From assembly GCF_015169395.1 (NCBI RefSeq), contig NZ_CP063458.1, forward strand, positions 6,758,001 to 6,822,000: a stretch of 64,000 nt of DNA. Direction: 5' to 3'. The stretch is from Humisphaera borealis. Its GTDB lineage: Bacteria > Planctomycetota > Phycisphaerae > Tepidisphaerales > Tepidisphaeraceae. The notes under the pieces were generated by a model. That model saw only the letters and a program-made list of their open reading frames with translations. It made no database searches and was not told the DNA's origin. Position numbers and translations under genes: made by a program. How positions within the stretch are numbered: position 1 is the stretch's first letter; every line of letters begins with the position of its first letter. Below are positions 1-64,000 of the stretch, one piece after another.

Positions 1-183
1 CGCCGATCCCAGGCCGGGATCAAGATACCCGTCGATCACGACCACCGGCCGGCTGAGCGGTTTCCGCTCGGCCTGTATTGCCACCAATTCCTTGTCCGCC
101 GCCGAAACCGACAGCGGGAAGGAAGAGTTTTCGGGACGGGTACCACAGCCGGCGGCGAAAAGAAGTGAGCCACAGATGAACAC
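1..183 (-). CDS. Lipoprotein, N-terminal fragment (cut by window edge)
   Basis: Only the first 61 codons are in the window; the gene runs off the left edge. The start I favour is GTG at 183, giving a short hydrophobic stretch and a lipobox-like LLFAAGC, then a polar linker and a beta-strand-like segment VVVIDGYLDPG. That segment resembles the first strand and oxyanion region of alpha/beta-hydrolase-type lipoproteins, but the fragment is too short to assign a function. The start codon and first residues lie inside the palindrome at 165-258, so the true start could differ. Probably an exported, lipid-anchored protein. Confidence 0.55.
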   Translation of the reverse strand, partial: MFICGSLLFAAGCGTRPENSSFPLSVSAADKELVAIQAERKPLSRPVVVIDGYLDPGLGSA

Positions 184-258
184 AGATGAACACAGATAAG
201 AAAGAGGCAATCGGATGCCGCCTTTATCTGTGTTCATCTGTGTGCATCTGTGGCTCAT
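165..258. repeat. Palindromic repeat, CCACAGATG family
   Basis: Two arms of about 37 bp (roughly 165-203 and 222-258) are near-perfect reverse complements. Each arm is itself made of short repeats of the type CACAGATGAA. It separates the lipoprotein start from the 3' end of dapL, and a related unit forms the outer arms of the composite palindrome at 11283-11485. It could fold as a long hairpin and act as a bidirectional terminator, or be a non-autonomous mobile repeat; neither is shown. Confidence 0.85.
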
Positions 259-272
259 AGGTTCCGCTAGCT

Positions 273-1520
273 CTAGAACTCAAACTTGTTCGCGCCCAGC
301 CGGCTGTCGATCTCGCCGATCACGCGCTTCTCGTCGGCCTCGTCCTTCGCGATGAACGTCACGCTGAACCGCACATACGAGCCCGCGTCGTCCCAGGGGA
401 CGGTGCTGATGAGGTTTTCAGTGATCATCCACTGCGAAAAGTTCTCGGCCTTTTCGAACGCCACACGCTGGCCGGTCTTGCCGGTCGCGGCCTTGGGGCA
501 CTTCACGTACAGGAAGAAGCTTCCCTTCGGCTTCTTGGCGTTGAAGCCGTGCTTCTGCAGCACGCCGACGAGCGTGTCCATCCGACGGCTGTACTTGGCG
601 GCGATCTTCTGCGTCTGCTCGGGGTGGTCGAGGCAATATGCGCATGCCTCCTGGATGCCCAGGTACTGCCCGGAGTCGGTGTTGTCTTTGACGTCGGCGT
701 ACGCCTTGACGATCAGCGGGTTGCCGACGACGAACCCGAGTCGCCAGCCGGTCATATTGAAGCCCTTGCTCATCGAATGCAGTTCAACGCCCACGTCCAT
801 CGCGCCCGGCGTCGCCAGGAAGCTGAGCGGCTTGCCTTCGAACACCAGGGCGGCGTACGCCGAGTCGTGGAAGACGACGATGTTGTGCTTCTTGGCGAAC
901 TCGACCACTTCCGCAAAGAACGCCGGCGTGGCCGACGCGCCCGTGGGGTTGTTGGGGTAGTTGATGACCAGGGTCTTAGCGCGCTTCAGCACGTCGGCCG
1001 GGATGGACTTCAGGTCCGGCAGGAAGTTGTTCTGTTCCAGCAGCGGGATGTTGTGAACCTGCCCGCCGAGGTACTTCGAGTGGGTGCCGAAGACCGGATA
1101 GCCGGGCGTGGTCATGAGCGCCACGTCGCCGGGGTTGATGAACGCGTACGGCAGGATCGACAGTGCCGCCTTGGAGCCGATGGAGTGGCAGACCTGCGTC
1201 TCGGGGTTGATGCCGTCGACGTTGCAGACGTTCTTCATCCAGCGGGCGGCCGCCTGCTTGTAGATGTCGCCGCCGTTGTCGGCGTAGCCGCGGTTGCCGG
1301 GCTTCTTGCTGGCTTCGTAGAGCTTGTCGACCACATCGGGGAACGGCGGCTCATCGGGCTCGCCGACACCCATGTCGATGATCTGGCCGTTGGGGTTGGC
1401 GGCGAGCGCCGCCTTCTTGGCGCGCTTGATCTTCTCGAACTTGTAGATCTCGGTGCCCTTGCCGTAGCCGGTGCCGCCGATGCGGTCTGCGAAGAGTTGT
1501 TGGATGTAGGGGTCGCTCAT
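273..1520 (-). CDS. dapL: LL-diaminopimelate aminotransferase
   Basis: A 415-residue fold-type I PLP aminotransferase. DapL converts tetrahydrodipicolinate directly to LL-2,6-diaminopimelate using glutamate, a lysine/peptidoglycan route known from plants, Chlamydiae and other bacteria. The NYPNNPTGA motif lies near residues 187-195, the cofactor-binding Asp at 219 (HDSAY), and the PLP lysine is K252 in SMSKGFNMTGWRLGF, which is close to the DapL consensus. The start at 1520 is preceded by an AAGGA ribosome site; the upstream in-frame extension runs through a palindrome and is rejected. Other class I aminotransferases are possible, but the N-terminal GVGEPDEPPF block favours DapL. Confidence 0.85.
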   Translation of the reverse strand: MSDPYIQQLFADRIGGTGYGKGTEIYKFEKIKRAKKAALAANPNGQIIDMGVGEPDEPPFPDVVDKLYEASKKPGNRGYADNGGDIYKQAAARWMKNVCNVDGINPETQVCHSIGSKAALSILPYAFINPGDVALMTTPGYPVFGTHSKYLGGQVHNIPLLEQNNFLPDLKSIPADVLKRAKTLVINYPNNPTGASATPAFFAEVVEFAKKHNIVVFHDSAYAALVFEGKPLSFLATPGAMDVGVELHSMSKGFNMTGWRLGFVVGNPLIVKAYADVKDNTDSGQYLGIQEACAYCLDHPEQTQKIAAKYSRRMDTLVGVLQKHGFNAKKPKGSFFLYVKCPKAATGKTGQRVAFEKAENFSQWMITENLISTVPWDDAGSYVRFSVTFIAKDEADEKRVIGEIDSRLGANKFEF

Positions 1521-1647
1521 AATTCCTTGATGGTCCTGCTGGGGAAAGCGAGAGATTGTACGACCGGACGGCGCGGAGAAAAAGAGAGTCCGCGAGGAAG
1601 TGCAATGCGACAGAACGCGGCGCGATGGGACCCACCTACCCCTTTTT

Positions 1648-1769
1648 GCGCCATCCCCGAAGGGGTGGGTGTGGCGCGACTGGGGAACGTGCGCGGATTG
1701 GAAGGTCGGTCCCTGCGTGTCGAAGTACTTCTGCGATCGGCGCCGAGCCCACCCCTTCGGGGATGGCGC
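1648..1769. repeat. Palindromic repeat, 22-bp perfect arms
   Basis: The arms at 1648-1669 and 1748-1769 are exact reverse complements, and each contains its own small hairpin (CCCCGAAGGGG). It fills most of the 309-bp gap between the dapL start and the neighbouring gene on the same strand, so it sits in the promoter/leader region of dapL or the terminator region of the upstream gene. I see no gene in this gap. Confidence 0.85.
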
Positions 1770-1829
1770 TAAAAGGTTCAGAGGTCGCAATACCGCGGCG
1801 CGACGTTGACCCCGCAATCCCCGACCTGT

Positions 1830-2618
1830 CTATGCGTTCGGGCCCCGCGTCGCGCGGACCAGTTCGTTCACGTTTGCCTGGAGCGTGCCCCAGTAAATGG
1901 GTCCCATGATCAGAAAGCCGACCAGTAAGTTGATGTACGGGATCACCATGCAGATGCAGTAGGCCATCGCCAGGCCACGTGGGGCATTCTGCGGTAGCCC
2001 GGCCTGTCGGCGTTCTTCGTTGATTCGGTCAATCAGCCGAAGATTGGCAAAAAAGAGCCAGTACAGATTGAAGAACGGAATGAACATGAACCCGATCGCC
2101 TTGCCCGCCGACGGATCATCCGGACGTCGAACGGGCAAGCTTCCATGCTTCATCATCTGGTAAATGAACGAGAAGACGCCGAGCGTAACCCAGTGCAGAA
2201 TGACGACGCCGACCGTGCTGAAGCTGGTGAGCGTATGAGAGGTTGAACCGGCCGGGGCATAAGGATTGGCATACCCGACTTGCTGCGGGTAGCCCGGTTG
2301 ATATCCCGGCTGTTGCCGGATCGGCTGCTGGTAGCCTTGCGGCACCCCGTAAGCCGCCGATACCGGCATTGCCGTCTGCTGCTGCTGGAACCCAGCCGAC
2401 TGCTGATAACCCTGCGGCTGTGCGGCGCCGCGCTGCGGCCCAAACACCGCCGCCAGGCTCGGCACCTGTGACGCCTGCAATCGCTGGTTCGTCGTCGCGT
2501 CCTGCAACATCGACAACGCCGTCAGTCGGCCTTCGCGAGCCCATTGCGACAGCGTGGCTTCATCGGCCGGCCCGTACGACTGCCCGTCCTGTGCGATCAC
2601 CCAGAATTGCCTGCTCAT
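1830..2618 (-). CDS. GYF_2-domain membrane protein with DUF4234-like C-terminus
   Basis: A 262-residue protein in three parts. Residues 1-60 form a GYF_2/DUF4339-like module (WVIAQDGQSYGP, then LSQWAREGRL), a probable peptide-binding domain. Residues 65-125 are a Gln/Pro/Gly/Tyr-rich, probably disordered linker. Residues 130-262 are a membrane domain with about four hydrophobic segments and a polar loop containing RLIDRINEERR, resembling DUF4234. The start is well placed behind AAGAGGT. It is probably an inner-membrane protein of unknown role; the N-terminal module suggests an adaptor, by inference only. Confidence 0.75.
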   Translation of the reverse strand: MSRQFWVIAQDGQSYGPADEATLSQWAREGRLTALSMLQDATTNQRLQASQVPSLAAVFGPQRGAAQPQGYQQSAGFQQQQTAMPVSAAYGVPQGYQQPIRQQPGYQPGYPQQVGYANPYAPAGSTSHTLTSFSTVGVVILHWVTLGVFSFIYQMMKHGSLPVRRPDDPSAGKAIGFMFIPFFNLYWLFFANLRLIDRINEERRQAGLPQNAPRGLAMAYCICMVIPYINLLVGFLIMGPIYWGTLQANVNELVRATRGPNA

Positions 2619-2804
2619 GTTCGACCTCTTCGCGTATTAAAGGGTTGCTGGCCAGACACCATACCACGCGAAAGGTGGGGGATGAAGGGAAAGCGGGGAC
2701 TCCCCTGTGCCGCCGGGTGCGGAACACACCTTTTGCAAAGGGAAAGGAAAACACCACGGAGCGCGGAGACACGGAGGGCAGCCTGCTCCGAAAATAGAAG
2801 CGAT

Positions 2805-2880
2805 GAACGCCAAGACGCCGAGTCGCCAAGGACGTCATCCAAGGCAAGGCAACTCTTGGCGTCTCGGCGTCTTGGCGTTC
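2805..2880. repeat. Palindromic repeat, GCCAAGACGCCGAG family
   Basis: The 26-bp arms at 2805-2830 and 2855-2880 are reverse complements with one mismatch, around a 24-bp loop. It lies in the 383-bp gap 2619-3001, where I see no gene. The sequence is unrelated to the other palindromes in the window. Confidence 0.85.
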
Positions 2881-2905
2881 AATCCCCACGCCGTACGAAG
2901 GTTTC

Positions 2906-2956
2906 ATCATTCTCGGTGAGAGGCAAGAGGCCTCATGATGAACTCCGTTGTGATTC
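2906..2956. repeat. Dispersed repeat, copy 1 (CATGATGAACTCC element)
   Basis: About 50 bp containing CTCGGTGAG, a short variable stretch and CCTCATGATGAACTCCGT, then TGTGATTC. A second copy lies at 21819-21868 in the same orientation, also next to a palindrome. No coding potential. Confidence 0.7.
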
Positions 2957-3001
2957 TCTTGCTGCGCCAGACGTGTTGTGCCCGGCGTCGCCGCCGACGG
3001 A

Positions 3002-4315
3002 TCACTCCGCGCGCCCCAGCTCGCGGGCCACCCGGGTGCCCGGCTTTTCGACGGCGACTTCGTGCTCGAAGCGGTCGCCTGATTTGTGAAAGCGGGTGCG
3101 CAACTGGTAGTCGTCGTGGCAGCGGCAGACGATGTCGGGCAGCGGCGCGCCGGGGCGGGCCTCGAAGTACAGTTGTTCCGGCGACAACGCCCGGCCGGCC
3201 ATGTCGCTGAAGTAGACCTTCAGGTCCTTCTCGGTTTCCCAGCTCAGCTCCCCCTTGGTGTAGTGCATGCGATACCCGCCGGCGACGGCGGCCCGCTTGA
3301 ACTGCGTGATATTCGCGAACTTCATTCCCCGCTTGATCAGCTCAGAGTACAGGTCGCCCAGCACGCCCTGGCGTTCGATGATCGTCGCGGTCGGCGTCGG
3401 CTCGAGGCTCCTGCCGAACTCGACGAAGCGGTCCTGGAAACCCTTGATGTTGGGGCTGAACGCTTCCTTAAATGCAGCGTCGGCATCTTTGCCTTCGTGC
3501 AGCAGCCGCAGCATGTTGATCAGCCGGGCGCGGTGGATCGGCTGGCCTTTGTCGTCGGCGACGAACGTAAGAAAGTGCACCATCGCCCAGGCCTGGTTGT
3601 ACTGCGTAGCGCCCAGGTCGCCGTCGTTGCCGAGGTTGGTCGCCCATTCGTCCTGCGACATCGGCAGCATCTTCTCGAACGGAATCAGCTTGCCCTTGGT
3701 CAGGTCATTCTGGATCTGCCGCACCCGCCGAGGCGCGATATGGCCGAGCCAGAACCCTTCGCCGGTCCAGATCGCTTCTTCGAAGAGCTGCGCCATGCCT
3801 TCGTTCAGCCAGACCGGCAGCTCTTTGCTGATCGCGTTGTACGCGAACTGGTGGAACGCTTCATGCTGCAGCGTACGTCGCAGGCCGTCGCGGCCCTGGC
3901 CTTCAAGGAATGCTGCCAGCAGGTTGCGGCGGGGGATGTACACGCCGCCGGTGTTGTGCAGCTTCTCGCCGGTGAAGGCGAGGTAGTCTTTCTGTTTCGC
4001 GAAAAGGTAGGCTTCCAGCTTCGGCACGTCGTCGGCCGGTTGGAAGGCGGCCAGGCGGCGGGCGTACTCGTCGTACATCGCATCCATGCGGCGGGAGATG
4101 TCCGTCGCCAATTCGCGGTCGAGATCGGTGTTGATGCGGTAGTGACGGGTGTCGATCGCACGCAGTTCGGCGGCGGGGGCGAGATTGGCGGATGCGACGA
4201 GAGCGAGAATACAAAGCAGGATTCGGAAGCCCAAAAGATGTGGAGATGGGACCGCTGTCCGTGACACGGGTTTCCAACCCGTGCATTGTGCGTTCGGACT
4301 CCGGTGACACTTCAT
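3002..4315 (-). CDS. DUF1570-family secreted metallopeptidase-like protein
   Basis: A 437-residue exported protein of the DUF1570 (gluzincin-like) type common in Planctomycetes. The zinc motif HEAFH is followed by LNEGMAQLFEE, supplying the expected downstream Glu. A hydrophobic signal segment RILLCILALVASANLAPAAE lies at about residues 31-50. The ATG at 4315 has an AGAG-like ribosome site, but residues 11-21 are encoded by the left arm of the palindrome 4254-4405; alternative starts are GTG at 4267 or TTG at 4234, the latter beginning right at the signal peptide. The substrate is unknown. No obvious operon partner. Confidence 0.7.
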   Translation of the reverse strand: MKCHRSPNAQCTGWKPVSRTAVPSPHLLGFRILLCILALVASANLAPAAELRAIDTRHYRINTDLDRELATDISRRMDAMYDEYARRLAAFQPADDVPKLEAYLFAKQKDYLAFTGEKLHNTGGVYIPRRNLLAAFLEGQGRDGLRRTLQHEAFHQFAYNAISKELPVWLNEGMAQLFEEAIWTGEGFWLGHIAPRRVRQIQNDLTKGKLIPFEKMLPMSQDEWATNLGNDGDLGATQYNQAWAMVHFLTFVADDKGQPIHRARLINMLRLLHEGKDADAAFKEAFSPNIKGFQDRFVEFGRSLEPTPTATIIERQGVLGDLYSELIKRGMKFANITQFKRAAVAGGYRMHYTKGELSWETEKDLKVYFSDMAGRALSPEQLYFEARPGAPLPDIVCRCHDDYQLRTRFHKSGDRFEHEVAVEKPGTRVARELGRAE

Positions 4316-4405
4316 CTTCAGTTCTCTTTAAGAATGGACTGAGGATTCGAACTTGACCTGCTCCTGCATCGCTCGCACGGGTTGGAAACCCGTGTCACGG
4401 ACAGC
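4254..4405. repeat. Palindromic repeat, ACACGGGTTTCCAACCCGTG family, copy 1
   Basis: The arms at 4254-4284 and 4375-4405 are exact 31-bp reverse complements. Each arm also contains an internal hairpin (CACGGGTT/AACCCGTG). The left arm overlaps the N-terminal codons of the DUF1570 gene. Related copies lie at 11325-11446 and 50177-50300. Confidence 0.9.
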
Positions 4406-4521
4406 TGTGTCAGGACAGTCGCCGTGATCAGAAGTTCGCGGCTGCGCCGAACCGCCTTTCAGCGCCCTATCCCTTTCGGATGATCGTCCGTATCATCCTC
4501 AACCTTTTCACCCACGGGAAC

Positions 4522-6054
<1,533 letters not shown>

Positions 6055-6080
6055 GGGCCGCCTTGGCGGACGCGATCGCG

Positions 6081-6157
6081 TGTGGCATGGACAAGTACTC
6101 TTTTCCGTGTCCGCCACGCGGCAGAAGCCACGGACGTGACTACATGTCCATGCCACA
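6081..6157. repeat. Inverted repeat upstream of the toxin-antitoxin pair
   Basis: The 17-bp arms at 6081-6097 and 6141-6157 are reverse complements with one mismatch. The element ends ten bases before the start of the BrnT-like toxin gene, so it is either another intergenic palindrome or an operator for the downstream antitoxin. Confidence 0.7.
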
Positions 6158-6166
6158 GGAATTACG

Positions 6167-6469
6167 ATGTTCTTCGTCTGGGATGACTGGAACACCGCCC
6201 ATATCGGCAAGCATCAGGTCGAGCCGTTTGAAGCGGAAGACGTGATCCGTCGCGCCGCCCGGCCTTATCCAAAAGGCATGGGCAATGGTAAGTTTCTCGT
6301 CCGCGGGCGAACCCGTGGTGGCCGTCGGTTGAACGTGATCTTCGTGTTCCGACCGCCGGAATCGATCGACGCAGATCTGCTGTCGCCGGAAGAACTGCTG
6401 GCGTTGGAGCAAGGCGAGAACGCAGCCTATGTCATTCATGCCCGCGACTTGCGGTCGGGCGAGTCCTAA
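6167..6469 (+). CDS. BrnT-like toxin (RelE-fold ribonuclease candidate)
   Basis: A 100-residue protein with the BrnT/DUF4258-like opening FVWDDWNTAHIGKHQVEPFEAEDV, followed by a basic strand region (KFLVRGRTRGGRRLNVIFVF). BrnT proteins are RelE-like RNases that inhibit translation and are neutralised by the RHH antitoxin BrnA. The toxin-first order, 12-bp gap and small basic product fit a type II pair. The ribosome site AGGA is well spaced. An unusually long acidic tail (SPEELLALEQGENAAYVI) may reflect a divergent subfamily. Activity is inferred from family and context only. Confidence 0.65.
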   Translation: MFFVWDDWNTAHIGKHQVEPFEAEDVIRRAARPYPKGMGNGKFLVRGRTRGGRRLNVIFVFRPPESIDADLLSPEELLALEQGENAAYVIHARDLRSGES

Positions 6470-6481
6470 CCTCCTTGTGAT

Positions 6482-6799
6482 ATGGGAAAAAAGCAGCCCC
6501 CTAAACCCTACTGGGAGATGAACGCCGCCGAGCTGGCCGAGGCGACGAAGGAGCTCGACCGCCCGATCCCGGCGTCGAAACTTCGGTCGTTGACCAAAAC
6601 CGAGAAGGCGCAGTTCGAAAAGGCCAGGAAGTCACCGGCGCGATCGGTGTTCGTTCTTCGCGATGCCGAAGGCGTCACGCTGCTACGGCTTGACCCTGCT
6701 GTCCTCAAGAGCGCGACGAAGTACGCCGCGGATCACCAGATGTCATTGTCGGATGTGATCAATCGAAGCCTCAAAGGCATGCTCGCGATGGTCGGCTGA
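6482..6799 (+). CDS. BrnA/CopG-like ribbon-helix-helix antitoxin
   Basis: A 105-residue protein immediately downstream of the BrnT-like gene. The N-terminal 50 residues are charged and probably the toxin-wrapping part. The C-terminal part has a beta strand (VTLLRLDPAVLKSATKYAADH) followed by SLSDVINRSLKGML, typical of RHH/CopG DNA-binding antitoxins, which usually repress their own promoter. No clear Shine-Dalgarno site is visible, consistent with translation coupled to the toxin gene. The ABC permease gene starts only 6 bp after its stop. Confidence 0.6.
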   Translation: MGKKQPPKPYWEMNAAELAEATKELDRPIPASKLRSLTKTEKAQFEKARKSPARSVFVLRDAEGVTLLRLDPAVLKSATKYAADHQMSLSDVINRSLKGMLAMVG

Positions 6800-6805
6800 T
6801 TCCGC

Positions 6806-8509
6806 ATGTACAAACTCCACCTCATCCTCAAATACCTCCGCCGCCGGCGCATCGCGTGGGTATCGCTCGTCGCCGTCACGCTCTGCACGGCGATGGTGAT
6901 CGTCGTCATCTCCGTCATGGGCGGCTGGCTGCGGATGTTCGAGACTTCGGCCCGTGGCATGACGGGTGACGTCATCGTCAAGGCCGACGGGCTGGGCGGG
7001 TTCCCGTATTACCCGGAGATGGTTGAGAAGATCGAAAAGCTGCCCTTCGCGCAGGCCGCCGTGCCGCAGATCACTACCTACGGGCTGGTGAACATCGGCT
7101 TTGCCGACCAGGGGAAGAAGACCGTCGGCGTGCAGGTGTTTGGAATTCAGATCGATCGTATCGGCCTGGTCAACAGCTTTCCGCAGAGCCTTTACCAGCA
7201 GCACAGTTCCTACACCGCGCACGGCCAGACCCCGCCGGCAAAGAAGACATTTGACCTGCGGACCGACTATTCCGCCCAGTCGGGACGGCTTCCCGAGGGG
7301 CTGTCCGACCCGCTGCAGAAGCTGCTCGATACGTTTCCGTTCGGGGAATCGCTGTCGCGCCGATACTTCGAGAGCGTGCCGCATCCGTTGGGCGACGGGA
7401 AAGACGTCAACCTGCGTCGCATCTTCTATACGCCGAGAATGTGGTCGCTCGCGGTCGGCGGCCGCATGACGACCGCCGAGCAGGATGCGCTCAACGCGCT
7501 GTCGTCGGCCAAGGCGTGGCGTGAGACGGTGCGCGAGTTGGCCCGCGAATCGAACTACCCCGGCCTGATCGGCGGCGCCCGCCTGCTGGAGGTCCGCAAG
7601 AACCGCGAAGGCGAGCTCGTCGGCCGCGACGCCTGGAAGTACCGCGAACTCTGGGCAAAGCTGACGGTGTTTGGCGTCGGCGCCAAGGGTGACGTCGGCG
7701 TGGACCGCGCCGAGCGGACGTATTGGATAATCGACGACAGCCGCACGGGCATGTGGCAATACGATAACAACGCGGTGTACGTGCCGTTCGAGCAGTTGCA
7801 GGCCGATCTGGGAATGAACTCGGTCGAGGTGGAGGACCGCCGCAGCGGCGAGAAGTACCAGACGCCGGCGCGGGCGTCGGAGATCAACGTCCGCCTGAAG
7901 CCGGGAACGGACGTCGTCGCCGCCCGAGCGGAGATCGCCAAGGTTGTCGCGGCGGTGGTCGATTCGCACATGAACGACCCGTACGCGAAGAACTACAACG
8001 TCTACATCCCGAAGGTGGAAACCTGGCGGGAGGCGTCGCGGACGTACCTCGACCAGATCGAGCGGGAGAAGGTGCTGGTCACGCTGCTGTTCGGCGTCAT
8101 CAGCCTGGTGGCGGTGTTCCTGATCTTCTGCATCTTCTACATGATCGTTGCGGAGAAGACGAAGGACATCGGCATCATCAAGAGCGTCGGCGCCACCAAC
8201 GGCGGCGTGGCCGGCATCTTCCTCGGCTATGGTCTGGCGATCGGCATTGTCGGTGCGGGGCTGGGGCTGCTGCTGAGCTATCTCATTGTCCACAATATCA
8301 ACGAGATTCACGACTGGCTCGGCAGCACGTTCCGCCTGGTGGTGTACAACCCGGAGGTGTATGCCTTCGACACCATCCCCAACACGATGGACCCGGCGAC
8401 GGTGGGCGTGATCCTGTCGATCGCGGTGCTGTCGGCGGTGTGCGGTTCGCTGATCCCCGCGATCGTCGCGGCACGGATGCAGCCGGTGGAAGCATTGCGT
8501 TGGGAGTGA
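6806..8509 (+). CDS. LolC/FtsX-type ABC transporter permease
   Basis: A 567-residue permease. One N-terminal membrane helix (WVSLVAVTLCTAMVIVVISVMG) is followed by a large periplasmic MacB-PCD-like domain (residues about 45-420). Three C-terminal helices form the FtsX domain, starting VLVTLLFGVISLVAVFLIFC, with the conserved KDIGIIKSVGATNGGVAGIFL coupling segment and the ending ARMQPVEALRWE. This layout is that of LolC/LolE permeases that extract lipoproteins from the inner membrane. The ATPase gene lies 337 bp downstream. The close spacing to the toxin-antitoxin pair suggests cotranscription. Confidence 0.85.
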   Translation: MYKLHLILKYLRRRRIAWVSLVAVTLCTAMVIVVISVMGGWLRMFETSARGMTGDVIVKADGLGGFPYYPEMVEKIEKLPFAQAAVPQITTYGLVNIGFADQGKKTVGVQVFGIQIDRIGLVNSFPQSLYQQHSSYTAHGQTPPAKKTFDLRTDYSAQSGRLPEGLSDPLQKLLDTFPFGESLSRRYFESVPHPLGDGKDVNLRRIFYTPRMWSLAVGGRMTTAEQDALNALSSAKAWRETVRELARESNYPGLIGGARLLEVRKNREGELVGRDAWKYRELWAKLTVFGVGAKGDVGVDRAERTYWIIDDSRTGMWQYDNNAVYVPFEQLQADLGMNSVEVEDRRSGEKYQTPARASEINVRLKPGTDVVAARAEIAKVVAAVVDSHMNDPYAKNYNVYIPKVETWREASRTYLDQIEREKVLVTLLFGVISLVAVFLIFCIFYMIVAEKTKDIGIIKSVGATNGGVAGIFLGYGLAIGIVGAGLGLLLSYLIVHNINEIHDWLGSTFRLVVYNPEVYAFDTIPNTMDPATVGVILSIAVLSAVCGSLIPAIVAARMQPVEALRWE

Positions 8510-8569
8510 CAGGCGGTAACGGACCGACTGGGTTGTAGTGTGGCCACTCGGATGACGAATTGATGTTTC

Positions 8570-8832
8570 GGCCCCGGAGGGGCCGGCGACGCTAGCCACG
8601 GGTGGAGCAACAGCGGCAAAGCCGCGTTGCGCAACCCGTGGTAGCCATCCATAACGAACTCTGCCCCAGAGGGGCAGACGAATTGTGACCAAGGCGAGGC
8701 CGTCTCGATGGACCACGCTTAGTCCGCCCCTACCGGGGCGGAATTGTTGATCCGATCGACCACGGGTTCCCCTCTGCCGGCCAGCCGGCCTCGCTCCACC
8801 CGTGGCAAGCAGCGTCGGCCCCTCCGGGGCCA
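8570..8832. repeat. Long palindromic repeat, GCCCCGGAGGGGC family
   Basis: The outer arms of about 39 bp (8570-8608 and 8793-8832) are reverse complements with a few mismatches, and several shorter GC-rich hairpins (GCCCCAGAGGGGC, CCCCTACCGGGG) lie inside. It fills the 337-bp gap between the ABC permease and ATPase genes and holds no gene. It could attenuate or process the transcript between the two subunits. Confidence 0.8.
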
Positions 8833-8846
8833 AGATCAGAAGATTC

Positions 8847-9842
8847 ATGCACCAAGCCGCGACCATCTCCGAATCCACCAAGTCCCGCGCCGGCGGGCCG
8901 ATCGTGCGCGCCAGCGCCGTCTCCAAATCGTTCAAGATGGGCGACTCGGTCGTGCAGGTGCTGCAGGACGTGAACCTGTCGATCGCGACCGGCGAGTTCA
9001 TCGCGATCGAAGGCCGCAGCGGATCGGGCAAGAGCACGCTGTTGCACATTATGGGCGCCCTCGATTCGCCCACCAAAGGCGGCGTATTCTTCGAAGGCCA
9101 CGAGTACACCCGCGTGTCGCCGGAGAATGCCAGGCGCGGCGTCGTCGGCGTGCTGACGGGCAAGTGGTTCGTCTGGATTGCGATCGGGCTGATGGTGACG
9201 CCGGTGTTCTTCCTGCTCGGCCACCTGGCGATGACGGCGAAGAAGGACATTCCGCCGACGGAGACCACGGCGTGGTCGAACATCGCGATCGGCAATCTCG
9301 CTGTCGGGTTGCTTCTACTCGTTCCCGTCGCAGCAGCCTGGCTGATCCGCACGATCCGCGCCCAAAAGGACGACACTGTCTCGGCCCGCATCCGCAACCG
9401 CGAGTTCGGCTTTGTCTTCCAGTTCTACCACCTCCTGCCGGAGCTGAACGTCGTCGAGAACACGATGCTCGGCCAGATGGTGCGGTTCTCGGTGTTCAAC
9501 TATTTCGGCCAGCGCCGGGCCCTGCGCGAGCGGGCGATCGAAGTGCTCACGCAGCTCGGCATGGCTCACCGCCTGACGCACCGTCCGAACCAGCTTTCCG
9601 GCGGCGAACGGCAGCGTGTCGCGATCGCCCGGGCGCTGATGAACAAGCCGCGCGTGTTGTTCGCCGACGAGCCCACCGGCAATCTCGACGCCGAGACCGG
9701 CCGACAGATCATGGACCTGCTCGAGAAACTGCACCGCGACGAGAATCAGACGATCGTGATGGTCACCCACGACCGCACGCTGGCGAGGGAAGCCGATCGC
9801 GTGCTCGTCCTGAAGGCGGGGAAGCTCTCGAAGGCAGAGTGA
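8847..9842 (+). CDS. LolD-like ABC ATPase with a two-helix membrane insertion
   Basis: A 331-residue ATPase with all NBD motifs: Walker [10 protein letters not shown] (56-64), Q-loop [11 protein letters not shown] (Q192), signature LSGGERQ (250-256), Walker B VLFADEP (270-276) and H-loop H308. LolD proteins are normally about 230 residues. The excess is one block, about residues 96-179 (9132-9383), between Walker A and the Q-loop, containing two hydrophobic helices, [20 protein letters not shown] and [20 protein letters not shown], joined by a polar loop. The flanks are continuous in frame and match ordinary LolD on both sides. ATG 8847 is chosen over an upstream start inside the palindrome. 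Partner permease at 6806-8509. Confidence 0.85.
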
Positions 9843-9981
9843 TGCGTGAATGACAAATGACGAAAATCGAATGACGAATGAAGCTTCAAATCTCAATGAT
9901 CAAACAGACGTTTCGGTTTTGAACATTGAGTCTTGGAGTTTCATTCGTCATTCGATTTTCGTCATTCGTCATTTCCCGCAT
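9843..9981. repeat. Palindromic repeat, ATGACGAATGAA family
   Basis: About 40-bp arms (9843-9882 and 9941-9981) are reverse complements at roughly 90% identity, each built of near-repeated ATGACAAA/ATGACGAA units. It occupies the whole gap between the converging ABC ATPase and beta-propeller genes, where a bidirectional terminator would be expected. Confidence 0.85.
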
Positions 9982-11234
9982 CACTTTTTGATGCAGTAAA
10001 CCATCCCCGCCGTCCGAACGAACATCCTGCCGTCGGCGATCGCTGGGGTGGTGTGGCATTGGCCGCCCAGGTTCAGCTTGCAGATTTCCTTGCCGGCGTC
10101 TTCGCCGATCTGAATACCGAACAGGTCGCCGGTCTTGCTTAGCGCCCACATCACATCGCCGACGATGATCGGCGAACCGTAGAACGCGCCGGCGAGTTTC
10201 TGCGACCACTTGATCTTGCCCGTCGCCACATCGCACACGCTGAGCTGGCCGAGGTCGTTGAGCAGGATGAGGTTGTTGCCGGCGATCAGCGGGCAGGGGA
10301 CGTGGGGGCCGGTTTGTTCCAGTTTGTATGCCAGCTCCGGCGGCTTCGCGCCGGTGGGATCGGGGCGGACGGCGATCAGGGCGCGATTGCCGGTGCCTTC
10401 GCCGCACACGCCGACGACCAGATCGCCTGTCGTCTGAGGCGAGCCGATCGGCCGGCTGAAGAAGACGTCGCTCGCCGACCAGAGACGTCTGCCGGTCTTG
10501 GGGTCGGCCCCGGCGATGCCGCCGCCGAAGGTGGTGTAGACGAGTTGCTCGGGGACTGCGATCTTCGCTGCCGCACTGGCGGTCGGCTTCCAGATCGTCG
10601 GCGTGCTCATCGCTGCCTTGCCGGATGTCTTGCCCTCCAGCGACCAGACGGGGTTGCCGGTCTTGCGATCGAACGCCAGCAACGCCGACTCGCCGGACTC
10701 CTGATCGTGGTTGATGACCAGCAGTTCGCCGTACAGCATCGGCGACGACCCACCGCCGTGATTGCTGTCGTACCGGCCGAGGGACTTGCTCCAGCGTTCC
10801 TTGCCGTCATGCGAGAGGGCGAGCAGCGTGTATTCCTGTGGCGTGGTGAAGATGACGTAGACACCCAGTTCGTCGGCGGCGGGCGTGGACGACGCGAAGC
10901 TGTTGTCGCGGTGCTTGCGGTACTGGATGAACTTGCCGCTGTGCCGCCAGAGTTCCTTGCCCGTGTCGGCCGACAGGCAGACGACGTACCGCTGAAGGGT
11001 GTCGACGTCGGCGGAGGTGACGTACACGCGGTCGCCCCAGACGATCGGCGACGAGTGGCCGACACCGGGGAGAGTGGTCTTCCAGGCGATGTCGGCGGCG
11101 GTGACGGGAACGGTAAACGGCCCGGCGGCGTGACCCGCGCCATTGTCGCCGCGAAACCGCGGCCAGTTCTCAGCGGATGCGATGGGGGTGAGGCAGGCGA
11201 TCAGGACGAGAAACGCGAATCGGCGGAGAGTCAT
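9981..11234 (-). CDS. Secreted PQQ-like beta-propeller protein
   Basis: A 417-residue protein with a signal peptide (RFAFLVLIACLTPIASAE) and then WPRFRGDNGAGH, a usual start of planctomycete PQQ-like propellers. Blades repeat the pattern of a strand plus DxxTGKxxW: LSADTGKELW, FDRKTGNPVW, DPKTGRRLW and DVATGKIKWS. These are PQQ/quinoprotein-like repeats, but no dehydrogenase catalytic module is visible, so a binding or scaffold role outside the cytoplasm is more likely than catalysis. Monocistronic. Confidence 0.8.
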   Translation of the reverse strand: MTLRRFAFLVLIACLTPIASAENWPRFRGDNGAGHAAGPFTVPVTAADIAWKTTLPGVGHSSPIVWGDRVYVTSADVDTLQRYVVCLSADTGKELWRHSGKFIQYRKHRDNSFASSTPAADELGVYVIFTTPQEYTLLALSHDGKERWSKSLGRYDSNHGGGSSPMLYGELLVINHDQESGESALLAFDRKTGNPVWSLEGKTSGKAAMSTPTIWKPTASAAAKIAVPEQLVYTTFGGGIAGADPKTGRRLWSASDVFFSRPIGSPQTTGDLVVGVCGEGTGNRALIAVRPDPTGAKPPELAYKLEQTGPHVPCPLIAGNNLILLNDLGQLSVCDVATGKIKWSQKLAGAFYGSPIIVGDVMWALSKTGDLFGIQIGEDAGKEICKLNLGGQCHTTPAIADGRMFVRTAGMVYCIKK

Positions 11235-11282
11235 GCCAAGAAGTACGCGTGGCCGATTGGTTTATTGGCGTAGAGAGGAGGG

Positions 11283-11485
11283 GAACCACAGATGCACACA
11301 GATCGGCAAAGATGAGAAGCGGCTCAGTCAGTGACACGGGCTTCCAGCCCGTGCGAGGTGCGTGTGAGTCCGAAATCTCTCGTACGAAGGGCTTGCGAAG
11401 CATTGCACATCAAGCACGGGCTGGAAGCCCGTGTCACTGATTGAGCCGCTTCTTATCTGTGCTCATCTGTGTCTGTCTGTGGCTT
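11283..11485. repeat. Composite nested palindrome (two repeat families)
   Basis: A palindrome within a palindrome. The inner arms at about 11325-11356 and 11414-11446 belong to the CACGGGCTTCCAGCCCGTG family seen at 4254-4405 and 50177-50300. The outer arms, about 11283-11320 and 11447-11485, are of the CCACAGATG family seen at 165-258. The whole 200-bp element is close to symmetric and fills the gap between the divergent or adjoining minus-strand genes. Confidence 0.85.
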
Positions 11486-11491
11486 CCGTCC

Positions 11492-12091
11492 TCAGGCGAC
11501 GGCGGGGAAGAAGCCGAGGCATTCGAGCATTGCCGCGGCGCCGGGGTTCGTGCTGCTCTTGACCTTCACTTCGAACAAGTCCAGCGGCGACGCGGGGCGG
11601 TACTCCAATGTCAGGTCTGCAATCGGGTACGCCTCGGCGAGGACGGCTTCGAGCGCCGGCTTGATCGCCTCGTACGTCGTCGTCGAGTTCGGGCCGTGCA
11701 GGCGGTCGTTGATGCGGAACGCGAGTTCATCCGTCTTGAACTTCACCCGGCCGGCGAGCGATGGATGTTGTTCCAGCTTGTGCGCGACTTCCAGCGTGTA
11801 CCGCAGCACCTGGCGGATGCGTTCGGGCAGGTCGCCGGCGATCGGCTGCTTGCGGATGTACAGCAGCCCGCGCCGGCCTTGCCCGTCGTCCAGATGGATG
11901 TTCGCTTCGTGCGACACCAGCAGGCTGCCGGGGCCGTTGGGCACGTGCTCGTAGTCGGCGACGTCGATCAGCAGGTGGTCGGGAACCGCCTTCTGCTGGA
12001 TCAGGTTGTGAAACACCGGCACGATCTCGCCGGACGCGAGAGCGGAAGGGTTTTCGAGGAAGAGTTTGAAGGCGAGCTTGGAGGAGTCCAT
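11492..12091 (-). CDS. Conserved hypothetical downstream of siroheme reductase
   Basis: A 199-residue soluble protein I do not recognise. It has no signal peptide or membrane segment. Features include KLAFKLFLENPSALASGEIVPVFH near the N-terminus, a histidine-rich central part (HEANIHLDDGQGRRGLLYI) and a C-terminal beta-rich part. It lies on the same strand 277 bp after the nitrite/sulfite reductase gene and could serve the same pathway; that is inference from proximity. ATG 12091 is preferred over an upstream in-frame extension that runs through a palindrome. Confidence 0.6.
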   Translation of the reverse strand: MDSSKLAFKLFLENPSALASGEIVPVFHNLIQQKAVPDHLLIDVADYEHVPNGPGSLLVSHEANIHLDDGQGRRGLLYIRKQPIAGDLPERIRQVLRYTLEVAHKLEQHPSLAGRVKFKTDELAFRINDRLHGPNSTTTYEAIKPALEAVLAEAYPIADLTLEYRPASPLDLFEVKVKSSTNPGAAAMLECLGFFPAVA

Positions 12092-12167
12092 GTGCGTAAG
12101 GATGAAGGATGAATGTTGAAGGATGAAAGCGAACCAGGCAAAACGGTCATCCCGAGAACGAGTCAAT

Positions 12168-12287
12168 CTTTCAAGGAGCCGCGCACGGAGTGTACTCACG
12201 GAGTAAGCGGGAACGGTGTCGGTTCGCGGCTCATTCCCGCTCACCCGCTTACTTCGTGAGTACACTCCGTGCGCGGCTCCTTGAAAG
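12168..12287. repeat. Palindromic repeat, 44-bp arms with one mismatch
   Basis: The arms at 12168-12211 and 12244-12287 are reverse complements over 44 bp with a single mismatch and a 32-bp loop. This is among the most perfect palindromes in the window and recent enough to have kept both arms. It lies between the siroheme reductase stop and the next gene on the same strand. Confidence 0.9.
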
Positions 12288-12368
12288 GGTCACAGTCTAA
12301 GGTCCTTCGGAGTACCTCAGGATGACAATTACTCCCTCTCCCGCGAGTACAGGGAGAGTGAACAAAGA

Positions 12369-14663
<2,295 letters not shown>

Positions 14664-15325
14664 CGCAAAACTCGGGAAAAAGAGAAGGAACCGAACGAAC
14701 CAAAAAGCTTAGCCGCGACGCGCAGCAGTGCGCGCGATGCAATCCGCGGGGGAAACAGATTAAGGTTTGACGTGGCGAGTTGCCACCATATTCGGCAGGC
14801 GAAGTACGGGGATACTAGGGAATCGCAGATCGGAAATCTAGGCGATTTTATGCGACCCCTTCGCCCATGCCGCCGGCGATCGAACTGGATCGACCGACCA
14901 GATGCCCGAACCCGCCAGAAAAAGCACCGAGGTTCCCCTTCCGAGCCAACCCATCCTGTCCGGCAAAGCCAACGACGCCCACCACCGCCGACCCACGCCA
15001 CGACGTCAAAATCAACGTTCAACCGGTTGCCAATGGGTTTGATTTGGGAAATTCGTTTTTTTCGCCCAACGGGGATTCGCGATCGGTCTTGGCGTAAGGC
15101 CGGTTCCACTGCCGGTACGTTCGACAATCCTTGCGGGAGTGCCATCTCAAGTTCGATTTCACCACGAGTCCCCGCGGTCGTTGTGGTCGTCTGAAACATC
15201 TATGGCAGTCTCTTCGGGCCTCTTCATTCAAGTGTGATGCCCACCATTTTCTGGCCCCCGGGGCTTCCTCGCTTTGGACCCGGCCGTCCTTGGAACGGAG
15301 TGCGATCACGAAACACGACAACGAG
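14664..15325. other. 662-bp gap with no supported gene
   Basis: No reading frame here looks coding: those present are short, have no ribosome site or recognisable domain, and overlap each other on opposite strands. The part next to 14663 should hold the promoter of the siroheme reductase gene. No large palindrome of the type found elsewhere was seen. Confidence 0.6.
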
Positions 15326-15559
15326 CTATATGTGCTTATCCCACTTTCCGTTCTGCTCATTCTGATTCTTCGAAATCTGCCGCCGCCAACGAACGATCCC
15401 ATAAGTTGTTAGCACGGCCGCGGCCAGCACGAACTTTCCGACAGCACCACCGAGCCTCTCTGCAACAACCGTCAGCGCCGATATCAGGAGGGCGAAAACA
15501 AAGAAGGTCATTACTCGGTGTAGATTGAGTCCAGTGACGGAAAACGACCAATTTCTCAT
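15326..15559 (-). CDS. Small two-helix membrane protein
   Basis: A 77-residue protein starting at ATG 15559 behind a GGAG ribosome site. It has two hydrophobic helices, VMTFFVFALLISALTVVAE and VGKFVLAAAVLTTYGIV, and a basic/asparagine-rich tail. Function unknown; I do not recognise a family. It ends the minus-strand run that begins at 16082. Confidence 0.55.
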   Translation of the reverse strand: MRNWSFSVTGLNLHRVMTFFVFALLISALTVVAERLGGAVGKFVLAAAVLTTYGIVRWRRQISKNQNEQNGKWDKHI

Positions 15560-15647
15560 CGACAGCTCCAACTACTGGAGAACTAAGGGCACGAAGTAAG
15601 GGCCGACTCCTCGGCATCGACGCCCGTCCATTGCAGCGTTTGGTTCT

Positions 15648-16082
15648 TCAGCGGGCCGGGCCGCCGGACTGGGGAATAGGGCGAGCCATCATGGACGCGG
15701 CATCCAAGTAGCGTGTGATTGCCTGTCCCAGCCCTTCGGTCGGCGAGCCGTCGGAATCGCCACCTACACTGATATCAACATTGGCCAGCGACTGCTTGCC
15801 CTCGCCGTCGGTCAAGGTCAACTTCATATGGCCCTCGTGCCGAGATCGTAACGGCTCGGCCGACAGCGCTTCGGAGCGCGCGTTCGCCTCCAAGGAAACT
15901 TTGATCGTTTGCGGCAAACCCGTCTGCGCCATGAGTTGCGGAGTGAGATTCGCCGTCAGCGTGCCCGTGATACGGAAAGTAGCGGGCTCTGGCAGCTGGC
16001 GCGGGGCCTTCGCTTTCGGCGGCGCGCTGGCGCATCCCGCCGCAACGCTCAGGAGAATCAGTGTTGGTACGATTGATCGCAT
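15648..16082 (-). CDS. Small exported lipoprotein
   Basis: A 144-residue lipoprotein with a signal peptide and lipobox LSVAAGC at about residues 11-17, followed by a proline-rich linker. The rest looks like a single beta domain (FRITGTLTANLTPQ, MKLTLTDGEGKQSLANVDIS). GGGAAG ahead of ATG 16082 supports the start. No known family; role unknown. Confidence 0.65.
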   Translation of the reverse strand: MRSIVPTLILLSVAAGCASAPPKAKAPRQLPEPATFRITGTLTANLTPQLMAQTGLPQTIKVSLEANARSEALSAEPLRSRHEGHMKLTLTDGEGKQSLANVDISVGGDSDGSPTEGLGQAITRYLDAASMMARPIPQSGGPAR

Positions 16083-16343
16083 CGCTTCCCGCTGACGAAC
16101 ATTCTGTTGACCGTTCTTTTGGAACTCCTACCGGCGCTGCTCATGAACGAGCGAGGAGCAAGCAACCCACCCACTTCCAAGTACGTATTTTATTAGGGTG
16201 GCCCTAAAGTGCAAGCTTTTCTCGTCCCGTTTCCGACCGGCCGGGCGACTGTTGGTGTGGGCGAAGCCCGTCGGCCTTCGGTGGGACATCACCAGCAAGG
16301 TGGGACGCGATGCCGGGTAGGGCGTTGGCGGTAACCCCTCAGA

Positions 16344-16865
16344 TCACTTCTTCTCCCATTCCCGTCGATGCCCCGACATGCGGTCGAGAAGGAACTGCAT
16401 CGCCCGCCCGGGTTCGCCGTCGAGTTGCGCCCGGATGGCGTCCAGGCGTTTGAGCATCGCCAGGTCGAAGCGGAGGTACTCCACCCACTCGTGTTTCGCC
16501 CCGTTGACCGTCATCGTATAGAGCGGTCCGCTGGGCGCTTTGACATCTTGGGTGCGCTGGTCGATCGCCGCGTCGAGGAAACCTTCGACGGCGAGATGAT
16601 CGATGAGCTTGGTCGCCTGAGCGGCCGTCAGTTGGGCATGCAGGTCAAACGGCACGCTTTCCTTTGCCGGGGCCGTGGTCAGCGTCACGGTGTAGTAAGG
16701 CTTGTCCTGCTGGCCGCTGTACCGGAGCGTCAGCGAGAAGTTCGTGACGTCGGCCTTGAGGGCATCGGCTCGCTCCCTGGCCTTGGGGGTGACGTCCTTT
16801 GCGAACGCCGCGACGACTGACAACAGCAGGGTGCCGATCATGATGCTCGTTATTGGGTTCCGCAT
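16344..16865 (-). CDS. Secreted hypothetical protein
   Basis: A 173-residue protein with a signal peptide (ITSIMIGTLLLSVVAAFAK). The mature part contains VTNFSLTLRYSGQQDKPYYTV and a later TMTVNGAKHEWVEY segment, resembling secreted planctomycete proteins that compare two percentages or rates, but I cannot name the family. It diverges from the FAD oxidoreductase gene at 16949, so the short gap should hold both promoters. Confidence 0.6.
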   Translation of the reverse strand: MRNPITSIMIGTLLLSVVAAFAKDVTPKARERADALKADVTNFSLTLRYSGQQDKPYYTVTLTTAPAKESVPFDLHAQLTAAQATKLIDHLAVEGFLDAAIDQRTQDVKAPSGPLYTMTVNGAKHEWVEYLRFDLAMLKRLDAIRAQLDGEPGRAMQFLLDRMSGHRREWEKK

Positions 16866-16948
16866 AACACTCTTGACTCAAAGCACCATTGAAAGTTCCA
16901 TCAGAATGCTGTGAGCAAACCCCGGCCTTGATGCGCGAAGGACCTCTC

Positions 16949-18643
16949 ATGCGTTTGTCCCTCCTTGTGCTCGGTTGTTGCCTCGCAATCCTCGTCCCGG
17001 CGGATGCGACACGGGCTGCGGCCAGTCGTACCGACGTCGACGTCTGCATCTATGGCGCAACCTCCGGCGGCGTCGCGGCGGCGGTGCAGGCTTGTCGGAT
17101 GGGCAAGCGCGTCGCGCTGGTCGAGCCTGGCAAGCACGTCGGCGGGATGACCGCGGGCGGGCTCAGCGCCGTCGACATCGGCGACCCGCGCACCGTCGGC
17201 GGGATTGCCCGCGAATACTTCACCCGCCTCGTCGCCTCGTACGGTAAGACGCTCCAATGGGATCAGCCGTTCAAAAGCACCGGTGGACCGGCGACCGGCG
17301 GGGCGTACTCGATCGAGCCCCATACCGCCGAGAAGCTCTTCCTTCAGATGCTCGCCGAGGCGAAGGTCGCGGTGCACTTCGACGCCCGGCTGAAGTCGGT
17401 CGAAAAAGCCGGGCCGCGCATCCGGTCGATCGCCACCGACGACGGCCGATCCTTCGCCGCCCGTGTCTTCATCGACGCTACCTACGAAGGCGACCTGATG
17501 GCGGCGGCGGGGGTGTCGTACACGCTGCAACGCGAAGGCAACGTCAGGTACGGCGAGACCTACAACGGCATCCACTACACCGACAAATACAAGCCCCGCA
17601 ACGATCACAAGAAGCCCGGTGCCAATGGCCGTGTACCCGGCGGGCAGGGCGTGTGGGACCGCGACATCCCGCTTGATCCCTACCTTGTCCCCGGCAAGCC
17701 GGACAGCGGTTTGCTCCCGCTTCTGCAGGCCGGCGATCCGGGCAGGCAGGGCGAGCCCGCGCCCGGCGTGCAGGCTTATTGCTATCGCCTCTGCCTGACG
17801 ACCGCCGCCGATCGATTGCCCATCACGCCGCCGGCCCACTATGATCCCAGGACCTACGAGCTGGTCGCGCGGTTCATCGCCGCTTGCGTCGCCCATGGCG
17901 ACAGCATGGACCTCCGCTGGTTCAGCAAGCACGATCCGCTTCCGAACGACAAGTGGGATTTCAACACGGCGACGTTCGGCGGGAATCTCCCCGGTGCTAG
18001 CTGGGAATGGCCGGAGGCGACGTACGCCCGTCGAGCCGAGATCGCCAAAGCTCACGAGAACTACCATCGCGGCCTCCTCCATTTTCTGGCGACGGATCCC
18101 CGTGTCCCCGAGAAGGTGCGAACGCAGATAAAAACGTTCGGCCTGCCGCGCGACGAGTTCACCGACAACGGCGGCTGGCCACACCAGATCTACGTCCGCG
18201 AGGGCCGGCGAATGGTCTCCGACCTGGTCCTCACCGAGCATCACACGTTCGGCAAAAAAGTCGCGGCCGATTCGGTCAGTCTCGGCTCCTATGGCACCGA
18301 CACGCACGAGATCCGGCGGATCGTGAAAGACGGCGTGGTGATCCGCGAAGGCAAGACCGCCGGCGGCCGCGACGGGGCACCGCCTTACCCCATCGGCTAC
18401 GCCGCGATCACCCCAAAGCAGGCCGAGTGCGACAACCTGTACGTGACGTTCGCGTTGTCGGCGAGCCATACGGCGTTCAGCAGCATCCGCATGGAGCCGG
18501 TCCTGATGGCAACCAGCCAGTCGGCCGCGACGGCGGCGTGCTTCGCGATCGACGCCGACGTGCCGGTGCAGAAAGTGGACTACGCCAAGCTGAAGGAACG
18601 CCTGCTGAAGGACGGGCAGGTGTTGGAGTGGAAGGGGAAGTAA
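16949..18643 (+). CDS. Secreted FAD-dependent oxidoreductase
   Basis: A 564-residue protein with a signal peptide (LSLLVLGCCLAILVPADATRAA) and then an N-terminal dinucleotide-binding fold: VDVCIYGATSGGVAAAVQA, with RVALVEPGKHVGGMTAGGL completing the FAD site. This is the FAD_oxidored (PF12831) type, abundant in Planctomycetes and often exported. GAAGGA upstream of ATG 16949 decides this start over two earlier in-frame starts. Substrate unknown. Confidence 0.8.
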   Translation: MRLSLLVLGCCLAILVPADATRAAASRTDVDVCIYGATSGGVAAAVQACRMGKRVALVEPGKHVGGMTAGGLSAVDIGDPRTVGGIAREYFTRLVASYGKTLQWDQPFKSTGGPATGGAYSIEPHTAEKLFLQMLAEAKVAVHFDARLKSVEKAGPRIRSIATDDGRSFAARVFIDATYEGDLMAAAGVSYTLQREGNVRYGETYNGIHYTDKYKPRNDHKKPGANGRVPGGQGVWDRDIPLDPYLVPGKPDSGLLPLLQAGDPGRQGEPAPGVQAYCYRLCLTTAADRLPITPPAHYDPRTYELVARFIAACVAHGDSMDLRWFSKHDPLPNDKWDFNTATFGGNLPGASWEWPEATYARRAEIAKAHENYHRGLLHFLATDPRVPEKVRTQIKTFGLPRDEFTDNGGWPHQIYVREGRRMVSDLVLTEHHTFGKKVAADSVSLGSYGTDTHEIRRIVKDGVVIREGKTAGGRDGAPPYPIGYAAITPKQAECDNLYVTFALSASHTAFSSIRMEPVLMATSQSAATAACFAIDADVPVQKVDYAKLKERLLKDGQVLEWKGK

Positions 18644-18710
18644 GAGCCCCCGGGATTCGGTTATCACAATTTGTTCGAACGATCCCGCTTCGTCGTATAG
18701 CATTTTGTGC

Positions 18711-20462
18711 ATGAGCTATCGAGGGGCCACCGCGTTAAGGCTTGTCCGGCGGGCAATCTTCGTATTGTCCATTTGCTCGCTGTTCTTCAGTGGATGCGCC
18801 GTCCGGTCGGAGGGCCCGGTTCCAGCGGCAATAGAAAGTAAGGGATCGCCTTCAACGCGTCCCGCCCTGAGTTCGGCAACTCGAGAGGAGTTAACAGCCA
18901 CAATCAAGTTTCTGGTGACTCAAGAAGAATACGGCCAAGCGAGAGCGGTCACAGCATGGCTGCTCGAAATGGATCCGAAGAACGAGTTTGCCCGGGGGAT
19001 GGTCGAGGCGTTGACGCAGATGCCCGAGCGGACGCTCGATGTGCTCCCCTATCTCACTGACCCGCCGCCGGACATGCCGTTGGAGCCGGCGGACGAGCGT
19101 ACCGGACGGCTTCTTCAGCGCAAGCTTCCCGAGTTGAGACTGGACAATATCGAGTTCAGTGATGTCGTCGAGTATTTCAAGGACGTGAGTGGTTGCGACA
19201 TCCTTCCGATCTGGCCTGCGATCGAACGTGGTGGACTGAAGAGAAACGAGAAGGTCAGCGTTCGGTTGTACAACGTCAAGTTCTCCAAAGCGCTCACGAT
19301 CGTTCTCGACAGCATCTCATCGCCCACGTGCCATCTGACGTATGTGATTGATGACGGAATCATCGTCATCGGCCCGCGCAGCGACCTGATTCCACGGCGT
19401 GCAGTATCCAAGTTCTACGATATTCGCGACCTGCTCACACCGCAGTCCGACGCCGCTTTGCCTGTCGTTGTGCCTTCGGAGGTTCTGCCGCCGGCCGCAT
19501 CGGCGGCAACAACAAAGCCGGCAACGCAGCCGGATGCAATTGCTGTCGACGGCGGTGTTCAATCGCCGACCGAGGCGGAGGTGGTGAAGGACTTGATTGC
19601 TTTGATTCGCGAAACGGTCGACCCGGGGTCATGGAAAGAGGAAGGCGGCGATTTCGCGACGATCCGTTCGCTGTTCGGTCAACTCGTCATTCGCCAGACG
19701 CCCGAAGGGCATCGCGACATCGAGCGATTGCTTGCTTCGCTTCGTTCGCGTCGATATCTGCAGGTTTCCACCGAAGTCCGAATCCTGCGATGTCAGGAGA
19801 AGACGATGGAGGCGGTGCTCGCAAAGTGGGAGAAGCCCGCGCCGAAGTCCAAAGACCCGCGGAGCGACCCGCCATGGTCAGGTGTTCCGAGATCTCCTTC
19901 AGTGCCGGCGGGGATATTGCTGTCTGTCGCGCAGGCGGCTGAATTGCAGCAATCGTTGACGCGCCTCAATCCCGCAATGGTCGCGGCCTTGCCGCGGGTA
20001 CTCTGTTACAGCGGTCAGCTTGCGACAGTATCGAACAAGAAAGTCGTCACTACCGTGCAGGACTATCGAATGATCCAGGAAGCCGCAGGCGGCCGACGCT
20101 ATGAGCCGGTGTCGAACGATGTGTCCTCCGGGTACTCGTTAAAGTTGCGAGCGCACGGTGATCCTGATGACAAGTATGTGGGCATCTTGGCTGAATGTGT
20201 CGTCGACAAGCTTCGCGGCATCGACCGAATCGCGTGGCCGGGACGACCGGAGGGATCGAACCTGGTCGTGGATCGTCCGACGATCGACTCCACGCGCCTG
20301 GAATCGCACTTCGGCATCCCGACGGACCAGGTTCTCCTGATGGGCGGTATGCCGTCGCCGGAAACGCTGGCCGGTGCTCTCGATCCACCGCCGGCGGATA
20401 CTCAGCGCGTCTACTTCCTGATCAGTGCGCGGACGGTCCAGACACCCGGCGCCGCGCGATGA
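18711..20462 (+). CDS. Secretin/STN-like lipoprotein
   Basis: A 583-residue exported protein with a signal segment (AIFVLSICSLFFSGC) and a lipobox. Residues 135-225 resemble a secretin/TonB short N-terminal (STN) domain (RLDNIEFSDVVEYFKDVSG, SVRLYNVKFSKALTIVLDS, LTYVIDDGIIVIGP). The middle resembles a second secretin N-domain (QLVIRQTPEGHRDIERLLASL). The C-terminal third is beta-rich and may correspond to the secretin family's outer-membrane domain. No type II secretion or pilus genes are nearby. ATG 18711 is preferred to an adjacent TTG. Confidence 0.65.
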   Translation: MSYRGATALRLVRRAIFVLSICSLFFSGCAVRSEGPVPAAIESKGSPSTRPALSSATREELTATIKFLVTQEEYGQARAVTAWLLEMDPKNEFARGMVEALTQMPERTLDVLPYLTDPPPDMPLEPADERTGRLLQRKLPELRLDNIEFSDVVEYFKDVSGCDILPIWPAIERGGLKRNEKVSVRLYNVKFSKALTIVLDSISSPTCHLTYVIDDGIIVIGPRSDLIPRRAVSKFYDIRDLLTPQSDAALPVVVPSEVLPPAASAATTKPATQPDAIAVDGGVQSPTEAEVVKDLIALIRETVDPGSWKEEGGDFATIRSLFGQLVIRQTPEGHRDIERLLASLRSRRYLQVSTEVRILRCQEKTMEAVLAKWEKPAPKSKDPRSDPPWSGVPRSPSVPAGILLSVAQAAELQQSLTRLNPAMVAALPRVLCYSGQLATVSNKKVVTTVQDYRMIQEAAGGRRYEPVSNDVSSGYSLKLRAHGDPDDKYVGILAECVVDKLRGIDRIAWPGRPEGSNLVVDRPTIDSTRLESHFGIPTDQVLLMGGMPSPETLAGALDPPPADTQRVYFLISARTVQTPGAAR

Positions 20463-20480
20463 GTCAAGGTTCGAGCGAAC

Positions 20481-20520
20481 GATGCCAGCGTCTCAGGGTA
20501 CTCGCGAAGTACCGGATTCC
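20481..20520. repeat. Dispersed repeat, copy 1 (GGTACTCGCGAAG element)
   Basis: Forty bases matching 33725-33764 at about 32 of 40 positions, with the shared core TACTCGCGAAG and CCGGATTC. It sits directly after the secretin-like gene. It is not a palindrome, so it is distinct from the other repeat families. Confidence 0.5.
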
Positions 20521-20652
20521 TTGGATTCGACGAAGTCAACGCCTTGGAAAGCAGTGGCGATGAACTGAGAGATCTCGGCTGGGCCCAAGGATGCATCATG
20601 CCGCACTTGCCCGGTGCCGACGACGGCCCGTCTCGCCGCGTTCGACCCGCGC

Positions 20653-21624
20653 CTACCCTCCGATCTTCACCGTTACCTTCGCTTTGGATCCGTTCTGCAC
20701 CACCGAAATCTTCACATCGTCGGCCGAGCCTGAACTGCGGGTATCGGTGAGCGATTTGCCGAACTTCAACGCCGCGTCCGACGCCGTCTCTGTCGATGGC
20801 GTTGCGTCGAGGAGCAGCCCGCCGGTGAGGCTGGTCGGTGTGCGGTGAATCAGGACGCCGCCCAGGCCTTTGCGATACTCGACCGTGTACACCGTCGTCG
20901 ACGAAATCTTGATGCGAACCAGGTACGTGTTGCTTGAGGCGTAGCTGGTCGCGTCGTCATGGCTGGTCAGGTCGACCGTGGTCGTGCCTGCCTTGGCGGC
21001 GTCGACGAACTTGCTGCGGCTTCCGCCGAGCCAGCCCAGGAAATATTTCTGCCCGGCCGACCAGTCCTTCGATCCGCCGTAGCCCATGTTGCTGAAGACG
21101 TCGCCGTACTCCGACTTGTCGTACGAGCCGAACGGATTCGATCCCTTCGGGTTGGCCAGGCTCGAGTGATAAAGGCCGAGGTTATGGCCCATCTCGTGTG
21201 CGAGCACGGTCGATGCGTTGCTCCGCAGCCAGATGCGTTTCCCGCCAACCTGTCCGAGTCCCGCCGACCCCGAAACACCGGCGAAGCGATAGCTGATGTG
21301 CTCGAACTTGGTGGTGCTGTACCCGGTGGCCCGCAGCGCGGCATCGGTGTCTTCGGCGATCTTACTCGTGCCGCCGCTCTTGTAGTACGCCGTAGTCTTA
21401 GATAGCGCGACCGACTTGACGGTGTACGTATAACTAAGATTCCCGGCGGCGAAGTTTTCGATCATGTCGGTCGCTTCGCGGGCCTGGGTTGTCGCGGCCG
21501 ATGTCGAAAGCGGGTACGACGTCTGGTCGGAAAACCGAACGTTCACGTAGAGCAGATCACGCGTGCCGGTGGCGGCAAATAGCGTGCGTGATTCCAGCGA
21601 TTCACAAGTGGCGGTCTTGCTCAC
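20653..21624 (-). CDS. Secreted metzincin metalloprotease with LEPR-like N-terminus
   Basis: A 323-residue protein. The zinc motif HEMGHNLGLYH (HExxHxxGxxH) is followed by the Met-turn-like FSNMGYGGS, placing it among metzincins, closest in layout to the gametolysin/M11 group. The N-terminus CESLESRTLFAATG fits the LEPR motif, an N-terminal signature on large exported planctomycete proteins. GTG 21624 with a GGAG site is preferred to the TTG start at 21675. The C-terminal part (VKISVVQNGSKAKVTVKIGG) looks like a beta domain. Confidence 0.8.
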   Translation of the reverse strand: MSKTATCESLESRTLFAATGTRDLLYVNVRFSDQTSYPLSTSAATTQAREATDMIENFAAGNLSYTYTVKSVALSKTTAYYKSGGTSKIAEDTDAALRATGYSTTKFEHISYRFAGVSGSAGLGQVGGKRIWLRSNASTVLAHEMGHNLGLYHSSLANPKGSNPFGSYDKSEYGDVFSNMGYGGSKDWSAGQKYFLGWLGGSRSKFVDAAKAGTTTVDLTSHDDATSYASSNTYLVRIKISSTTVYTVEYRKGLGGVLIHRTPTSLTGGLLLDATPSTETASDAALKFGKSLTDTRSSGSADDVKISVVQNGSKAKVTVKIGG

Positions 21625-21740
21625 GGTTCTCCGGGTTGGTTCCTGTGTTCGAGCGGTCCCGACATTGAACCACAACAGCCGGCCGATAGCACGAAATCAA
21701 TACCGGCCATCTGCTCCGTGCCTGCTCCGACATGGTCAGA

Positions 21741-21813
21741 TAAACCGCAGATTTGGCAGATTTCGCAGACTTGGGAGAAGGCAATCTGCGACATCTGCGC
21801 AATCTGCGGTTTA
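21741..21813. repeat. Palindromic repeat, CCGCAGATT family, copy 1
   Basis: The 29-bp arms at 21741-21769 and 21785-21813 are reverse complements with three mismatches. Related to the element at 26711-26781. It lies between two minus-strand genes, next to the CATGATGAACTCC element. Confidence 0.85.
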
Positions 21814-21818
21814 CTTTT

Positions 21819-21868
21819 CATCCTCTCGGTGAGGGGCCCGCCTCATGATGAACTCCGTGGTGATTCGT
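21819..21868. repeat. Dispersed repeat, copy 2 (CATGATGAACTCC element)
   Basis: The second copy of the 50-bp element at 2906-2956, in the same orientation. It follows the CCGCAGATT palindrome immediately and ends about 10 bp before the 3' end of the next gene. Confidence 0.7.
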
Positions 21869-21877
21869 CTGTCGCGG

Positions 21878-22405
21878 CTACTTTCCCTTCGCCAGCTTGT
21901 CGGCCTCTTCCTTCGTGATCTTCTCCAGCTTGACGACGGGCCGTTCCGGCGACGACGTCGATCCGCCGCCGGCCTCGGTCCGGGTCACGTAATCATGGTT
22001 CCAATCGAGCAGCACATAGTCCCCGGGCTTGAGGTCGGCCAACTTCCCGGCCAGCTCGGTGGGGATCCTGGGCTTCTTGTGGTTGTCTTCCACCTGAAAC
22101 ATGAAGTCCTTCCCCTTGGGGTCGCCGTACTTGCCAGGCTTCTGATAGTCGAGGTACGCGACGATCGCGAATGACGCGAACTTGCCCGAATGGCCGCACT
22201 GATCGGGGCAAAGCGACGTCAGTCCCCGGCACTTGCGGTCTTCCACCGCGACCAGGTTCGCCACCGTCCGGTGCGACGACAGCAGCTCGCGCTTCTCGCG
22301 AGCGGGGTTCTCCTTGACGATCGGCTTGTCGGCGGCCGCGGCTATCACGACCGACAGACCAGCAACTAGAACGCACGCAACGATCGAAGATCGGATCATG
22401 TTCAT
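21878..22405 (-). CDS. Secreted hypothetical protein with CPDQCGHSG motif
   Basis: A 175-residue exported protein with a signal peptide (SIVACVLVAGLSVVIAAAA). The mature part has a conserved-looking CRGLTSLCPDQCGHSG cluster with three cysteines and a histidine, which could bind a metal or form disulfides, then FMFQVEDNHKKPRIP and LKPGDYVLLDWNHDYVTR. I do not recognise the family. GAGGAAG ahead of ATG 22405 supports the start. Confidence 0.65.
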   Translation of the reverse strand: MNMIRSSIVACVLVAGLSVVIAAAADKPIVKENPAREKRELLSSHRTVANLVAVEDRKCRGLTSLCPDQCGHSGKFASFAIVAYLDYQKPGKYGDPKGKDFMFQVEDNHKKPRIPTELAGKLADLKPGDYVLLDWNHDYVTRTEAGGGSTSSPERPVVKLEKITKEEADKLAKGK

Positions 22406-22944
22406 AGGCTTCCTCTAGACTCGGATCTCGGGTCGGTGTGGCGGCCTTATTGTGGTGCAGGCTGAAGCCCGCACCACAATTTTGCCAACCCGTTCCACCG
22501 ACGTGAGAACCGCTTTAAGTATCAAACGCAACCATCGGACCTGCCATCGCCGATCACCTGTTCGGAACTCGCGCCACACTGTGAGGTCCGGCAGCAACCT
22601 TCAGACGTCGCCGCGTACGTAAAGTTCCGACCGGCCCCGGGGGTCGCCTTAGAACCTGCCACTTATCGTCAAACGTATTACGCCCCGATCAGTGATTGTC
22701 GCATGACGCCTCGGTCGCTCATCGTTCTTCCGCGACGGCGTCGCTCCATTCCCCAGCGGACTTTCCCGCTTTGCCAGAATTTCGCAGTTCTGTTGATTGG
22801 TTCGCACCGTACCTGCGGGTCTTCCTCGTCTTACCGGATAGCCGGTTCGTCCGGCGGCACTTTTGGCATGCCGGTGGAAGCGGCCTGATCGAGCCCGGCC
22901 CTGTCCGGTCTCGGAGCGACAGTACACCCTACGGCGCAGCGAAC
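22406..22944. other. 539-bp gap with one small hairpin
   Basis: The gap between two divergent genes. It holds a hairpin at 22449-22480 (arms ATTGTGGTGC and GCACCACAAT) and otherwise no coding sequence I can support. An in-frame extension of the downstream cytochrome gene reaches back to 22696 but lacks coding character. Promoters for both neighbours are expected here. Confidence 0.5.
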
Positions 22945-23889
22945 ATGATCTTTGCATCAATTGCATTCAGTCTGCTACTGTCGGCCAGGCCTCTGCCCGA
23001 AAGACTCTGGTACGCCCAGGGGCTGACTCATCCGATCATCGTGCACTTTCCGATCGCGCTTCTGACGGTCGCTGCGGGAGTTGTAATGCTCCGGGCGCTG
23101 CTCCGAGGCAAGCACCTTTCGGTCCAGGTGGTGTATGCGTGCCTGCTGGTCGGTGCCGGTGGCGCGGTACTCGCCGCACTGGCGGGCTGGGCGTGGGCAC
23201 CGACCAAAGACGGCAGCTATGTCGATCCGTTCGACCGGGGCAGCGACATCTTTCTGCATCGCTGGGGTGGAATCGCCGTCGCGATCGCTTCGGTCGCGAT
23301 CCTTGCCTGGGCAACCCTTCGCGTGCGGCGTCCGTCGGCGGGGCAGCGGGGCTGGCAGGCCGCGGTCGTCGTGCTGGCGGCGGTGACGGGATGGGTCGGC
23401 CACGTCGGCGGAGAACTGGTTCATCCCAACAATCTCGCCCACATGCTGGCGATCGCGGGCGGCACGGAAGAGGTGCGCATTCGAGGCTCGGCGTCCGCCG
23501 ATGCCGCTGCGAGCGCCGCCGCGCCCGCGACCACGCGACCGCTCGCCGCCGACAACACGCTGTCCGTCCTCTTTTCCCGCGACGTGCTCCCGATTCTTCA
23601 GGCGAAATGCGTCGCGTGCCACGGTGCCGACAAGAGCAAGGGCAAGCTCAGGATTGATACCGAAGCGTACTGCCTCAAGGGCGGCACGGACGGCCCCCTC
23701 TACAAGCCCGGCGACGCACGCCAGAGCAATCTGATTGTCCGTGTCGGCAGCAGCGACCCGGACCAGGTGATGCCGCCGCCCAAGGAAAAGCACGCGATTA
23801 CGCCAATTGAACTCGAAACCCTCGTTCGATGGATCACCGAGGGCGCCAAGTGGGATACCGGCTCGGTGTCCCTTGGTCACGAGCGGTAG
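22945..23889 (+). CDS. DUF2231 membrane protein fused to a planctomycete cytochrome c domain
   Basis: A 314-residue protein. Residues about 20-190 form a DUF2231-like membrane domain (THPIIVHFPIALLTVAAGV, then HRWGGIAVAIASVAILAWAT). The C-terminal part carries CVACH (222-226), with a likely methionine ligand at M276 in QVMPPP, typical of the PSCyt1 class. It is probably an inner-membrane electron-transfer protein with the heme outside the membrane. ATG 22945 is preferred to the in-frame start 249 bp upstream. Followed by a beta-barrel gene and a Rieske gene, so a redox operon is likely. Confidence 0.75.
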   Translation: MIFASIAFSLLLSARPLPERLWYAQGLTHPIIVHFPIALLTVAAGVVMLRALLRGKHLSVQVVYACLLVGAGGAVLAALAGWAWAPTKDGSYVDPFDRGSDIFLHRWGGIAVAIASVAILAWATLRVRRPSAGQRGWQAAVVVLAAVTGWVGHVGGELVHPNNLAHMLAIAGGTEEVRIRGSASADAAASAAAPATTRPLAADNTLSVLFSRDVLPILQAKCVACHGADKSKGKLRIDTEAYCLKGGTDGPLYKPGDARQSNLIVRVGSSDPDQVMPPPKEKHAITPIELETLVRWITEGAKWDTGSVSLGHER

Positions 23890-23952
23890 GAAGAACGATC
23901 CGTTATCCCGGCCGACGACGGAGTTGAATCCGCCGGCCCTTTGGAGACTCCC

Positions 23953-24729
23953 ATGACTCGCAATCTGATCAAACGTTCGGCCTTGCTGAGCGGCCTGGCC
24001 CTGGGTCTTTTCTCGGCAGCGCCGGCAATGGCGATCAAGCCATTCACGCTGGTGGAAGACGGGTATCCCGAAGTCAAAGGCACCGTCGAACTGGAAAACA
24101 CCTTCGAAGCGCTCTGGCACTCGCTGGACGACCCGCATCAGAAGGAGTTCGGCATGGAGCACGAGCTCGAGTTCCAGTTGACCGAGAAGTTCTCGCTGCG
24201 CGTCAAAGGCGCGTACGTCTACCAGGATTCGTCGGAAGGAAGCAGCTTCCATTTCGACTCCGGCGCCATCGAAGGCCAGTACTACTTCACCAACCCGATC
24301 GTCGATCCCATCGGCATCAGCGTGATCGGCGTTGCGTCCGTCGGCGAACGCGGGGCCGGCGGGTTTGAGGCGTTCCTCGTCCTCCAGAAAGACTGGGACA
24401 AGCTCACCGTCGCGTACAACCTCGGCTTCGGCACGGATATCGACAACCTCTACAGCGGCGGCAGCCGCGAGACCGCCGGCACGCTGATCAACTCCCTCGG
24501 CGGCATCTACAGCGTCGCGAAGAACCTTCGCGTGGGCGCCGAAATCTCCGCCGAAAGCTCCTACGCCGAATGGCGACATTACGGAGAAACCCTCATCTGG
24601 GCCGGGCCGGTCATGAGCTGGACCCCGTCGGCGAATCTTTGGGTCACCGCCGGCGTGGATTACCAGATCTCCGGCGAACGCAGCGAGGCCCAGTACCGCG
24701 CCTCGGTCATCGTCGGCTACTACTTCTAG
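23953..24729 (+). CDS. Outer-membrane beta-barrel protein
   Basis: A 258-residue protein with a signal peptide (LLSGLALGLFSAAPAMA) and a series of amphipathic beta segments (LEFQLTEKFSLRVKGAYVY, IEGQYYFTNPI, LTVAYNLGFGTDIDN) ending in phenylalanine (RASVIVGYYF), as barrel proteins do. It is the middle gene of a three-gene run with a cytochrome c protein and a Rieske lipoprotein. No plug or specificity domain is visible. Confidence 0.7.
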   Translation: MTRNLIKRSALLSGLALGLFSAAPAMAIKPFTLVEDGYPEVKGTVELENTFEALWHSLDDPHQKEFGMEHELEFQLTEKFSLRVKGAYVYQDSSEGSSFHFDSGAIEGQYYFTNPIVDPIGISVIGVASVGERGAGGFEAFLVLQKDWDKLTVAYNLGFGTDIDNLYSGGSRETAGTLINSLGGIYSVAKNLRVGAEISAESSYAEWRHYGETLIWAGPVMSWTPSANLWVTAGVDYQISGERSEAQYRASVIVGYYF

Positions 24730-24785
24730 GCATTGCGCCATCCCTCTTTGTTCGATGCTCGACTCTTCTCTTTCGGAGCAACCCC

Positions 24786-25268
24786 ATGAACATGAATCGA
24801 CGACAATTCGTAGGCGGCGTCGCACTGACGGCTTTCGGATGCATCGGCGGCTGTCAGAGTTCGTCTTCCGACGCCACGGCGTCGCAGTCCGGCAATCCGG
24901 TCGACGCCGAGGCCCATCAGACCGGCACGGTCGATATCGGCGTGCCGTCCGACTTTCCGAAGGACGGCGCTTATGACAAGTTCATTGCCAGCGACCGGGT
25001 GATTGTCGTCCGGCGCGGGGCCACGGTCTCTGCGGTCAGCGCGATCTGCACGCATCGCGGTGCCAATTGTCAGTCCCATGGCGGCGGCGAGAGCATTGTC
25101 TGTGCCAAGCACGGCAGTCGCTTCGGCCTCGACGGCAAAGTCACCAAGGGACCCGCCGACGACGACCTGCCCTGTTACGCGATCGCCAAGGGGCCGAACG
25201 GCCGACTGGTGGTCGACAAGGGTAGAAAGCTCAAGGCGTCCGACGCTGGCGCCTCCGTTACAGTCTGA
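24786..25268 (+). CDS. Tat-exported Rieske lipoprotein
   Basis: A 160-residue protein with a twin-arginine signal (NRRQFVGGVALTAFGC) that also has a lipobox (IGGC23). The Rieske 2Fe-2S ligands are C88/H90 in CTHRG and C106/H109 in CAKHG. The disulfide cysteines of classical bc1 Rieske proteins are not in the usual place. Export by Tat fits a folded iron-sulfur protein. GGAG upstream of ATG 24786 supports the start. It is likely cotranscribed with the cytochrome and barrel genes. Confidence 0.85.
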   Translation: MNMNRRQFVGGVALTAFGCIGGCQSSSSDATASQSGNPVDAEAHQTGTVDIGVPSDFPKDGAYDKFIASDRVIVVRRGATVSAVSAICTHRGANCQSHGGGESIVCAKHGSRFGLDGKVTKGPADDDLPCYAIAKGPNGRLVVDKGRKLKASDAGASVTV

Positions 25269-25344
25269 GGGCCTCAACCTCAGATCCGAACTTTTGCGAC
25301 CGGCCTCGCCACCCACACCTCGGCCGGGGCCGGTCGCTCGTTTT

Positions 25345-26430
25345 TCATCGGTCTCTCACCGCCCGCGCGTACTGCACCGGCAGAATGTCCGACGCCGTTT
25401 CGACGCCCAGCGCCTTGGCCGCGTGGTACGGCCAGTAGGGGTCGCGCAGCAGTTCGCGGGCGAGGAACACCAGGTCGGCCTGCTCGGTGCGGACGATCTC
25501 CTCCGCCTGCTTCGGCTCGGTGATCATCCAGCCGACACCGGTCGCAATCCCTGTCTCCCGGCGGATGCGCGCCGACTCTTTCACCATGAACCCTGGTGCC
25601 CAGGGCACCACCGAGATGTCCGGCGTATTGAAGCCGTGGCTGACGTCGAGCAGATCGAGACCGCCGGCCTTCATGCGCTTGGTCAGTTCGATCGATTCCT
25701 CCACCGTGACGCCTTCTTTCACCCAGTCGGTGACCGACAGCCGGGCCGTCAGCGGGAACCGCGCCGGCCAGACCTCCCGGACGGCGGCAAACGTTTCCAT
25801 GATGAAACGAATGCGGTTCTCGAAGCTCCCGCCGTATTGGTCGGTCCGGCGGTTGGACAGGGGCGAGTAAAACTCGTGCGCCAGGTAGCCGTGGGCAAAG
25901 TGCAGTTCCAGCCATTCGAACCCGGCGGCGAGGGATCGCTTGGCGGCGGCGACGAAGTTGTCCCGCACCCGCTTGATGTCGGCGACGGACATTTCCTTCG
26001 GCGTCTTGGTCAGGTTCCCGCCGAACGGCACCGCCGACGGCGCGATCGTCTCCCACCCCGGCGGGGCGGCGACGATGTGGTCGTCCCCTTCCCAGGGCTT
26101 GTTGGCGCTGGCCTTGCGGCCGGCATGGGCGATCTGAATCCCGGGGACCGCGCCGTGCTGTTTCATGAACCGCGCGATCCGGGCAAACGGCTCGACATGA
26201 TCGTCCAGGTAGATGCCGCTGTCGCCGGGACTGATGCGCCCCTCCGGCGCGACGGCGGTCGCTTCGACGATCACCAGCCCCGCGCCGCCCACCGCCCGCG
26301 ACCCCAAGTGCACGAGGTGCCAGTCATTCGGGAACCCGTTTTCGGATGAATACTGACACATCGGCGAAACCACCACGCGGTTTCGCAGGACGACATCTTT
26401 CAAGTGGTACGGTTGAAACAGGCTGGACAT
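25345..26430 (-). CDS. NamA/YqjM-like Old Yellow Enzyme
   Basis: A 361-residue FMN-dependent ene-reductase in the thermophilic-like OYE class: SPMCQYSS near residue 25, HLGSRAVGGAGLVIVEATAV, GIQIAHAGRK, the catalytic-type HFAHGYLAHEFYSPLSNRRTD, and a phosphate-binding VFLARELLRDPYWPYHAA at the end. These enzymes reduce activated C=C bonds with NAD(P)H; the natural substrate is usually unknown. It faces the Rieske operon end to end. Confidence 0.9.
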   Translation of the reverse strand: MSSLFQPYHLKDVVLRNRVVVSPMCQYSSENGFPNDWHLVHLGSRAVGGAGLVIVEATAVAPEGRISPGDSGIYLDDHVEPFARIARFMKQHGAVPGIQIAHAGRKASANKPWEGDDHIVAAPPGWETIAPSAVPFGGNLTKTPKEMSVADIKRVRDNFVAAAKRSLAAGFEWLELHFAHGYLAHEFYSPLSNRRTDQYGGSFENRIRFIMETFAAVREVWPARFPLTARLSVTDWVKEGVTVEESIELTKRMKAGGLDLLDVSHGFNTPDISVVPWAPGFMVKESARIRRETGIATGVGWMITEPKQAEEIVRTEQADLVFLARELLRDPYWPYHAAKALGVETASDILPVQYARAVRDR

Positions 26431-27106
26431 GCTGGCATTACTCCTTCAATAAGATCGCGACGTTGACTCGGGTCGATCTTAGTCACGGAGTAGACCGTCT
26501 ACGAATCGGTCGTGAATGCGCCGGACGAACCGGGCACTGCCGAACGAACCCAAGACGTAGTCGCCGAACGAACCCGAGAACGCGTGAGTAGACGCGGCCC
26601 ATCGAGCGCCGATGGATCTTACGATTCCCAACACAAAGCACTCGGCGCGATCGACAGCGATCGCCCGAGTCGGGTCGGCTCCCACATACCTTCTGCAAGA
26701 ACACCGGGAGGAACCGCAGATTGCACAGATTCCGCAGATTGGAGAGAAGACAATCCGCGGAATCTGCGCAATCTGCGGTTTCATCCTCTTGGTCCACACC
26801 AGGCCAACGGATCACACCCGCCGACCGGCGCACGGAGAACTTTCGCGGGCGAAAGGCCTGTCGAGACGTCGCCGGCGGACCGCATTTCTGTACGGTATAT
26901 GTTAAGTAAAGACGTCGGGACGTCAAGCAAAATCAACGGGCTGGCAATCCGAAGGCCGTACCGCGGATTGCTGGCACACGGGTGGCACGTGGGGTGTTTT
27001 TTGGGTGCCATGGGCTGCGGTACTCCGCTGCCCGTGGCAACGCGCGACTGCCGCAACACGGCCACGCACCAGGCGGGTACGCCACACCCCAACACGACAG
27101 AAGTCT
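26431..27106. other. 676-bp gap holding one palindrome, no gene
   Basis: No reading frame has domain or ribosome-site support. It contains the palindrome at 26711-26781. The part next to 26430 should carry the promoter of the Old Yellow Enzyme gene. Confidence 0.5.
26711..26781. repeat. Palindromic repeat, CCGCAGATT family, copy 2
   Basis: The 30-bp arms at 26711-26740 and 26752-26781 are reverse complements with a few mismatches and an 11-bp loop. Same family as 21741-21813. Confidence 0.85.
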
Positions 27107-27922
27107 TCACCGAGCGCCCCGAGCCTCCAGCATTACAACCACCTTGTCCCACTTCAGGCTCTGCGCCAGTTGGAGCGGTGTCGTCCCATTGGTGGTGACG
27201 GCGTTTACATCCGCGCCCAGTTCCAGCAATACACTCACCGTCGCGGCACTGCCGGCCAGGGCCTGGTGGTGGAGCAGTGTCCAGCCATTGTCGTCGAGGT
27301 CTTCCAGCATCTCCGGATGCTGGGTGAGTTGCTCGCGAAACGAATCGGCCGAGTTCTCGCTCATCGGGTGCTCGCCGATGACCTTGGGGCCGACTTTCTT
27401 GCCGAACAGGCCCTTGATCAGTCCGCGAGGCTTTTCGTATTCGTCCGGGACGAGCCTGATCAGATGGGGATCACCGAACTCCAGGCCCCAGGCCGCGTCG
27501 TGATCCTTGCGTTCCTTCGGGCTCATGCGAGACCGCATCAGGTTGACGGTGTGGGCTCCGTAAACTTCGCCGGCGATGACGTACATCCAGTCGCTGATCT
27601 GTTCGAGCGGCACCGAGGCGACGTCGCCGGCGTTCACGGACTTCAACCAGTTCGGCGCATTGAGCAGGGTGCCGCTGACTTCGCGACCGTTAAAGTCGAC
27701 GTCGCTGAGCCACATGTGCTCGACGTTGGGATTCCCTTCGTCATTGGGCACTTCGTCGGAGAAGGGTGCCTTGACGGCAGCCATGTCCAGGCCGGGTACG
27801 ATCCGCCGGCGTTCCCAGGCGACTTCACGCCAGAAATAGCGAAAGGTGTCGCGTGCTTTCTCGTGCGCCCCGTGGATCTCAGGATCGCCGCCGTCGAACA
27901 TGAAGACTTTGGATTGGCTCAT
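27107..27922 (-). CDS. DUF2314 protein with C-terminal ankyrin repeats
   Basis: A 271-residue cytosolic protein. Residues about 15-150 match the DUF2314 layout (ARDTFRYFWREVAWERRRIVP, VEHMWLSDVDFNGREVSGTL, SDWMYVIAGEVYGAHTV). Residues about 200-271 hold two ankyrin repeats (DDNGWTLLHHQALAGSAATV, LLELGADVNAVTTNGTTPLQ). ATG 27922 is preferred over an upstream in-frame start. The fusion suggests DUF2314 acts with a protein partner. Unknown function. Confidence 0.75.
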   Translation of the reverse strand: MSQSKVFMFDGGDPEIHGAHEKARDTFRYFWREVAWERRRIVPGLDMAAVKAPFSDEVPNDEGNPNVEHMWLSDVDFNGREVSGTLLNAPNWLKSVNAGDVASVPLEQISDWMYVIAGEVYGAHTVNLMRSRMSPKERKDHDAAWGLEFGDPHLIRLVPDEYEKPRGLIKGLFGKKVGPKVIGEHPMSENSADSFREQLTQHPEMLEDLDDNGWTLLHHQALAGSAATVSVLLELGADVNAVTTNGTTPLQLAQSLKWDKVVVMLEARGAR

Positions 27923-28233
27923 AGGTGTAGTAGGGAGTCCCCCCGTTTCTGTACCCTGACCCCCGAATCCCCGATCCCGCGCATTGTAGCTTCTGACAAC
28001 GGATCGCATCAAGTTGGCGCGGGGCCCAGCGCTCGGCTGGCGCCTTGCGGCTAACCGGAAGCCGGAAGCGGCCTAAAATCATTTGTCATCGGTTCGTGAC
28101 ATTCTCCCCCTTCTGAGGGACAATGACCCATCCGGGTTCGCGTTTCCACGCCTCCTGTTGTGCGGCCGCCGCCTTTGTTTTGCGGCTTGGGGCGAAACCG
28201 GTTCCAACTGCGGACGAAGCATTCGAGGCACTG
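27923..28233. other. 311-bp gap between divergent genes
   Basis: Carries the promoters of the DUF2314 and ilvE genes. A 37-codon in-frame extension of ilvE enters it but has no coding character, and no strong palindrome or riboswitch is seen. Confidence 0.45.
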
Positions 28234-29118
28234 ATGTCCCCCAAAGTCTGGATCGACGGCAAGATCACCGACCCCCGCGACGCCAAGGTCTGCGTTTACG
28301 ACCATGGCTTCCTCTACGGCGACGGCATCTTTGAGGGTATCCGCGTCTATGGCGGCAAGATCTTCGAATGCAAAGCCCACATGGACCGGCTCTTCGAGTC
28401 GGCCCGGGCCATTCGGCTGGTCATCCCGCTGACGCCCGAGCAGGTCTGCAAGGCGATGGAAGACACCGTCAAGGCCGCCGACTGCCGCGACGGGTACATC
28501 CGGCTCATCGTCAGCCGCGGCAACGGGCCCCTGGGCATCAGCCCGGCCAAGTGCGAGAAGCCGTCGGTCATCTGTATCGTCGATACGATCACGATGTACC
28601 CGGCGGAGATGTACGAGTCTGGGATGGCGGTCATCACATCGTCGGTGATCCGCAACCATGCCAACGCGCTGTCGCCGCGCATCAAGAGCCTGAACTACCT
28701 GAACAACGTGCTGGCGAAGATCGAAGCCAACGACGCCGGGGTGCCCGAGGCGATCATGCTGAACTCGGCGGGGAACGTCGCCGAATGCACGGCGGACAAT
28801 ATCTTTATCGTGCGGACGGTCGGCACGATGCCTGAGGTGCAGACACCCGCCACGTCTGACGGCATCCTGGAAGGGGTCACCCGGCGGGTGGTGATGGACA
28901 TCTGCAAGTCGGTCGGCCTGTCGATGGTCGAAAAGACGCTGCAGCGGCACGATCTGTACATTGCCGACGAGTGTTTCCTGACCGGGACGGCGGCCGAGGT
29001 CATCCCCGTGACCAAGATCGATGGCCGCCCCGTCGGCACGGGCAAGCCAGGCCCCATCACCCGGGAACTGATTTCGGCATTCAAGAAGAAGATCAGGGAA
29101 GAGGGGGACGGAAGATAG
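28234..29118 (+). CDS. ilvE: Branched-chain amino acid aminotransferase
   Basis: A 294-residue fold-type IV PLP enzyme that makes valine, leucine and isoleucine from their 2-oxo acids. Family marks are DHGFLYGDGIFEGIRVY near residue 23, the PLP lysine K151 in SPRIKSLNYLNNVLAK, and GTAAEVIPV near the end. GAGG upstream of ATG 28234 sets the start, 37 codons inside the longest frame. Its stop codon lies in the left arm of the palindrome at 29111-29215. Confidence 0.9.
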   Translation: MSPKVWIDGKITDPRDAKVCVYDHGFLYGDGIFEGIRVYGGKIFECKAHMDRLFESARAIRLVIPLTPEQVCKAMEDTVKAADCRDGYIRLIVSRGNGPLGISPAKCEKPSVICIVDTITMYPAEMYESGMAVITSSVIRNHANALSPRIKSLNYLNNVLAKIEANDAGVPEAIMLNSAGNVAECTADNIFIVRTVGTMPEVQTPATSDGILEGVTRRVVMDICKSVGLSMVEKTLQRHDLYIADECFLTGTAAEVIPVTKIDGRPVGTGKPGPITRELISAFKKKIREEGDGR

Positions 29119-29215
29119 AGGACAGGGACGATAGCGGATGGACGATTGACGATGGAGGATGGGGATTCATCGCCATCTTCTGTCGTCCATCATCCATCCT
29201 CGATCCTCTATCTTC
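29111..29215. repeat. Palindromic repeat overlapping the ilvE stop
   Basis: The arms at about 29111-29145 and 29183-29215 share GAAGATAGAGGA and GGACGA as reverse complements with several mismatches and an indel. The ilvE stop codon (29116-29118) is inside the left arm, so the repeat supplies the last residues and the stop. Confidence 0.75.
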
Positions 29216-29241
29216 TAGCCTCCTGTCAAACTCCGCCCGAT

Positions 29242-29270
29242 TTGACACTCTGTTGGCTCTCTATTAAGGT
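29242..29270 (+). promoter_or_regulatory. Candidate promoter of the histone-like gene
   Basis: A perfect TTGACA -35 hexamer at 29242-29247 is followed 14-17 bp later by TATTAA/TAAGGT candidates for -10, about 70-100 bp ahead of the histone-like gene. The -10 assignment is weak; this is a guess from two hexamers. Confidence 0.3.
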
Positions 29271-29339
29271 TTTCAGCTTGATTTCGCGGTTTCGCTCGGT
29301 TGCCGAGGGGCCGCATGGTCTGGTTGAGAGGTTCTATCC

Positions 29340-29558
29340 ATGCAGGAATACGAGAAACTGAAGCAGCTGGTGGCTGAAGCGGATGAAGACGTTCGCAAAG
29401 CCATAGGTGGGAACAAGGCGGCGGGCACGCGCGTCCGCAAGAAAATGCAGGAGATCAAGTCCGCCGCCCAGGACGTCCGCACGCGGATCCTGGAAGAGCG
29501 TGGCGGCGAAGAGGGTGAGACCCCCGCGCCGGCCGGTCAGGCTGCACCCCAGGGCTGA
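29340..29558 (+). CDS. Hc1-like bacterial histone H1 homologue
   Basis: A 72-residue, charged, helical protein. The segment GGNKAAGTRVRKKMQEIKS resembles the conserved core of chlamydial histone-like Hc1 (a GNKAA...RVR pattern). The tail is acidic and proline/alanine-rich rather than the lysine-rich tail of Hc1. By family it binds DNA and compacts the nucleoid. GAGAGG upstream of ATG 29340 supports the start. Small proteins of this type are shared by Planctomycetes and Chlamydiae. Confidence 0.65.
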   Translation: MQEYEKLKQLVAEADEDVRKAIGGNKAAGTRVRKKMQEIKSAAQDVRTRILEERGGEEGETPAPAGQAAPQG

Positions 29559-29649
29559 AGCATGCCCATGGCGCGGCGGTTCTGAGACAAGTATCTCGAA
29601 CCGTCGCCGCCCGCACGGCTCCCGGCCTCGATTGTCGGATCGCTCCACT

Positions 29650-29746
29650 TTTAACGTCCAACGTTCGACGCGTCACTTCCAGAACGAGGCGGGCCGAAAG
29701 CCTCCGGGTCGGGTGTGGCACGCCGGTCGTTGGACGTTCGGCGTTC
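29650..29746. repeat. Degenerate palindrome, GTCCAACGTTCG family
   Basis: Partial reverse-complement arms (around 29650-29670 and 29727-29746, sharing CGTCCAACG and CGTTGGACG). Less well preserved than the others. Between the histone-like and FabZ-like genes. Confidence 0.5.
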
Positions 29747-29811
29747 AGTCGGACGTTCCATGTTCAAGCGCCTTTGAACGCCAGATCCTCTCCATCCCGT
29801 AAGAATCCCCT

Positions 29812-30285
29812 ATGCCTCCTGCCTTCCTCTTCGATCTCGGATCCATCGATCTCAACACCGTCCTGTTCGGGCCGGAGGAGATCCGTCTGAGCAATCCCCA
29901 GCGCGGCGACATGGAGCATCTCAATGCGATCGTCTGGTCGGACCCGACCAAGGGGCGTATTCTCGGTTACAAGGACGTAAAAGCCGATGAATTCTGGGTG
30001 CCCGGGCACATCCCCGGGCGTCCGCTGTTCCCAGGCGTACTGATGATCGAAGCCGCGGCTCAGCTCGCCTGCTTCTACACCAAGCGATACGAGGGATGGC
30101 AGGGGTTCATCGGTTTCGGTGGCGCGAACGACATCCGCTTCCGCCAGGCCGTTACGCCGGGTAAGCGCCTCTACATGCTCGCCGAGAAGCAGTGGGCGCG
30201 GCATAAGCGGATCGAGAGCAAGGTTCAGGGAATTGTCGACGGGCAGCTCGCGTTCGAAGCGACGATCGTCGGCACACAGATGTAG
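29812..30285 (+). CDS. FabZ/FabA-like hotdog dehydratase
   Basis: A 157-residue single hotdog protein. The catalytic-site segment FWVPGHIPGRPLFPGVLMIEA matches the 3-hydroxyacyl-ACP dehydratase pattern, with H66 and E80 in the places of the FabZ catalytic His and Glu. By family it would dehydrate 3-hydroxyacyl-ACP in fatty acid synthesis, but an N-terminal extension (SIDLNTVLFGPEEIRLS) makes a specialised role possible. No other fab genes are nearby. Confidence 0.75.
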   Translation: MPPAFLFDLGSIDLNTVLFGPEEIRLSNPQRGDMEHLNAIVWSDPTKGRILGYKDVKADEFWVPGHIPGRPLFPGVLMIEAAAQLACFYTKRYEGWQGFIGFGGANDIRFRQAVTPGKRLYMLAEKQWARHKRIESKVQGIVDGQLAFEATIVGTQM

Positions 30286-30363
30286 CGGTTTGTCGGCTCG
30301 CCGTCCGTCCTGACACAGGGCTCTTGCCGATGGCCGGGTCTTTTTCAGTGCCGGGAGCCTGAC

Positions 30364-30918
30364 ATGTCACGCCTTGCGATTCTCTTGTTCGCACTATTGT
30401 CCGGCGTCGGCTGCAATTCGGCGATCCCGCCGACGATCGAACTGCGCTCGGCCGATGTGGACGAGATCACGACCGACGAGCTCGAGCTTCAGTTCAATGT
30501 CAAGGTAACCAATCCGAACGCGTTCGCGCTTCCGGTGAGCGCCGCGACGTACAACCTCCGCCTCGGCGGCATCACCGTCATCGAAGGCGAGGCAAAGCCC
30601 ACCGTCACCATCCCCGCCGAGGGCTCGCTGCCGGTGGCGATTCCGATTTCGATCGGCTTCGAACGGCTGATGATGGCGGAGCAGGCGTTGATCGAATCGA
30701 AGGGGAACGTTCCTTACGAGATGGTGGGCAGCCTGGAGTTCTCGGCCGGTCCGTTGAAATCGCTCGGCCAGGGCGTTCGGGTTCCGCTGAAACTCAGCGG
30801 CACATTGCCGCTGCGCGACGCGGTGAAGAACCCGCTGGCGCTGCTCACGTCGCCCGCAGGGCGGAAGTTCGTCGACGCGGTGCTGGGCAAGGGCCTGGGC
30901 GACTTTTTAAGCAGATGA
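30364..30918 (+). CDS. LEA14/WHy-domain lipoprotein
   Basis: A 184-residue lipoprotein: lipobox SGVGC at about residues 13-17, then a WHy/LEA type 2 domain (LELQFNVKVTNPNAFALPVS, YNLRLGGITVIEGEA). WHy domains are associated with water stress and hypersensitive response proteins; the bacterial role is not settled. Located 78 bp after the FabZ-like gene, same strand. Confidence 0.75.
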   Translation: MSRLAILLFALLSGVGCNSAIPPTIELRSADVDEITTDELELQFNVKVTNPNAFALPVSAATYNLRLGGITVIEGEAKPTVTIPAEGSLPVAIPISIGFERLMMAEQALIESKGNVPYEMVGSLEFSAGPLKSLGQGVRVPLKLSGTLPLRDAVKNPLALLTSPAGRKFVDAVLGKGLGDFLSR

Positions 30919-31020
30919 TGCGCGGTGCCTTCCGGGAACGCGGAGCTCCAGCTCGGCACTCACAACTGGCAGCCCACGCCATGCAAGCGGCCGAATTGAA
31001 TCGCTCCTGAAATCACCTTT

Positions 31021-31140
31021 AACACGAAGATCACGAAGTCACGAAGGTCACGAAGAAACATCTTGTACATCAGAGCCGTCGAAAACAGCCTGTCGATGGC
31101 ATCCTCTTCGTGTCCTTCGTGTCTTCGTGCCCTTCGTGTT
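31021..31140. repeat. Palindromic repeat, CACGAAG family
   Basis: The arms at about 31021-31055 and 31106-31140 are made of CACGAAGGT-type units on one side and their complements (CTTCGTG) on the other. It lies in the 374-bp gap 30919-31292 between converging genes, where I see no gene. Confidence 0.8.
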
Positions 31141-31292
31141 GAAATCGAACTTCGAGCGGCATCCTACGGACGTTGTCGAAATCGTTGCCGGCGGCGAATC
31201 GCACCCAAAGAACACAAAGGTGCCAAAACGCTGTGCTACACCCGCATCACGTCGGCAGCGGCAAATTCTGCATTGGCCCGACGTCCCTGACT

Positions 31293-33671
31293 TCACGCCC
31301 ACCGCCACCAGAGCAGCGCCAGCACCAGCATCACCGCGGCCAGGCCCGCGAGCAGGGGCGCGATCGATGTGACACGCAGCGGCCATTTGAAGTCGATCGG
31401 CGTGGCCTGATCGGGCTCTATGACCGCGCCGCCGAAACGGTCCACCAGCCGGTTCAGGCTGTCGCGATCGATGCCGACTTCGTCGAACTCCCGCGCGTAA
31501 CGGCCGGCGACGGCGAAGCGATCGACGGCGGCATCGCCGTTCAGGATCGTCGCAATCGTGGGCCGAGCCGGCGCGTCGATCTCGACTTCGTATCGGCCGG
31601 GGGCGGTTTGCGGAATGGATACCGGTCTGGCAGATGCCCGCGCGCTGTCGCCGGCTGTGACGGGCGCGGCACCCTCGGCAGAGAACGTCAGCTTCAACGA
31701 CAACCCATTCAGATATCGCTTCGCGCTGTCGGCTTGCGCGTCGATCGCGTCGATACGCACGCGCAACCGGCCGCCGGGCGTGACGGTGACGGCGATCCTC
31801 GGATCGCGCGGCGCGGCGGCGACGAGGTTCGCTAGTGCCGCGCGCTCGGTGTCGTTGGCGACGAATCCGGCCGCCGCCGCCTTCCCTTCGCCGACCTGCC
31901 AGATCGCCGCCGCAGGTGTCGGTTCGGCTGACGCCACGGCGAGCGGGTCCGTAATCGAACCCAGCAGCGTCGCCTGCGGCTTAAGCCACGTTCGGTTCGA
32001 GGGTGCCACCCGTCTGCCTGTGAGCGTGGCGAGTCGGTCGCTGTAACGGACGTCGACGGGACTCGTCGCCAGGTGCTTTTCCCCGGCGGATTTCAGCAGG
32101 TCGGCCGCGGCGTCGGCCCAGCGGCTGGCGTCGGTCTGCTGCACGATCGATCCGCCGGTCTGCTCGACCACTTGCCGGAGGTCCGCCAGTCCCTTGCCGT
32201 CGCCAACGGCGAGCACATGGAGCTTCACCTTCCGAGACTTCAGCAGTGCGACCAGTTCAGCGACATTGCCCACCTCGGCGTCGGCGTCGCTCAGCAGCAG
32301 CAGTTGACCGGGCATCGCCGGGTCGTGTCGACGGGCGGCGGCTTCGATCGCGGGACGCAGGTTGGTCGGTCCGCCGGGCGAGATGCCCGACGGCGGGAGC
32401 GACAGCGTTGCGACTTCTTTAGCCGGCCGGGCGGTCATCCACCAGGTGACGTCGGCGGCGAAATGGCCGAGGGTCGTCGGGTCTTGCGGCGGCAGCGAAG
32501 GCAGCAGACGGACCAGCGCCGCCGTCGCGAGTTGCCAGCGGGTGCGCGTGCCGTCGCCGGTGTTCATGGAGCCGCTGCCGTCGGTGAGCAGGATCCATTC
32601 GGTCGTCGGCCGGGGCGGGACGGAGGCCAGCGGCGACAGCGATTCGATCGCCGTTCCGACGTACCCGCCGGCGGCAAAGGATCGGTCGCCGCCGACGATC
32701 AGCAGGCCGCCGCCCAGATCGCGTACGAACTGCGTCAGCCGTTCCTGAGCGACGGCGGAGATCGCGGCGGCGGGGAGGTTATCGAGAACGATGGTGGAGG
32801 CGGACAGATAAGCGGAGGCATCGACCGGCAGGTCGGCCGGCGCGACGAGCCGGTAGCCGGCGGGAGCGGCGGATGACGAGCTGACGAACCACCGGTCACG
32901 CCGCTGCGGCGGGGGAGGAATGATGGACAGCGCATCGTTCTCCGGCCAGAGATCGCCGGGCGAAAGCCGGGCCGCGGCGGGTGCGACGCCTTCGTCGACT
33001 GAACCGTTTGCGGTGCTCGCGATCGGTCGTCGCAACACGACCCTGCCCGGCGTCAGTGCGATCGGCGGCGGGTTCGTCGCCCCCGCGACCCATGACATCG
33101 ACCGAGCCGCATCGACGGCGACCGTCGCGACCGCATCGCCGCCGTCGATCGTCAGTGTCGCCACCCGCCCGTCGGTCGCCTTGGCGAGTGTCGCGTCGAT
33201 CACGGCGTACGTCGGCGGGGCCGACGGCGGCGGGTCGAACCGGCCGTCGGAGAAGAGCAGGACCGCGTCGGCGGCAGGGGGTTCGTAACGCGTGAACGGC
33301 ACCGGCAGCTCCGCCCAAGTCGAGCCGTCGTCGATCACGGCCGCGCCGTCGCCGAAGCGATAGATCCGGAAGGGGATCGTGCCGAGCAGTTCCTTCGCCC
33401 GCTTTTCGACGGTGGCGCGGTCGCGGAAGCCGGCAGAGCGCGTGCTCGGCGACAGATCGACCATGACGGCGACTTCGCCCGCGGCCGGCCGACGCCAGTT
33501 CGGCATGCCGGCCGACAAGACCACCAGTGCGAGCCCGAGCGTCGCCAGCACGAGCGAAGCTTTCGGTAGCGCCAGTCGTCGTCGCCAGGCGATCGCGACC
33601 GTGGTCGCCGCGATGATGAGCGCGATGAGCATCGGCCATGGCGTGTCGAAGGTGAGACGGGATTCGTTCAT
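31293..33671 (-). CDS. vWA-domain membrane protein
   Basis: A 792-residue protein with two N-terminal membrane helices (LIALIIAATTVAIAWRR, ASLVLATLGLALVVLSAG) and one at the C-terminus. The segment VAVMVDLSPSTRS is a degenerate MIDAS, and the second vWA domain, from about residue 360, has an intact one, TDGSGSMNTGDG. A glutamine amidotransferase-like fold may lie between them (GGGLLIVGGDRSFAAGGY). Proteins of this layout are common in Planctomycetes, often next to MoxR ATPases; none is seen here. Function unknown. Confidence 0.7.
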   Translation of the reverse strand: MNESRLTFDTPWPMLIALIIAATTVAIAWRRRLALPKASLVLATLGLALVVLSAGMPNWRRPAAGEVAVMVDLSPSTRSAGFRDRATVEKRAKELLGTIPFRIYRFGDGAAVIDDGSTWAELPVPFTRYEPPAADAVLLFSDGRFDPPPSAPPTYAVIDATLAKATDGRVATLTIDGGDAVATVAVDAARSMSWVAGATNPPPIALTPGRVVLRRPIASTANGSVDEGVAPAAARLSPGDLWPENDALSIIPPPPQRRDRWFVSSSSAAPAGYRLVAPADLPVDASAYLSASTIVLDNLPAAAISAVAQERLTQFVRDLGGGLLIVGGDRSFAAGGYVGTAIESLSPLASVPPRPTTEWILLTDGSGSMNTGDGTRTRWQLATAALVRLLPSLPPQDPTTLGHFAADVTWWMTARPAKEVATLSLPPSGISPGGPTNLRPAIEAAARRHDPAMPGQLLLLSDADAEVGNVAELVALLKSRKVKLHVLAVGDGKGLADLRQVVEQTGGSIVQQTDASRWADAAADLLKSAGEKHLATSPVDVRYSDRLATLTGRRVAPSNRTWLKPQATLLGSITDPLAVASAEPTPAAAIWQVGEGKAAAAGFVANDTERAALANLVAAAPRDPRIAVTVTPGGRLRVRIDAIDAQADSAKRYLNGLSLKLTFSAEGAAPVTAGDSARASARPVSIPQTAPGRYEVEIDAPARPTIATILNGDAAVDRFAVAGRYAREFDEVGIDRDSLNRLVDRFGGAVIEPDQATPIDFKWPLRVTSIAPLLAGLAAVMLVLALLWWRWA

Positions 33672-33724
33672 GAGGCGGCTGACGATGTTCTACCAGAGTG
33701 GGTCGAATGTGGAATGTTGCGACT

Positions 33725-33764
33725 GACGCCGGTGTCTGAGCGTACTCGCGAAGACCCGGATTCT
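33725..33764. repeat. Dispersed repeat, copy 2 (GGTACTCGCGAAG element)
   Basis: The second copy of the element at 20481-20520, about 80% identical over 40 bp. It lies between divergent genes, followed by short direct repeats of TCGACAATC-like units (33790-33830). Confidence 0.5.
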
Positions 33765-33860
33765 TCACACGATCGCATTCGTTGTGACTCAACAATCGAC
33801 GATCGACATTCGACAATCCACGATCCCCCTCTCGTGCTATCATCCTCCCGCACGGACGCC

Positions 33861-34745
33861 ATGCCCATCTCCCTGATCCAATCCCTTCGTGACACGCCGC
33901 TGGCGTTTGTGGACGTCGAGACGACCGGCGCGTCGGCCGACTTCGGTCATCGGGTCATTGAGCTGGGCATTGCGCGGGTGGAAGGGGGCGTCGTCACAAA
34001 GACGTACGCCCAACTGATCGATCCGCTTCGCCATGTCGGTGCGGGGATTACTGCCCTGACAGGCATCACCCAGCAGATGGTCGACGGCCAGCCGACGTTT
34101 GCCCAACAATTGCCGGCGGCGATGGAACTGCTGCGTGGGGCGGCGGTCATCGGGCACAACGTGCGGTTCGACCTCGGCTTTCTCCATCGCGAGTTCCGCC
34201 GGGCAGGTGCGGATATGGTCGGCGAGCTCGGGCGGGTGCCGGTGTTTGATACGGTGCGCATCGCGCGGAAGCTGTTCGGCCGGGGCGGGAACGGCCTGCA
34301 ACGGCTCGCCTGGCGGCTGGGTGTCGAGCCGACCGCCGCCCACCGGGCCTTGGCCGATGCCATCACCACCGCAGGCGTGTTCGAACGAATGCTGACGCCG
34401 CTGGGTGGATGGAACCTGGCGTTGGTGGACGTCATGCAACGCCAAGGCGGCCCGATGGGCCTGCTGCCGGCCAATGCCATGGAATCGCTCCTGCCATTGG
34501 AGCTGGAAGAGGCGCTCGACCAGAAGACGTCCGTCGTCATGGAATATCTGGATACCGACGACCGGCGGACCGAACGGGTGATTCGGCCCGAGCGACTGCG
34601 CAAATCGAGGCAGGAACTGGTTCTGGTCGCGTTCTGTGAACTTCGGCAGGCTTTACGGACTTTCAAGGTCGAGCGGATCGTTCGATTGAAGCGGATCGAT
34701 GCGACGGCGACATTTCCGGGGCAGCAGGGCGTGCTGTTCGAGTGA
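33861..34745 (+). CDS. DnaQ-type 3'-5' exonuclease fused to a WYL domain
   Basis: A 294-residue protein. Residues 10-175 are a DEDDh exonuclease: FVDVETTG (Asp/Glu), IGHNVRFDLGFLHREF and HRALADAITT (His/Asp). Residues about 215-290 resemble a WYL domain: VVMEYLDTDDRRTERVIRPERL, then ELVLVAFCELRQALRTFKVERI. WYL domains sense ligands or single-stranded nucleic acid ends in phage-defence and repair regulators. ATG 33861 is preferred to an upstream in-frame start that runs through repeats. The role could be repair or nucleic-acid-triggered degradation. Confidence 0.8.
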   Translation: MPISLIQSLRDTPLAFVDVETTGASADFGHRVIELGIARVEGGVVTKTYAQLIDPLRHVGAGITALTGITQQMVDGQPTFAQQLPAAMELLRGAAVIGHNVRFDLGFLHREFRRAGADMVGELGRVPVFDTVRIARKLFGRGGNGLQRLAWRLGVEPTAAHRALADAITTAGVFERMLTPLGGWNLALVDVMQRQGGPMGLLPANAMESLLPLELEEALDQKTSVVMEYLDTDDRRTERVIRPERLRKSRQELVLVAFCELRQALRTFKVERIVRLKRIDATATFPGQQGVLFE

Positions 34746-34816
34746 CCCGGGGCGATGGGGATTGATGGGGAACGGGTGGGGGAATCAGCGAGCCAATCGG
34801 CCGATTGTCGTCTACA

Positions 34817-35242
34817 ATGACGATCCCTATGCCCGATTCCCCGACCCATCTCGGCCACAAGTCTGTTCTGAGCGAAGCGCAGATTGCCGACCCCAAAACG
34901 ATCCTGGACGCCTTCCCCAACCCGTTTCCCGACCGGGATTACCAGATCGAGTTCGTGTTTCCGGAGTTCACGAGCGTTTGTCCCGTGACAGGACAGCCCG
35001 ATTTTGCCACGATCACACTCCAATACGTCCCCGACCAGCGGTGCGTCGAAATGAAGAGCCTTAAGCTCTACTACTACGCCTTCCGCAACAAGGGGATGTT
35101 CTATGAGAGCGTGACCAACACGATCCGCGATGAGCTCGTGGCGTTGCTCAAGCCCCGGCGGCTGAAGGTGATCGGGGCGTTTAACGCCCGTGGCGGCACG
35201 GTCGGAACGATTACGGTCGATTACGTCGGCTCGGTCCGATAA
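34817..35242 (+). CDS. queF: NADPH-dependent 7-cyano-7-deazaguanine reductase
   Basis: A 141-residue unimodular (type I) QueF, which reduces preQ0 to preQ1 in queuosine synthesis. The nucleophile C55 is in FTSVCPVTGQPDFATI with D62, and E78 opens the QueF signature EMKSLKLYYYAFRN. Length matches the type I family. Several in-frame ATGs occur at the start; 34817 is my choice without a strong ribosome site. No other queuosine genes or preQ1 riboswitch were seen. Confidence 0.9.
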   Translation: MTIPMPDSPTHLGHKSVLSEAQIADPKTILDAFPNPFPDRDYQIEFVFPEFTSVCPVTGQPDFATITLQYVPDQRCVEMKSLKLYYYAFRNKGMFYESVTNTIRDELVALLKPRRLKVIGAFNARGGTVGTITVDYVGSVR

Positions 35243-35366
35243 CCCGGAAAGTTTTCGCGATCTTCGGTCTAAGGGTCGATCCTAGTCGGCGTGATAAGGT
35301 CGGCAGTCCGTGCGCGCACGCCGGGCGGCGGCCTTTTAACTGGCGGTGCCCGGACACCTGGTTGAT

Positions 35367-36638
35367 ATGATACCCAGTCCGCCACAAGGTCAGGGACCGA
35401 TCGACCCGCAAGGGGCGTTCGTGCCGCCGCCGACCCCCAATGAGGCGGCACAGGGTCAAGCGTCTTTGGGTCAGGCTTCGACTTCAGTATCCGCCGCACA
35501 CATGAGCCAACCGATGGGACATCCCGGACAACCACCCTCCATGCCCGGCGGCGCGGGGTGCGGTCCGACTGGTTATGGTCCGATGGGTTACGGCCCAACC
35601 GGCGGGTGGCCGATGATGCCGTTTTACCCGCCGCCGCCCCCCAAACCGCGCGGCATCGGCAGGCTGCTCTTCACGCTGATGCTCGGTTTGCTCCTTGTGG
35701 GATCGTTCCTGCTGAATCTGGTCCTGATGGCCGGCGGCGGTTCCGGTAGTGACGAGCCGACGGCCGTCTCGCAGGTCATCCGCAAGGGTGACGACAAGCA
35801 ACGCGTTGCCGTCATCGAAGTGGCCGGCCCGATCGACGGCAACACCTCGGCGAGGTTCGCCCGGCTGATCGACCATGTCGAACGGGAACAGCACGTTCAG
35901 GCCCTCGTGATCGAGATCGATTCGCCCGGCGGAACGGTCACCGCATCAGACGAGATTTACGAACGCATCCTCCGCTACAAGGCCGGCCGCAAATCCGCCG
36001 GCAAGCCGGCCGGCGTGGTCATCTCCATGCGCTCGATGGCGACCAGCGGCGGGTACTACGTCGCCTGCGCCGGCGACTACATTTTCGCAGAGCAGACCAC
36101 GCTCACCGGCAACATCGGCGTGCTGATGAGCCGGTTCAACTTCAGCGAACTGATGCAGAAGCACGGCGTCGCCGAATCGACGATCGTCTCGACCGGGGCC
36201 GACTTCAAAAACATCGGCTCCCCCTTCTCGCCGGAAACCGAAGAGGGTAAGGCGTATCTCAAGGGCATCGTGGACGACGCGTTCAACCGCTTCAAGCAGG
36301 TGGTGACCGCCGGCCGTGGGGCCAGCATCTCCGGCAAGGACATCTTTAACGGCAAGGTCTTCACCGCGAGCGAGGCGGTGCGAGACGGGCTGGTCGACAA
36401 GCTCGGCTATCCCGACGACGCCTACACCTACGCGGCGACGAAGGTCGCCTCGCTCAGCAATCCGAAGGTCATGCGGTATCGCGAGCCGTCTCCGGGATTG
36501 CTGGGGATGCTGGTCGGCGGGACGTCCGCCAATAGCACCGCGGCGCCGCCGCCCTCGGCACAGTCGTTTGATCTGTCGTCGCTCGCCCGCCCCGAAACGC
36601 TGGACGCCTGGCGGACGGCGCGGTTGATGTATCGGTAA
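35367..36638 (+). CDS. sppA: Signal peptide peptidase SppA (S49)
   Basis: A 423-residue membrane protease. Residues 1-90 are a Gly/Pro/Met-rich cytosolic leader (YGPMGYGPTGGWPMMPFYPP), then one membrane helix (LLFTLMLGLLLVGSFLLNLV). The S49 domain follows: VIEIDSPGGTVTASDEIYER, the nucleophile Ser in MATSGGYYVACAGD, and the general-base Lys in TGADFKNIGSPFSPETEEG. By family it cleaves remnant signal peptides or membrane proteins. The start could also be GTG at 35346; neither has a clear ribosome site. Confidence 0.85.
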   Translation: MIPSPPQGQGPIDPQGAFVPPPTPNEAAQGQASLGQASTSVSAAHMSQPMGHPGQPPSMPGGAGCGPTGYGPMGYGPTGGWPMMPFYPPPPPKPRGIGRLLFTLMLGLLLVGSFLLNLVLMAGGGSGSDEPTAVSQVIRKGDDKQRVAVIEVAGPIDGNTSARFARLIDHVEREQHVQALVIEIDSPGGTVTASDEIYERILRYKAGRKSAGKPAGVVISMRSMATSGGYYVACAGDYIFAEQTTLTGNIGVLMSRFNFSELMQKHGVAESTIVSTGADFKNIGSPFSPETEEGKAYLKGIVDDAFNRFKQVVTAGRGASISGKDIFNGKVFTASEAVRDGLVDKLGYPDDAYTYAATKVASLSNPKVMRYREPSPGLLGMLVGGTSANSTAAPPPSAQSFDLSSLARPETLDAWRTARLMYR

Positions 36639-36705
36639 AGGTTCGCGCAAAGATCGCTTCAGTGGTCAGAGGTTCAGCCGTATCGACCTCGGATTCCAAG
36701 GAAAC

Positions 36706-39234
36706 ATGAGGTCCTCCGTGATGATTCAAGCCCTGCGTCGCTCCCTGCTGCTTGCGGTGACGGCTGCGTTCTGCGCCGTGACTCCGATGCGCCCGGCCAC
36801 CGCGGCCACCAACGCCGAGGTCGACGCCGCAATCAAGAAGGCCAAGGCGTACATCTACAGCCAGCAGAAGGGGGACAACTGGGAACTGGTCGCCGCGATG
36901 CCGCCGGCCGACAAGCGGCCGCAGTACCGCGTCGAAGGCTGGCAGTGGGGCGGCGTGACGGGGACGGCGATCTACGGCCTGCTCGCGTCCGGCGAAAGCA
37001 CGCAGGACCCCAAGATCAAGGCGTCGCTCGAATGGCTCAAGAAGGCCGACATCCACGGCCACTACGCCGCCGCGATGCGGGCCCAGGCCTGGCCATTCAT
37101 CAAGGACGAGCGCGAAGCCGCCCAGGCCAGCCGCGCCGATTTCAAGATCTTCCTCAACGGCCTGATCGGCGACAAGAAGCCTATGGGCGAGCGCGGCAGC
37201 CCGTTCGGGTTCTACGGCTACTACACCGACGAAAAGGGAAAGATCCAGCCCAACTGGTATGACCGCAGCGTCAGCCAGTTGTGCGTGCTGGGCATGTGGG
37301 CCTGCGAGCAGGCCGGTCAGGAAATCCCCAGCGAATACTGGCGCGTCGTCGATGCCGCCTGGAAGGGCGCGCAGCGTCCCGACGGCGGCTGGAACTACCA
37401 GGACAACCGCGAAGGCGGCAGCACCGGCACCATGACCGCCGCCGGCATCGCCACGCTTTTCATCACCCAGGACTTCATCCTGCAAGCCGATGGCTCGCAA
37501 TGGTCAACCTGTCGTGGCGGCCAGCGAAACCCCTGGATCGACAAGGGGCTCGACTGGATGGACAAGAACGCCCCCAAGCTCCTCCAGAGCGCGCCGCACT
37601 ACCACTACCAGCTCTACGGCATCGAACGCATCGGCGTCGCAAGCGGGCGCAAGTATTTCGGCACCACCGACTGGTACAAGGTCGGCGCTGACAAGCTCGT
37701 CGAGATGCAGAACAAGGACGGCTCCTGGGGCAAGGACGACGCCGGCCATAACCCCAAGAAGATTCCCGACACCGTCTTCTCCATCCTGTTCCTGGTCCGC
37801 GGCCGTGCGCCGGTCATCATGAACAAGCTGGAGTACACCAGCGTCCCCGACCCGGCCAGCAAGATTCCGGCGATGCCCGACCCCTGGAACCAGCGCCCGC
37901 GCGATGCGGCCAACTTCGCCCACTGGTCGGGCAAGCAGATCGAGCAGTACCTCAACTGGCAGGTGGTCAACCTCAAGGTCCCCGCCCACGAACTGCACGA
38001 TGCACCGATCCTCTACATCGCCGGCAGCCTGCCGCTGAAGTTCAAAGAGGACGAGATCAAGAAATTGCGCGAGTTCGTCGAAGGCGGCGGCCTGATCCTC
38101 GGCAATGCCGACTGCGCCAACGCCAACTTCACCAAGTCGTTTATCGATCTTGGCGGGGAACTGTTCCCCAAATACGAGTTCCGCGAACTGCCCAAGACAC
38201 ACCCGATCTACACCGAAGAGCAGTTCCGCCCGACCAAATGGAAGGTGCAGCCCAAGGTCATGGGACTGACCAACGGCGTGCGCGAACTGATGGTGCTGAT
38301 CCCCGACGCCGACATCGCCCGGTTCTGGCAGACCCGTTCGGAAAAGACCAAGAACGAGTGCTACGAGCTGATGCAGAACATCTTCCTCTACTCGATCGAC
38401 AAGTCGGGTCTTTACAGCCGCGACAGCTCGTACATCGTGCTGAAGGACGGCAAGATCAAGCCGGAGAAGTCGATGGAAGTCGCCCGGGTCATCGTCGGCG
38501 ACAACCCCAATCCCGAGCCGGGCGCATGGCGGCGGATGTCGGCGATCATGCACAACCAGGCGAAGCTCGACCTGAAGCTCGAAACCGTCAAGCTCGGCGA
38601 AGGCAAGCTCGGCCCGCAGAAGGTCGCGCACCTGACGGGGACCGCCAAGTTCACCCTCAACGAAAAGCAGCGGGCGGAGCTCAAGTCGTATGTCGAGAAA
38701 GGCGGCACCCTGCTGATCGACGCGGCCGGCGGGTCGAATGACTTCGCGACCGCCGCCGAAACCGAACTGGCGGCGATGTTCGGCGGGGAGGTCGGTTCGT
38801 TCGGCACGATCCTGCCGCCGGACCATCCGGTGTACACGCCGGGCAATTCGAAGATCGCTCAGTTCACGTACCGCGCGTTCGTCCGTGGCAAGGTGGCGGG
38901 CTCGCTCAATGCGCCGCGGATTCGAGCCCACGTGATCCAGGGCCGACCCGCGGTCCTCTACAGCCGCGAAGACCTGACCGCCGGCATGATCGGCAACGAG
39001 GTGGACGGCATCATCGGCTATTCGCCGGCGACGGCGACGCAGATCGTCAAGCAGGTTCTGACGTACGTGGCCTACAAGGGCGGCGGCGCACCCGTCGCCG
39101 CCACATCGGCCGACACCAAGGCCCCCGCGGCGCCCGCCGCCAAACCCCGGCCAAGAAGCCCGACCCCAAGGCCCCGGCCAAGCCGGCGGCGAAGAAGTAG
39201 GCGGTTCGTCTCGCAGTTGCGTGGATTCGGGTAA
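36706..39234 (+). CDS. DUF4159/prenyltransferase-like repeat protein, 3' end frameshifted
   Basis: An 842-residue exported protein. After a signal peptide (SLLLAVTAAFCAVTPMRPATA), residues about 36-390 have squalene cyclase/prenyltransferase-like helical repeats (QRPDGGWNYQDNREGG, NKDGSWGKDD). Residues about 430-570 are DUF4159 (LYIAGSLPLKFKEDEIKKLR). A further Rossmann-like part has SYVEKGGTLLIDAAGGS. The last 30 residues turn Arg-rich; shifting frame near the C run at 39144-39147 restores a Lys/Pro/Ala tail ending at 39200, so one C seems missing. AAGGA precedes ATG 36706. Confidence 0.8.
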   Translation: MRSSVMIQALRRSLLLAVTAAFCAVTPMRPATAATNAEVDAAIKKAKAYIYSQQKGDNWELVAAMPPADKRPQYRVEGWQWGGVTGTAIYGLLASGESTQDPKIKASLEWLKKADIHGHYAAAMRAQAWPFIKDEREAAQASRADFKIFLNGLIGDKKPMGERGSPFGFYGYYTDEKGKIQPNWYDRSVSQLCVLGMWACEQAGQEIPSEYWRVVDAAWKGAQRPDGGWNYQDNREGGSTGTMTAAGIATLFITQDFILQADGSQWSTCRGGQRNPWIDKGLDWMDKNAPKLLQSAPHYHYQLYGIERIGVASGRKYFGTTDWYKVGADKLVEMQNKDGSWGKDDAGHNPKKIPDTVFSILFLVRGRAPVIMNKLEYTSVPDPASKIPAMPDPWNQRPRDAANFAHWSGKQIEQYLNWQVVNLKVPAHELHDAPILYIAGSLPLKFKEDEIKKLREFVEGGGLILGNADCANANFTKSFIDLGGELFPKYEFRELPKTHPIYTEEQFRPTKWKVQPKVMGLTNGVRELMVLIPDADIARFWQTRSEKTKNECYELMQNIFLYSIDKSGLYSRDSSYIVLKDGKIKPEKSMEVARVIVGDNPNPEPGAWRRMSAIMHNQAKLDLKLETVKLGEGKLGPQKVAHLTGTAKFTLNEKQRAELKSYVEKGGTLLIDAAGGSNDFATAAETELAAMFGGEVGSFGTILPPDHPVYTPGNSKIAQFTYRAFVRGKVAGSLNAPRIRAHVIQGRPAVLYSREDLTAGMIGNEVDGIIGYSPATATQIVKQVLTYVAYKGGGAPVAATSADTKAPAAPAAKPRPRSPTPRPRPSRRRRSRRFVSQLRGFG

Positions 39235-39246
39235 GCCATCAGTAGT

Positions 39247-39288
39247 AAAAAAAACCGGCCGGTGTGCTTCGTGCACACCGGCCGGTTT
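39247..39288 (-). terminator. Rho-independent terminator
   Basis: A perfect 16-bp stem (39252-39267 with 39273-39288) and a 5-base loop. Read on the minus strand it ends in a run of U, so it most clearly terminates leftward transcripts from the HAD hydrolase gene; it may also stop rightward transcripts of the DUF4159 gene. Confidence 0.85.
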
Positions 39289-39714
39289 CACACCGCGCGT
39301 CCTTACGCTTCTTCCATGATTCCGTCAGCCGCCCGCGTCCTTGTCGGCTGCTCCCGAACCGCCCGTCGCCGCGTAGGAGCCGAAAACGGTTTTCGGCGGC
39401 GAGCGGTAGTTGAGACGGCTTCCTGCCGGGTCCGGCCCTCCCTTGCCGCGACCCACCCGATCTGCCCGTGCCCACACACCTCGATCCATCGCTACACGGG
39501 CGCCAGCGATGGCGGACGATCTTTCGTTTGGTCGTGGGGTGGTCGAACGAGAAGATGTCGGGGTGGTCGGGTGGATGGGTGTTGCAGTGGCGTTCTGGTT
39601 TTCGACGTCGGACCGCAGTCTCGCATCGAACACCGGAACCCGACCACAACACCCGTCCACTCTTCCACCCCCACAACTTCTGCGCCTACCACCCCACACC
39701 GCTTCAACACCTCT
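39289..39714. repeat. Long degenerate palindrome, no gene
   Basis: A 426-bp gap. Bases about 39530-39615 and 39620-39700 are imperfect reverse complements with shared words such as GGGTGTTG/CAACACCC and GTGGGG/CCCCAC. No supported gene. Confidence 0.6.
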
Positions 39715-40575
39715 TCACGCCGGTTCCACCAGGTGCAGATCCACGAGTTCCTCCAGGAACTCGGCGAGCCCTTCCTCCGTGTTGGGCTTGATCACTTTCT
39801 TCGCCGCCGCCATTGCCTCGGGGCGGGCGTTTCCCATCGCCACGCCGAGGCCGGCGTTCTGCAGCATCGGGACGTCGTTCATGTCGTCGCCGATCGCGAT
39901 GATTTCTTCCGGCAGAATGCCGTGGCGTCGTGCCACGTGCAGGATGCCTTCCCACTTGTTCACCGCCGGGTCGAAGACTTCCAGCACTTCGACGTCGTAC
40001 GCCGGCACGAACAGGCTGTGGCAGATGATCCGTTCGCCGAACTGCTCCAGCAGTTTTTCGCGGACCCGCCGGCTTTCGGTCCGCTGCGCCACGATGCCCA
40101 CGCGGACCGTATGGTCGTGCGGGTATTCGCTGAGCCGCGGGAAGCGGTGAATCCGCGCGGCGGTGACGCGCATCCAGTGCGCCGTCGCCGGGTCCATCGC
40201 GGTGTCGCCGCCGCTGACGACGTAATCCACGCCGGCCGTCGCCGTATCCTGAAGCGCCAGCACCGCGTGACCTTCGGACTCGATCGTGAGACAGAGCGAT
40301 CGGGCGAGGTCGCCGTCCATGAGGGTGCGGTGCAGGGTGACATCCTTGCCGGTGTCGATCACCATCGCGCCGCCGACGAACACGGCGGTGCCGTAGTGTT
40401 CGACGGCTTCGATGACGGTTCGACTCTCGGTCCAGTTCCGCCCGGTGGCGAAACAGACCAGGTAGCCGGCCGCGAGCACCTTATGAACCGCCGACTTGGC
40501 GCGGGGCGTAACCTCGCCCTTAGGCGATAGCAGCGTTCCGTCCAAATCGATCGCGATCATCCGGTAGCGGGGCAT
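39715..40575 (-). CDS. Cof-type HAD hydrolase
   Basis: A 286-residue phosphatase. HAD motif I is AIDLDGTLLSPKG near residue 7, motif II FATGRNWTE, motif III a Lys in NKWEGILHVARRHG, and motif IV IGDDMNDVPMLQNAG. The cap is the large C2 type (Cof/IIB), whose members dephosphorylate sugar phosphates, FMN or other small molecules; the substrate cannot be named. AGGA upstream of ATG 40575 supports the start. Confidence 0.88.
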   Translation of the reverse strand: MPRYRMIAIDLDGTLLSPKGEVTPRAKSAVHKVLAAGYLVCFATGRNWTESRTVIEAVEHYGTAVFVGGAMVIDTGKDVTLHRTLMDGDLARSLCLTIESEGHAVLALQDTATAGVDYVVSGGDTAMDPATAHWMRVTAARIHRFPRLSEYPHDHTVRVGIVAQRTESRRVREKLLEQFGERIICHSLFVPAYDVEVLEVFDPAVNKWEGILHVARRHGILPEEIIAIGDDMNDVPMLQNAGLGVAMGNARPEAMAAAKKVIKPNTEEGLAEFLEELVDLHLVEPA

Positions 40576-40897
40576 CCGTTCCTGACATCTGTTCGGACCC
40601 GGCGAAGAAGTGAATCCATTCACGGCGTGCGACGCCACGCGTCATGCGTGTGCGGGGAAGGTATCGCAAGATAGGAGAATTGGGCAATCTTTTTTCGCGC
40701 AATCGACGGGATATCCACAATGGGTGGTGTGACGAAACCTTAACCTGTCCAAAAGGTGGGGTCGCTACGCCACGGTCGATCGATCGGCATCCGCGGCCAT
40801 CATCGCCAGTCGGTGGGAGAATGCTTAACTTACGGTCGTCATACCCTGACGAGCGTCGTCGCGTCGGATGAAGCGTGAGTGTCTAAAAGGCCTGCCA
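40576..40897. other. 322-bp gap between divergent genes
   Basis: No gene or long palindrome. Promoters for both flanking genes are expected. The stretch around 40680-40720 is AT-richer than its surroundings. Confidence 0.45.
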
Positions 40898-41890
40898 ATG
40901 ACCCCTCGAACAACGAATGTCGAAATTTCCCGCCGCCGGCTGCTCCGCTGCGCCATGATCGCACCCGTCGCCGCTGCGGCGGGTTGGCCGGCGCTGTCGG
41001 CCGGCGCGCTGGAACCGATCCGGCGGATGGGCGGCCCGCGCCTGATCCCGGCGCTCAACGCCTACTCTTTTCTCGAACGCCTGAACGCCAACGCCCAGGA
41101 TCCGGCGACGGGCATCGATCTGTTCGGCGTCTGCGATTTCGCGGCGAAGCTGAACCTCGGTGCGGTCGATCTGACCGGCTACTTCTTCCCCGGCTATCCG
41201 AAAGCGCCGCCGGACGAGTATGTCTTCCGGCTGAAGCGGCACGTGCACGCGCTGGGAATGACCGTCAGCGGCACCGGCGTAAGGAACGATTTCACCGCCG
41301 CCGACAAAGCGGTGCGTGCGGCGGGCGTGCAGATCATCAAGGAATGGGTCGAAGTCGCGGCGAAACTGGGTGCCCCAACGCTCCGCGTTTTTGCCGACTC
41401 GCAATCCCCCTTCAAGACCTGGCAGGAGGCCGCCGGCAACGCCGACCGCGACGCTGTCGAAGCCTGGATGGCCGACGACCTGAGACAGTGCGCCGAACAT
41501 GCCAGCCGGTTCGGTGTGATCATCGCGGTGCAGAATCATGGCGACTTCATCCGCACTGGCGCTGAGCACCTGAGCCTGCTGAAACGGGTGGATCACGACT
41601 GGTGCAGGGCGCTGGTCGACACCGGCAAGTTTCTGAGCGACGACCCCTACGCCGACATCGCGATGATGGTTCCGCACGCGGTGAACTGGCAGATCAAGGA
41701 AACCCTGCGCAGCCGCACCGACTCGCCGGCGACGGATTACACGAAGCTGGTCGATGTGATCCGCAAAGGCGGCTATCGGGGCTATGTTCCGATTGAAACC
41801 CTGTCGATGCGTCGGAAGGACTACGACCCGGTCGTAGAAGTGACTAAATCGGTGGCCGAATTGCGAAAGGCGATTGCCGCCGCCGAGTAG
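40898..41890 (+). CDS. Tat-exported TIM-barrel isomerase/epimerase-like protein
   Basis: A 330-residue protein with a Tat signal (SRRRLLRCAMIAPVAAAAG) and an AP endonuclease 2/xylose isomerase-like TIM barrel: FGVCDFAAKLNLGAVDL, GVQIIKEWVEVAAKLGAPTL, VIIAVQNHGDFIRTG, CRALVDTGKFLSDDPYADIA, IKETLRSR and YRGYVPIETLSM. These segments supply the usual metal ligands (Glu, Asp, His). Exported sugar isomerase/epimerase-like proteins are common in Planctomycetes; substrate unknown. AAAAGG sets the start at 40898. Confidence 0.8.
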   Translation: MTPRTTNVEISRRRLLRCAMIAPVAAAAGWPALSAGALEPIRRMGGPRLIPALNAYSFLERLNANAQDPATGIDLFGVCDFAAKLNLGAVDLTGYFFPGYPKAPPDEYVFRLKRHVHALGMTVSGTGVRNDFTAADKAVRAAGVQIIKEWVEVAAKLGAPTLRVFADSQSPFKTWQEAAGNADRDAVEAWMADDLRQCAEHASRFGVIIAVQNHGDFIRTGAEHLSLLKRVDHDWCRALVDTGKFLSDDPYADIAMMVPHAVNWQIKETLRSRTDSPATDYTKLVDVIRKGGYRGYVPIETLSMRRKDYDPVVEVTKSVAELRKAIAAAE

Positions 41891-41982
41891 CGGCCGGATG
41901 CTACGATCGTACGCAGACGTAGCGTGCGGGCCCGGTCGGTTGTTTCGTTCGGCCACGCTCCAATCGCGCTCCTGGACACACG

Positions 41983-43365
41983 ATGATCGGAACCCTCCTT
42001 CAGACCGACCTGGAAGAAATCATCCGTCGCAAGGACTGGGTCGAGCTGAGGGCGGCGCTTTCGGAACTCGATCCGCCGGACATCGCAGAGATCATCGTCG
42101 ACCTTCCGCAGGAGGACGAAGGGGTGATCTTCCGCGTATTGCCGCGGGAGGTCGCGTCGGCGGCGTTTTCGTACCTTCCGCTGGAAAACCAGGAGGAGCT
42201 CGTCAGATCGCTCTCGGGTGAGCAAACCCAGGCGCTGGTCGCGGAGATGACGCCGGACGACCGGGCACGGTTGCTCGAAGAACTGCCCGCGCCGGTGTGC
42301 CGCAGGCTGCTGGAATCGTTGACGCCCGACGAACTGAAGGCGACCCGGGATCTTCTGGGGTACCCGCCGGGGACTGCCGGGCGGTACATGACACCGGAGT
42401 ACGTCGCCCTTCCGGAAGACGTGACCGCCCGTCATGCGCTGCAACTGGTCAAGAAGACCGGTCGAGGCAAGGAGACGCTCAACGTTCTCTACATTGTCGA
42501 CGGCAACGGCAAGCTGATCGAAGACGTCAGGCTCGGGTCGCTGGTGCTGGCCGATGATGAAGTGAAGGTTTCGGACATTGAGGACCGGCCGCTGGTTTCG
42601 ATTCCCGCGATGGCGACCGGGGAAGAGGTGGTCGCCGCGTTCGAGAAGTACGACCGCGTGGCGTTGCCCGTAGTGGACGGTGACGGCCGGATGCTGGGCA
42701 TCATTACCGTGGATGACGTCCTCGACTTCGCCGAGAAAAAGGCGACCGCCGAGATGCAGAAGCTCGGCGGCTCGGAGGCCCTGGACGGCGCTTACTTTGA
42801 GGTCGGCTTCTGGCAGATGATTAAGAAGCGGGGCGGCTGGCTGGCGGCGCTGTTCCTCGGCGAGACCCTGACCGCGACCGCCATGGGCAAGTACGAGCAC
42901 GCGATCGAAAAGGCGGCTGTCCTGGCGCTGTTCGTCCCGCTGATCATCAGCAGTGGCGGCAACAGCGGATCGCAGGCGACCTCGATCCTGATTCGGTCGC
43001 TGGCGCTGCAGGACGTGAAACTGCGCGACTGGTGGCGGGTGTTCGGTCGAGAACTGGGAACCAGTTGCACCCTCGGCGTCATCCTGGGCGCGATCGGCTT
43101 CTTCCGGATTTGCCTCTGGCACTGGATGGGATGGCAGGACTACGAAGGCCACGCCTACCTGATGGCGACCACCGTCTGGGTGAGCCTTGTCGGCGTGGTG
43201 ATGTTCGGGTCGCTGGTTGGCAGCATGCTGCCGTTCCTGCTCCGGCGGTTGGGCTTCGATCCGGCAACCGCGTCGGCACCGTTCGTGGCGACACTGGTTG
43301 ATGTCACCGGGCTCATCATCTATTTCACGGTCGCGTCCATGATTCTGCGGGGCACGCTGCTTTGA
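41983..43365 (+). CDS. mgtE: Magnesium transporter MgtE
   Basis: A 460-residue Mg2+ channel: N-domain with the helical superfamily pattern (LRAALSELDPPDIAEIIVDL), two CBS domains (about residues 135-260, with VVDGDGRMLGIITVDDVLD), a plug helix, and five membrane helices with the pore motif SSGGNSGSQATSILIRSLAL and ending FVATLVDVTGLIIYFTVA. Cytosolic Mg2+ gates the channel through the N and CBS domains. Length is normal. It converges with the antiporter gene. Confidence 0.95.
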   Translation: MIGTLLQTDLEEIIRRKDWVELRAALSELDPPDIAEIIVDLPQEDEGVIFRVLPREVASAAFSYLPLENQEELVRSLSGEQTQALVAEMTPDDRARLLEELPAPVCRRLLESLTPDELKATRDLLGYPPGTAGRYMTPEYVALPEDVTARHALQLVKKTGRGKETLNVLYIVDGNGKLIEDVRLGSLVLADDEVKVSDIEDRPLVSIPAMATGEEVVAAFEKYDRVALPVVDGDGRMLGIITVDDVLDFAEKKATAEMQKLGGSEALDGAYFEVGFWQMIKKRGGWLAALFLGETLTATAMGKYEHAIEKAAVLALFVPLIISSGGNSGSQATSILIRSLALQDVKLRDWWRVFGRELGTSCTLGVILGAIGFFRICLWHWMGWQDYEGHAYLMATTVWVSLVGVVMFGSLVGSMLPFLLRRLGFDPATASAPFVATLVDVTGLIIYFTVASMILRGTLL

Positions 43366-43371
43366 TTCGAA

Positions 43372-45660
43372 CTATGACGCGTTGGCCGGTGCTGCTACGT
43401 CCGGGACCCGTGTCTCAGGCCTGAGGGTGACGGGACTGGCTTTCTTCACCAGCAGCATGGAGCACCGCGCCTCGGCCGCGAGGCGTTCGGGACGCAGGCC
43501 GAACCGTTGCGATTCCAGTCCCCATTCCTCGCCGACGCCGACGATCAGCAGGTCGAAATGCGTGGATTCGGCGACGACGGCGGCGATGGGGTCGGCGTCG
43601 CGGATGACGCGGAACTCGACCGCCGTACTGGCGTGAGAGTCGCCGAAGACTCGCCGCATTGCCTCGGCGGCGCCGGCCGCAGCGCTCTCGGACTCTTTCG
43701 CCCGGGTGGCATCGTCCGGAGGGACGACGTGCAGCACCGTGACGGAACATCCCGCCGCCCGCCCCAATCTCGACGCCAGTTCCAACGCCAGCCGGTCGTG
43801 CGGACCGCGCAGGTAGGGCACCATCACCCGGCTGATATTGCGGAAACCGCGGTCCAGCAGGATCGCGACGTCGGTCGGCGTTTGCGTGAGCACGCGGTGC
43901 ACCGTCCCGCCGAGTACCGTGCGGTCGACCAACGCACGGTGCGAACCCATCAGCACCAGGTCGGCGCCGCGCTCGGCGGCGGTGCGGGCGATGTCGTCGG
44001 CGACATCCCGGCTGACGAACGCGATGGATTCGACCGGAATCCCGTGCCGATCGGCGAACTCCAGCAGCGGCTGAAGCGACGCTTCCGACTGCGCCTTGGG
44101 TGCCAATGGCGCACCAGGACCGGCCTCTTTGAACGCCCCACGGTAGCCGTCAAGTTCCACCGGCCGGCGCAGGTGCAACGCGAAGATCTTGCGGTCGCCG
44201 ACGTGCGGCAGTCCGAGTCGGTCGCGGCGTTCGACGGCGTCGGGCGCAGGGTCGGCCGGGGCGGCGACGGCGGCGGTGAACCAATCGGCCAGTTGCAGCA
44301 GGGGGCCGCCGGAACGCGGATCGGCGACGGGAATCAGCACCGCCGGCACCGACGACTTCTTTCCCTTGGCCGCCAGCTCCTGAAGTTCGTCTTCGTACAG
44401 ACGACGCGGGTAGATGTAGTGCAGCACCGGCGAGGTCATCGCGGTGGTCGCCAGCGCCATCAGGACCATCATCGCGAAGACGGCGGGGGTGATGACGCCC
44501 AGCTCGCGGCCGATGTTGAGGATGACCAGTTCCATCAGGCCGCGGGTGTTCATCAGGATGCCGACCGCGCCGGCCTCCCGCCAGGAGAACCCGCAGAGTC
44601 GCCCGGCCAGCGCCGAACCGCCAAACTTCCCGAGACACGCCACCAGGATGATCAGCCCGGTGTAGCCCCAGAGCTCGACGGTGTTCAGCAGGCCGATCTG
44701 GGTCTTCAGGCCGGTGTAGGCAAAGAAAATGGGCAGCAGCAGGACGACGATGAAGTCTTCCAGTTTTTCGGTCAGTGTGTGAACGAACTGCGTTCCCTTG
44801 GGCATGATCGCGCCGACCATGAACGCGCCGAACAGGGCGTGAATGCCGATCTTTTCGGTCATCCACGCGCTGATCAGGACCAGGCCGAGCACCAATGCGA
44901 CCGCGCCGCCGCTGAGCTTGCCCTGGCGGTCGTGTACGGCCTGCAGGCGGCGAAGGAACGGCCGCACGATGTAGAACATGCCCAGGACATAGACCGTCGC
45001 CAGGCCGGCGGTGACCAGCGCGGGCATCAGCCCTTCGGCCCGGGCGACGCCCACCACGAATGCCAGCATGCACCAGGCGGTGACATCGTCTACGGCGGCG
45101 CACGTAATCGCGACCGCGCCGACGCGCGTCTTGTGCATCTTGCGTTCGGTCAGGATGCGGGCCAGCACGGGGAACGCCGTGATGCTCATCGCCGCGCCCA
45201 TGAACAGCGCCACCGGCGTGAAGCGCATCGCCTCGGTGTGGTTGAACAGCAGCGGATACAGGAACAGCGTCAGCGAGGTGCCGAGCAAGAACGGCACCAC
45301 GATGCTGGCATGGCTGATGACGACGGCTGCATGACCCTTGTTGCGCAGCAGCTTGGGGTCGAGTTCCAGCCCGACCAGGAACAGGAACAGGATCACGCCG
45401 AGCTGACTGAGAATGCCCAGGAAGGGAATAATCGACGTCGGAAAGAGCGCGTGGCCGACATGAAACGACCAGAGCCCCGATCGGACAGCCTCTTCGGAGA
45501 GCCAGCCTAGAAGGCTCGGTCCGAGCATGATGCCGGCGACCATTTCGCCGACGACCTGCGGCTGGCGGAAGCGCACGAAGAGCATTCCCATGAGCCGACT
45601 GGCACCGAGGATGACCGCCATCGCGATCAGCAGACGGGGAAGAATGTGTTCAATCGCCAT
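43372..45660 (-). CDS. CPA2 cation:proton antiporter with C-terminal USP domains
   Basis: A 762-residue protein. The first 390 residues are a KefB/NhaS-like Na+/H+ exchanger domain with about 12 helices (LGVILFLFLVGLELDPKLL, TAFPVLARILTERKMHKT, CAAVDDVTAWCMLA). The rest contains two universal stress protein-like parts (ADLVLMGSHRALVDRTVLGG, VSVTVLHVV-like segment and DLLIVGVGEEWGLESQR). Such fusions couple ion exchange to a cytosolic nucleotide-binding regulator. ATG 45660; a membrane protein gene lies 69 bp upstream on the same strand. Confidence 0.9.
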   Translation of the reverse strand: MAIEHILPRLLIAMAVILGASRLMGMLFVRFRQPQVVGEMVAGIMLGPSLLGWLSEEAVRSGLWSFHVGHALFPTSIIPFLGILSQLGVILFLFLVGLELDPKLLRNKGHAAVVISHASIVVPFLLGTSLTLFLYPLLFNHTEAMRFTPVALFMGAAMSITAFPVLARILTERKMHKTRVGAVAITCAAVDDVTAWCMLAFVVGVARAEGLMPALVTAGLATVYVLGMFYIVRPFLRRLQAVHDRQGKLSGGAVALVLGLVLISAWMTEKIGIHALFGAFMVGAIMPKGTQFVHTLTEKLEDFIVVLLLPIFFAYTGLKTQIGLLNTVELWGYTGLIILVACLGKFGGSALAGRLCGFSWREAGAVGILMNTRGLMELVILNIGRELGVITPAVFAMMVLMALATTAMTSPVLHYIYPRRLYEDELQELAAKGKKSSVPAVLIPVADPRSGGPLLQLADWFTAAVAAPADPAPDAVERRDRLGLPHVGDRKIFALHLRRPVELDGYRGAFKEAGPGAPLAPKAQSEASLQPLLEFADRHGIPVESIAFVSRDVADDIARTAAERGADLVLMGSHRALVDRTVLGGTVHRVLTQTPTDVAILLDRGFRNISRVMVPYLRGPHDRLALELASRLGRAAGCSVTVLHVVPPDDATRAKESESAAAGAAEAMRRVFGDSHASTAVEFRVIRDADPIAAVVAESTHFDLLIVGVGEEWGLESQRFGLRPERLAAEARCSMLLVKKASPVTLRPETRVPDVAAPANAS

Positions 45661-45729
45661 AAGGAAACTAAGCGTGTTGCGTGACGGAGCGGTGATTCCA
45701 GATCGAGGTCTCTTGTGTTGCCGAACTGG

Positions 45730-46413
45730 CTACGGGACGGGTGCCGTCTTCGCCGGCTTCATGGCTGCCGGTACTGGGCGAACGACCGAATCAGCAGGTG
45801 CCGCGACGGCCGGGGCGGGAACGGCGGTCGCAACTTTCGAGGTGTTCTCTTTGCCGAGTGCGACCATCGGAACGGTTGGCGACGGCGTCAACTCGGCGGT
45901 TGCGTTGCCCGACTCCGTCGATTTCGGGGCGGCCGCCGCGGCGGCGCGAGGTGACGCCGGAAGACTGGGCGCGACGGCCGGAGCTTTTTCCGTCTCCAAC
46001 GGCGCGCGATAGGCAACGAAGCGGGCCCGCTCCGGACCCTTGAGCGTAAAGACGCCGATCAGCTTGCCGTTTTCCTCTCGAACCGTGCCGCTCATGTGCC
46101 AGAGGCTGTCTTTGAGTTCGACGGGCAAAGGATTGCCGCCGATCGCACCCTCCGGAAGCTGCTGGGCCCGCAGGTCGAGTTGGCGGCCGTTGTCGAACCG
46201 TACCCGAAGGAACCGGCCCGACTGGTCGATGTGAAACCCCTTGCCCAGGCGTTCGGGGCCGTCGGCTTCGGGCCCGAGCGGGCCGGAGTCGAAGGTCCAT
46301 TCGCCACCCAGGTCGGCGGCGGCGTCGAGCCGTGAGCCCAGGCGCATGACCGCCCAGAGGCCGCCGGCGGCGACGACAAGCATGACCACGTAGATAAGAC
46401 TCTGGTGTTTCAT
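45730..46413 (-). CDS. Membrane-anchored hypothetical protein
   Basis: A 227-residue protein with one N-terminal membrane helix (SLIYVVMLVVAAGGLWAVM), a beta-rich part (LGGEWTFDSGPLGPEADGPE, RFLRVRFDNGRQLDLRAQQL) and an Ala/Pro-rich low-complexity tail of about 80 residues. No family recognised. It precedes the antiporter gene on the same strand and may be cotranscribed. Confidence 0.6.
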   Translation of the reverse strand: MKHQSLIYVVMLVVAAGGLWAVMRLGSRLDAAADLGGEWTFDSGPLGPEADGPERLGKGFHIDQSGRFLRVRFDNGRQLDLRAQQLPEGAIGGNPLPVELKDSLWHMSGTVREENGKLIGVFTLKGPERARFVAYRAPLETEKAPAVAPSLPASPRAAAAAAPKSTESGNATAELTPSPTVPMVALGKENTSKVATAVPAPAVAAPADSVVRPVPAAMKPAKTAPVP

Positions 46414-46578
46414 ACAAATGCCGGGCGTGATCGAAAACAAACTCGATCCGGCCCGGCGAAATCACAATACTCGCTTGGCCGTGCCAGCGGGAACGACTAA
46501 CTTGCTGGAAACCGAGATATAATGCTCCGCAGGCCCAAGCCGTCGCCCCGCTCCGGCCCGCCCAGAGGATTCAAGCCA

Positions 46579-47118
46579 ATGTCCGACCATCTGATCGAAA
46601 AGCAGGTCCTCTACGAGGGCCGTAAGATTCGCCTCGAGATCCACCACTTGGAGCAATCCCGCACCGGCAAAAGGCTGCTCAAGGAAGTGGTCGTCCACCC
46701 CGGCGCGGTGGTGATTTTAGGCTTTCTCGACGATGGCAGGTTGTTGCTGATCGGCAATCGCCGCTACAGCATCGGTCAGACGCTGATCGAGGTTCCGGCT
46801 GGGACGCTGGAGAAGGGCGAAGACCCGATGAACTGCGCCGGCCGCGAACTGCTGGAAGAAACCGGCTACCTCGCCGGCCGGCTGAAGCGGATCGCGAGCT
46901 TCTTTGCCTCGCCCGGAATTCTGACCGAGAAGATGCACCTGTTCGCCGCGTACGATCTGACGTTCCAGGGCCAGGCGCTGGAAGCCGGCGAAGAGATTGA
47001 AGTGATCCCGACGACGCTGGCCGATGCGATTGAGCTGATCCGCACCGGGCAGATCGAGGACAGCAAGACGATCGCGGCAGTGCTGATGTACGAGCGGTTT
47101 CACGCTCGCGCAGGATGA
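46579..47118 (+). CDS. Nudix hydrolase, ADP-ribose pyrophosphatase type
   Basis: A 179-residue protein with a perfect Nudix box, GTLEKGEDPMNCAGRELLEETG (22 residues, residues about 75-97 when counted from ATG 46579), which matches Gx5Ex7REUxEExGU. The preceding EVPAG and the acidic C-terminal half fit ADP-ribose diphosphatases (NudF-like), which split ADP-ribose to AMP and ribose phosphate. ATG 46579 with GAGG upstream is preferred to 46522. Confidence 0.85.
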   Translation: MSDHLIEKQVLYEGRKIRLEIHHLEQSRTGKRLLKEVVVHPGAVVILGFLDDGRLLLIGNRRYSIGQTLIEVPAGTLEKGEDPMNCAGRELLEETGYLAGRLKRIASFFASPGILTEKMHLFAAYDLTFQGQALEAGEEIEVIPTTLADAIELIRTGQIEDSKTIAAVLMYERFHARAG

Positions 47119-47208
47119 GTCGTGACGCCGGCATGGTCGCTGGAGCGACCCTGGTGTCGGGCCGACGTTTTCGACGGGTAGACTCAACGAGCGAAGGATC
47201 ATTCAACC

Positions 47209-48114
47209 ATGGGATGGGAAGACCGAGCCTACCACCGCGAAGACCGCAACGGAGGCATTCCGCCGGTACAGTTTCGCTTTCCTCCCATCACGCGGCTGTC
47301 GGGCACGTTAATTGTCCTGAACCTCGTGATCTTTATTGTCCAGGCATCGTGGGATCGGTATCTCATGACCTACTGGGGCGGGCTTACGTTCTTTGAAGGG
47401 TGGGCGTTCACGCAGCCGTGGCGCTGGATCACCTATCAGTACCTGCATTCGAGTGCGTCGCACGTCTTTTTCAACATGCTCGCACTCTTCTTCTTTCTTC
47501 CCGCCCTCGAACAGGTCTGGGGTTGGCGGAAGGCACTCGGGTTTTACACGCTGGGCGGGATAGCAGCCGGAATCGCGTTCGGCCTGCTGTGCCTGGCGAC
47601 CGGCGGACGCGCGCCGCTCATTGGTGCCAGCGGAAGCGTGTTTGCGGCGATGGGCGCGGTCGCACTGCTCATGCCCGAACGCCAGCTCATCCTCCTGGTG
47701 TTCCCTGTACCCATCCGGATGGCGGTCGCGCTGTTCGCGGCATTCTTCCTTCTGGCATCGCTTGCCGATCGGGACTTCAGCAGCGCAGCGCACCTCGGCG
47801 GCCTGGCGTTCGGCTTTTTTGCCCCGTGGTTGATCGCCCCGAAAGTCTCCGGATTGCTCGATCGCGTAGGGTTTGCCACACCCGACCCGTCCTCAGCGCC
47901 AAGGGGTCCTGGCATCCGGGCGCGCAGGAAGATGGAGCGCGAGGCAGAGGCCGAAGCCGAGGAACAGAAGCGCGTGGACGAAATCCTCGCCAAGGTCTCC
48001 TCCAGCGGTATGAACAGCCTGAGCCGGTCGGAGCGCAGCTTCCTGAAGAAGGCGACCGAGAACCAGCGAAAGCGTGATGCGGCGAAGGTCGCAGCGCGGA
48101 AGCGCGGGCTGTAG
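47209..48114 (+). CDS. Rhomboid intramembrane serine protease
   Basis: A 301-residue protein with six membrane helices. The catalytic Ser is in GASGSVFAAMG and the His in SAAHLGGLAFGFF; the HSSASHVFFNMLALFFF segment supplies the conserved oxyanion region. The C-terminal 75 residues are a charged, helical DUF6576-like tail (SSGMNSLSRSERSFLKKATE). Rhomboids cleave single-pass membrane proteins within the bilayer; the target is unknown. Confidence 0.9.
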   Translation: MGWEDRAYHREDRNGGIPPVQFRFPPITRLSGTLIVLNLVIFIVQASWDRYLMTYWGGLTFFEGWAFTQPWRWITYQYLHSSASHVFFNMLALFFFLPALEQVWGWRKALGFYTLGGIAAGIAFGLLCLATGGRAPLIGASGSVFAAMGAVALLMPERQLILLVFPVPIRMAVALFAAFFLLASLADRDFSSAAHLGGLAFGFFAPWLIAPKVSGLLDRVGFATPDPSSAPRGPGIRARRKMEREAEAEAEEQKRVDEILAKVSSSGMNSLSRSERSFLKKATENQRKRDAAKVAARKRGL

Positions 48115-48130
48115 TAGAACTCAAGCTCTG

Positions 48131-48253
48131 GTGGGGCAGGCATTCTTGCCTGTCTCGGGCGGAAGTACTCACCCGTCCGAACCTGCTCTCAGATTCCAAA
48201 ATGCCTGCGCCCCGGCGTACCGGGTCCGGGGCAGACAAGAATGTCTGCCCCAC
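48131..48253. repeat. Palindromic repeat, GTGGGGCAGGCATTC family
   Basis: The arms at about 48131-48156 and 48231-48253 are reverse complements (GTGGGGCAG/CTGCCCCAC), each with an internal hairpin (GCAGACAAGAATGTCTGC). It lies between converging rhomboid and permease genes, a place for a terminator. Confidence 0.8.
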
Positions 48254-48334
48254 TTCCAGACCTACAACGCAAAAGACGGGCACGCGTCGCCGCATGCCCG
48301 TCTTGCCCTGTCAATCTTATCTCGGAGACATCAC

Positions 48335-50005
48335 TTACTTCGCGCCCGCCAGTTCGACGCCTTCCGGCAGGTCCGATTCCGGTTCCATTGCCGGGGCATG
48401 CCCGTGACCGTGCGCTTCCTCGGCTGCCGGTGCGGTGACGTGCCCGAACTTCGCACACAGCAGCAGGACAGCGGCGACCATCAGGTAGGCGACCGCGACG
48501 GTCATCGATTTGCCGTGGGCGATGCCGATCTTGTCGCCGTGCATGAAGCCGAAGAAGGTCATCACGCCGCCGGCGATCGCGAACGCCGCAGCGTTCTTGA
48601 GTTTGCGATCGATGATGAACGCGGCGATTGCGCCGAAGATCAACCCGCCGAGGATCGATCCGCCGCCGAGGATGTGCAGGCCTTCGAACAGCAGGCCTTC
48701 CCGGGCGATATTGCCGGTGAGTGTCGCCAGTTCGTCGGCCGACATGATGCCGACGATGACACCCGTCGCCGCCAGCGCCTGCGTGATGATCGTGTAGCCC
48801 CAGTGCGCGATGTGCGGCACGAGTGACAGCACGACGGCCGGTGCGTGGGCCTTGGGCGTTTCCTGGAACGCCTGCGACCCGATGAGCATCGCGATGTAGA
48901 GCAGGATCGGATAGATCGCGACGGTCGGAATCAAAGCCAGCAGCACCGGCAGGATGCCGAGGGTCACCATCACGATGACCATGACGCCCGTCGCCGCCGA
49001 ATAACCGATACGACCGCCCATGGCCTTCCAGCCGGGGTGACCGATGTAGACGGCGTTGATGAACGGGTTGCCCATGCAGCAGCCGATCAGGCTGACGATG
49101 CCGTCGGCGGTCAGCACCTGGGTGGTGGGGAAGGGGTCGCCGGCGACTTCGGCGCTTTCGACATTGTCGAGCGCTTCGACGAGGTCATAGATTCCGAACG
49201 GGATCGCCGTGACCAGGATGATGCCGAGGAATTCGAACCCGCCGAAGACATGGTCGAACGCGGGGACCGGCAGGTGGAAGCCGAAGCCGGCGACCGAGTC
49301 GGTCAGGCCCTTGACGGTCAGTCCGCCGTAGTTGAGGCCGAACAGGTTCGAGCCCCATGCGATGACGGTGCCGACGGCGATCGCGACCAGGCCGGCGGGG
49401 ATCTTGCCGTACTTCACGCCGCCGAACCAGCTCGCCAGGATGATCGCAAAGCAGGTGATGCCGATGACGGGGTTGAGGAACATTTCCAGCGCGGGCTTGA
49501 GCGCGATGAACGTGATCGACACGCCGGCGAGCGTGCCGAGCAGGGCGGCGCGCGGGGTGATCTTGCGGATGATCGGTGCGACGAAGCCGCCGATCATGAG
49601 CACGAAGCTCTGGATGAACACCCAGGTCAGGCCCGCTTCCCACCCCTTGACGCCGCCGTGCTTGGCCGAGATCGGCAGCATGATGACGAAGACCACGACG
49701 AACATGTGCGGCACGCTGATGCCGCTGGGCAATGCGCAGACATCGGTGCGGCCGGTCTTCTTTGCCAGTCGGTACGCCAGCCAGGCGTAGTAGACGGTGC
49801 TCAGGAACAGCATCAGCCCCGTCGCCGGCAGGATGCGGCCGAAGATGATGCTGTCATCGATTTTCAGCACGAACTTCAGCAGTGCGGTCAACGTCATCAG
49901 GTTGACCAGGATGTTCGTGCCGAAACCGAAGAAGGCGTTCCAGTCACCGGGAACCCAGAGCTTTGGGGAGCCGCCCAGCGGCTTGGCAAGCGTGGCGTCA
50001 GTCAT
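48335..50005 (-). CDS. NCS2-family permease (AzgA-like)
   Basis: A 556-residue transporter with 13-14 hydrophobic segments in the NCS2/xanthine-uracil permease fold: FFGFGTNILVNLMTLTALLK at the start, GGFVAPIIRKITPRAALLGTLAG, VKYGKIPAGLVAIAVGTV, AIPFGIYDLVEALDNVESAE and GCCMGNPFINAVYIGHPGWK. A His-rich tail (EEAHGHGHAPAMEPE) follows. CGGAGAT upstream sets ATG 50005. It closes the minus-strand cluster with two amidases, so it may import their nitrogen-rich substrate across the inner membrane; the substrate is inferred. Confidence 0.8.
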   Translation of the reverse strand: MTDATLAKPLGGSPKLWVPGDWNAFFGFGTNILVNLMTLTALLKFVLKIDDSIIFGRILPATGLMLFLSTVYYAWLAYRLAKKTGRTDVCALPSGISVPHMFVVVFVIMLPISAKHGGVKGWEAGLTWVFIQSFVLMIGGFVAPIIRKITPRAALLGTLAGVSITFIALKPALEMFLNPVIGITCFAIILASWFGGVKYGKIPAGLVAIAVGTVIAWGSNLFGLNYGGLTVKGLTDSVAGFGFHLPVPAFDHVFGGFEFLGIILVTAIPFGIYDLVEALDNVESAEVAGDPFPTTQVLTADGIVSLIGCCMGNPFINAVYIGHPGWKAMGGRIGYSAATGVMVIVMVTLGILPVLLALIPTVAIYPILLYIAMLIGSQAFQETPKAHAPAVVLSLVPHIAHWGYTIITQALAATGVIVGIMSADELATLTGNIAREGLLFEGLHILGGGSILGGLIFGAIAAFIIDRKLKNAAAFAIAGGVMTFFGFMHGDKIGIAHGKSMTVAVAYLMVAAVLLLCAKFGHVTAPAAEEAHGHGHAPAMEPESDLPEGVELAGAK

Positions 50006-50176
50006 GATCGATCTCCGAAAGTAAAGACTGGCGGTCCACCGGCGGTCGAGGGATCGCGAAACGGCAAAGCAAAGTTGAGCGGCGCGGGCGAGCGGTTGGC
50101 GGTTACAAGCTTGGTTCGTCGTGGCAAAGAGAAGCGTCAGCCACGAATACTCACGAATGAGCACGGATAAGACACG

Positions 50177-50300
50177 GCTCCGTCAGTGACAAGGGCTTCC
50201 AGCCCGTGCGAGCGGTTCAGGAGTCTAAATCTTTGCATAAGAAGGTCTGACCACTGCAACGTCTCCGGCACGGGCTGGAAGCCCTTGTCACTGACTGAGC
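50177..50300. repeat. Palindromic repeat, CACGGGCTTCCAGCCCGTG family, copy 3
   Basis: The 33-bp arms at 50177-50209 and 50268-50300 are reverse complements with one mismatch. Same family as 4254-4405 and the inner arms at 11325-11446. It lies in the 324-bp gap between the NCS2 permease and the second amidase gene; no gene there. Confidence 0.9.
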
Positions 50301-50329
50301 GGTCTCTCATCCGCCTTCATCCTTGATTC

Positions 50330-51013
50330 TCATGCTGTCATCGCGGCGATGATCTTCGTCGAGTCTGAGACCCAGCCGAAGATGCCGCCTTGGGCTTTAA
50401 TCATCTTGAGGCCCATGGCCTGGAATTCCGGGAAGTACGAGCCGACGCAGTCTTCCGGCACGATGCAGTCGTAACCCCGATCGTTGGCTTCGCGGACGGT
50501 CGTGTTTACGCAGACTTCAGTCGTGACGCCGGTGACGATCAGCTGCTTCACGCCCAGGTTTTGAAGGATAGCGTGGAGATCGGTCGCGAAGAACGCGCCC
50601 TTCCCCGGCTTGTCGATCACCGGTTCGCCGGGCAGGGGGTAGAGTTCGGGGATGATGTCGTGCCCGGCTTCGCCGCGGACGAGGATGCGGCCCATCGGGC
50701 CGGCGTCGCCGATGCAGGTGGCACTGCGCCCGCGGATCTTCTTGGCCGGCGGCAGGTCGGCCAGGTCGGGGCGGTGCCCTTCGCGGGTGTGGATGACCTT
50801 CAGCCCCAGCGAACGCCAGGCGGCCAGCAGTTTCTTATTCGGTTCGATCGTCCGGCGGAGTTGTGAGACGTCGTTGCCCAGCATCTCGCCGAAACCGCCC
50901 GGTTCCAGGAAGTCGCGCTGCATGTCGATAATCAGCAGGGCGCAGGTCTCGGGATCGAACTCAAACGAGTAGGGCTCGGCATCCACTGAGATGGTTTTCT
51001 CCGGCATGATCAT
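50330..51013 (-). CDS. Isochorismatase-family amidohydrolase, biuret-hydrolase paralogue
   Basis: A 227-residue cysteine hydrolase. The Asp-Lys-Cys triad is D30 (LLIIDMQRDF), K135 (VIDKPGKGAFFATDL) and C168 (TGVTTEVCVNTT). The long loop [14 protein letters not shown] and GDAGPMGRILVRGEAGHDIIPE is shared with the biuret-hydrolase-like protein at 51837-52538, so both belong to one subfamily. It differs at FLEPGGFGEMLGNDVS, near the substrate pocket. AGGTG upstream of ATG 51013 sets the start. Likely acts on a related amide; not assigned. Confidence 0.8.
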   Translation of the reverse strand: MIMPEKTISVDAEPYSFEFDPETCALLIIDMQRDFLEPGGFGEMLGNDVSQLRRTIEPNKKLLAAWRSLGLKVIHTREGHRPDLADLPPAKKIRGRSATCIGDAGPMGRILVRGEAGHDIIPELYPLPGEPVIDKPGKGAFFATDLHAILQNLGVKQLIVTGVTTEVCVNTTVREANDRGYDCIVPEDCVGSYFPEFQAMGLKMIKAQGGIFGWVSDSTKIIAAMTA

Positions 51014-51354
51014 GGTACACCTGCTTCGGATTGTCGGTCGTTGGGACGCGATCGCGAACGGCTGCGACCGAACGTCTGCCTTGAACAACGAGCCGGGTTG
51101 ATTTCAGACGGTCGATTCGGATTCCCAGACGCCCCGGTGTATGCACGCGAGCGGTGATACAGGAGTCTTCGTGCCGGGGGGTTCAATTCCGGGCACACGA
51201 GCGTCTCGAGCAGTGCGGTTGGTTCGACAACATGCACGCGTCGTGCCAGAACAGCGGAAACCGCAAAATCTGACATTCCTGCACGAATCTCGACCTGAGA
51301 CGGGACCTGGTCCGGACGACATTTCCGGTTGCCTGTCACATCTGTTTCAGCCTG
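51014..51354. other. 341-bp gap inside the amidase cluster
   Basis: No gene supported. GTGCCGGGG...CCGGGCAC at about 51171-51197 forms a hairpin around GGTTCAATTCC, which resembles a tRNA T-arm but has no complete tRNA around it. The gap may carry a promoter for the second amidase and permease. Confidence 0.45.
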
Positions 51355-51765
51355 TCACAGGCGTTCCACCGACGTGCCGGCCGGCGGGTCGAAGACGACC
51401 GGTCGCTCCCAGATTGCCAGGGCAACACAGCCTTCATCGCTGCGTACCGAATGCGCGGTGCCCGGGGGATGGATGAGCAAAGTGCCCTGTCGGTGAACGC
51501 CGTTCTCGTCGGCCTGGGAGCCGCGCAGCACCAGGATATGTTCCATCCCGACGTGGCGATGGCGGATCAGCCGGGCACCCGGCGTATACCGAAGCAGTGC
51601 GGCGCTTTGGCCCGTCTCCAGGCGATAAAGCCGGAAGATTTCGATTCCGGGCACGAATGCCTGCCAAGGCAACGCCGGATCGTCGATCAGGCGCAGCAGG
51701 TCGGGCACGACCAGGGCGCGTGTCGTATCCTTCATCAAGACAGGGGACAGATCCTTCTCGCTCAT
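51355..51765 (-). CDS. Cupin, ChrR-like
   Basis: A 136-residue single cupin domain. The metal-binding motif is IRHRHVGMEHILVLRGSQAD and the second half HPPGTAHSVRSDEGCVAL, close to ChrR/anti-ECF sensors and small cupin enzymes. It sits between two amidase genes with 71 bp to the upstream one. Possible roles are metal-dependent catalysis or a sensor in the same pathway. No zinc-finger anti-sigma part is seen. Confidence 0.75.
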   Translation of the reverse strand: MSEKDLSPVLMKDTTRALVVPDLLRLIDDPALPWQAFVPGIEIFRLYRLETGQSAALLRYTPGARLIRHRHVGMEHILVLRGSQADENGVHRQGTLLIHPPGTAHSVRSDEGCVALAIWERPVVFDPPAGTSVERL

Positions 51766-51836
51766 CGACCGGCTCCGGCCAGGGACTGATGCTGACGCTC
51801 GCAGGTGTCCCCGCCCGGGGCAAACCGCCGGTGATG

Positions 51837-52538
51837 TCAGCAGATGGCGTGGATCAGTGCCGCCGATTCCGCGACTGCGCCGAACACGCCGTTCTGCATC
51901 TTAACCATATTGATTGCGGCCGCATGGTTGGCCGGATCGGTCGCGGCGCAGCAGTCGGTCAGCAGAAGGCATTCGTAGCCGCGGTCGTTGGCTTCGCGCA
52001 TCGTGGTATGCACGCAGACGTCCGTGGTAATACCGGTCAGAACGATGTTGTCGATCTTCTTCTGCCGGAGGATCAGGTCCAGGTCGGTCGCGCAGAACGA
52101 CCCCTTGCCCGGCTTGTCGATGATCGTTTCTCCGGGCAGCGGGGCGAGCTCGGGGATGATGTCCCAGCCGGGTTCCCCGCGGACAAGCACGCGCCCGCAG
52201 GGCCCGGGGTCGCCGATGCCCGCGATGCTGTTGAACTTGCGCGACCGCCAGCGCTTGTTGGCGGGGAGGTCGGCCAGGTCGGGGCGATGGCCCTCGCGGG
52301 TGTGGAAGATGTGGTAGCCGCGGTCGCGTGCGACATCCAGCAGCCGCTGGATCGCCGGTACGACGGCGCGGGTGATACCAATGTCGTATCCCAACAGGTC
52401 GATGTAGCCGCCCTTGCCGCAGAAGTCGGTCTGCATGTCGATGACGATCAGCGCCGTATTCTGCGGCCGCAGGTCGCCGTTCCAAGGCCAGGGGTAGGGT
52501 GCCGATTCGATGTACGTTTTGGCGGACGATTCAGACAC
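51837..52538 (-). CDS. biuH: Biuret amidohydrolase-like cysteine hydrolase
   Basis: A 233-residue isochorismatase-family protein that closely resembles rhizobial biuret hydrolase over its length: [75 protein letters not shown] and [16 protein letters not shown]. The triad is D34, K142 and C175 (TTDVCVHTT), K142 and C175 at the same numbers as in that enzyme. The family reaction is biuret to allophanate plus ammonia. GTG start at 52538 after GAGG. The resemblance is from memory of the family, not a search. No allophanate hydrolase gene is in the window. Confidence 0.75.
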
Positions 52539-52856
52539 GCGGAGGACCTCAGGTTAGTCGAAGACGAGCGGGGTTGCAGACGGTTCTACCTTACGTCACC
52601 CCACTCCCGCTCACGAGTTGAAAATCCAGGTTACGTGGCGAAATCAGGCATAAGCAACGGATCCACGAATGAGCACGAATTGTTGCCAATGAAAAAGTAA
52701 CACGCTGCCCCATCCTGGGCGACAGAGCCGTGCCAACCGTTCTTCAGATGTCTTGTTCGTGAACATTCGTGGATAAGGTTTGCTAGCGACCACCGCGCAG
52801 CATCACGGGCGGCGTATCGGACCGCCGCCCGTGCGTGCCGCGCCTGCATCAAGGCG
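52539..52856. repeat. 318-bp gap with a palindrome, GCACGAAT family
   Basis: Arms at 52661-52680 and 52755-52774 (ATCCACGAATGAGCACGAAT and its near complement) match at 17 of 20 positions. Otherwise no gene. The gap separates the outer-membrane protein gene and the biuret-hydrolase-like gene on the same strand. Confidence 0.65.
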
Positions 52857-54062
52857 TCAGAAGTTCATGCCGATGCCAAGCGATCCGACAAACACATTGC
52901 GATTGTCGTTGCCGCTCAGAATCGTGCCGGCCTCCAGGAGGCTCTGATTCATCAGGTAGAAGTAGGTCAGCCCGGCCGTGGCGTGCCAGTGGCCCATTCT
53001 CGCCGGGATGAAGTTCAACGGGATCGTGGCATTCACAGACGTGCTGAACACGCCGAAGTTGCCGTTCGAAGCCGTCGCATCCCAGTACCCTTCGGGACCG
53101 ACCGAGAAGTAGGTCGGGAAGGCGAGCTTGATGGGCATGTCCGGGGCGGCCTTGACGGTGTAGGTCGGGACGATACCGATTTCGACGTAGCCGGTGTCGC
53201 CCTGCTTGCCCAGCACCACGGTCGAGGAGCCGGCGACGGCCCACCACAGATCGACATAGGGGTTCAGCGAGAATCCGCTGTCGCCCCAGACCTTCGAATC
53301 GTCGAAGCTGATCTTGAGGTCGATGTTGTGTTCGGTGGACGGCTTGGCCTCGGTCGACTGCGGGAAGCCCCAGGCGCCGTAGGTCAGGTTGAACGAAAAC
53401 TTATCGACGTTCCACGAGAAGCTCGCGAAGTAGTCGGTTTCGTTCCACGAACCGACGTTCGTGTCGTTCTGGGCCGAGTTGAAGCTCGTCCAGACACCCG
53501 TCACGAACGTAAGACCCTTAAGTGGACCGGCGTCGCCGATGGGGATGACGAAACCGCCGACCGGCTGGAACACCACGCCGGAGTTTTCAACGACCAGGCC
53601 GCGTGGCGTCACATAGGCTGTTTTGAACGGGGCCTCGATGAAGCCGTGAATGTTGGGCGTTTCCGCCGCGTCGGCGGCGAGGTAGACGGGGTGTTCCGTG
53701 GGCGACTGGCCCATCGTCGGATTGGCAACCCGCTTAAGCACCTTGTCGGTGAATACGAGATCGCTGTTGGTGACCTTCAGCGAAAAGGGCTGGCTCTCCA
53801 TGTTCGCCAGCGCTTCGTCGGCCGTCGTTTCGCGCGGCGCGGAGGCGAAAGGGTTCAGTCCGAAGCCCGAACCGCCGACCGACTCCTGTGCCGCGCCGTC
53901 CTGCGGGCGAGGCGGACCCAGCACCGTATCCGGGGCGGGCGCTGTCGCCTTTGAGGGGGGCGTCGGCCCGAGTACGAAAGGGCCGTCGGCCGCGAGGGCC
54001 TGCGTGGCCAGACCGGCAGTTGCAACCAAAGCCGCAAGGAACACACGAGAGGTGCGCTTCAT
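52857..54062 (-). CDS. Outer-membrane beta-barrel protein of the amidase cluster
   Basis: A 401-residue protein with a signal peptide (VFLAALVATAGLATQALA), an Ala/Pro-rich linker (TPPSKATAPAPDTVLGPPRP) and then about 12-14 amphipathic strands (FSFNLTYGAWGFPQ, NPYVDLWWAVAGSSTVVL, GYVEIGIVPTYTVKA) ending in MNF. It lies between the sigma-54 regulator and the amidase genes, same strand. Together with the inner-membrane permease it would complete uptake across both membranes; this is inference. Confidence 0.7.
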   Translation of the reverse strand: MKRTSRVFLAALVATAGLATQALAADGPFVLGPTPPSKATAPAPDTVLGPPRPQDGAAQESVGGSGFGLNPFASAPRETTADEALANMESQPFSLKVTNSDLVFTDKVLKRVANPTMGQSPTEHPVYLAADAAETPNIHGFIEAPFKTAYVTPRGLVVENSGVVFQPVGGFVIPIGDAGPLKGLTFVTGVWTSFNSAQNDTNVGSWNETDYFASFSWNVDKFSFNLTYGAWGFPQSTEAKPSTEHNIDLKISFDDSKVWGDSGFSLNPYVDLWWAVAGSSTVVLGKQGDTGYVEIGIVPTYTVKAAPDMPIKLAFPTYFSVGPEGYWDATASNGNFGVFSTSVNATIPLNFIPARMGHWHATAGLTYFYLMNQSLLEAGTILSGNDNRNVFVGSLGIGMNF

Positions 54063-54198
54063 CGAAATCGATCCTTCCCAAGATCTTCGGCCGGCTGTTC
54101 AGGCCGACCGACAGTGAACTGACGCGGTAGGTTGCACGACACGGACCGTCGCCTTCCGCCCCCGGAGGCGTTACGGCCCGCGTCGCACGAGTTGCCTA

Positions 54199-54215
54199 AA
54201 ACAATGCGCGTGCCG
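54199..54215 (-). promoter_or_regulatory. Candidate sigma-54 promoter
   Basis: Minus-strand sequence CGGCACGCGCATTGTTT fits the -24/-12 pattern TGGCACG-N4-TTGC except for T in place of the usual C of the -12 GC pair. It lies about 140 bp ahead of the outer-membrane protein start and downstream of the sigma-54 activator gene. The mismatch is at a normally invariant base, so this is tentative. Confidence 0.35.
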
Positions 54216-54242
54216 TTCGTTAAGATTCGCGGAATCACAGTA

Positions 54243-54262
54243 TTGGCATGGGGTTATGCCAA
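54243..54262. promoter_or_regulatory. Candidate operator palindrome
   Basis: TTGGCATGGGGTTATGCCAA: exact 7-bp arms with a 6-bp spacer, about 30 bp upstream of the candidate -24/-12 element. Could bind the sigma-54 activator. No second copy was searched for systematically. Confidence 0.4.
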
Positions 54263-54349
54263 GAGGAAGGTAGCTGCGGCGCGGGGCTGTGTGTCACTTG
54301 CGCCCGGCCTGCAACAGTCGCGACAATTCGGAGGGTAATGGGGGTGACG

Positions 54350-55960
54350 TCAACTGTTGCCCAGCTTGCGGTAAATGCGCGTCCGGTTCACACCCAGGCG
54401 GCGGGCGGCCTCGGCAACATTGCCGCCGGTTTCGGCCAGGGCTCGTTTCATCAGCAGGGTCTCGGCTTCCTCCAGATTCAACGGCAGGTCGGCGACGGGA
54501 GAGAGGGCATCCGAAGCCGGCGGTGTGGCCGCCGAGGAGGCAATCGTCGGCGTGGCCACCGGCAGGGGCGCGGCCGGTGTCGGCACAGGGAGGGTTTGCA
54601 GTGGGGTCGGCAGGGCGGTCGCCAGGTGCTCGAGTTCGATCGCTTCGCCGCCGCTCTCGATCAGGCACCTCTCGATGACGTTCTTGAGTTCGCGGACATT
54701 TCCCGGGAACGCGTGCATCGCGAGCGATCGAAAGACGGCCGGGGAAATGGCCGGTGGCACCAGGCCCATTTCACGTGCGAACAGCCTCACGAAATGCTCT
54801 GCCAGCAGGGGAATGTCTTCCGTGCGTTCCCGCAGGGGCGGGAGGCGCACACAGTATTGCGACAGCCGGAAGTAAAGATCCTGCCGGAACACGCCGTTGG
54901 CGATCTGTCGATCGAGGTTCGCGTTGGTCGCGGCGACGATGCGAACATTGACGCGCTTCTCGCGTGAAGAGCCGATGGGCGTGATCTTTCCGTCTTCCAG
55001 GACGCGCAGCAACTTGGCCTGCAGCGCGACGGGCATGTCACCGATCTCGTCGAGAAACAATGTACCGCCGTCGGCGAGTTCGAAGTAGCCCTTGCGGTCG
55101 GCGGTCGCGCCGGTGAAGGCGCCCCGGGTGTGACCGAACAGGGTGGATTCGGCAAGGTCGGCCGGAATGGCGACGCAGTTGATCGCGATGAACGGCCCGC
55201 CCGCCCGCGGGCTGCCGCCATGAATGGCGCGGGCCACCAGTTCCTTCCCGGTGCCGCTTTCGCCGGTCACCAGGACATTGATCGAACCGAAGTTCCGCAC
55301 CCGCGCGATGTCGGCAAGGATGCGGCGGAGCGTCGCGCTGCGACCGATGAACCCGCCGACGTCCCACCGCTCGGCTTCCTGGTTCGCCATGGCGGCCAGG
55401 CGTCCGTCGACAGTCCGCAGGGCGTCTTCGGCCCGCTCGCGACGGGCGTTCTCCTGCTGGAGTGCGTCGAGTGTCGAGCGAAGCTCGGCGTCCTGGCGCA
55501 GCAGGTCGGCGTTCCTTGCCGACAGTTCGCGGGTGAGCTGCGCGATCCGCAGGTGCGCGCCGACGCGTGCCAGCACCTCGGCGGCTTCGAACGGTTTGGA
55601 GATGTAGTCCACGCCGCCGACGGCGAACCCGCTCAGCAGGCTTTCAGCGCCGTCGCGGGCGCTGACGAACAGGACGGGGATCTCCCGCGTCTCGGGTAAG
55701 GCCTTGAGCCGCCGACAGGTTTCGTAACCGTCGATGCCCGACATGACGACGTCGAGCAGGATGATGTGGGGCATTGCCGATGCCGCGACGCGCACCGCCG
55801 CCTCGCCCGACGAAACGGCCAGCACGTCGTAATCCTGCCGTTCGAGCAGGCCGACCAGCGTGTCGAGGTTTGCCGGGGTGTCATCAACCACCAGCACGGT
55901 AAGCCGTGACGAGGCGGTGCTGGTCGTGGTGTCGGCGGGGGCCGGATCGGCTGCGGTCAC
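54350..55960 (-). CDS. NtrC-family sigma-54 response regulator
   Basis: A 536-residue protein. Residues 20-140 are a receiver domain with phosphoacceptor D70 (IILLDVVMSGIDG) and conserved Lys in SKPF. Residues 145-195 look like a coiled coil. The AAA+ domain has Walker A GESGTGKE (233-240), the sigma-54 contact loop GAFTGA (280-285) and Walker B LFLDEIG (301-307). The end carries a Fis-type HTH (VAEAARRLGVNRTRIYRKL). Start is GTG 55960 after GGAGGAG, overlapping the kinase stop by 4 bp (GTGA), so translation is coupled to the kinase. Confidence 0.9.
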   Translation of the reverse strand: MTAADPAPADTTTSTASSRLTVLVVDDTPANLDTLVGLLERQDYDVLAVSSGEAAVRVAASAMPHIILLDVVMSGIDGYETCRRLKALPETREIPVLFVSARDGAESLLSGFAVGGVDYISKPFEAAEVLARVGAHLRIAQLTRELSARNADLLRQDAELRSTLDALQQENARRERAEDALRTVDGRLAAMANQEAERWDVGGFIGRSATLRRILADIARVRNFGSINVLVTGESGTGKELVARAIHGGSPRAGGPFIAINCVAIPADLAESTLFGHTRGAFTGATADRKGYFELADGGTLFLDEIGDMPVALQAKLLRVLEDGKITPIGSSREKRVNVRIVAATNANLDRQIANGVFRQDLYFRLSQYCVRLPPLRERTEDIPLLAEHFVRLFAREMGLVPPAISPAVFRSLAMHAFPGNVRELKNVIERCLIESGGEAIELEHLATALPTPLQTLPVPTPAAPLPVATPTIASSAATPPASDALSPVADLPLNLEEAETLLMKRALAETGGNVAEAARRLGVNRTRIYRKLGNS

Positions 55961-58900
55961 CGCTCCTCCTCGTCCGGCGGGGTGTCGCCCAGGCTTTGCA
56001 CGATCAGGTCCATGTCGTAGCTCCGCAACCCGCGACGAACCACCGCCGCCGCACTGGCGGGCCCGGCGGTCTCGGCTTCGGCAAGGCACTGCTTCAGGTC
56101 GGTCACGCTGCAACGCTTGGCCGCACGCAGGATCCGCCGGCGCAGGCTGGGTAGAAGTTCCCTGGCGGAAGAAGTGTTCCGTTCGAGGGGCGGGGTCGCC
56201 TCCGTTCGGCTGACGTCCAGCGGAACACCGGCCAGGCGGGCGACGGTCATCGCGAGTCGGTCCAGTTCGATCGGTTTGGCAATAAAGCCGTGAAATCCGG
56301 CCTGGTCGCATCGGGCGCGATGTTCGGGCGTCGCCGACGCCGACATCGCCAGCAGCTTGATGTCGCCGCCCGTTCGCTCGCGCAGCAACGTGGCGGTCGC
56401 AATTCCATCCACCCCGGGCATCATGATGTCGACGACGGCAATTTCCGGCCGGGCGGCATCGACGATTTCCACCGCCTCGGCCGCGGACGACGCTTCGGTC
56501 ACATCGCAGCCGATCCGCCGCAGCAGATCGGCGACGACCCGCCGACTGTCGGTCACGTCGTCGATGACCATCGCCCGGACCGGTCGTCCCGGAGACAGAA
56601 TGCGGCTCAGCCGCTTGGGCAGGTCGTTTTCGACCGCCGTCGCGGGCAAATCCAGCTCGAAATCGAAGCGTGATCCGGTGCCGGGCGTCGATTGGACACG
56701 AAGCCGGCCGCCCATGGCCTCGATCTGACCCCGCGCGATCGAAAGGCCGAGCCCCGTGCCGCCACGGCTGGCTCCGGAGGGCGCCTGCTGGAACGGTTCG
56801 AAGATCGCCGTCATCGCTTCGGGCTGAATGCCGATGCCGGTGTCGGCGACCTCGAAGCGGTAGCGGCTTTCGTTCAGGCGGTCGATGCGGACTGTGATCG
56901 TGCCCTGGTCGGTAAACTTCACGGCATTGCCGAGCAGGTTGATCAACACCTGCCGAAGCTTCCTGCTGTCGCCCCACACACAGGCCGGCCAGTCTTGGTC
57001 GCCCGGCGAATCGATCCGAAGCAGCAGCCCCTTTTCGGTGCATCGACCGGCGAACAACGACGCTACTTCCCGAACCGCATCCGGAAGGGCAAACGCGCTG
57101 GCATTCACTTCTGCACGGCCGGCTTCGATCTTGGACAGGTCCAGGACGTCGTCGATCAGATCTAGAAGGTGGCGGCCGCTGGCGAGAATCGTCCCCATCG
57201 CCTCCCGCTGCGCTGCCGTCAGGTTCGCGTCGCCCCCCAGCAGCTGGGCGTAGCCGAGAATCGCATTCATGGGCGTGCGAATCTCGTGGCTGATGTTGGC
57301 CAGGAACCGGCTTTTGGCCTGGCTGGCTGCGGCGGCGGCCGACTGGGCCCGTGTGCGCTCGGCGACCTCTCCCTGCAACGCCTGGACGGCCTGATCCAGC
57401 TCCGTCGTCCGCTCGCGGACGCGCGCTTCCAGGGCCTCGCGGTCTTCGCGCAATAGTTTCTCGGCATGCTTGCGGTCGGTGATGTCGACCACGCTGCCTT
57501 CGAAATACAGCACCCGGCCCGCCTCGTCGCGCACCACCCGTGCGTTCTCGGCGATCCAGATGACCCGGCCGTCTTTACGGCGGACCTGCGATTCGAAGTC
57601 CATCACGACGCCGTCCCGCAGGACGCAGTTCACAAACTCGCGGCGGCGCCGCGGGTTGACGTAGAGCTGGTCGGCGACATCGGCAAGGTTGGCCGTCAGT
57701 TCGGTGTCGGAGTCGTATCCGTAGATGCGGGCCAGGGCGGGATTGGCGCTGAGGTATGTGCCTTCGACCGTCGTCTGGAACATGCCTTCGACGGCATGCT
57801 CGAAAATACTCCGGGCCTTGGCTTCGGCCAACTGGAGCTGGCGGGTCCGCTCATGAACGCTCTGCTCGATGACCGCCCGGCGTCGCAGTCCGGCCGAAAT
57901 GTAGCAGCTCAGGAGCAGCGAGATGATAATGCCGCTGGCCAGGACGACGAGCGACTCCTTGTGGCGGTGGCGGGCGATGAATGCCGACGTCGGTCGCAGT
58001 GAGAGGGACCACTGTCTGCCCGCGAGAGACACGGGTGCCACCCCGATGACGTTCGCCGAAAAGCCCGGCGAATCGGACCCGTATAGCCGCTGTCCGTCGG
58101 CCGAGTGGTCGGCGATCGACAGGATCAGGCCGTCCTCGGCAAGGCCGCGCTCCACGGGCGCGATCAGGTGCTCGATTCGGAAGACCGCCGACGCATAGCC
58201 GGCCAGGCCGATCGACTGCTTCGTCGGGTCGAGGTTGTGATTCCGGTAGACCGGCAGGTATACGACAAAGCCAATGCCCTGGCGGGGCTTCTGCACCAGT
58301 TGAATGGGAGCAGTGGCAGTTGGCTGCCCGGTAGCTGCGGCCGCCTTCAAGGCGGACATTCGGACGGGGTCGGAGTCGAGTTCGAAGCCCAGCGCTGGGG
58401 CGTTGTCGGCCTGGGGTTCGAGGTAGTAAACGGGAAGGTACTCCGACCGCTCAGGGGCCCGAATCGGCGTGCCGGCGGCATTGAGTTCCCGGAACTCAAA
58501 GTTCTCAAGACCGTCTCGTCGGGCCTCGGATTCGAACTCGACACGCCGCGATTGGGGCACCACGGGCGTCCAGCCGATTGCCTGCAGTTCCGGCTGACGT
58601 GAAAGCGCCTGGGCGACAAACGCTCGAAACTCGCCGCGGGTGACCTGCGGGTCTGTTCTTTGAACACCGTCGGCGGCAGAGGGCAGGGCAGACCCGACGG
58701 AACGGGACGCCATCAGGGAGGAAATCCCGTACAGAACATCCATCGACTGGCGGACGGAGGCATCAAGCAGCCGCGCCCGGGCGGCCGCCCGGGCGTGAAT
58801 CTCGGTCTGAAGCGATTGCCGCTCCCATTGGTCGATCGTGTTCCAGAGTGTCGCGGAGAAGAAGACACCCCCGACGAAAACGAGGGCAACAAAAACCCTT

Positions 58901-59022
58901 CCTGCCGTCGACCCTGTCGCGGCGATCTGATCTTTCCGCTCCGTCGAGTTGCGCGCAGACAAGGCAAACCACCGTTCAGCGGGTGAGGCGCGCGCGCCCG
59001 CTGGGCACGGGACGGTCTTCAC
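55957..59022 (-). CDS. Hybrid histidine kinase, CHASE-PAS-HisKA-HATPase-REC
   Basis: About 1021 residues. One membrane helix ([18 protein letters not shown]) and a periplasmic CHASE domain ([32 protein letters not shown]) are followed by a second helix ([20 protein letters not shown]), a PAS domain ([20 protein letters not shown]), HisKA with H in [20 protein letters not shown], HATPase ([32 protein letters not shown]) and a receiver ([13 protein letters not shown]). CHASE domains sense small extracellular ligands. GTG 59022 with AGAGG is my start; a longer frame upstream overlaps the plus-strand gene at 59263 and is rejected. Coupled to the regulator downstream. Confidence 0.85.
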
Positions 59023-59262
59023 GACGCCTCTGACCAACACAAAGCAAACATTGGGCCGCGGTTGCTCCAGAAGCGGTTTCGTGCACGCCGCCTCATCCGA
59101 GCAGCATCCAGACTCGCGTCCGTCGGTCGGAGCAGGGTCTCGCAAAGGCCGCCCCCGGCCGGGACGGGCGATCCAAGGCCGACACTGCCGCGCCCCGGTC
59201 GCACGAACCGGAATTTTCTCTGTTACCTGCCCGCTAGTCCGGCATCGAAGCATCAACGCAGC

Positions 59263-59481
59263 ATGGACATTGCCCAAGTCATTCTCGTGATCGTTGGCAC
59301 CTATCTGGCGTCTGGGATCGCGTTCGCCGTTCTGTTTGCGGTACGCGGTGTCGGCATGGTGGACGCCTCGGCACGCGGTGCGCCCGTCGCGTTCCGGTTG
59401 TTCATCATCCCCGGAGCGGCGGCCCTCTGGCCGGCGCTCCTTCTGAAGTGGGTTGTCGGACAAAAAGCGAGGTCGGCGTGA
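59263..59481 (+). CDS. Small membrane protein
   Basis: A 72-residue protein with two hydrophobic segments (QVILVIVGTYLASGIAFAVL and RLFIIPGAAALWPALLL). Its stop overlaps the GTG start of the next small gene by 4 bp, so it heads the 59.2-62.9 kb operon. It lies divergent to the hybrid kinase gene. Unknown function. Confidence 0.65.
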   Translation: MDIAQVILVIVGTYLASGIAFAVLFAVRGVGMVDASARGAPVAFRLFIIPGAAALWPALLLKWVVGQKARSA

Positions 59482-59585
59482 ATCGCGGGCAGCGACGCTG
59501 GCACCTTCGGCTGTGGCTGCTGCTGACGCCCTTGGCGGCGGTCGTGGTCCTGCTGGCATGGCTTGCGAGGTCCGTCCCGAACTAA
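59478..59585 (+). CDS. 35-residue single-helix membrane peptide
   Basis: GTG 59478 overlaps the previous stop (GTGA). The product begins with basic residues (NRGQRRWHLRLW) and continues into one helix (LLLTPLAAVVVLLAWLARSV). Too short for most gene finders. The operon position and coupling support translation; function unknown, perhaps a small subunit of the adjoining Rieske/ferric-reductase complex. Confidence 0.5.
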   Translation: MNRGQRRWHLRLWLLLTPLAAVVVLLAWLARSVPN

Positions 59586-59604
59586 CCTCCGAAGGCATGA
59601 CGTT

Positions 59605-60669
59605 ATGAGTGTCGGCTATCGCGCCATCCAGTGGAACCCCAACAAGGTCCGCTATGATCTGATCGTCGCCGGCGCGGTTGTGCTCTTTATTGCCGCGTTC
59701 GTAGTTGTCACGTCGCTCATTTACACCGGCGATCGGTCGATCAGTCCGCCAATCCTGCTGATGCGAGCGTTCGGGGCGTGCGCGATCGTGATGCTGCACG
59801 TTATCCTCTGCATCGGCCCGCTCGCACGGCTCGATCGCCGATTCCTTCCACTGCTCTACAACCGTCGCCACCTGGGTGTGATGACCTTCGCGGTGGCGCT
59901 GCTGCACGCGCTGGCCGCGACCGGCTTCTATCACGGGTTCGGGGTGGTCTCCGCACCCTATTCGCTGCTGACCAGCAACCTTGATGTCGCGTCGGTCGCA
60001 GGGTTCCCCTTCGAATGGTTCGGTGCGCTCGCGCTAGTGGTGCTGTTTCTGATGGCGGCGACGAGTCACGACTTCTGGCTGAAGAACCTGTCGCCCCGGG
60101 TCTGGAAGGCCCTTCACATGTCGGTGTACCTGGCCTGGGCGTCGCTTATCGCGCACGTAGCCCTGGGTTCGATGCAGTCGGAGCGCGGGGCGATCCAGCC
60201 AATGCTCCTGATCGCCGGCGTGGCGCTGGTCGGATCGCTTCATCTTGTCGCCGGGCGACGCGAGGCGAAGACCGATGCGGCGGGGGCAGCAACTTCAGAC
60301 TCGGCCGGCAATCCCGAGACCGACTGGATTGACGCCTGCGCCGTTTCAGACCTGATCGACGGCCGAGGCAAAGTCGTTCCGACGGCGGCAGGCGAGCGCA
60401 TTGCCCTCTACCGGCAGGGGGCGGCGGTGTCGGCGATCTCCAATGTTTGCGCTCACCAGGGTGGCCCGCTGGGCGAAGGTCGAATCATTGACGGCTGTGT
60501 CACCTGTCCGTGGCACGGCTATCAGTATCGCGCCGCCGACGGCTGCGCGCCGCCGCCGTTCACCGAAAAGCTGCCGACGTACCGCGTTCGTGTTGTTGGC
60601 GATCGGGTGCAGGTGCACAGGGTCGCGCTGCCGCCGGGAACTGCGGTCGAGCCGGCTGCGATCACGTGA
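59605..60669 (+). CDS. Ferric-reductase-like membrane domain fused to a Rieske domain
   Basis: A 354-residue protein. Residues 15-215 form a six-helix FRD/YedZ-like domain with candidate heme-b histidines H65, H101, H171 and H184. Residues about 245-345 are a Rieske domain: C282/H284 in CAHQGGPLG and C301/H304 in CPWHGYQYR, with an extra C298. This places a cytosolic or periplasmic 2Fe-2S centre on a heme-carrying membrane protein, as in transmembrane electron transfer. Good AAGG-type ribosome site ahead of ATG 59605. Third gene of the operon. Confidence 0.85.
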   Translation: MSVGYRAIQWNPNKVRYDLIVAGAVVLFIAAFVVVTSLIYTGDRSISPPILLMRAFGACAIVMLHVILCIGPLARLDRRFLPLLYNRRHLGVMTFAVALLHALAATGFYHGFGVVSAPYSLLTSNLDVASVAGFPFEWFGALALVVLFLMAATSHDFWLKNLSPRVWKALHMSVYLAWASLIAHVALGSMQSERGAIQPMLLIAGVALVGSLHLVAGRREAKTDAAGAATSDSAGNPETDWIDACAVSDLIDGRGKVVPTAAGERIALYRQGAAVSAISNVCAHQGGPLGEGRIIDGCVTCPWHGYQYRAADGCAPPPFTEKLPTYRVRVVGDRVQVHRVALPPGTAVEPAAIT

Positions 60670-60768
60670 TAGCAAGACCAAGATGCTGTGCTGCTTCGCG
60701 GTTGTCGCGTCTTTAGACCCGGTGATCGCTCGGTGCGTTGTTGTCACGTCCTCTCAAGAGAACATCCC

Positions 60769-61545
60769 ATGACATCCGGCAACGACGAAAGCTTCTACGT
60801 CGGCTACCAGCCGACACCGCCCGGTTTGCGACGCTGGCTGCTCCGCGTGGTGGCGATCACCCTGATCGGTTGCTGCGCGCTGATTGCCGTCCTTGCCGCC
60901 GGACAGCGCGACCCCGGTCGTGGTGTCTGGCAGATTGATGACGTCCAGACCTTCACGGGGATGCTTCGCTCCAGTCCATACCTCACTCTCGTGGAAGATA
61001 GTGGCCGTGCACTACTGCTGACGGGGCCCACGAAACAGAGCGCTGACGACTGGGCGCACGGCCTGATCGGCAAGCGTGTCGTCGTTCGAGGCCACGCCGT
61101 CACACGAGGCGATTTGCGACTGGTCTCGATGGCCGAGGAGGAGACTCCGATCGTCGCGGCCGACGCGGCATCAAGGCCGGTCGGTGAATTACTGCCCGCG
61201 ACTTCGGCGATCGTCGCCGATGTATCCACGCCCGTGAGACTCGCCGGCGAGATCATCGATCCCAAGTGCTACGCGGGGGCGATGAAGCCCGGTGACGGCA
61301 AGGCGCACAAGGCGTGCGCGACGCTGTGCATCCGCGGCGGCATTCCGCCGGTCCTGGTCACACACACGCCCGATCGAACGCCGGCCTTTCTGGTCCTGAC
61401 CGATCGCGACGGACAACGGCTGGCGGGAGATCGGTTGTCGTCGATTCTTCATCTCGTCGCCGAGCCGGTCATCGTCACCGGCCGGCAGTTCAGCCGGGAC
61501 GGACTCGTCTTCATTCGTGTGGACGAAGTGGAGCGCAACCCATGA
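60769..61545 (+). CDS. Membrane-anchored protein with CYxG...CAxxCIRGGIPP motif
   Basis: A 258-residue protein with one N-terminal membrane helix (VVAITLIGCCALIAVLAAG). Two small beta domains follow. The second contains a strikingly conserved-looking block, residues 164-194, with DPKCYAGAMKPGDGKAHK and CATLCIRGGIPP: C167, H180, C183 and C187. This block may bind a metal or heme and occurs beside Rieske/ferric-reductase genes in other bacteria as far as I recall. Its stop overlaps the next start (ATGA). Confidence 0.7.
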   Translation: MTSGNDESFYVGYQPTPPGLRRWLLRVVAITLIGCCALIAVLAAGQRDPGRGVWQIDDVQTFTGMLRSSPYLTLVEDSGRALLLTGPTKQSADDWAHGLIGKRVVVRGHAVTRGDLRLVSMAEEETPIVAADAASRPVGELLPATSAIVADVSTPVRLAGEIIDPKCYAGAMKPGDGKAHKACATLCIRGGIPPVLVTHTPDRTPAFLVLTDRDGQRLAGDRLSSILHLVAEPVIVTGRQFSRDGLVFIRVDEVERNP

Positions 61546-62906
61546 GCACCACGACGGCGATGCGAAGCGATCCGGCCGCGATGCGTGCCGAGCGGCAGGG
61601 CATGATGTCCTGCCTGGCGGATTTTCAGGCCGCTGATCCCGGTGTTCGCGGGCAGGCGGTCCGCGCGGCGGCAATGCTGTCCGTCGGGTCGGCCGACTCG
61701 ACAGATCCCATGCTGCTGAAGGCGCTGCTCGCTTGTCTGCACGATCCGGCCGCCGAGGTGCGCATGGCGGCGGCCGATGCCTTTAACAGCCCCGAAGGCC
61801 CGCCGATTGCCGCCTTGCCGCCACTGCGCGAACTATTGCACGACGACGAGCCGTGCGTTCGACGTGCGGCGGCCGGTGCACTCGGTGCCTCGTCAGGCTC
61901 GCCGGACGTCGTTCGGGACTTGGCGAACGTGCTGCAAGACTCTGACGCCGACGTACGTTGCACGGTGCTCGACGTGCTTCGGCAGCGGGGCGGCGATGCC
62001 GAGTTTTGCCTGCCGCAGGTTCGAACACTGATCCACGACCCGGACGACGGTGTTCGCGTGTCGGCGATCGAGATGCTGAAAGACTTTGGCGGGGCTGGGA
62101 TCGGCGCTGACGAGGCGGCAGCACTGATGAAAGACGCGTCGGCTCTTGTCCGCCGTGCTGTGGCGGGGCTGATGGGACAGGTCGCCCAGTTCTCCGAAGT
62201 GCCGATGGCGGCCTGGCAAAATGCGCTGACCGACGAAGACCCCGCCGTGCGCTTGGCGGCCGCCGCGGCGGCGCGTGCGACGCCGGCCGTCGCGCCGTTA
62301 TTGGCCGCCGAGCTGAGCGCCGCGATGCGCGACGAATCGCCACTCGTACGTGACGCAGCCCGGGCCGCGTTTTCCGGCGCGATCGGGGAATCCCGCCCGT
62401 GGGTGTCCTATCTGCTTCAAATCCACCTCGCATTGGAAGCAGTCGGCGACACAGCCTCCGAGCGTGCGTTGTTGCTGGTCGAGGGACCCGTCGAGTCGGT
62501 CTCGCTCTATTTTTGCGAAATACTTGACCACCCCAATCCGGTAGTGGTCTGGAATGCAGCGATCGGCCTGTCGGCGGTCGGGCCGGCGGCCGTGATTGCA
62601 GCCCCACGGCTTCTGCCGTTGCTCGGACGTTCAAGGACCATGTTTCGAGTCTGTGGCGTTTGCGGCTTCCTTTCGATGGGACCGGCGGCGCTCCCATGGC
62701 TCGACGCGCTGGTCAGACGCCTGGCCGATGGAGATCCGCTCGTGCGGCAACTGTCGGCGATGGCGATCGGCGGAATCGGGACCGCGGCCGACGCGGCGAT
62801 TCCTGCGCTGCGTTCGGCACTAAACGACCCCAGAGAAACAGTCCGCACGGCCGCGGCAACGGCACTGTCAGCCGTCACCGTCGCGGCGAACCAAAGCCCC
62901 CCCTAA
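61542..62906 (+). CDS. HEAT-repeat protein
   Basis: A 454-residue protein of tandem helical repeats of about 38 residues, e.g. LLACLHDPAAEVRMAAADAF, LRELLHDDEPCVRRAAAGAL, LANVLQDSDADVRCTVLDVL and LRSALNDPRETVRTAAATAL. HEAT/PBS-lyase-like scaffolds bind proteins. ATG 61542 overlaps the previous stop by 4 bp, so it belongs to the redox operon and may assemble its components. No signal peptide. Confidence 0.8.
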   Translation: MSTTTAMRSDPAAMRAERQGMMSCLADFQAADPGVRGQAVRAAAMLSVGSADSTDPMLLKALLACLHDPAAEVRMAAADAFNSPEGPPIAALPPLRELLHDDEPCVRRAAAGALGASSGSPDVVRDLANVLQDSDADVRCTVLDVLRQRGGDAEFCLPQVRTLIHDPDDGVRVSAIEMLKDFGGAGIGADEAAALMKDASALVRRAVAGLMGQVAQFSEVPMAAWQNALTDEDPAVRLAAAAAARATPAVAPLLAAELSAAMRDESPLVRDAARAAFSGAIGESRPWVSYLLQIHLALEAVGDTASERALLLVEGPVESVSLYFCEILDHPNPVVVWNAAIGLSAVGPAAVIAAPRLLPLLGRSRTMFRVCGVCGFLSMGPAALPWLDALVRRLADGDPLVRQLSAMAIGGIGTAADAAIPALRSALNDPRETVRTAAATALSAVTVAANQSPP

Positions 62907-63002
62907 GCCCGAGCGATTACCCGACTCCGTTCGAGTCGCGTTGCTCAGGCGATTGACCCTGCGTAACGCATCGAACGAAACGTCTGTCGGGAAAGTACGG
63001 TC

Positions 63003-63656
63003 ATGCCACAGCCAACGTCAGAGTCTTCCAACCCCACGCCGCCGAATCGGCGCGAGGACGACGCCCTTCTGCCGCGATTGCAGGCCGGCGACCCGGCCGC
63101 GTTCGAACAACTCGTGCGCGACCATGCAGGCCGCATGCTCGCGGTCGCCAAGCGGTTCCTCCGCAGTGAATCCGACGCCAGCGACGCCGTCCAGGACGCA
63201 TTCCTGTCGGCATTCAAGGCGATCGGTTCTTTCGGTGGCACCGCGAGCCTGGGCACCTGGCTACACTCCATCGTCGTGCGGGCTTCGTTGATGAAGCTCC
63301 GCACCCGGCGGCGGCGTCCGGAACAGGCGATCGAAGACCTGCTGCCGCAGTACACCGCCGACGGACATCGCGTTCAGCCGGGTGGCGGTTGGGTTCCCGC
63401 GGTCGATCAACTGGCTGAATTGGAAGAGTCCAGGTCCATTGTTCGGCGGTGCATTGAACAATTGCCGTCGCAATACTGTACCGTTTTGCTCCTTCGCGAC
63501 ATCGAAGAGTACGACACGGAGGAAACGGCGCAACTGCTGGGCATTAATGCCAACGCGGTCAAGACGCGGCTGCACCGTGCACGGCAGGCACTGCGGACGC
63601 TGTTGAACCCCTATTTCGGAGAGACCGCGGCGGCCGGCGGGCCGGCCGGGCCTTAA
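63003..63656 (+). CDS. ECF RNA polymerase sigma factor
   Basis: A 217-residue sigma-70 ECF protein. Region 2 is LVRDHAGRMLAVAKRFLRSESDASDAVQDAF; region 4 is CTVLLLRDIEEYDTEETAQL and LGINANAVKTRLHRARQALR. A linker of moderate length separates them. GGGAAAG precedes ATG 63003. The adjacent gene encodes its probable zinc-finger anti-sigma factor. Confidence 0.9.
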   Translation: MPQPTSESSNPTPPNRREDDALLPRLQAGDPAAFEQLVRDHAGRMLAVAKRFLRSESDASDAVQDAFLSAFKAIGSFGGTASLGTWLHSIVVRASLMKLRTRRRRPEQAIEDLLPQYTADGHRVQPGGGWVPAVDQLAELEESRSIVRRCIEQLPSQYCTVLLLRDIEEYDTEETAQLLGINANAVKTRLHRARQALRTLLNPYFGETAAAGGPAGP

Positions 63657-63728
63657 GCGTCAGACAACGCAATGGCAGGTAACCGCAGCAGAGACTCTTG
63701 TCCGTATACTCAAGAGAGCAGGCAGACC

Positions 63729-63962
63729 ATGACATGTCGTGAGTTGATCGATTTTCTGGAAGAGTATGTCGACGGAAACTTGCCGTCGACCCAGCGGGAA
63801 GTGTTCGAGGAGCACATCGACGAGTGCCTCGATTGCAAGAACTACCTCGATAGCTACCGGAAGACCATCCACCTGAGCCGCAAGTCGTTCGAAGGTGCGG
63901 AGTTCGTGACCAGCGAAGTGCCGGAAGGCCTTGTTCGCGCCGTCCTCGCGCTGCGTCGATGA
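63729..63962 (+). CDS. Zinc-finger (zf-HC2) anti-sigma factor candidate
   Basis: A 77-residue protein consisting of a zf-HC2 domain: MTCRELIDFLEEYVDG at the start and HIDECLDCKNYL with the H-x3-C-x2-C ligand set. Such small soluble proteins hold ECF sigma factors inactive and often respond to redox or metal changes. It lacks a membrane anchor. Located 72 bp after the sigma factor gene; ATG 63729 is preferred to 63672. Confidence 0.8.
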   Translation: MTCRELIDFLEEYVDGNLPSTQREVFEEHIDECLDCKNYLDSYRKTIHLSRKSFEGAEFVTSEVPEGLVRAVLALRR

Positions 63963-64000
63963 CTTGCATCGAGGTTGGTAATGCCGCCGGATGTACCCGG

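Follow-up and report, generated by a model that had tools for sequence, protein, structure and literature searches.

ABC ATPase subunits are generally regarded as soluble motors that stay attached to a permease through contacts, for instance with its coupling helices. One gene in the 64,000-nucleotide stretch of Humisphaera borealis DNA analysed here (the window) encodes an ATPase resembling LolD of the Lol envelope pathway, which is essential in E. coli, and raises the question of why such a motor should carry two hydrophobic helices inside its nucleotide-binding domain (NBD).

The open reading frame runs without a break across the extra segment, from ATG 8847 to 9842, and the product contains the complete set of ABC motifs; on both points the preliminary description was right, and Walker A, Q192, LSGGERQR, Walker B and H308 are all located (Table 1). 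The product matches the Pfam model ABC_tran with an E-value of 3.5e-33, the match being split into two stretches. Its best NCBIfam model is TIGR02211 (LolD), an equivalog model with a curated cut-off of 307.75 bits, and this is also the best family for an insert-free orthologue from the window's family and for other proteins with a hairpin at this site. All of them score below the cut-off (239.9 bits for the window protein, 266.4 for the insert-free orthologue and 235-239 for the other hairpin proteins). Because neither the window protein nor the insert-free orthologue reaches the cut-off, LolD-like is the safe name.

Table 1 Features of the permease and ATPase genes (positions in the window)
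Feature	Position	Strand	Remarks
LolC/E (LolF-type) permease, presumed partner	6806..8509	+	one helix, periplasmic domain, three helices
Possible alternative in-frame GTG start of the ATPase gene	8802	+	
LolD-like ABC ATPase with inserted hairpin	8847..9842	+	331 aa; open frame from ATG 8847
Walker A, residues 56-64	9012..9038	+	
Insert region, residues 85-176, replacing E. coli LolD Q71-S78	9099..9374	+	net 84 extra residues, from the offset against E. coli LolD; missing in sister genomes
Hydrophobic helix 1, residues 107-125	9165..9221	+	KD 2.12; inside predicted helix 92-132
Hydrophobic helix 2, residues 146-164	9282..9338	+	KD 2.30; inside predicted helix 140-186, continuing into the side helix
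Counterpart of E. coli LolD side helix S78-Q87, residues 176-185	9372..9401	+	R183 = E. coli R85; alignment to 7v8l_D
Q-loop glutamine Q192	9420..9422	+	
ABC signature LSGGERQR, residues 250-257	9594..9617	+	
Walker B and D-loop, residues 269-282	9651..9692	+	
H-loop histidine H308	9768..9770	+	

The ATPase gene follows the permease gene on the same strand, with 337 bases between them. The permease matches FtsX (E 8.3e-14) and MacB_PCD (E 4.3e-6), its best family is TIGR02212 (lolCE; 156.8 bits, below the cut-off of 362.45), and it is the sole match at E<=1e-20 when the genome is searched for LolC/E-like permeases. The order of permease then ATPase is typical of lolF-lolD operons (PMC11784454), and this gene order, together with the single LolC/E-type permease, would place the pair among the LolFD transporters. 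The genome also encodes LolA (PF03548, 37.1 bits against a cut-off of 23.6; G000:C1:2916935-2917450).

The extent of the insert is given by the residue numbering relative to E. coli LolD. The offset before the insert is 14 (G84 = G70), by a hand count on the E. coli sequence, and 98 after it (residue 177 aligns with residue 79 in 7v8l_D), so the window protein has 84 extra residues. The preliminary description had placed a block of about 84 residues at 9132-9383; its size holds, and its position is shifted slightly upstream, to about 9099-9374. Between the end of Walker A and the Q strand the window protein has 122 residues, whereas 75 members of a phylum-wide set of 84 LolDs have 38. The two strong hydrophobic helices described earlier are recovered as two Kyte-Doolittle (KD) windows of 19 residues (2.12 and 2.30), separated by about 20 residues and bordered on each cytoplasmic side by charged residues. 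None of 5000 shuffled versions of the insert gives two windows at or above 2.1. Judged by these segments, the protein would not be a soluble subunit free of membrane helices, as a LolD is expected to be.

An assembly or sequencing artefact is hardly credible as the source of this segment, as the genome is a complete single contig of 7.19 Mb and the coding composition runs through the insert, whose GC content at the three codon positions (0.60/0.46/0.87) is like that of the flanking coding parts. Independent genomes, including G018 on a contig of 211 kb, also possess a hairpin at the same site. Other ABC ATPases of the same genome match both sides of the insert, without a comparable gap where the two parts are seen adjacent. 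We confirm that the insert, with its two probable membrane-spanning helices, is real.

In ATP-bound E. coli LolD, the side helix S78-Q87 contacts the coupling helices of LolC and LolE through R85 and S78 (PMC11671585). Alignment with E. coli LolD shows that the insert takes the place of the loop immediately before this side helix. The insert thus adjoins the element that touches the coupling helices, and the hairpin therefore emerges from the NBD on the side that faces the membrane domain. Structure prediction from the single sequence was poor (pLDDT 49), and an alignment of five sequences was used instead with AlphaFold2. The resulting model has an NBD with pLDDT mostly about 90 and a hairpin of two long helices; the first spans residues 92-132, and the second (140-186) extends into the side helix. 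With a pLDDT of only 53-69 for the hairpin, the model does not define how it is tilted or packed. The core of the model superposes on LolD 9rlc_D with a Z-score of 29.6 and an rmsd of 1.7 Å over 225 residues (43% identity), a match that covers the core and carries no information on the hairpin. The LolD fold is thus predicted to be kept normal despite the insert.

Relatives of the window protein were surveyed for the same feature. The preliminary description had regarded absence of the insert from all close relatives as evidence against it, and the outcome is mixed: no homologue is found in its own genome or in 60 relatives when the insert by itself is the query, so the sequence itself is absent from all 60, and other membrane hairpins are present at the same site in several of them. 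Among the orthologous loci of the window's family, which were gathered by a permease search, most ATPases have the ordinary short loop, including insert-free orthologues such as those of G024 and G016 with 35-38 residues from Walker A to the Q strand. Hairpins occupy the same site in four genera (G000, the window's own genome, G002, G018 and G025), the three other inserts adding about 116 residues in G002, about 105 in G025 and about 78 in G018. These inserts are unrelated to each other in sequence. G001 (same genus, 65% complete) yields no match for either the permease or the insert, and G023 (genus of G002, 60% complete) none for the permease. Presence of the hairpin shows no pattern with the length of the periplasmic domain of the permease, which is long without a hairpin in G016 and G011 and short with one in G025. 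The open frames of the family's permease orthologues span about 460 to 630 residues, and residues about 157-248 of the window permease, in its periplasmic part, are unaligned in most of them.

A scan of the genome collection with the whole protein returned only six distant NBDs. Further cases came from a survey of the class and from a scan of family f19, in which a consensus-like C-terminal half of LolD, not a real protein, served as bait only. In f19, a homologous hairpin is found at the same site in G271, G357, G304 and G445, representing at least three genera. In G129 (family f20), the membrane helices are located one loop upstream, after the Walker A helix and ahead of the strand that follows it; close relatives of this gene (L121; 82-85% identity in the C-terminal half) are without such helices. 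Altogether, hairpins are present in at least eight of 397 genomes of the class, a lower bound, as the genomes checked for inserts were chosen partly by weak full-length scores. In the other classes of the phylum, none of 78 resolved LolDs has one. Eight of nine inserts have an even number of hydrophobic segments (two or four), the exception being G129 with three windows, the third of which may be interfacial. An even number fits a membrane hairpin, because both halves of the NBD must stay in the cytoplasm. In addition, the flank after the last hydrophobic helix of the hairpin inserts is rich in K/R.

The helices could instead lie on the membrane surface or fold back onto the NBD, never spanning the bilayer. 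Shorter amphipathic or single hydrophobic helices do occur at the same site in G010 (an amphipathic insert of 29 residues), G139 and G256, which would agree with such an arrangement. However, the window protein has two windows of spanning length above KD 2.1 and charged residues on both cytoplasmic sides, and we consider this arrangement very improbable.

The distribution of the hairpins points to more than one origin. A tree of 102 ATPase cores, built without the insert columns, requires seven changes for the nine hairpin rows, at least three of them forced by strongly supported branches. When the permease is added to the tree of the window's family, every hairpin genome stands beside insert-free ones, two of them under strong support. 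Grouping the four hairpins of this family is rejected (p-AU 5.8e-5), as is grouping three of them (0.002); a single origin of the four is thus rejected. The count of changes alone cannot separate gain from loss, and separate gains are favoured over loss because the insert sequences are unrelated. In family f19, by contrast, constraining the three genera to a single clade gives a better fit than leaving the tree free, and their inserts share the flanks R.LQ before the helices and RL.L.D..E.RRI after them, with an identity of 34-38% in the inserts versus 64-70% in the core. From these sequence comparisons, the f19 hairpin appears to have been inherited and kept hydrophobic.

The main rival explanation is neutral: the loop tolerates insertions, some of which happen to be hydrophobic and slip harmlessly into the nearby membrane, with no function gained. 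Within the class, inserts at these loops do vary widely in length and kind; those of family f3 are hydrophilic and those of f4 zinc-ribbon-like. Since the same loops also accept hydrophilic sequence in other families, the site is generally tolerant. (In f4, the LolD-like proteins L089 of G184 and L101 of G394 have a CxxC...CxxC insert that comes after the Walker A helix and before the strand following it.) Moreover, presence of the hairpin is patchy within genera, and the statistics of drift are weak. In simulated drift, both helices persist in 5-10% of runs if one lineage takes all the change, and halving the divergence raises this to 36-73%, which lends only modest support to selection on hydrophobicity. 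The neutral explanation does not readily account for inheritance across at least three f19 genera with conserved flanks, for the even segment number in nearly all inserts, or for a loop length that is otherwise almost fixed throughout the phylum. We regard it as unlikely, though deserving serious weight.

The reading we favour, with moderate confidence, is a LolFD-type transporter whose ATPase has gained a helical membrane hairpin before the side helix, clamping the ATPase to the permease. The NBD would work normally, and the hairpin would insert into the inner membrane next to the permease, close to the coupling helix that joins permease membrane helices 2 and 3. Each ATPase subunit would then be held on the permease twice, through the groove for the coupling helix and through the pair of helices that it carries itself. 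Since the model shows hairpin helix 2 and the side helix as one continuous helix, helix 2 could also stiffen or amplify the passing of NBD closure to the permease. We infer membrane insertion, permease contact and the effect on coupling for a segment whose position, hydrophobicity and recurrence are directly observed. The preliminary description had likewise proposed a membrane hairpin linked to this permease, a proposal that is partly supported, being favoured by the site, by the two helices of the predicted structure and by the recurrence of hairpins there in other genera. The work of the transporter does not depend on the hairpin, since most relatives have a LolD that lacks one.

Instead of packing on the permease, the hairpin might recruit a different membrane protein, such as an enzyme that processes lipoproteins. 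Hairpin sequences that are unrelated between gains would be expected with differing partners. However, the site sits at the permease contact, and in neighbourhoods compared unsystematically no further gene beside the pair is tied to the hairpin; docking of this kind is improbable.

Tentatively, and with less than an even chance, several lineages of the class may have repeatedly turned the Lol ATPase into an integral membrane protein through independent hairpins in the side-helix loop, with two or four helices per subunit. Such a transporter would contain at least 12 helices, and helix 2 together with the side helix would form a rigid lever that alters coupling.

Several known systems are related in part. 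In MacB, the NBD is tied to the permease chain itself. This type VII ABC transporter shares a homologous NBD and permease type with the window pair, and its NBD is covalently tied to membrane helices; the tie goes to the permease chain, whereas the helices of the window protein sit inside the NBD. LolD of the LolFD and LolCDE transporters (E. coli LolD; PDB 9rlc, 7v8l) has the same NBD fold and catalytic motifs, and the same order of permease then ATPase (PMC11784454), but is cytosolic and lacks the 84 additional residues, with their two hydrophobic helices, that precede the side helix in the window protein. The insert-free orthologues of G024 and G016 share the permease neighbour and NBD motifs and differ in their short loop without a hairpin. 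The gate helix of Wzt/TarH is also a helical extension within an NBD loop, lying close to the membrane domain at the interface of water and lipid (PMC6379404); it is located between strands 1 and 2 and is a single cytosolic helix that does not span the membrane. The hairpin is a recurrent feature in a known kind of transporter. It indicates that a membrane segment can be accommodated in this region of the NBD, and its repeated gain beside the coupling-helix contact provides a natural experiment on motor-channel attachment and force transmission. A search of literature accessible without journal subscription found neither LolD with membrane inserts nor Lol in Phycisphaerae, which is weak evidence of novelty.

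Two minor features flank the permease gene. Between lysS and the permease (6167-6799) are two small genes, possibly a toxin-antitoxin pair, with a weak match to BrnT toxin (E 0.03) and a DUF6364-like partner. Between the permease and ATPase genes (8570-8831) lies an imperfect palindrome of about 260 bases, whose 73-base arms are 75% complementary; it is a MITE-like repeat with similar copies at about seven other sites in the genome (66-74% identity).
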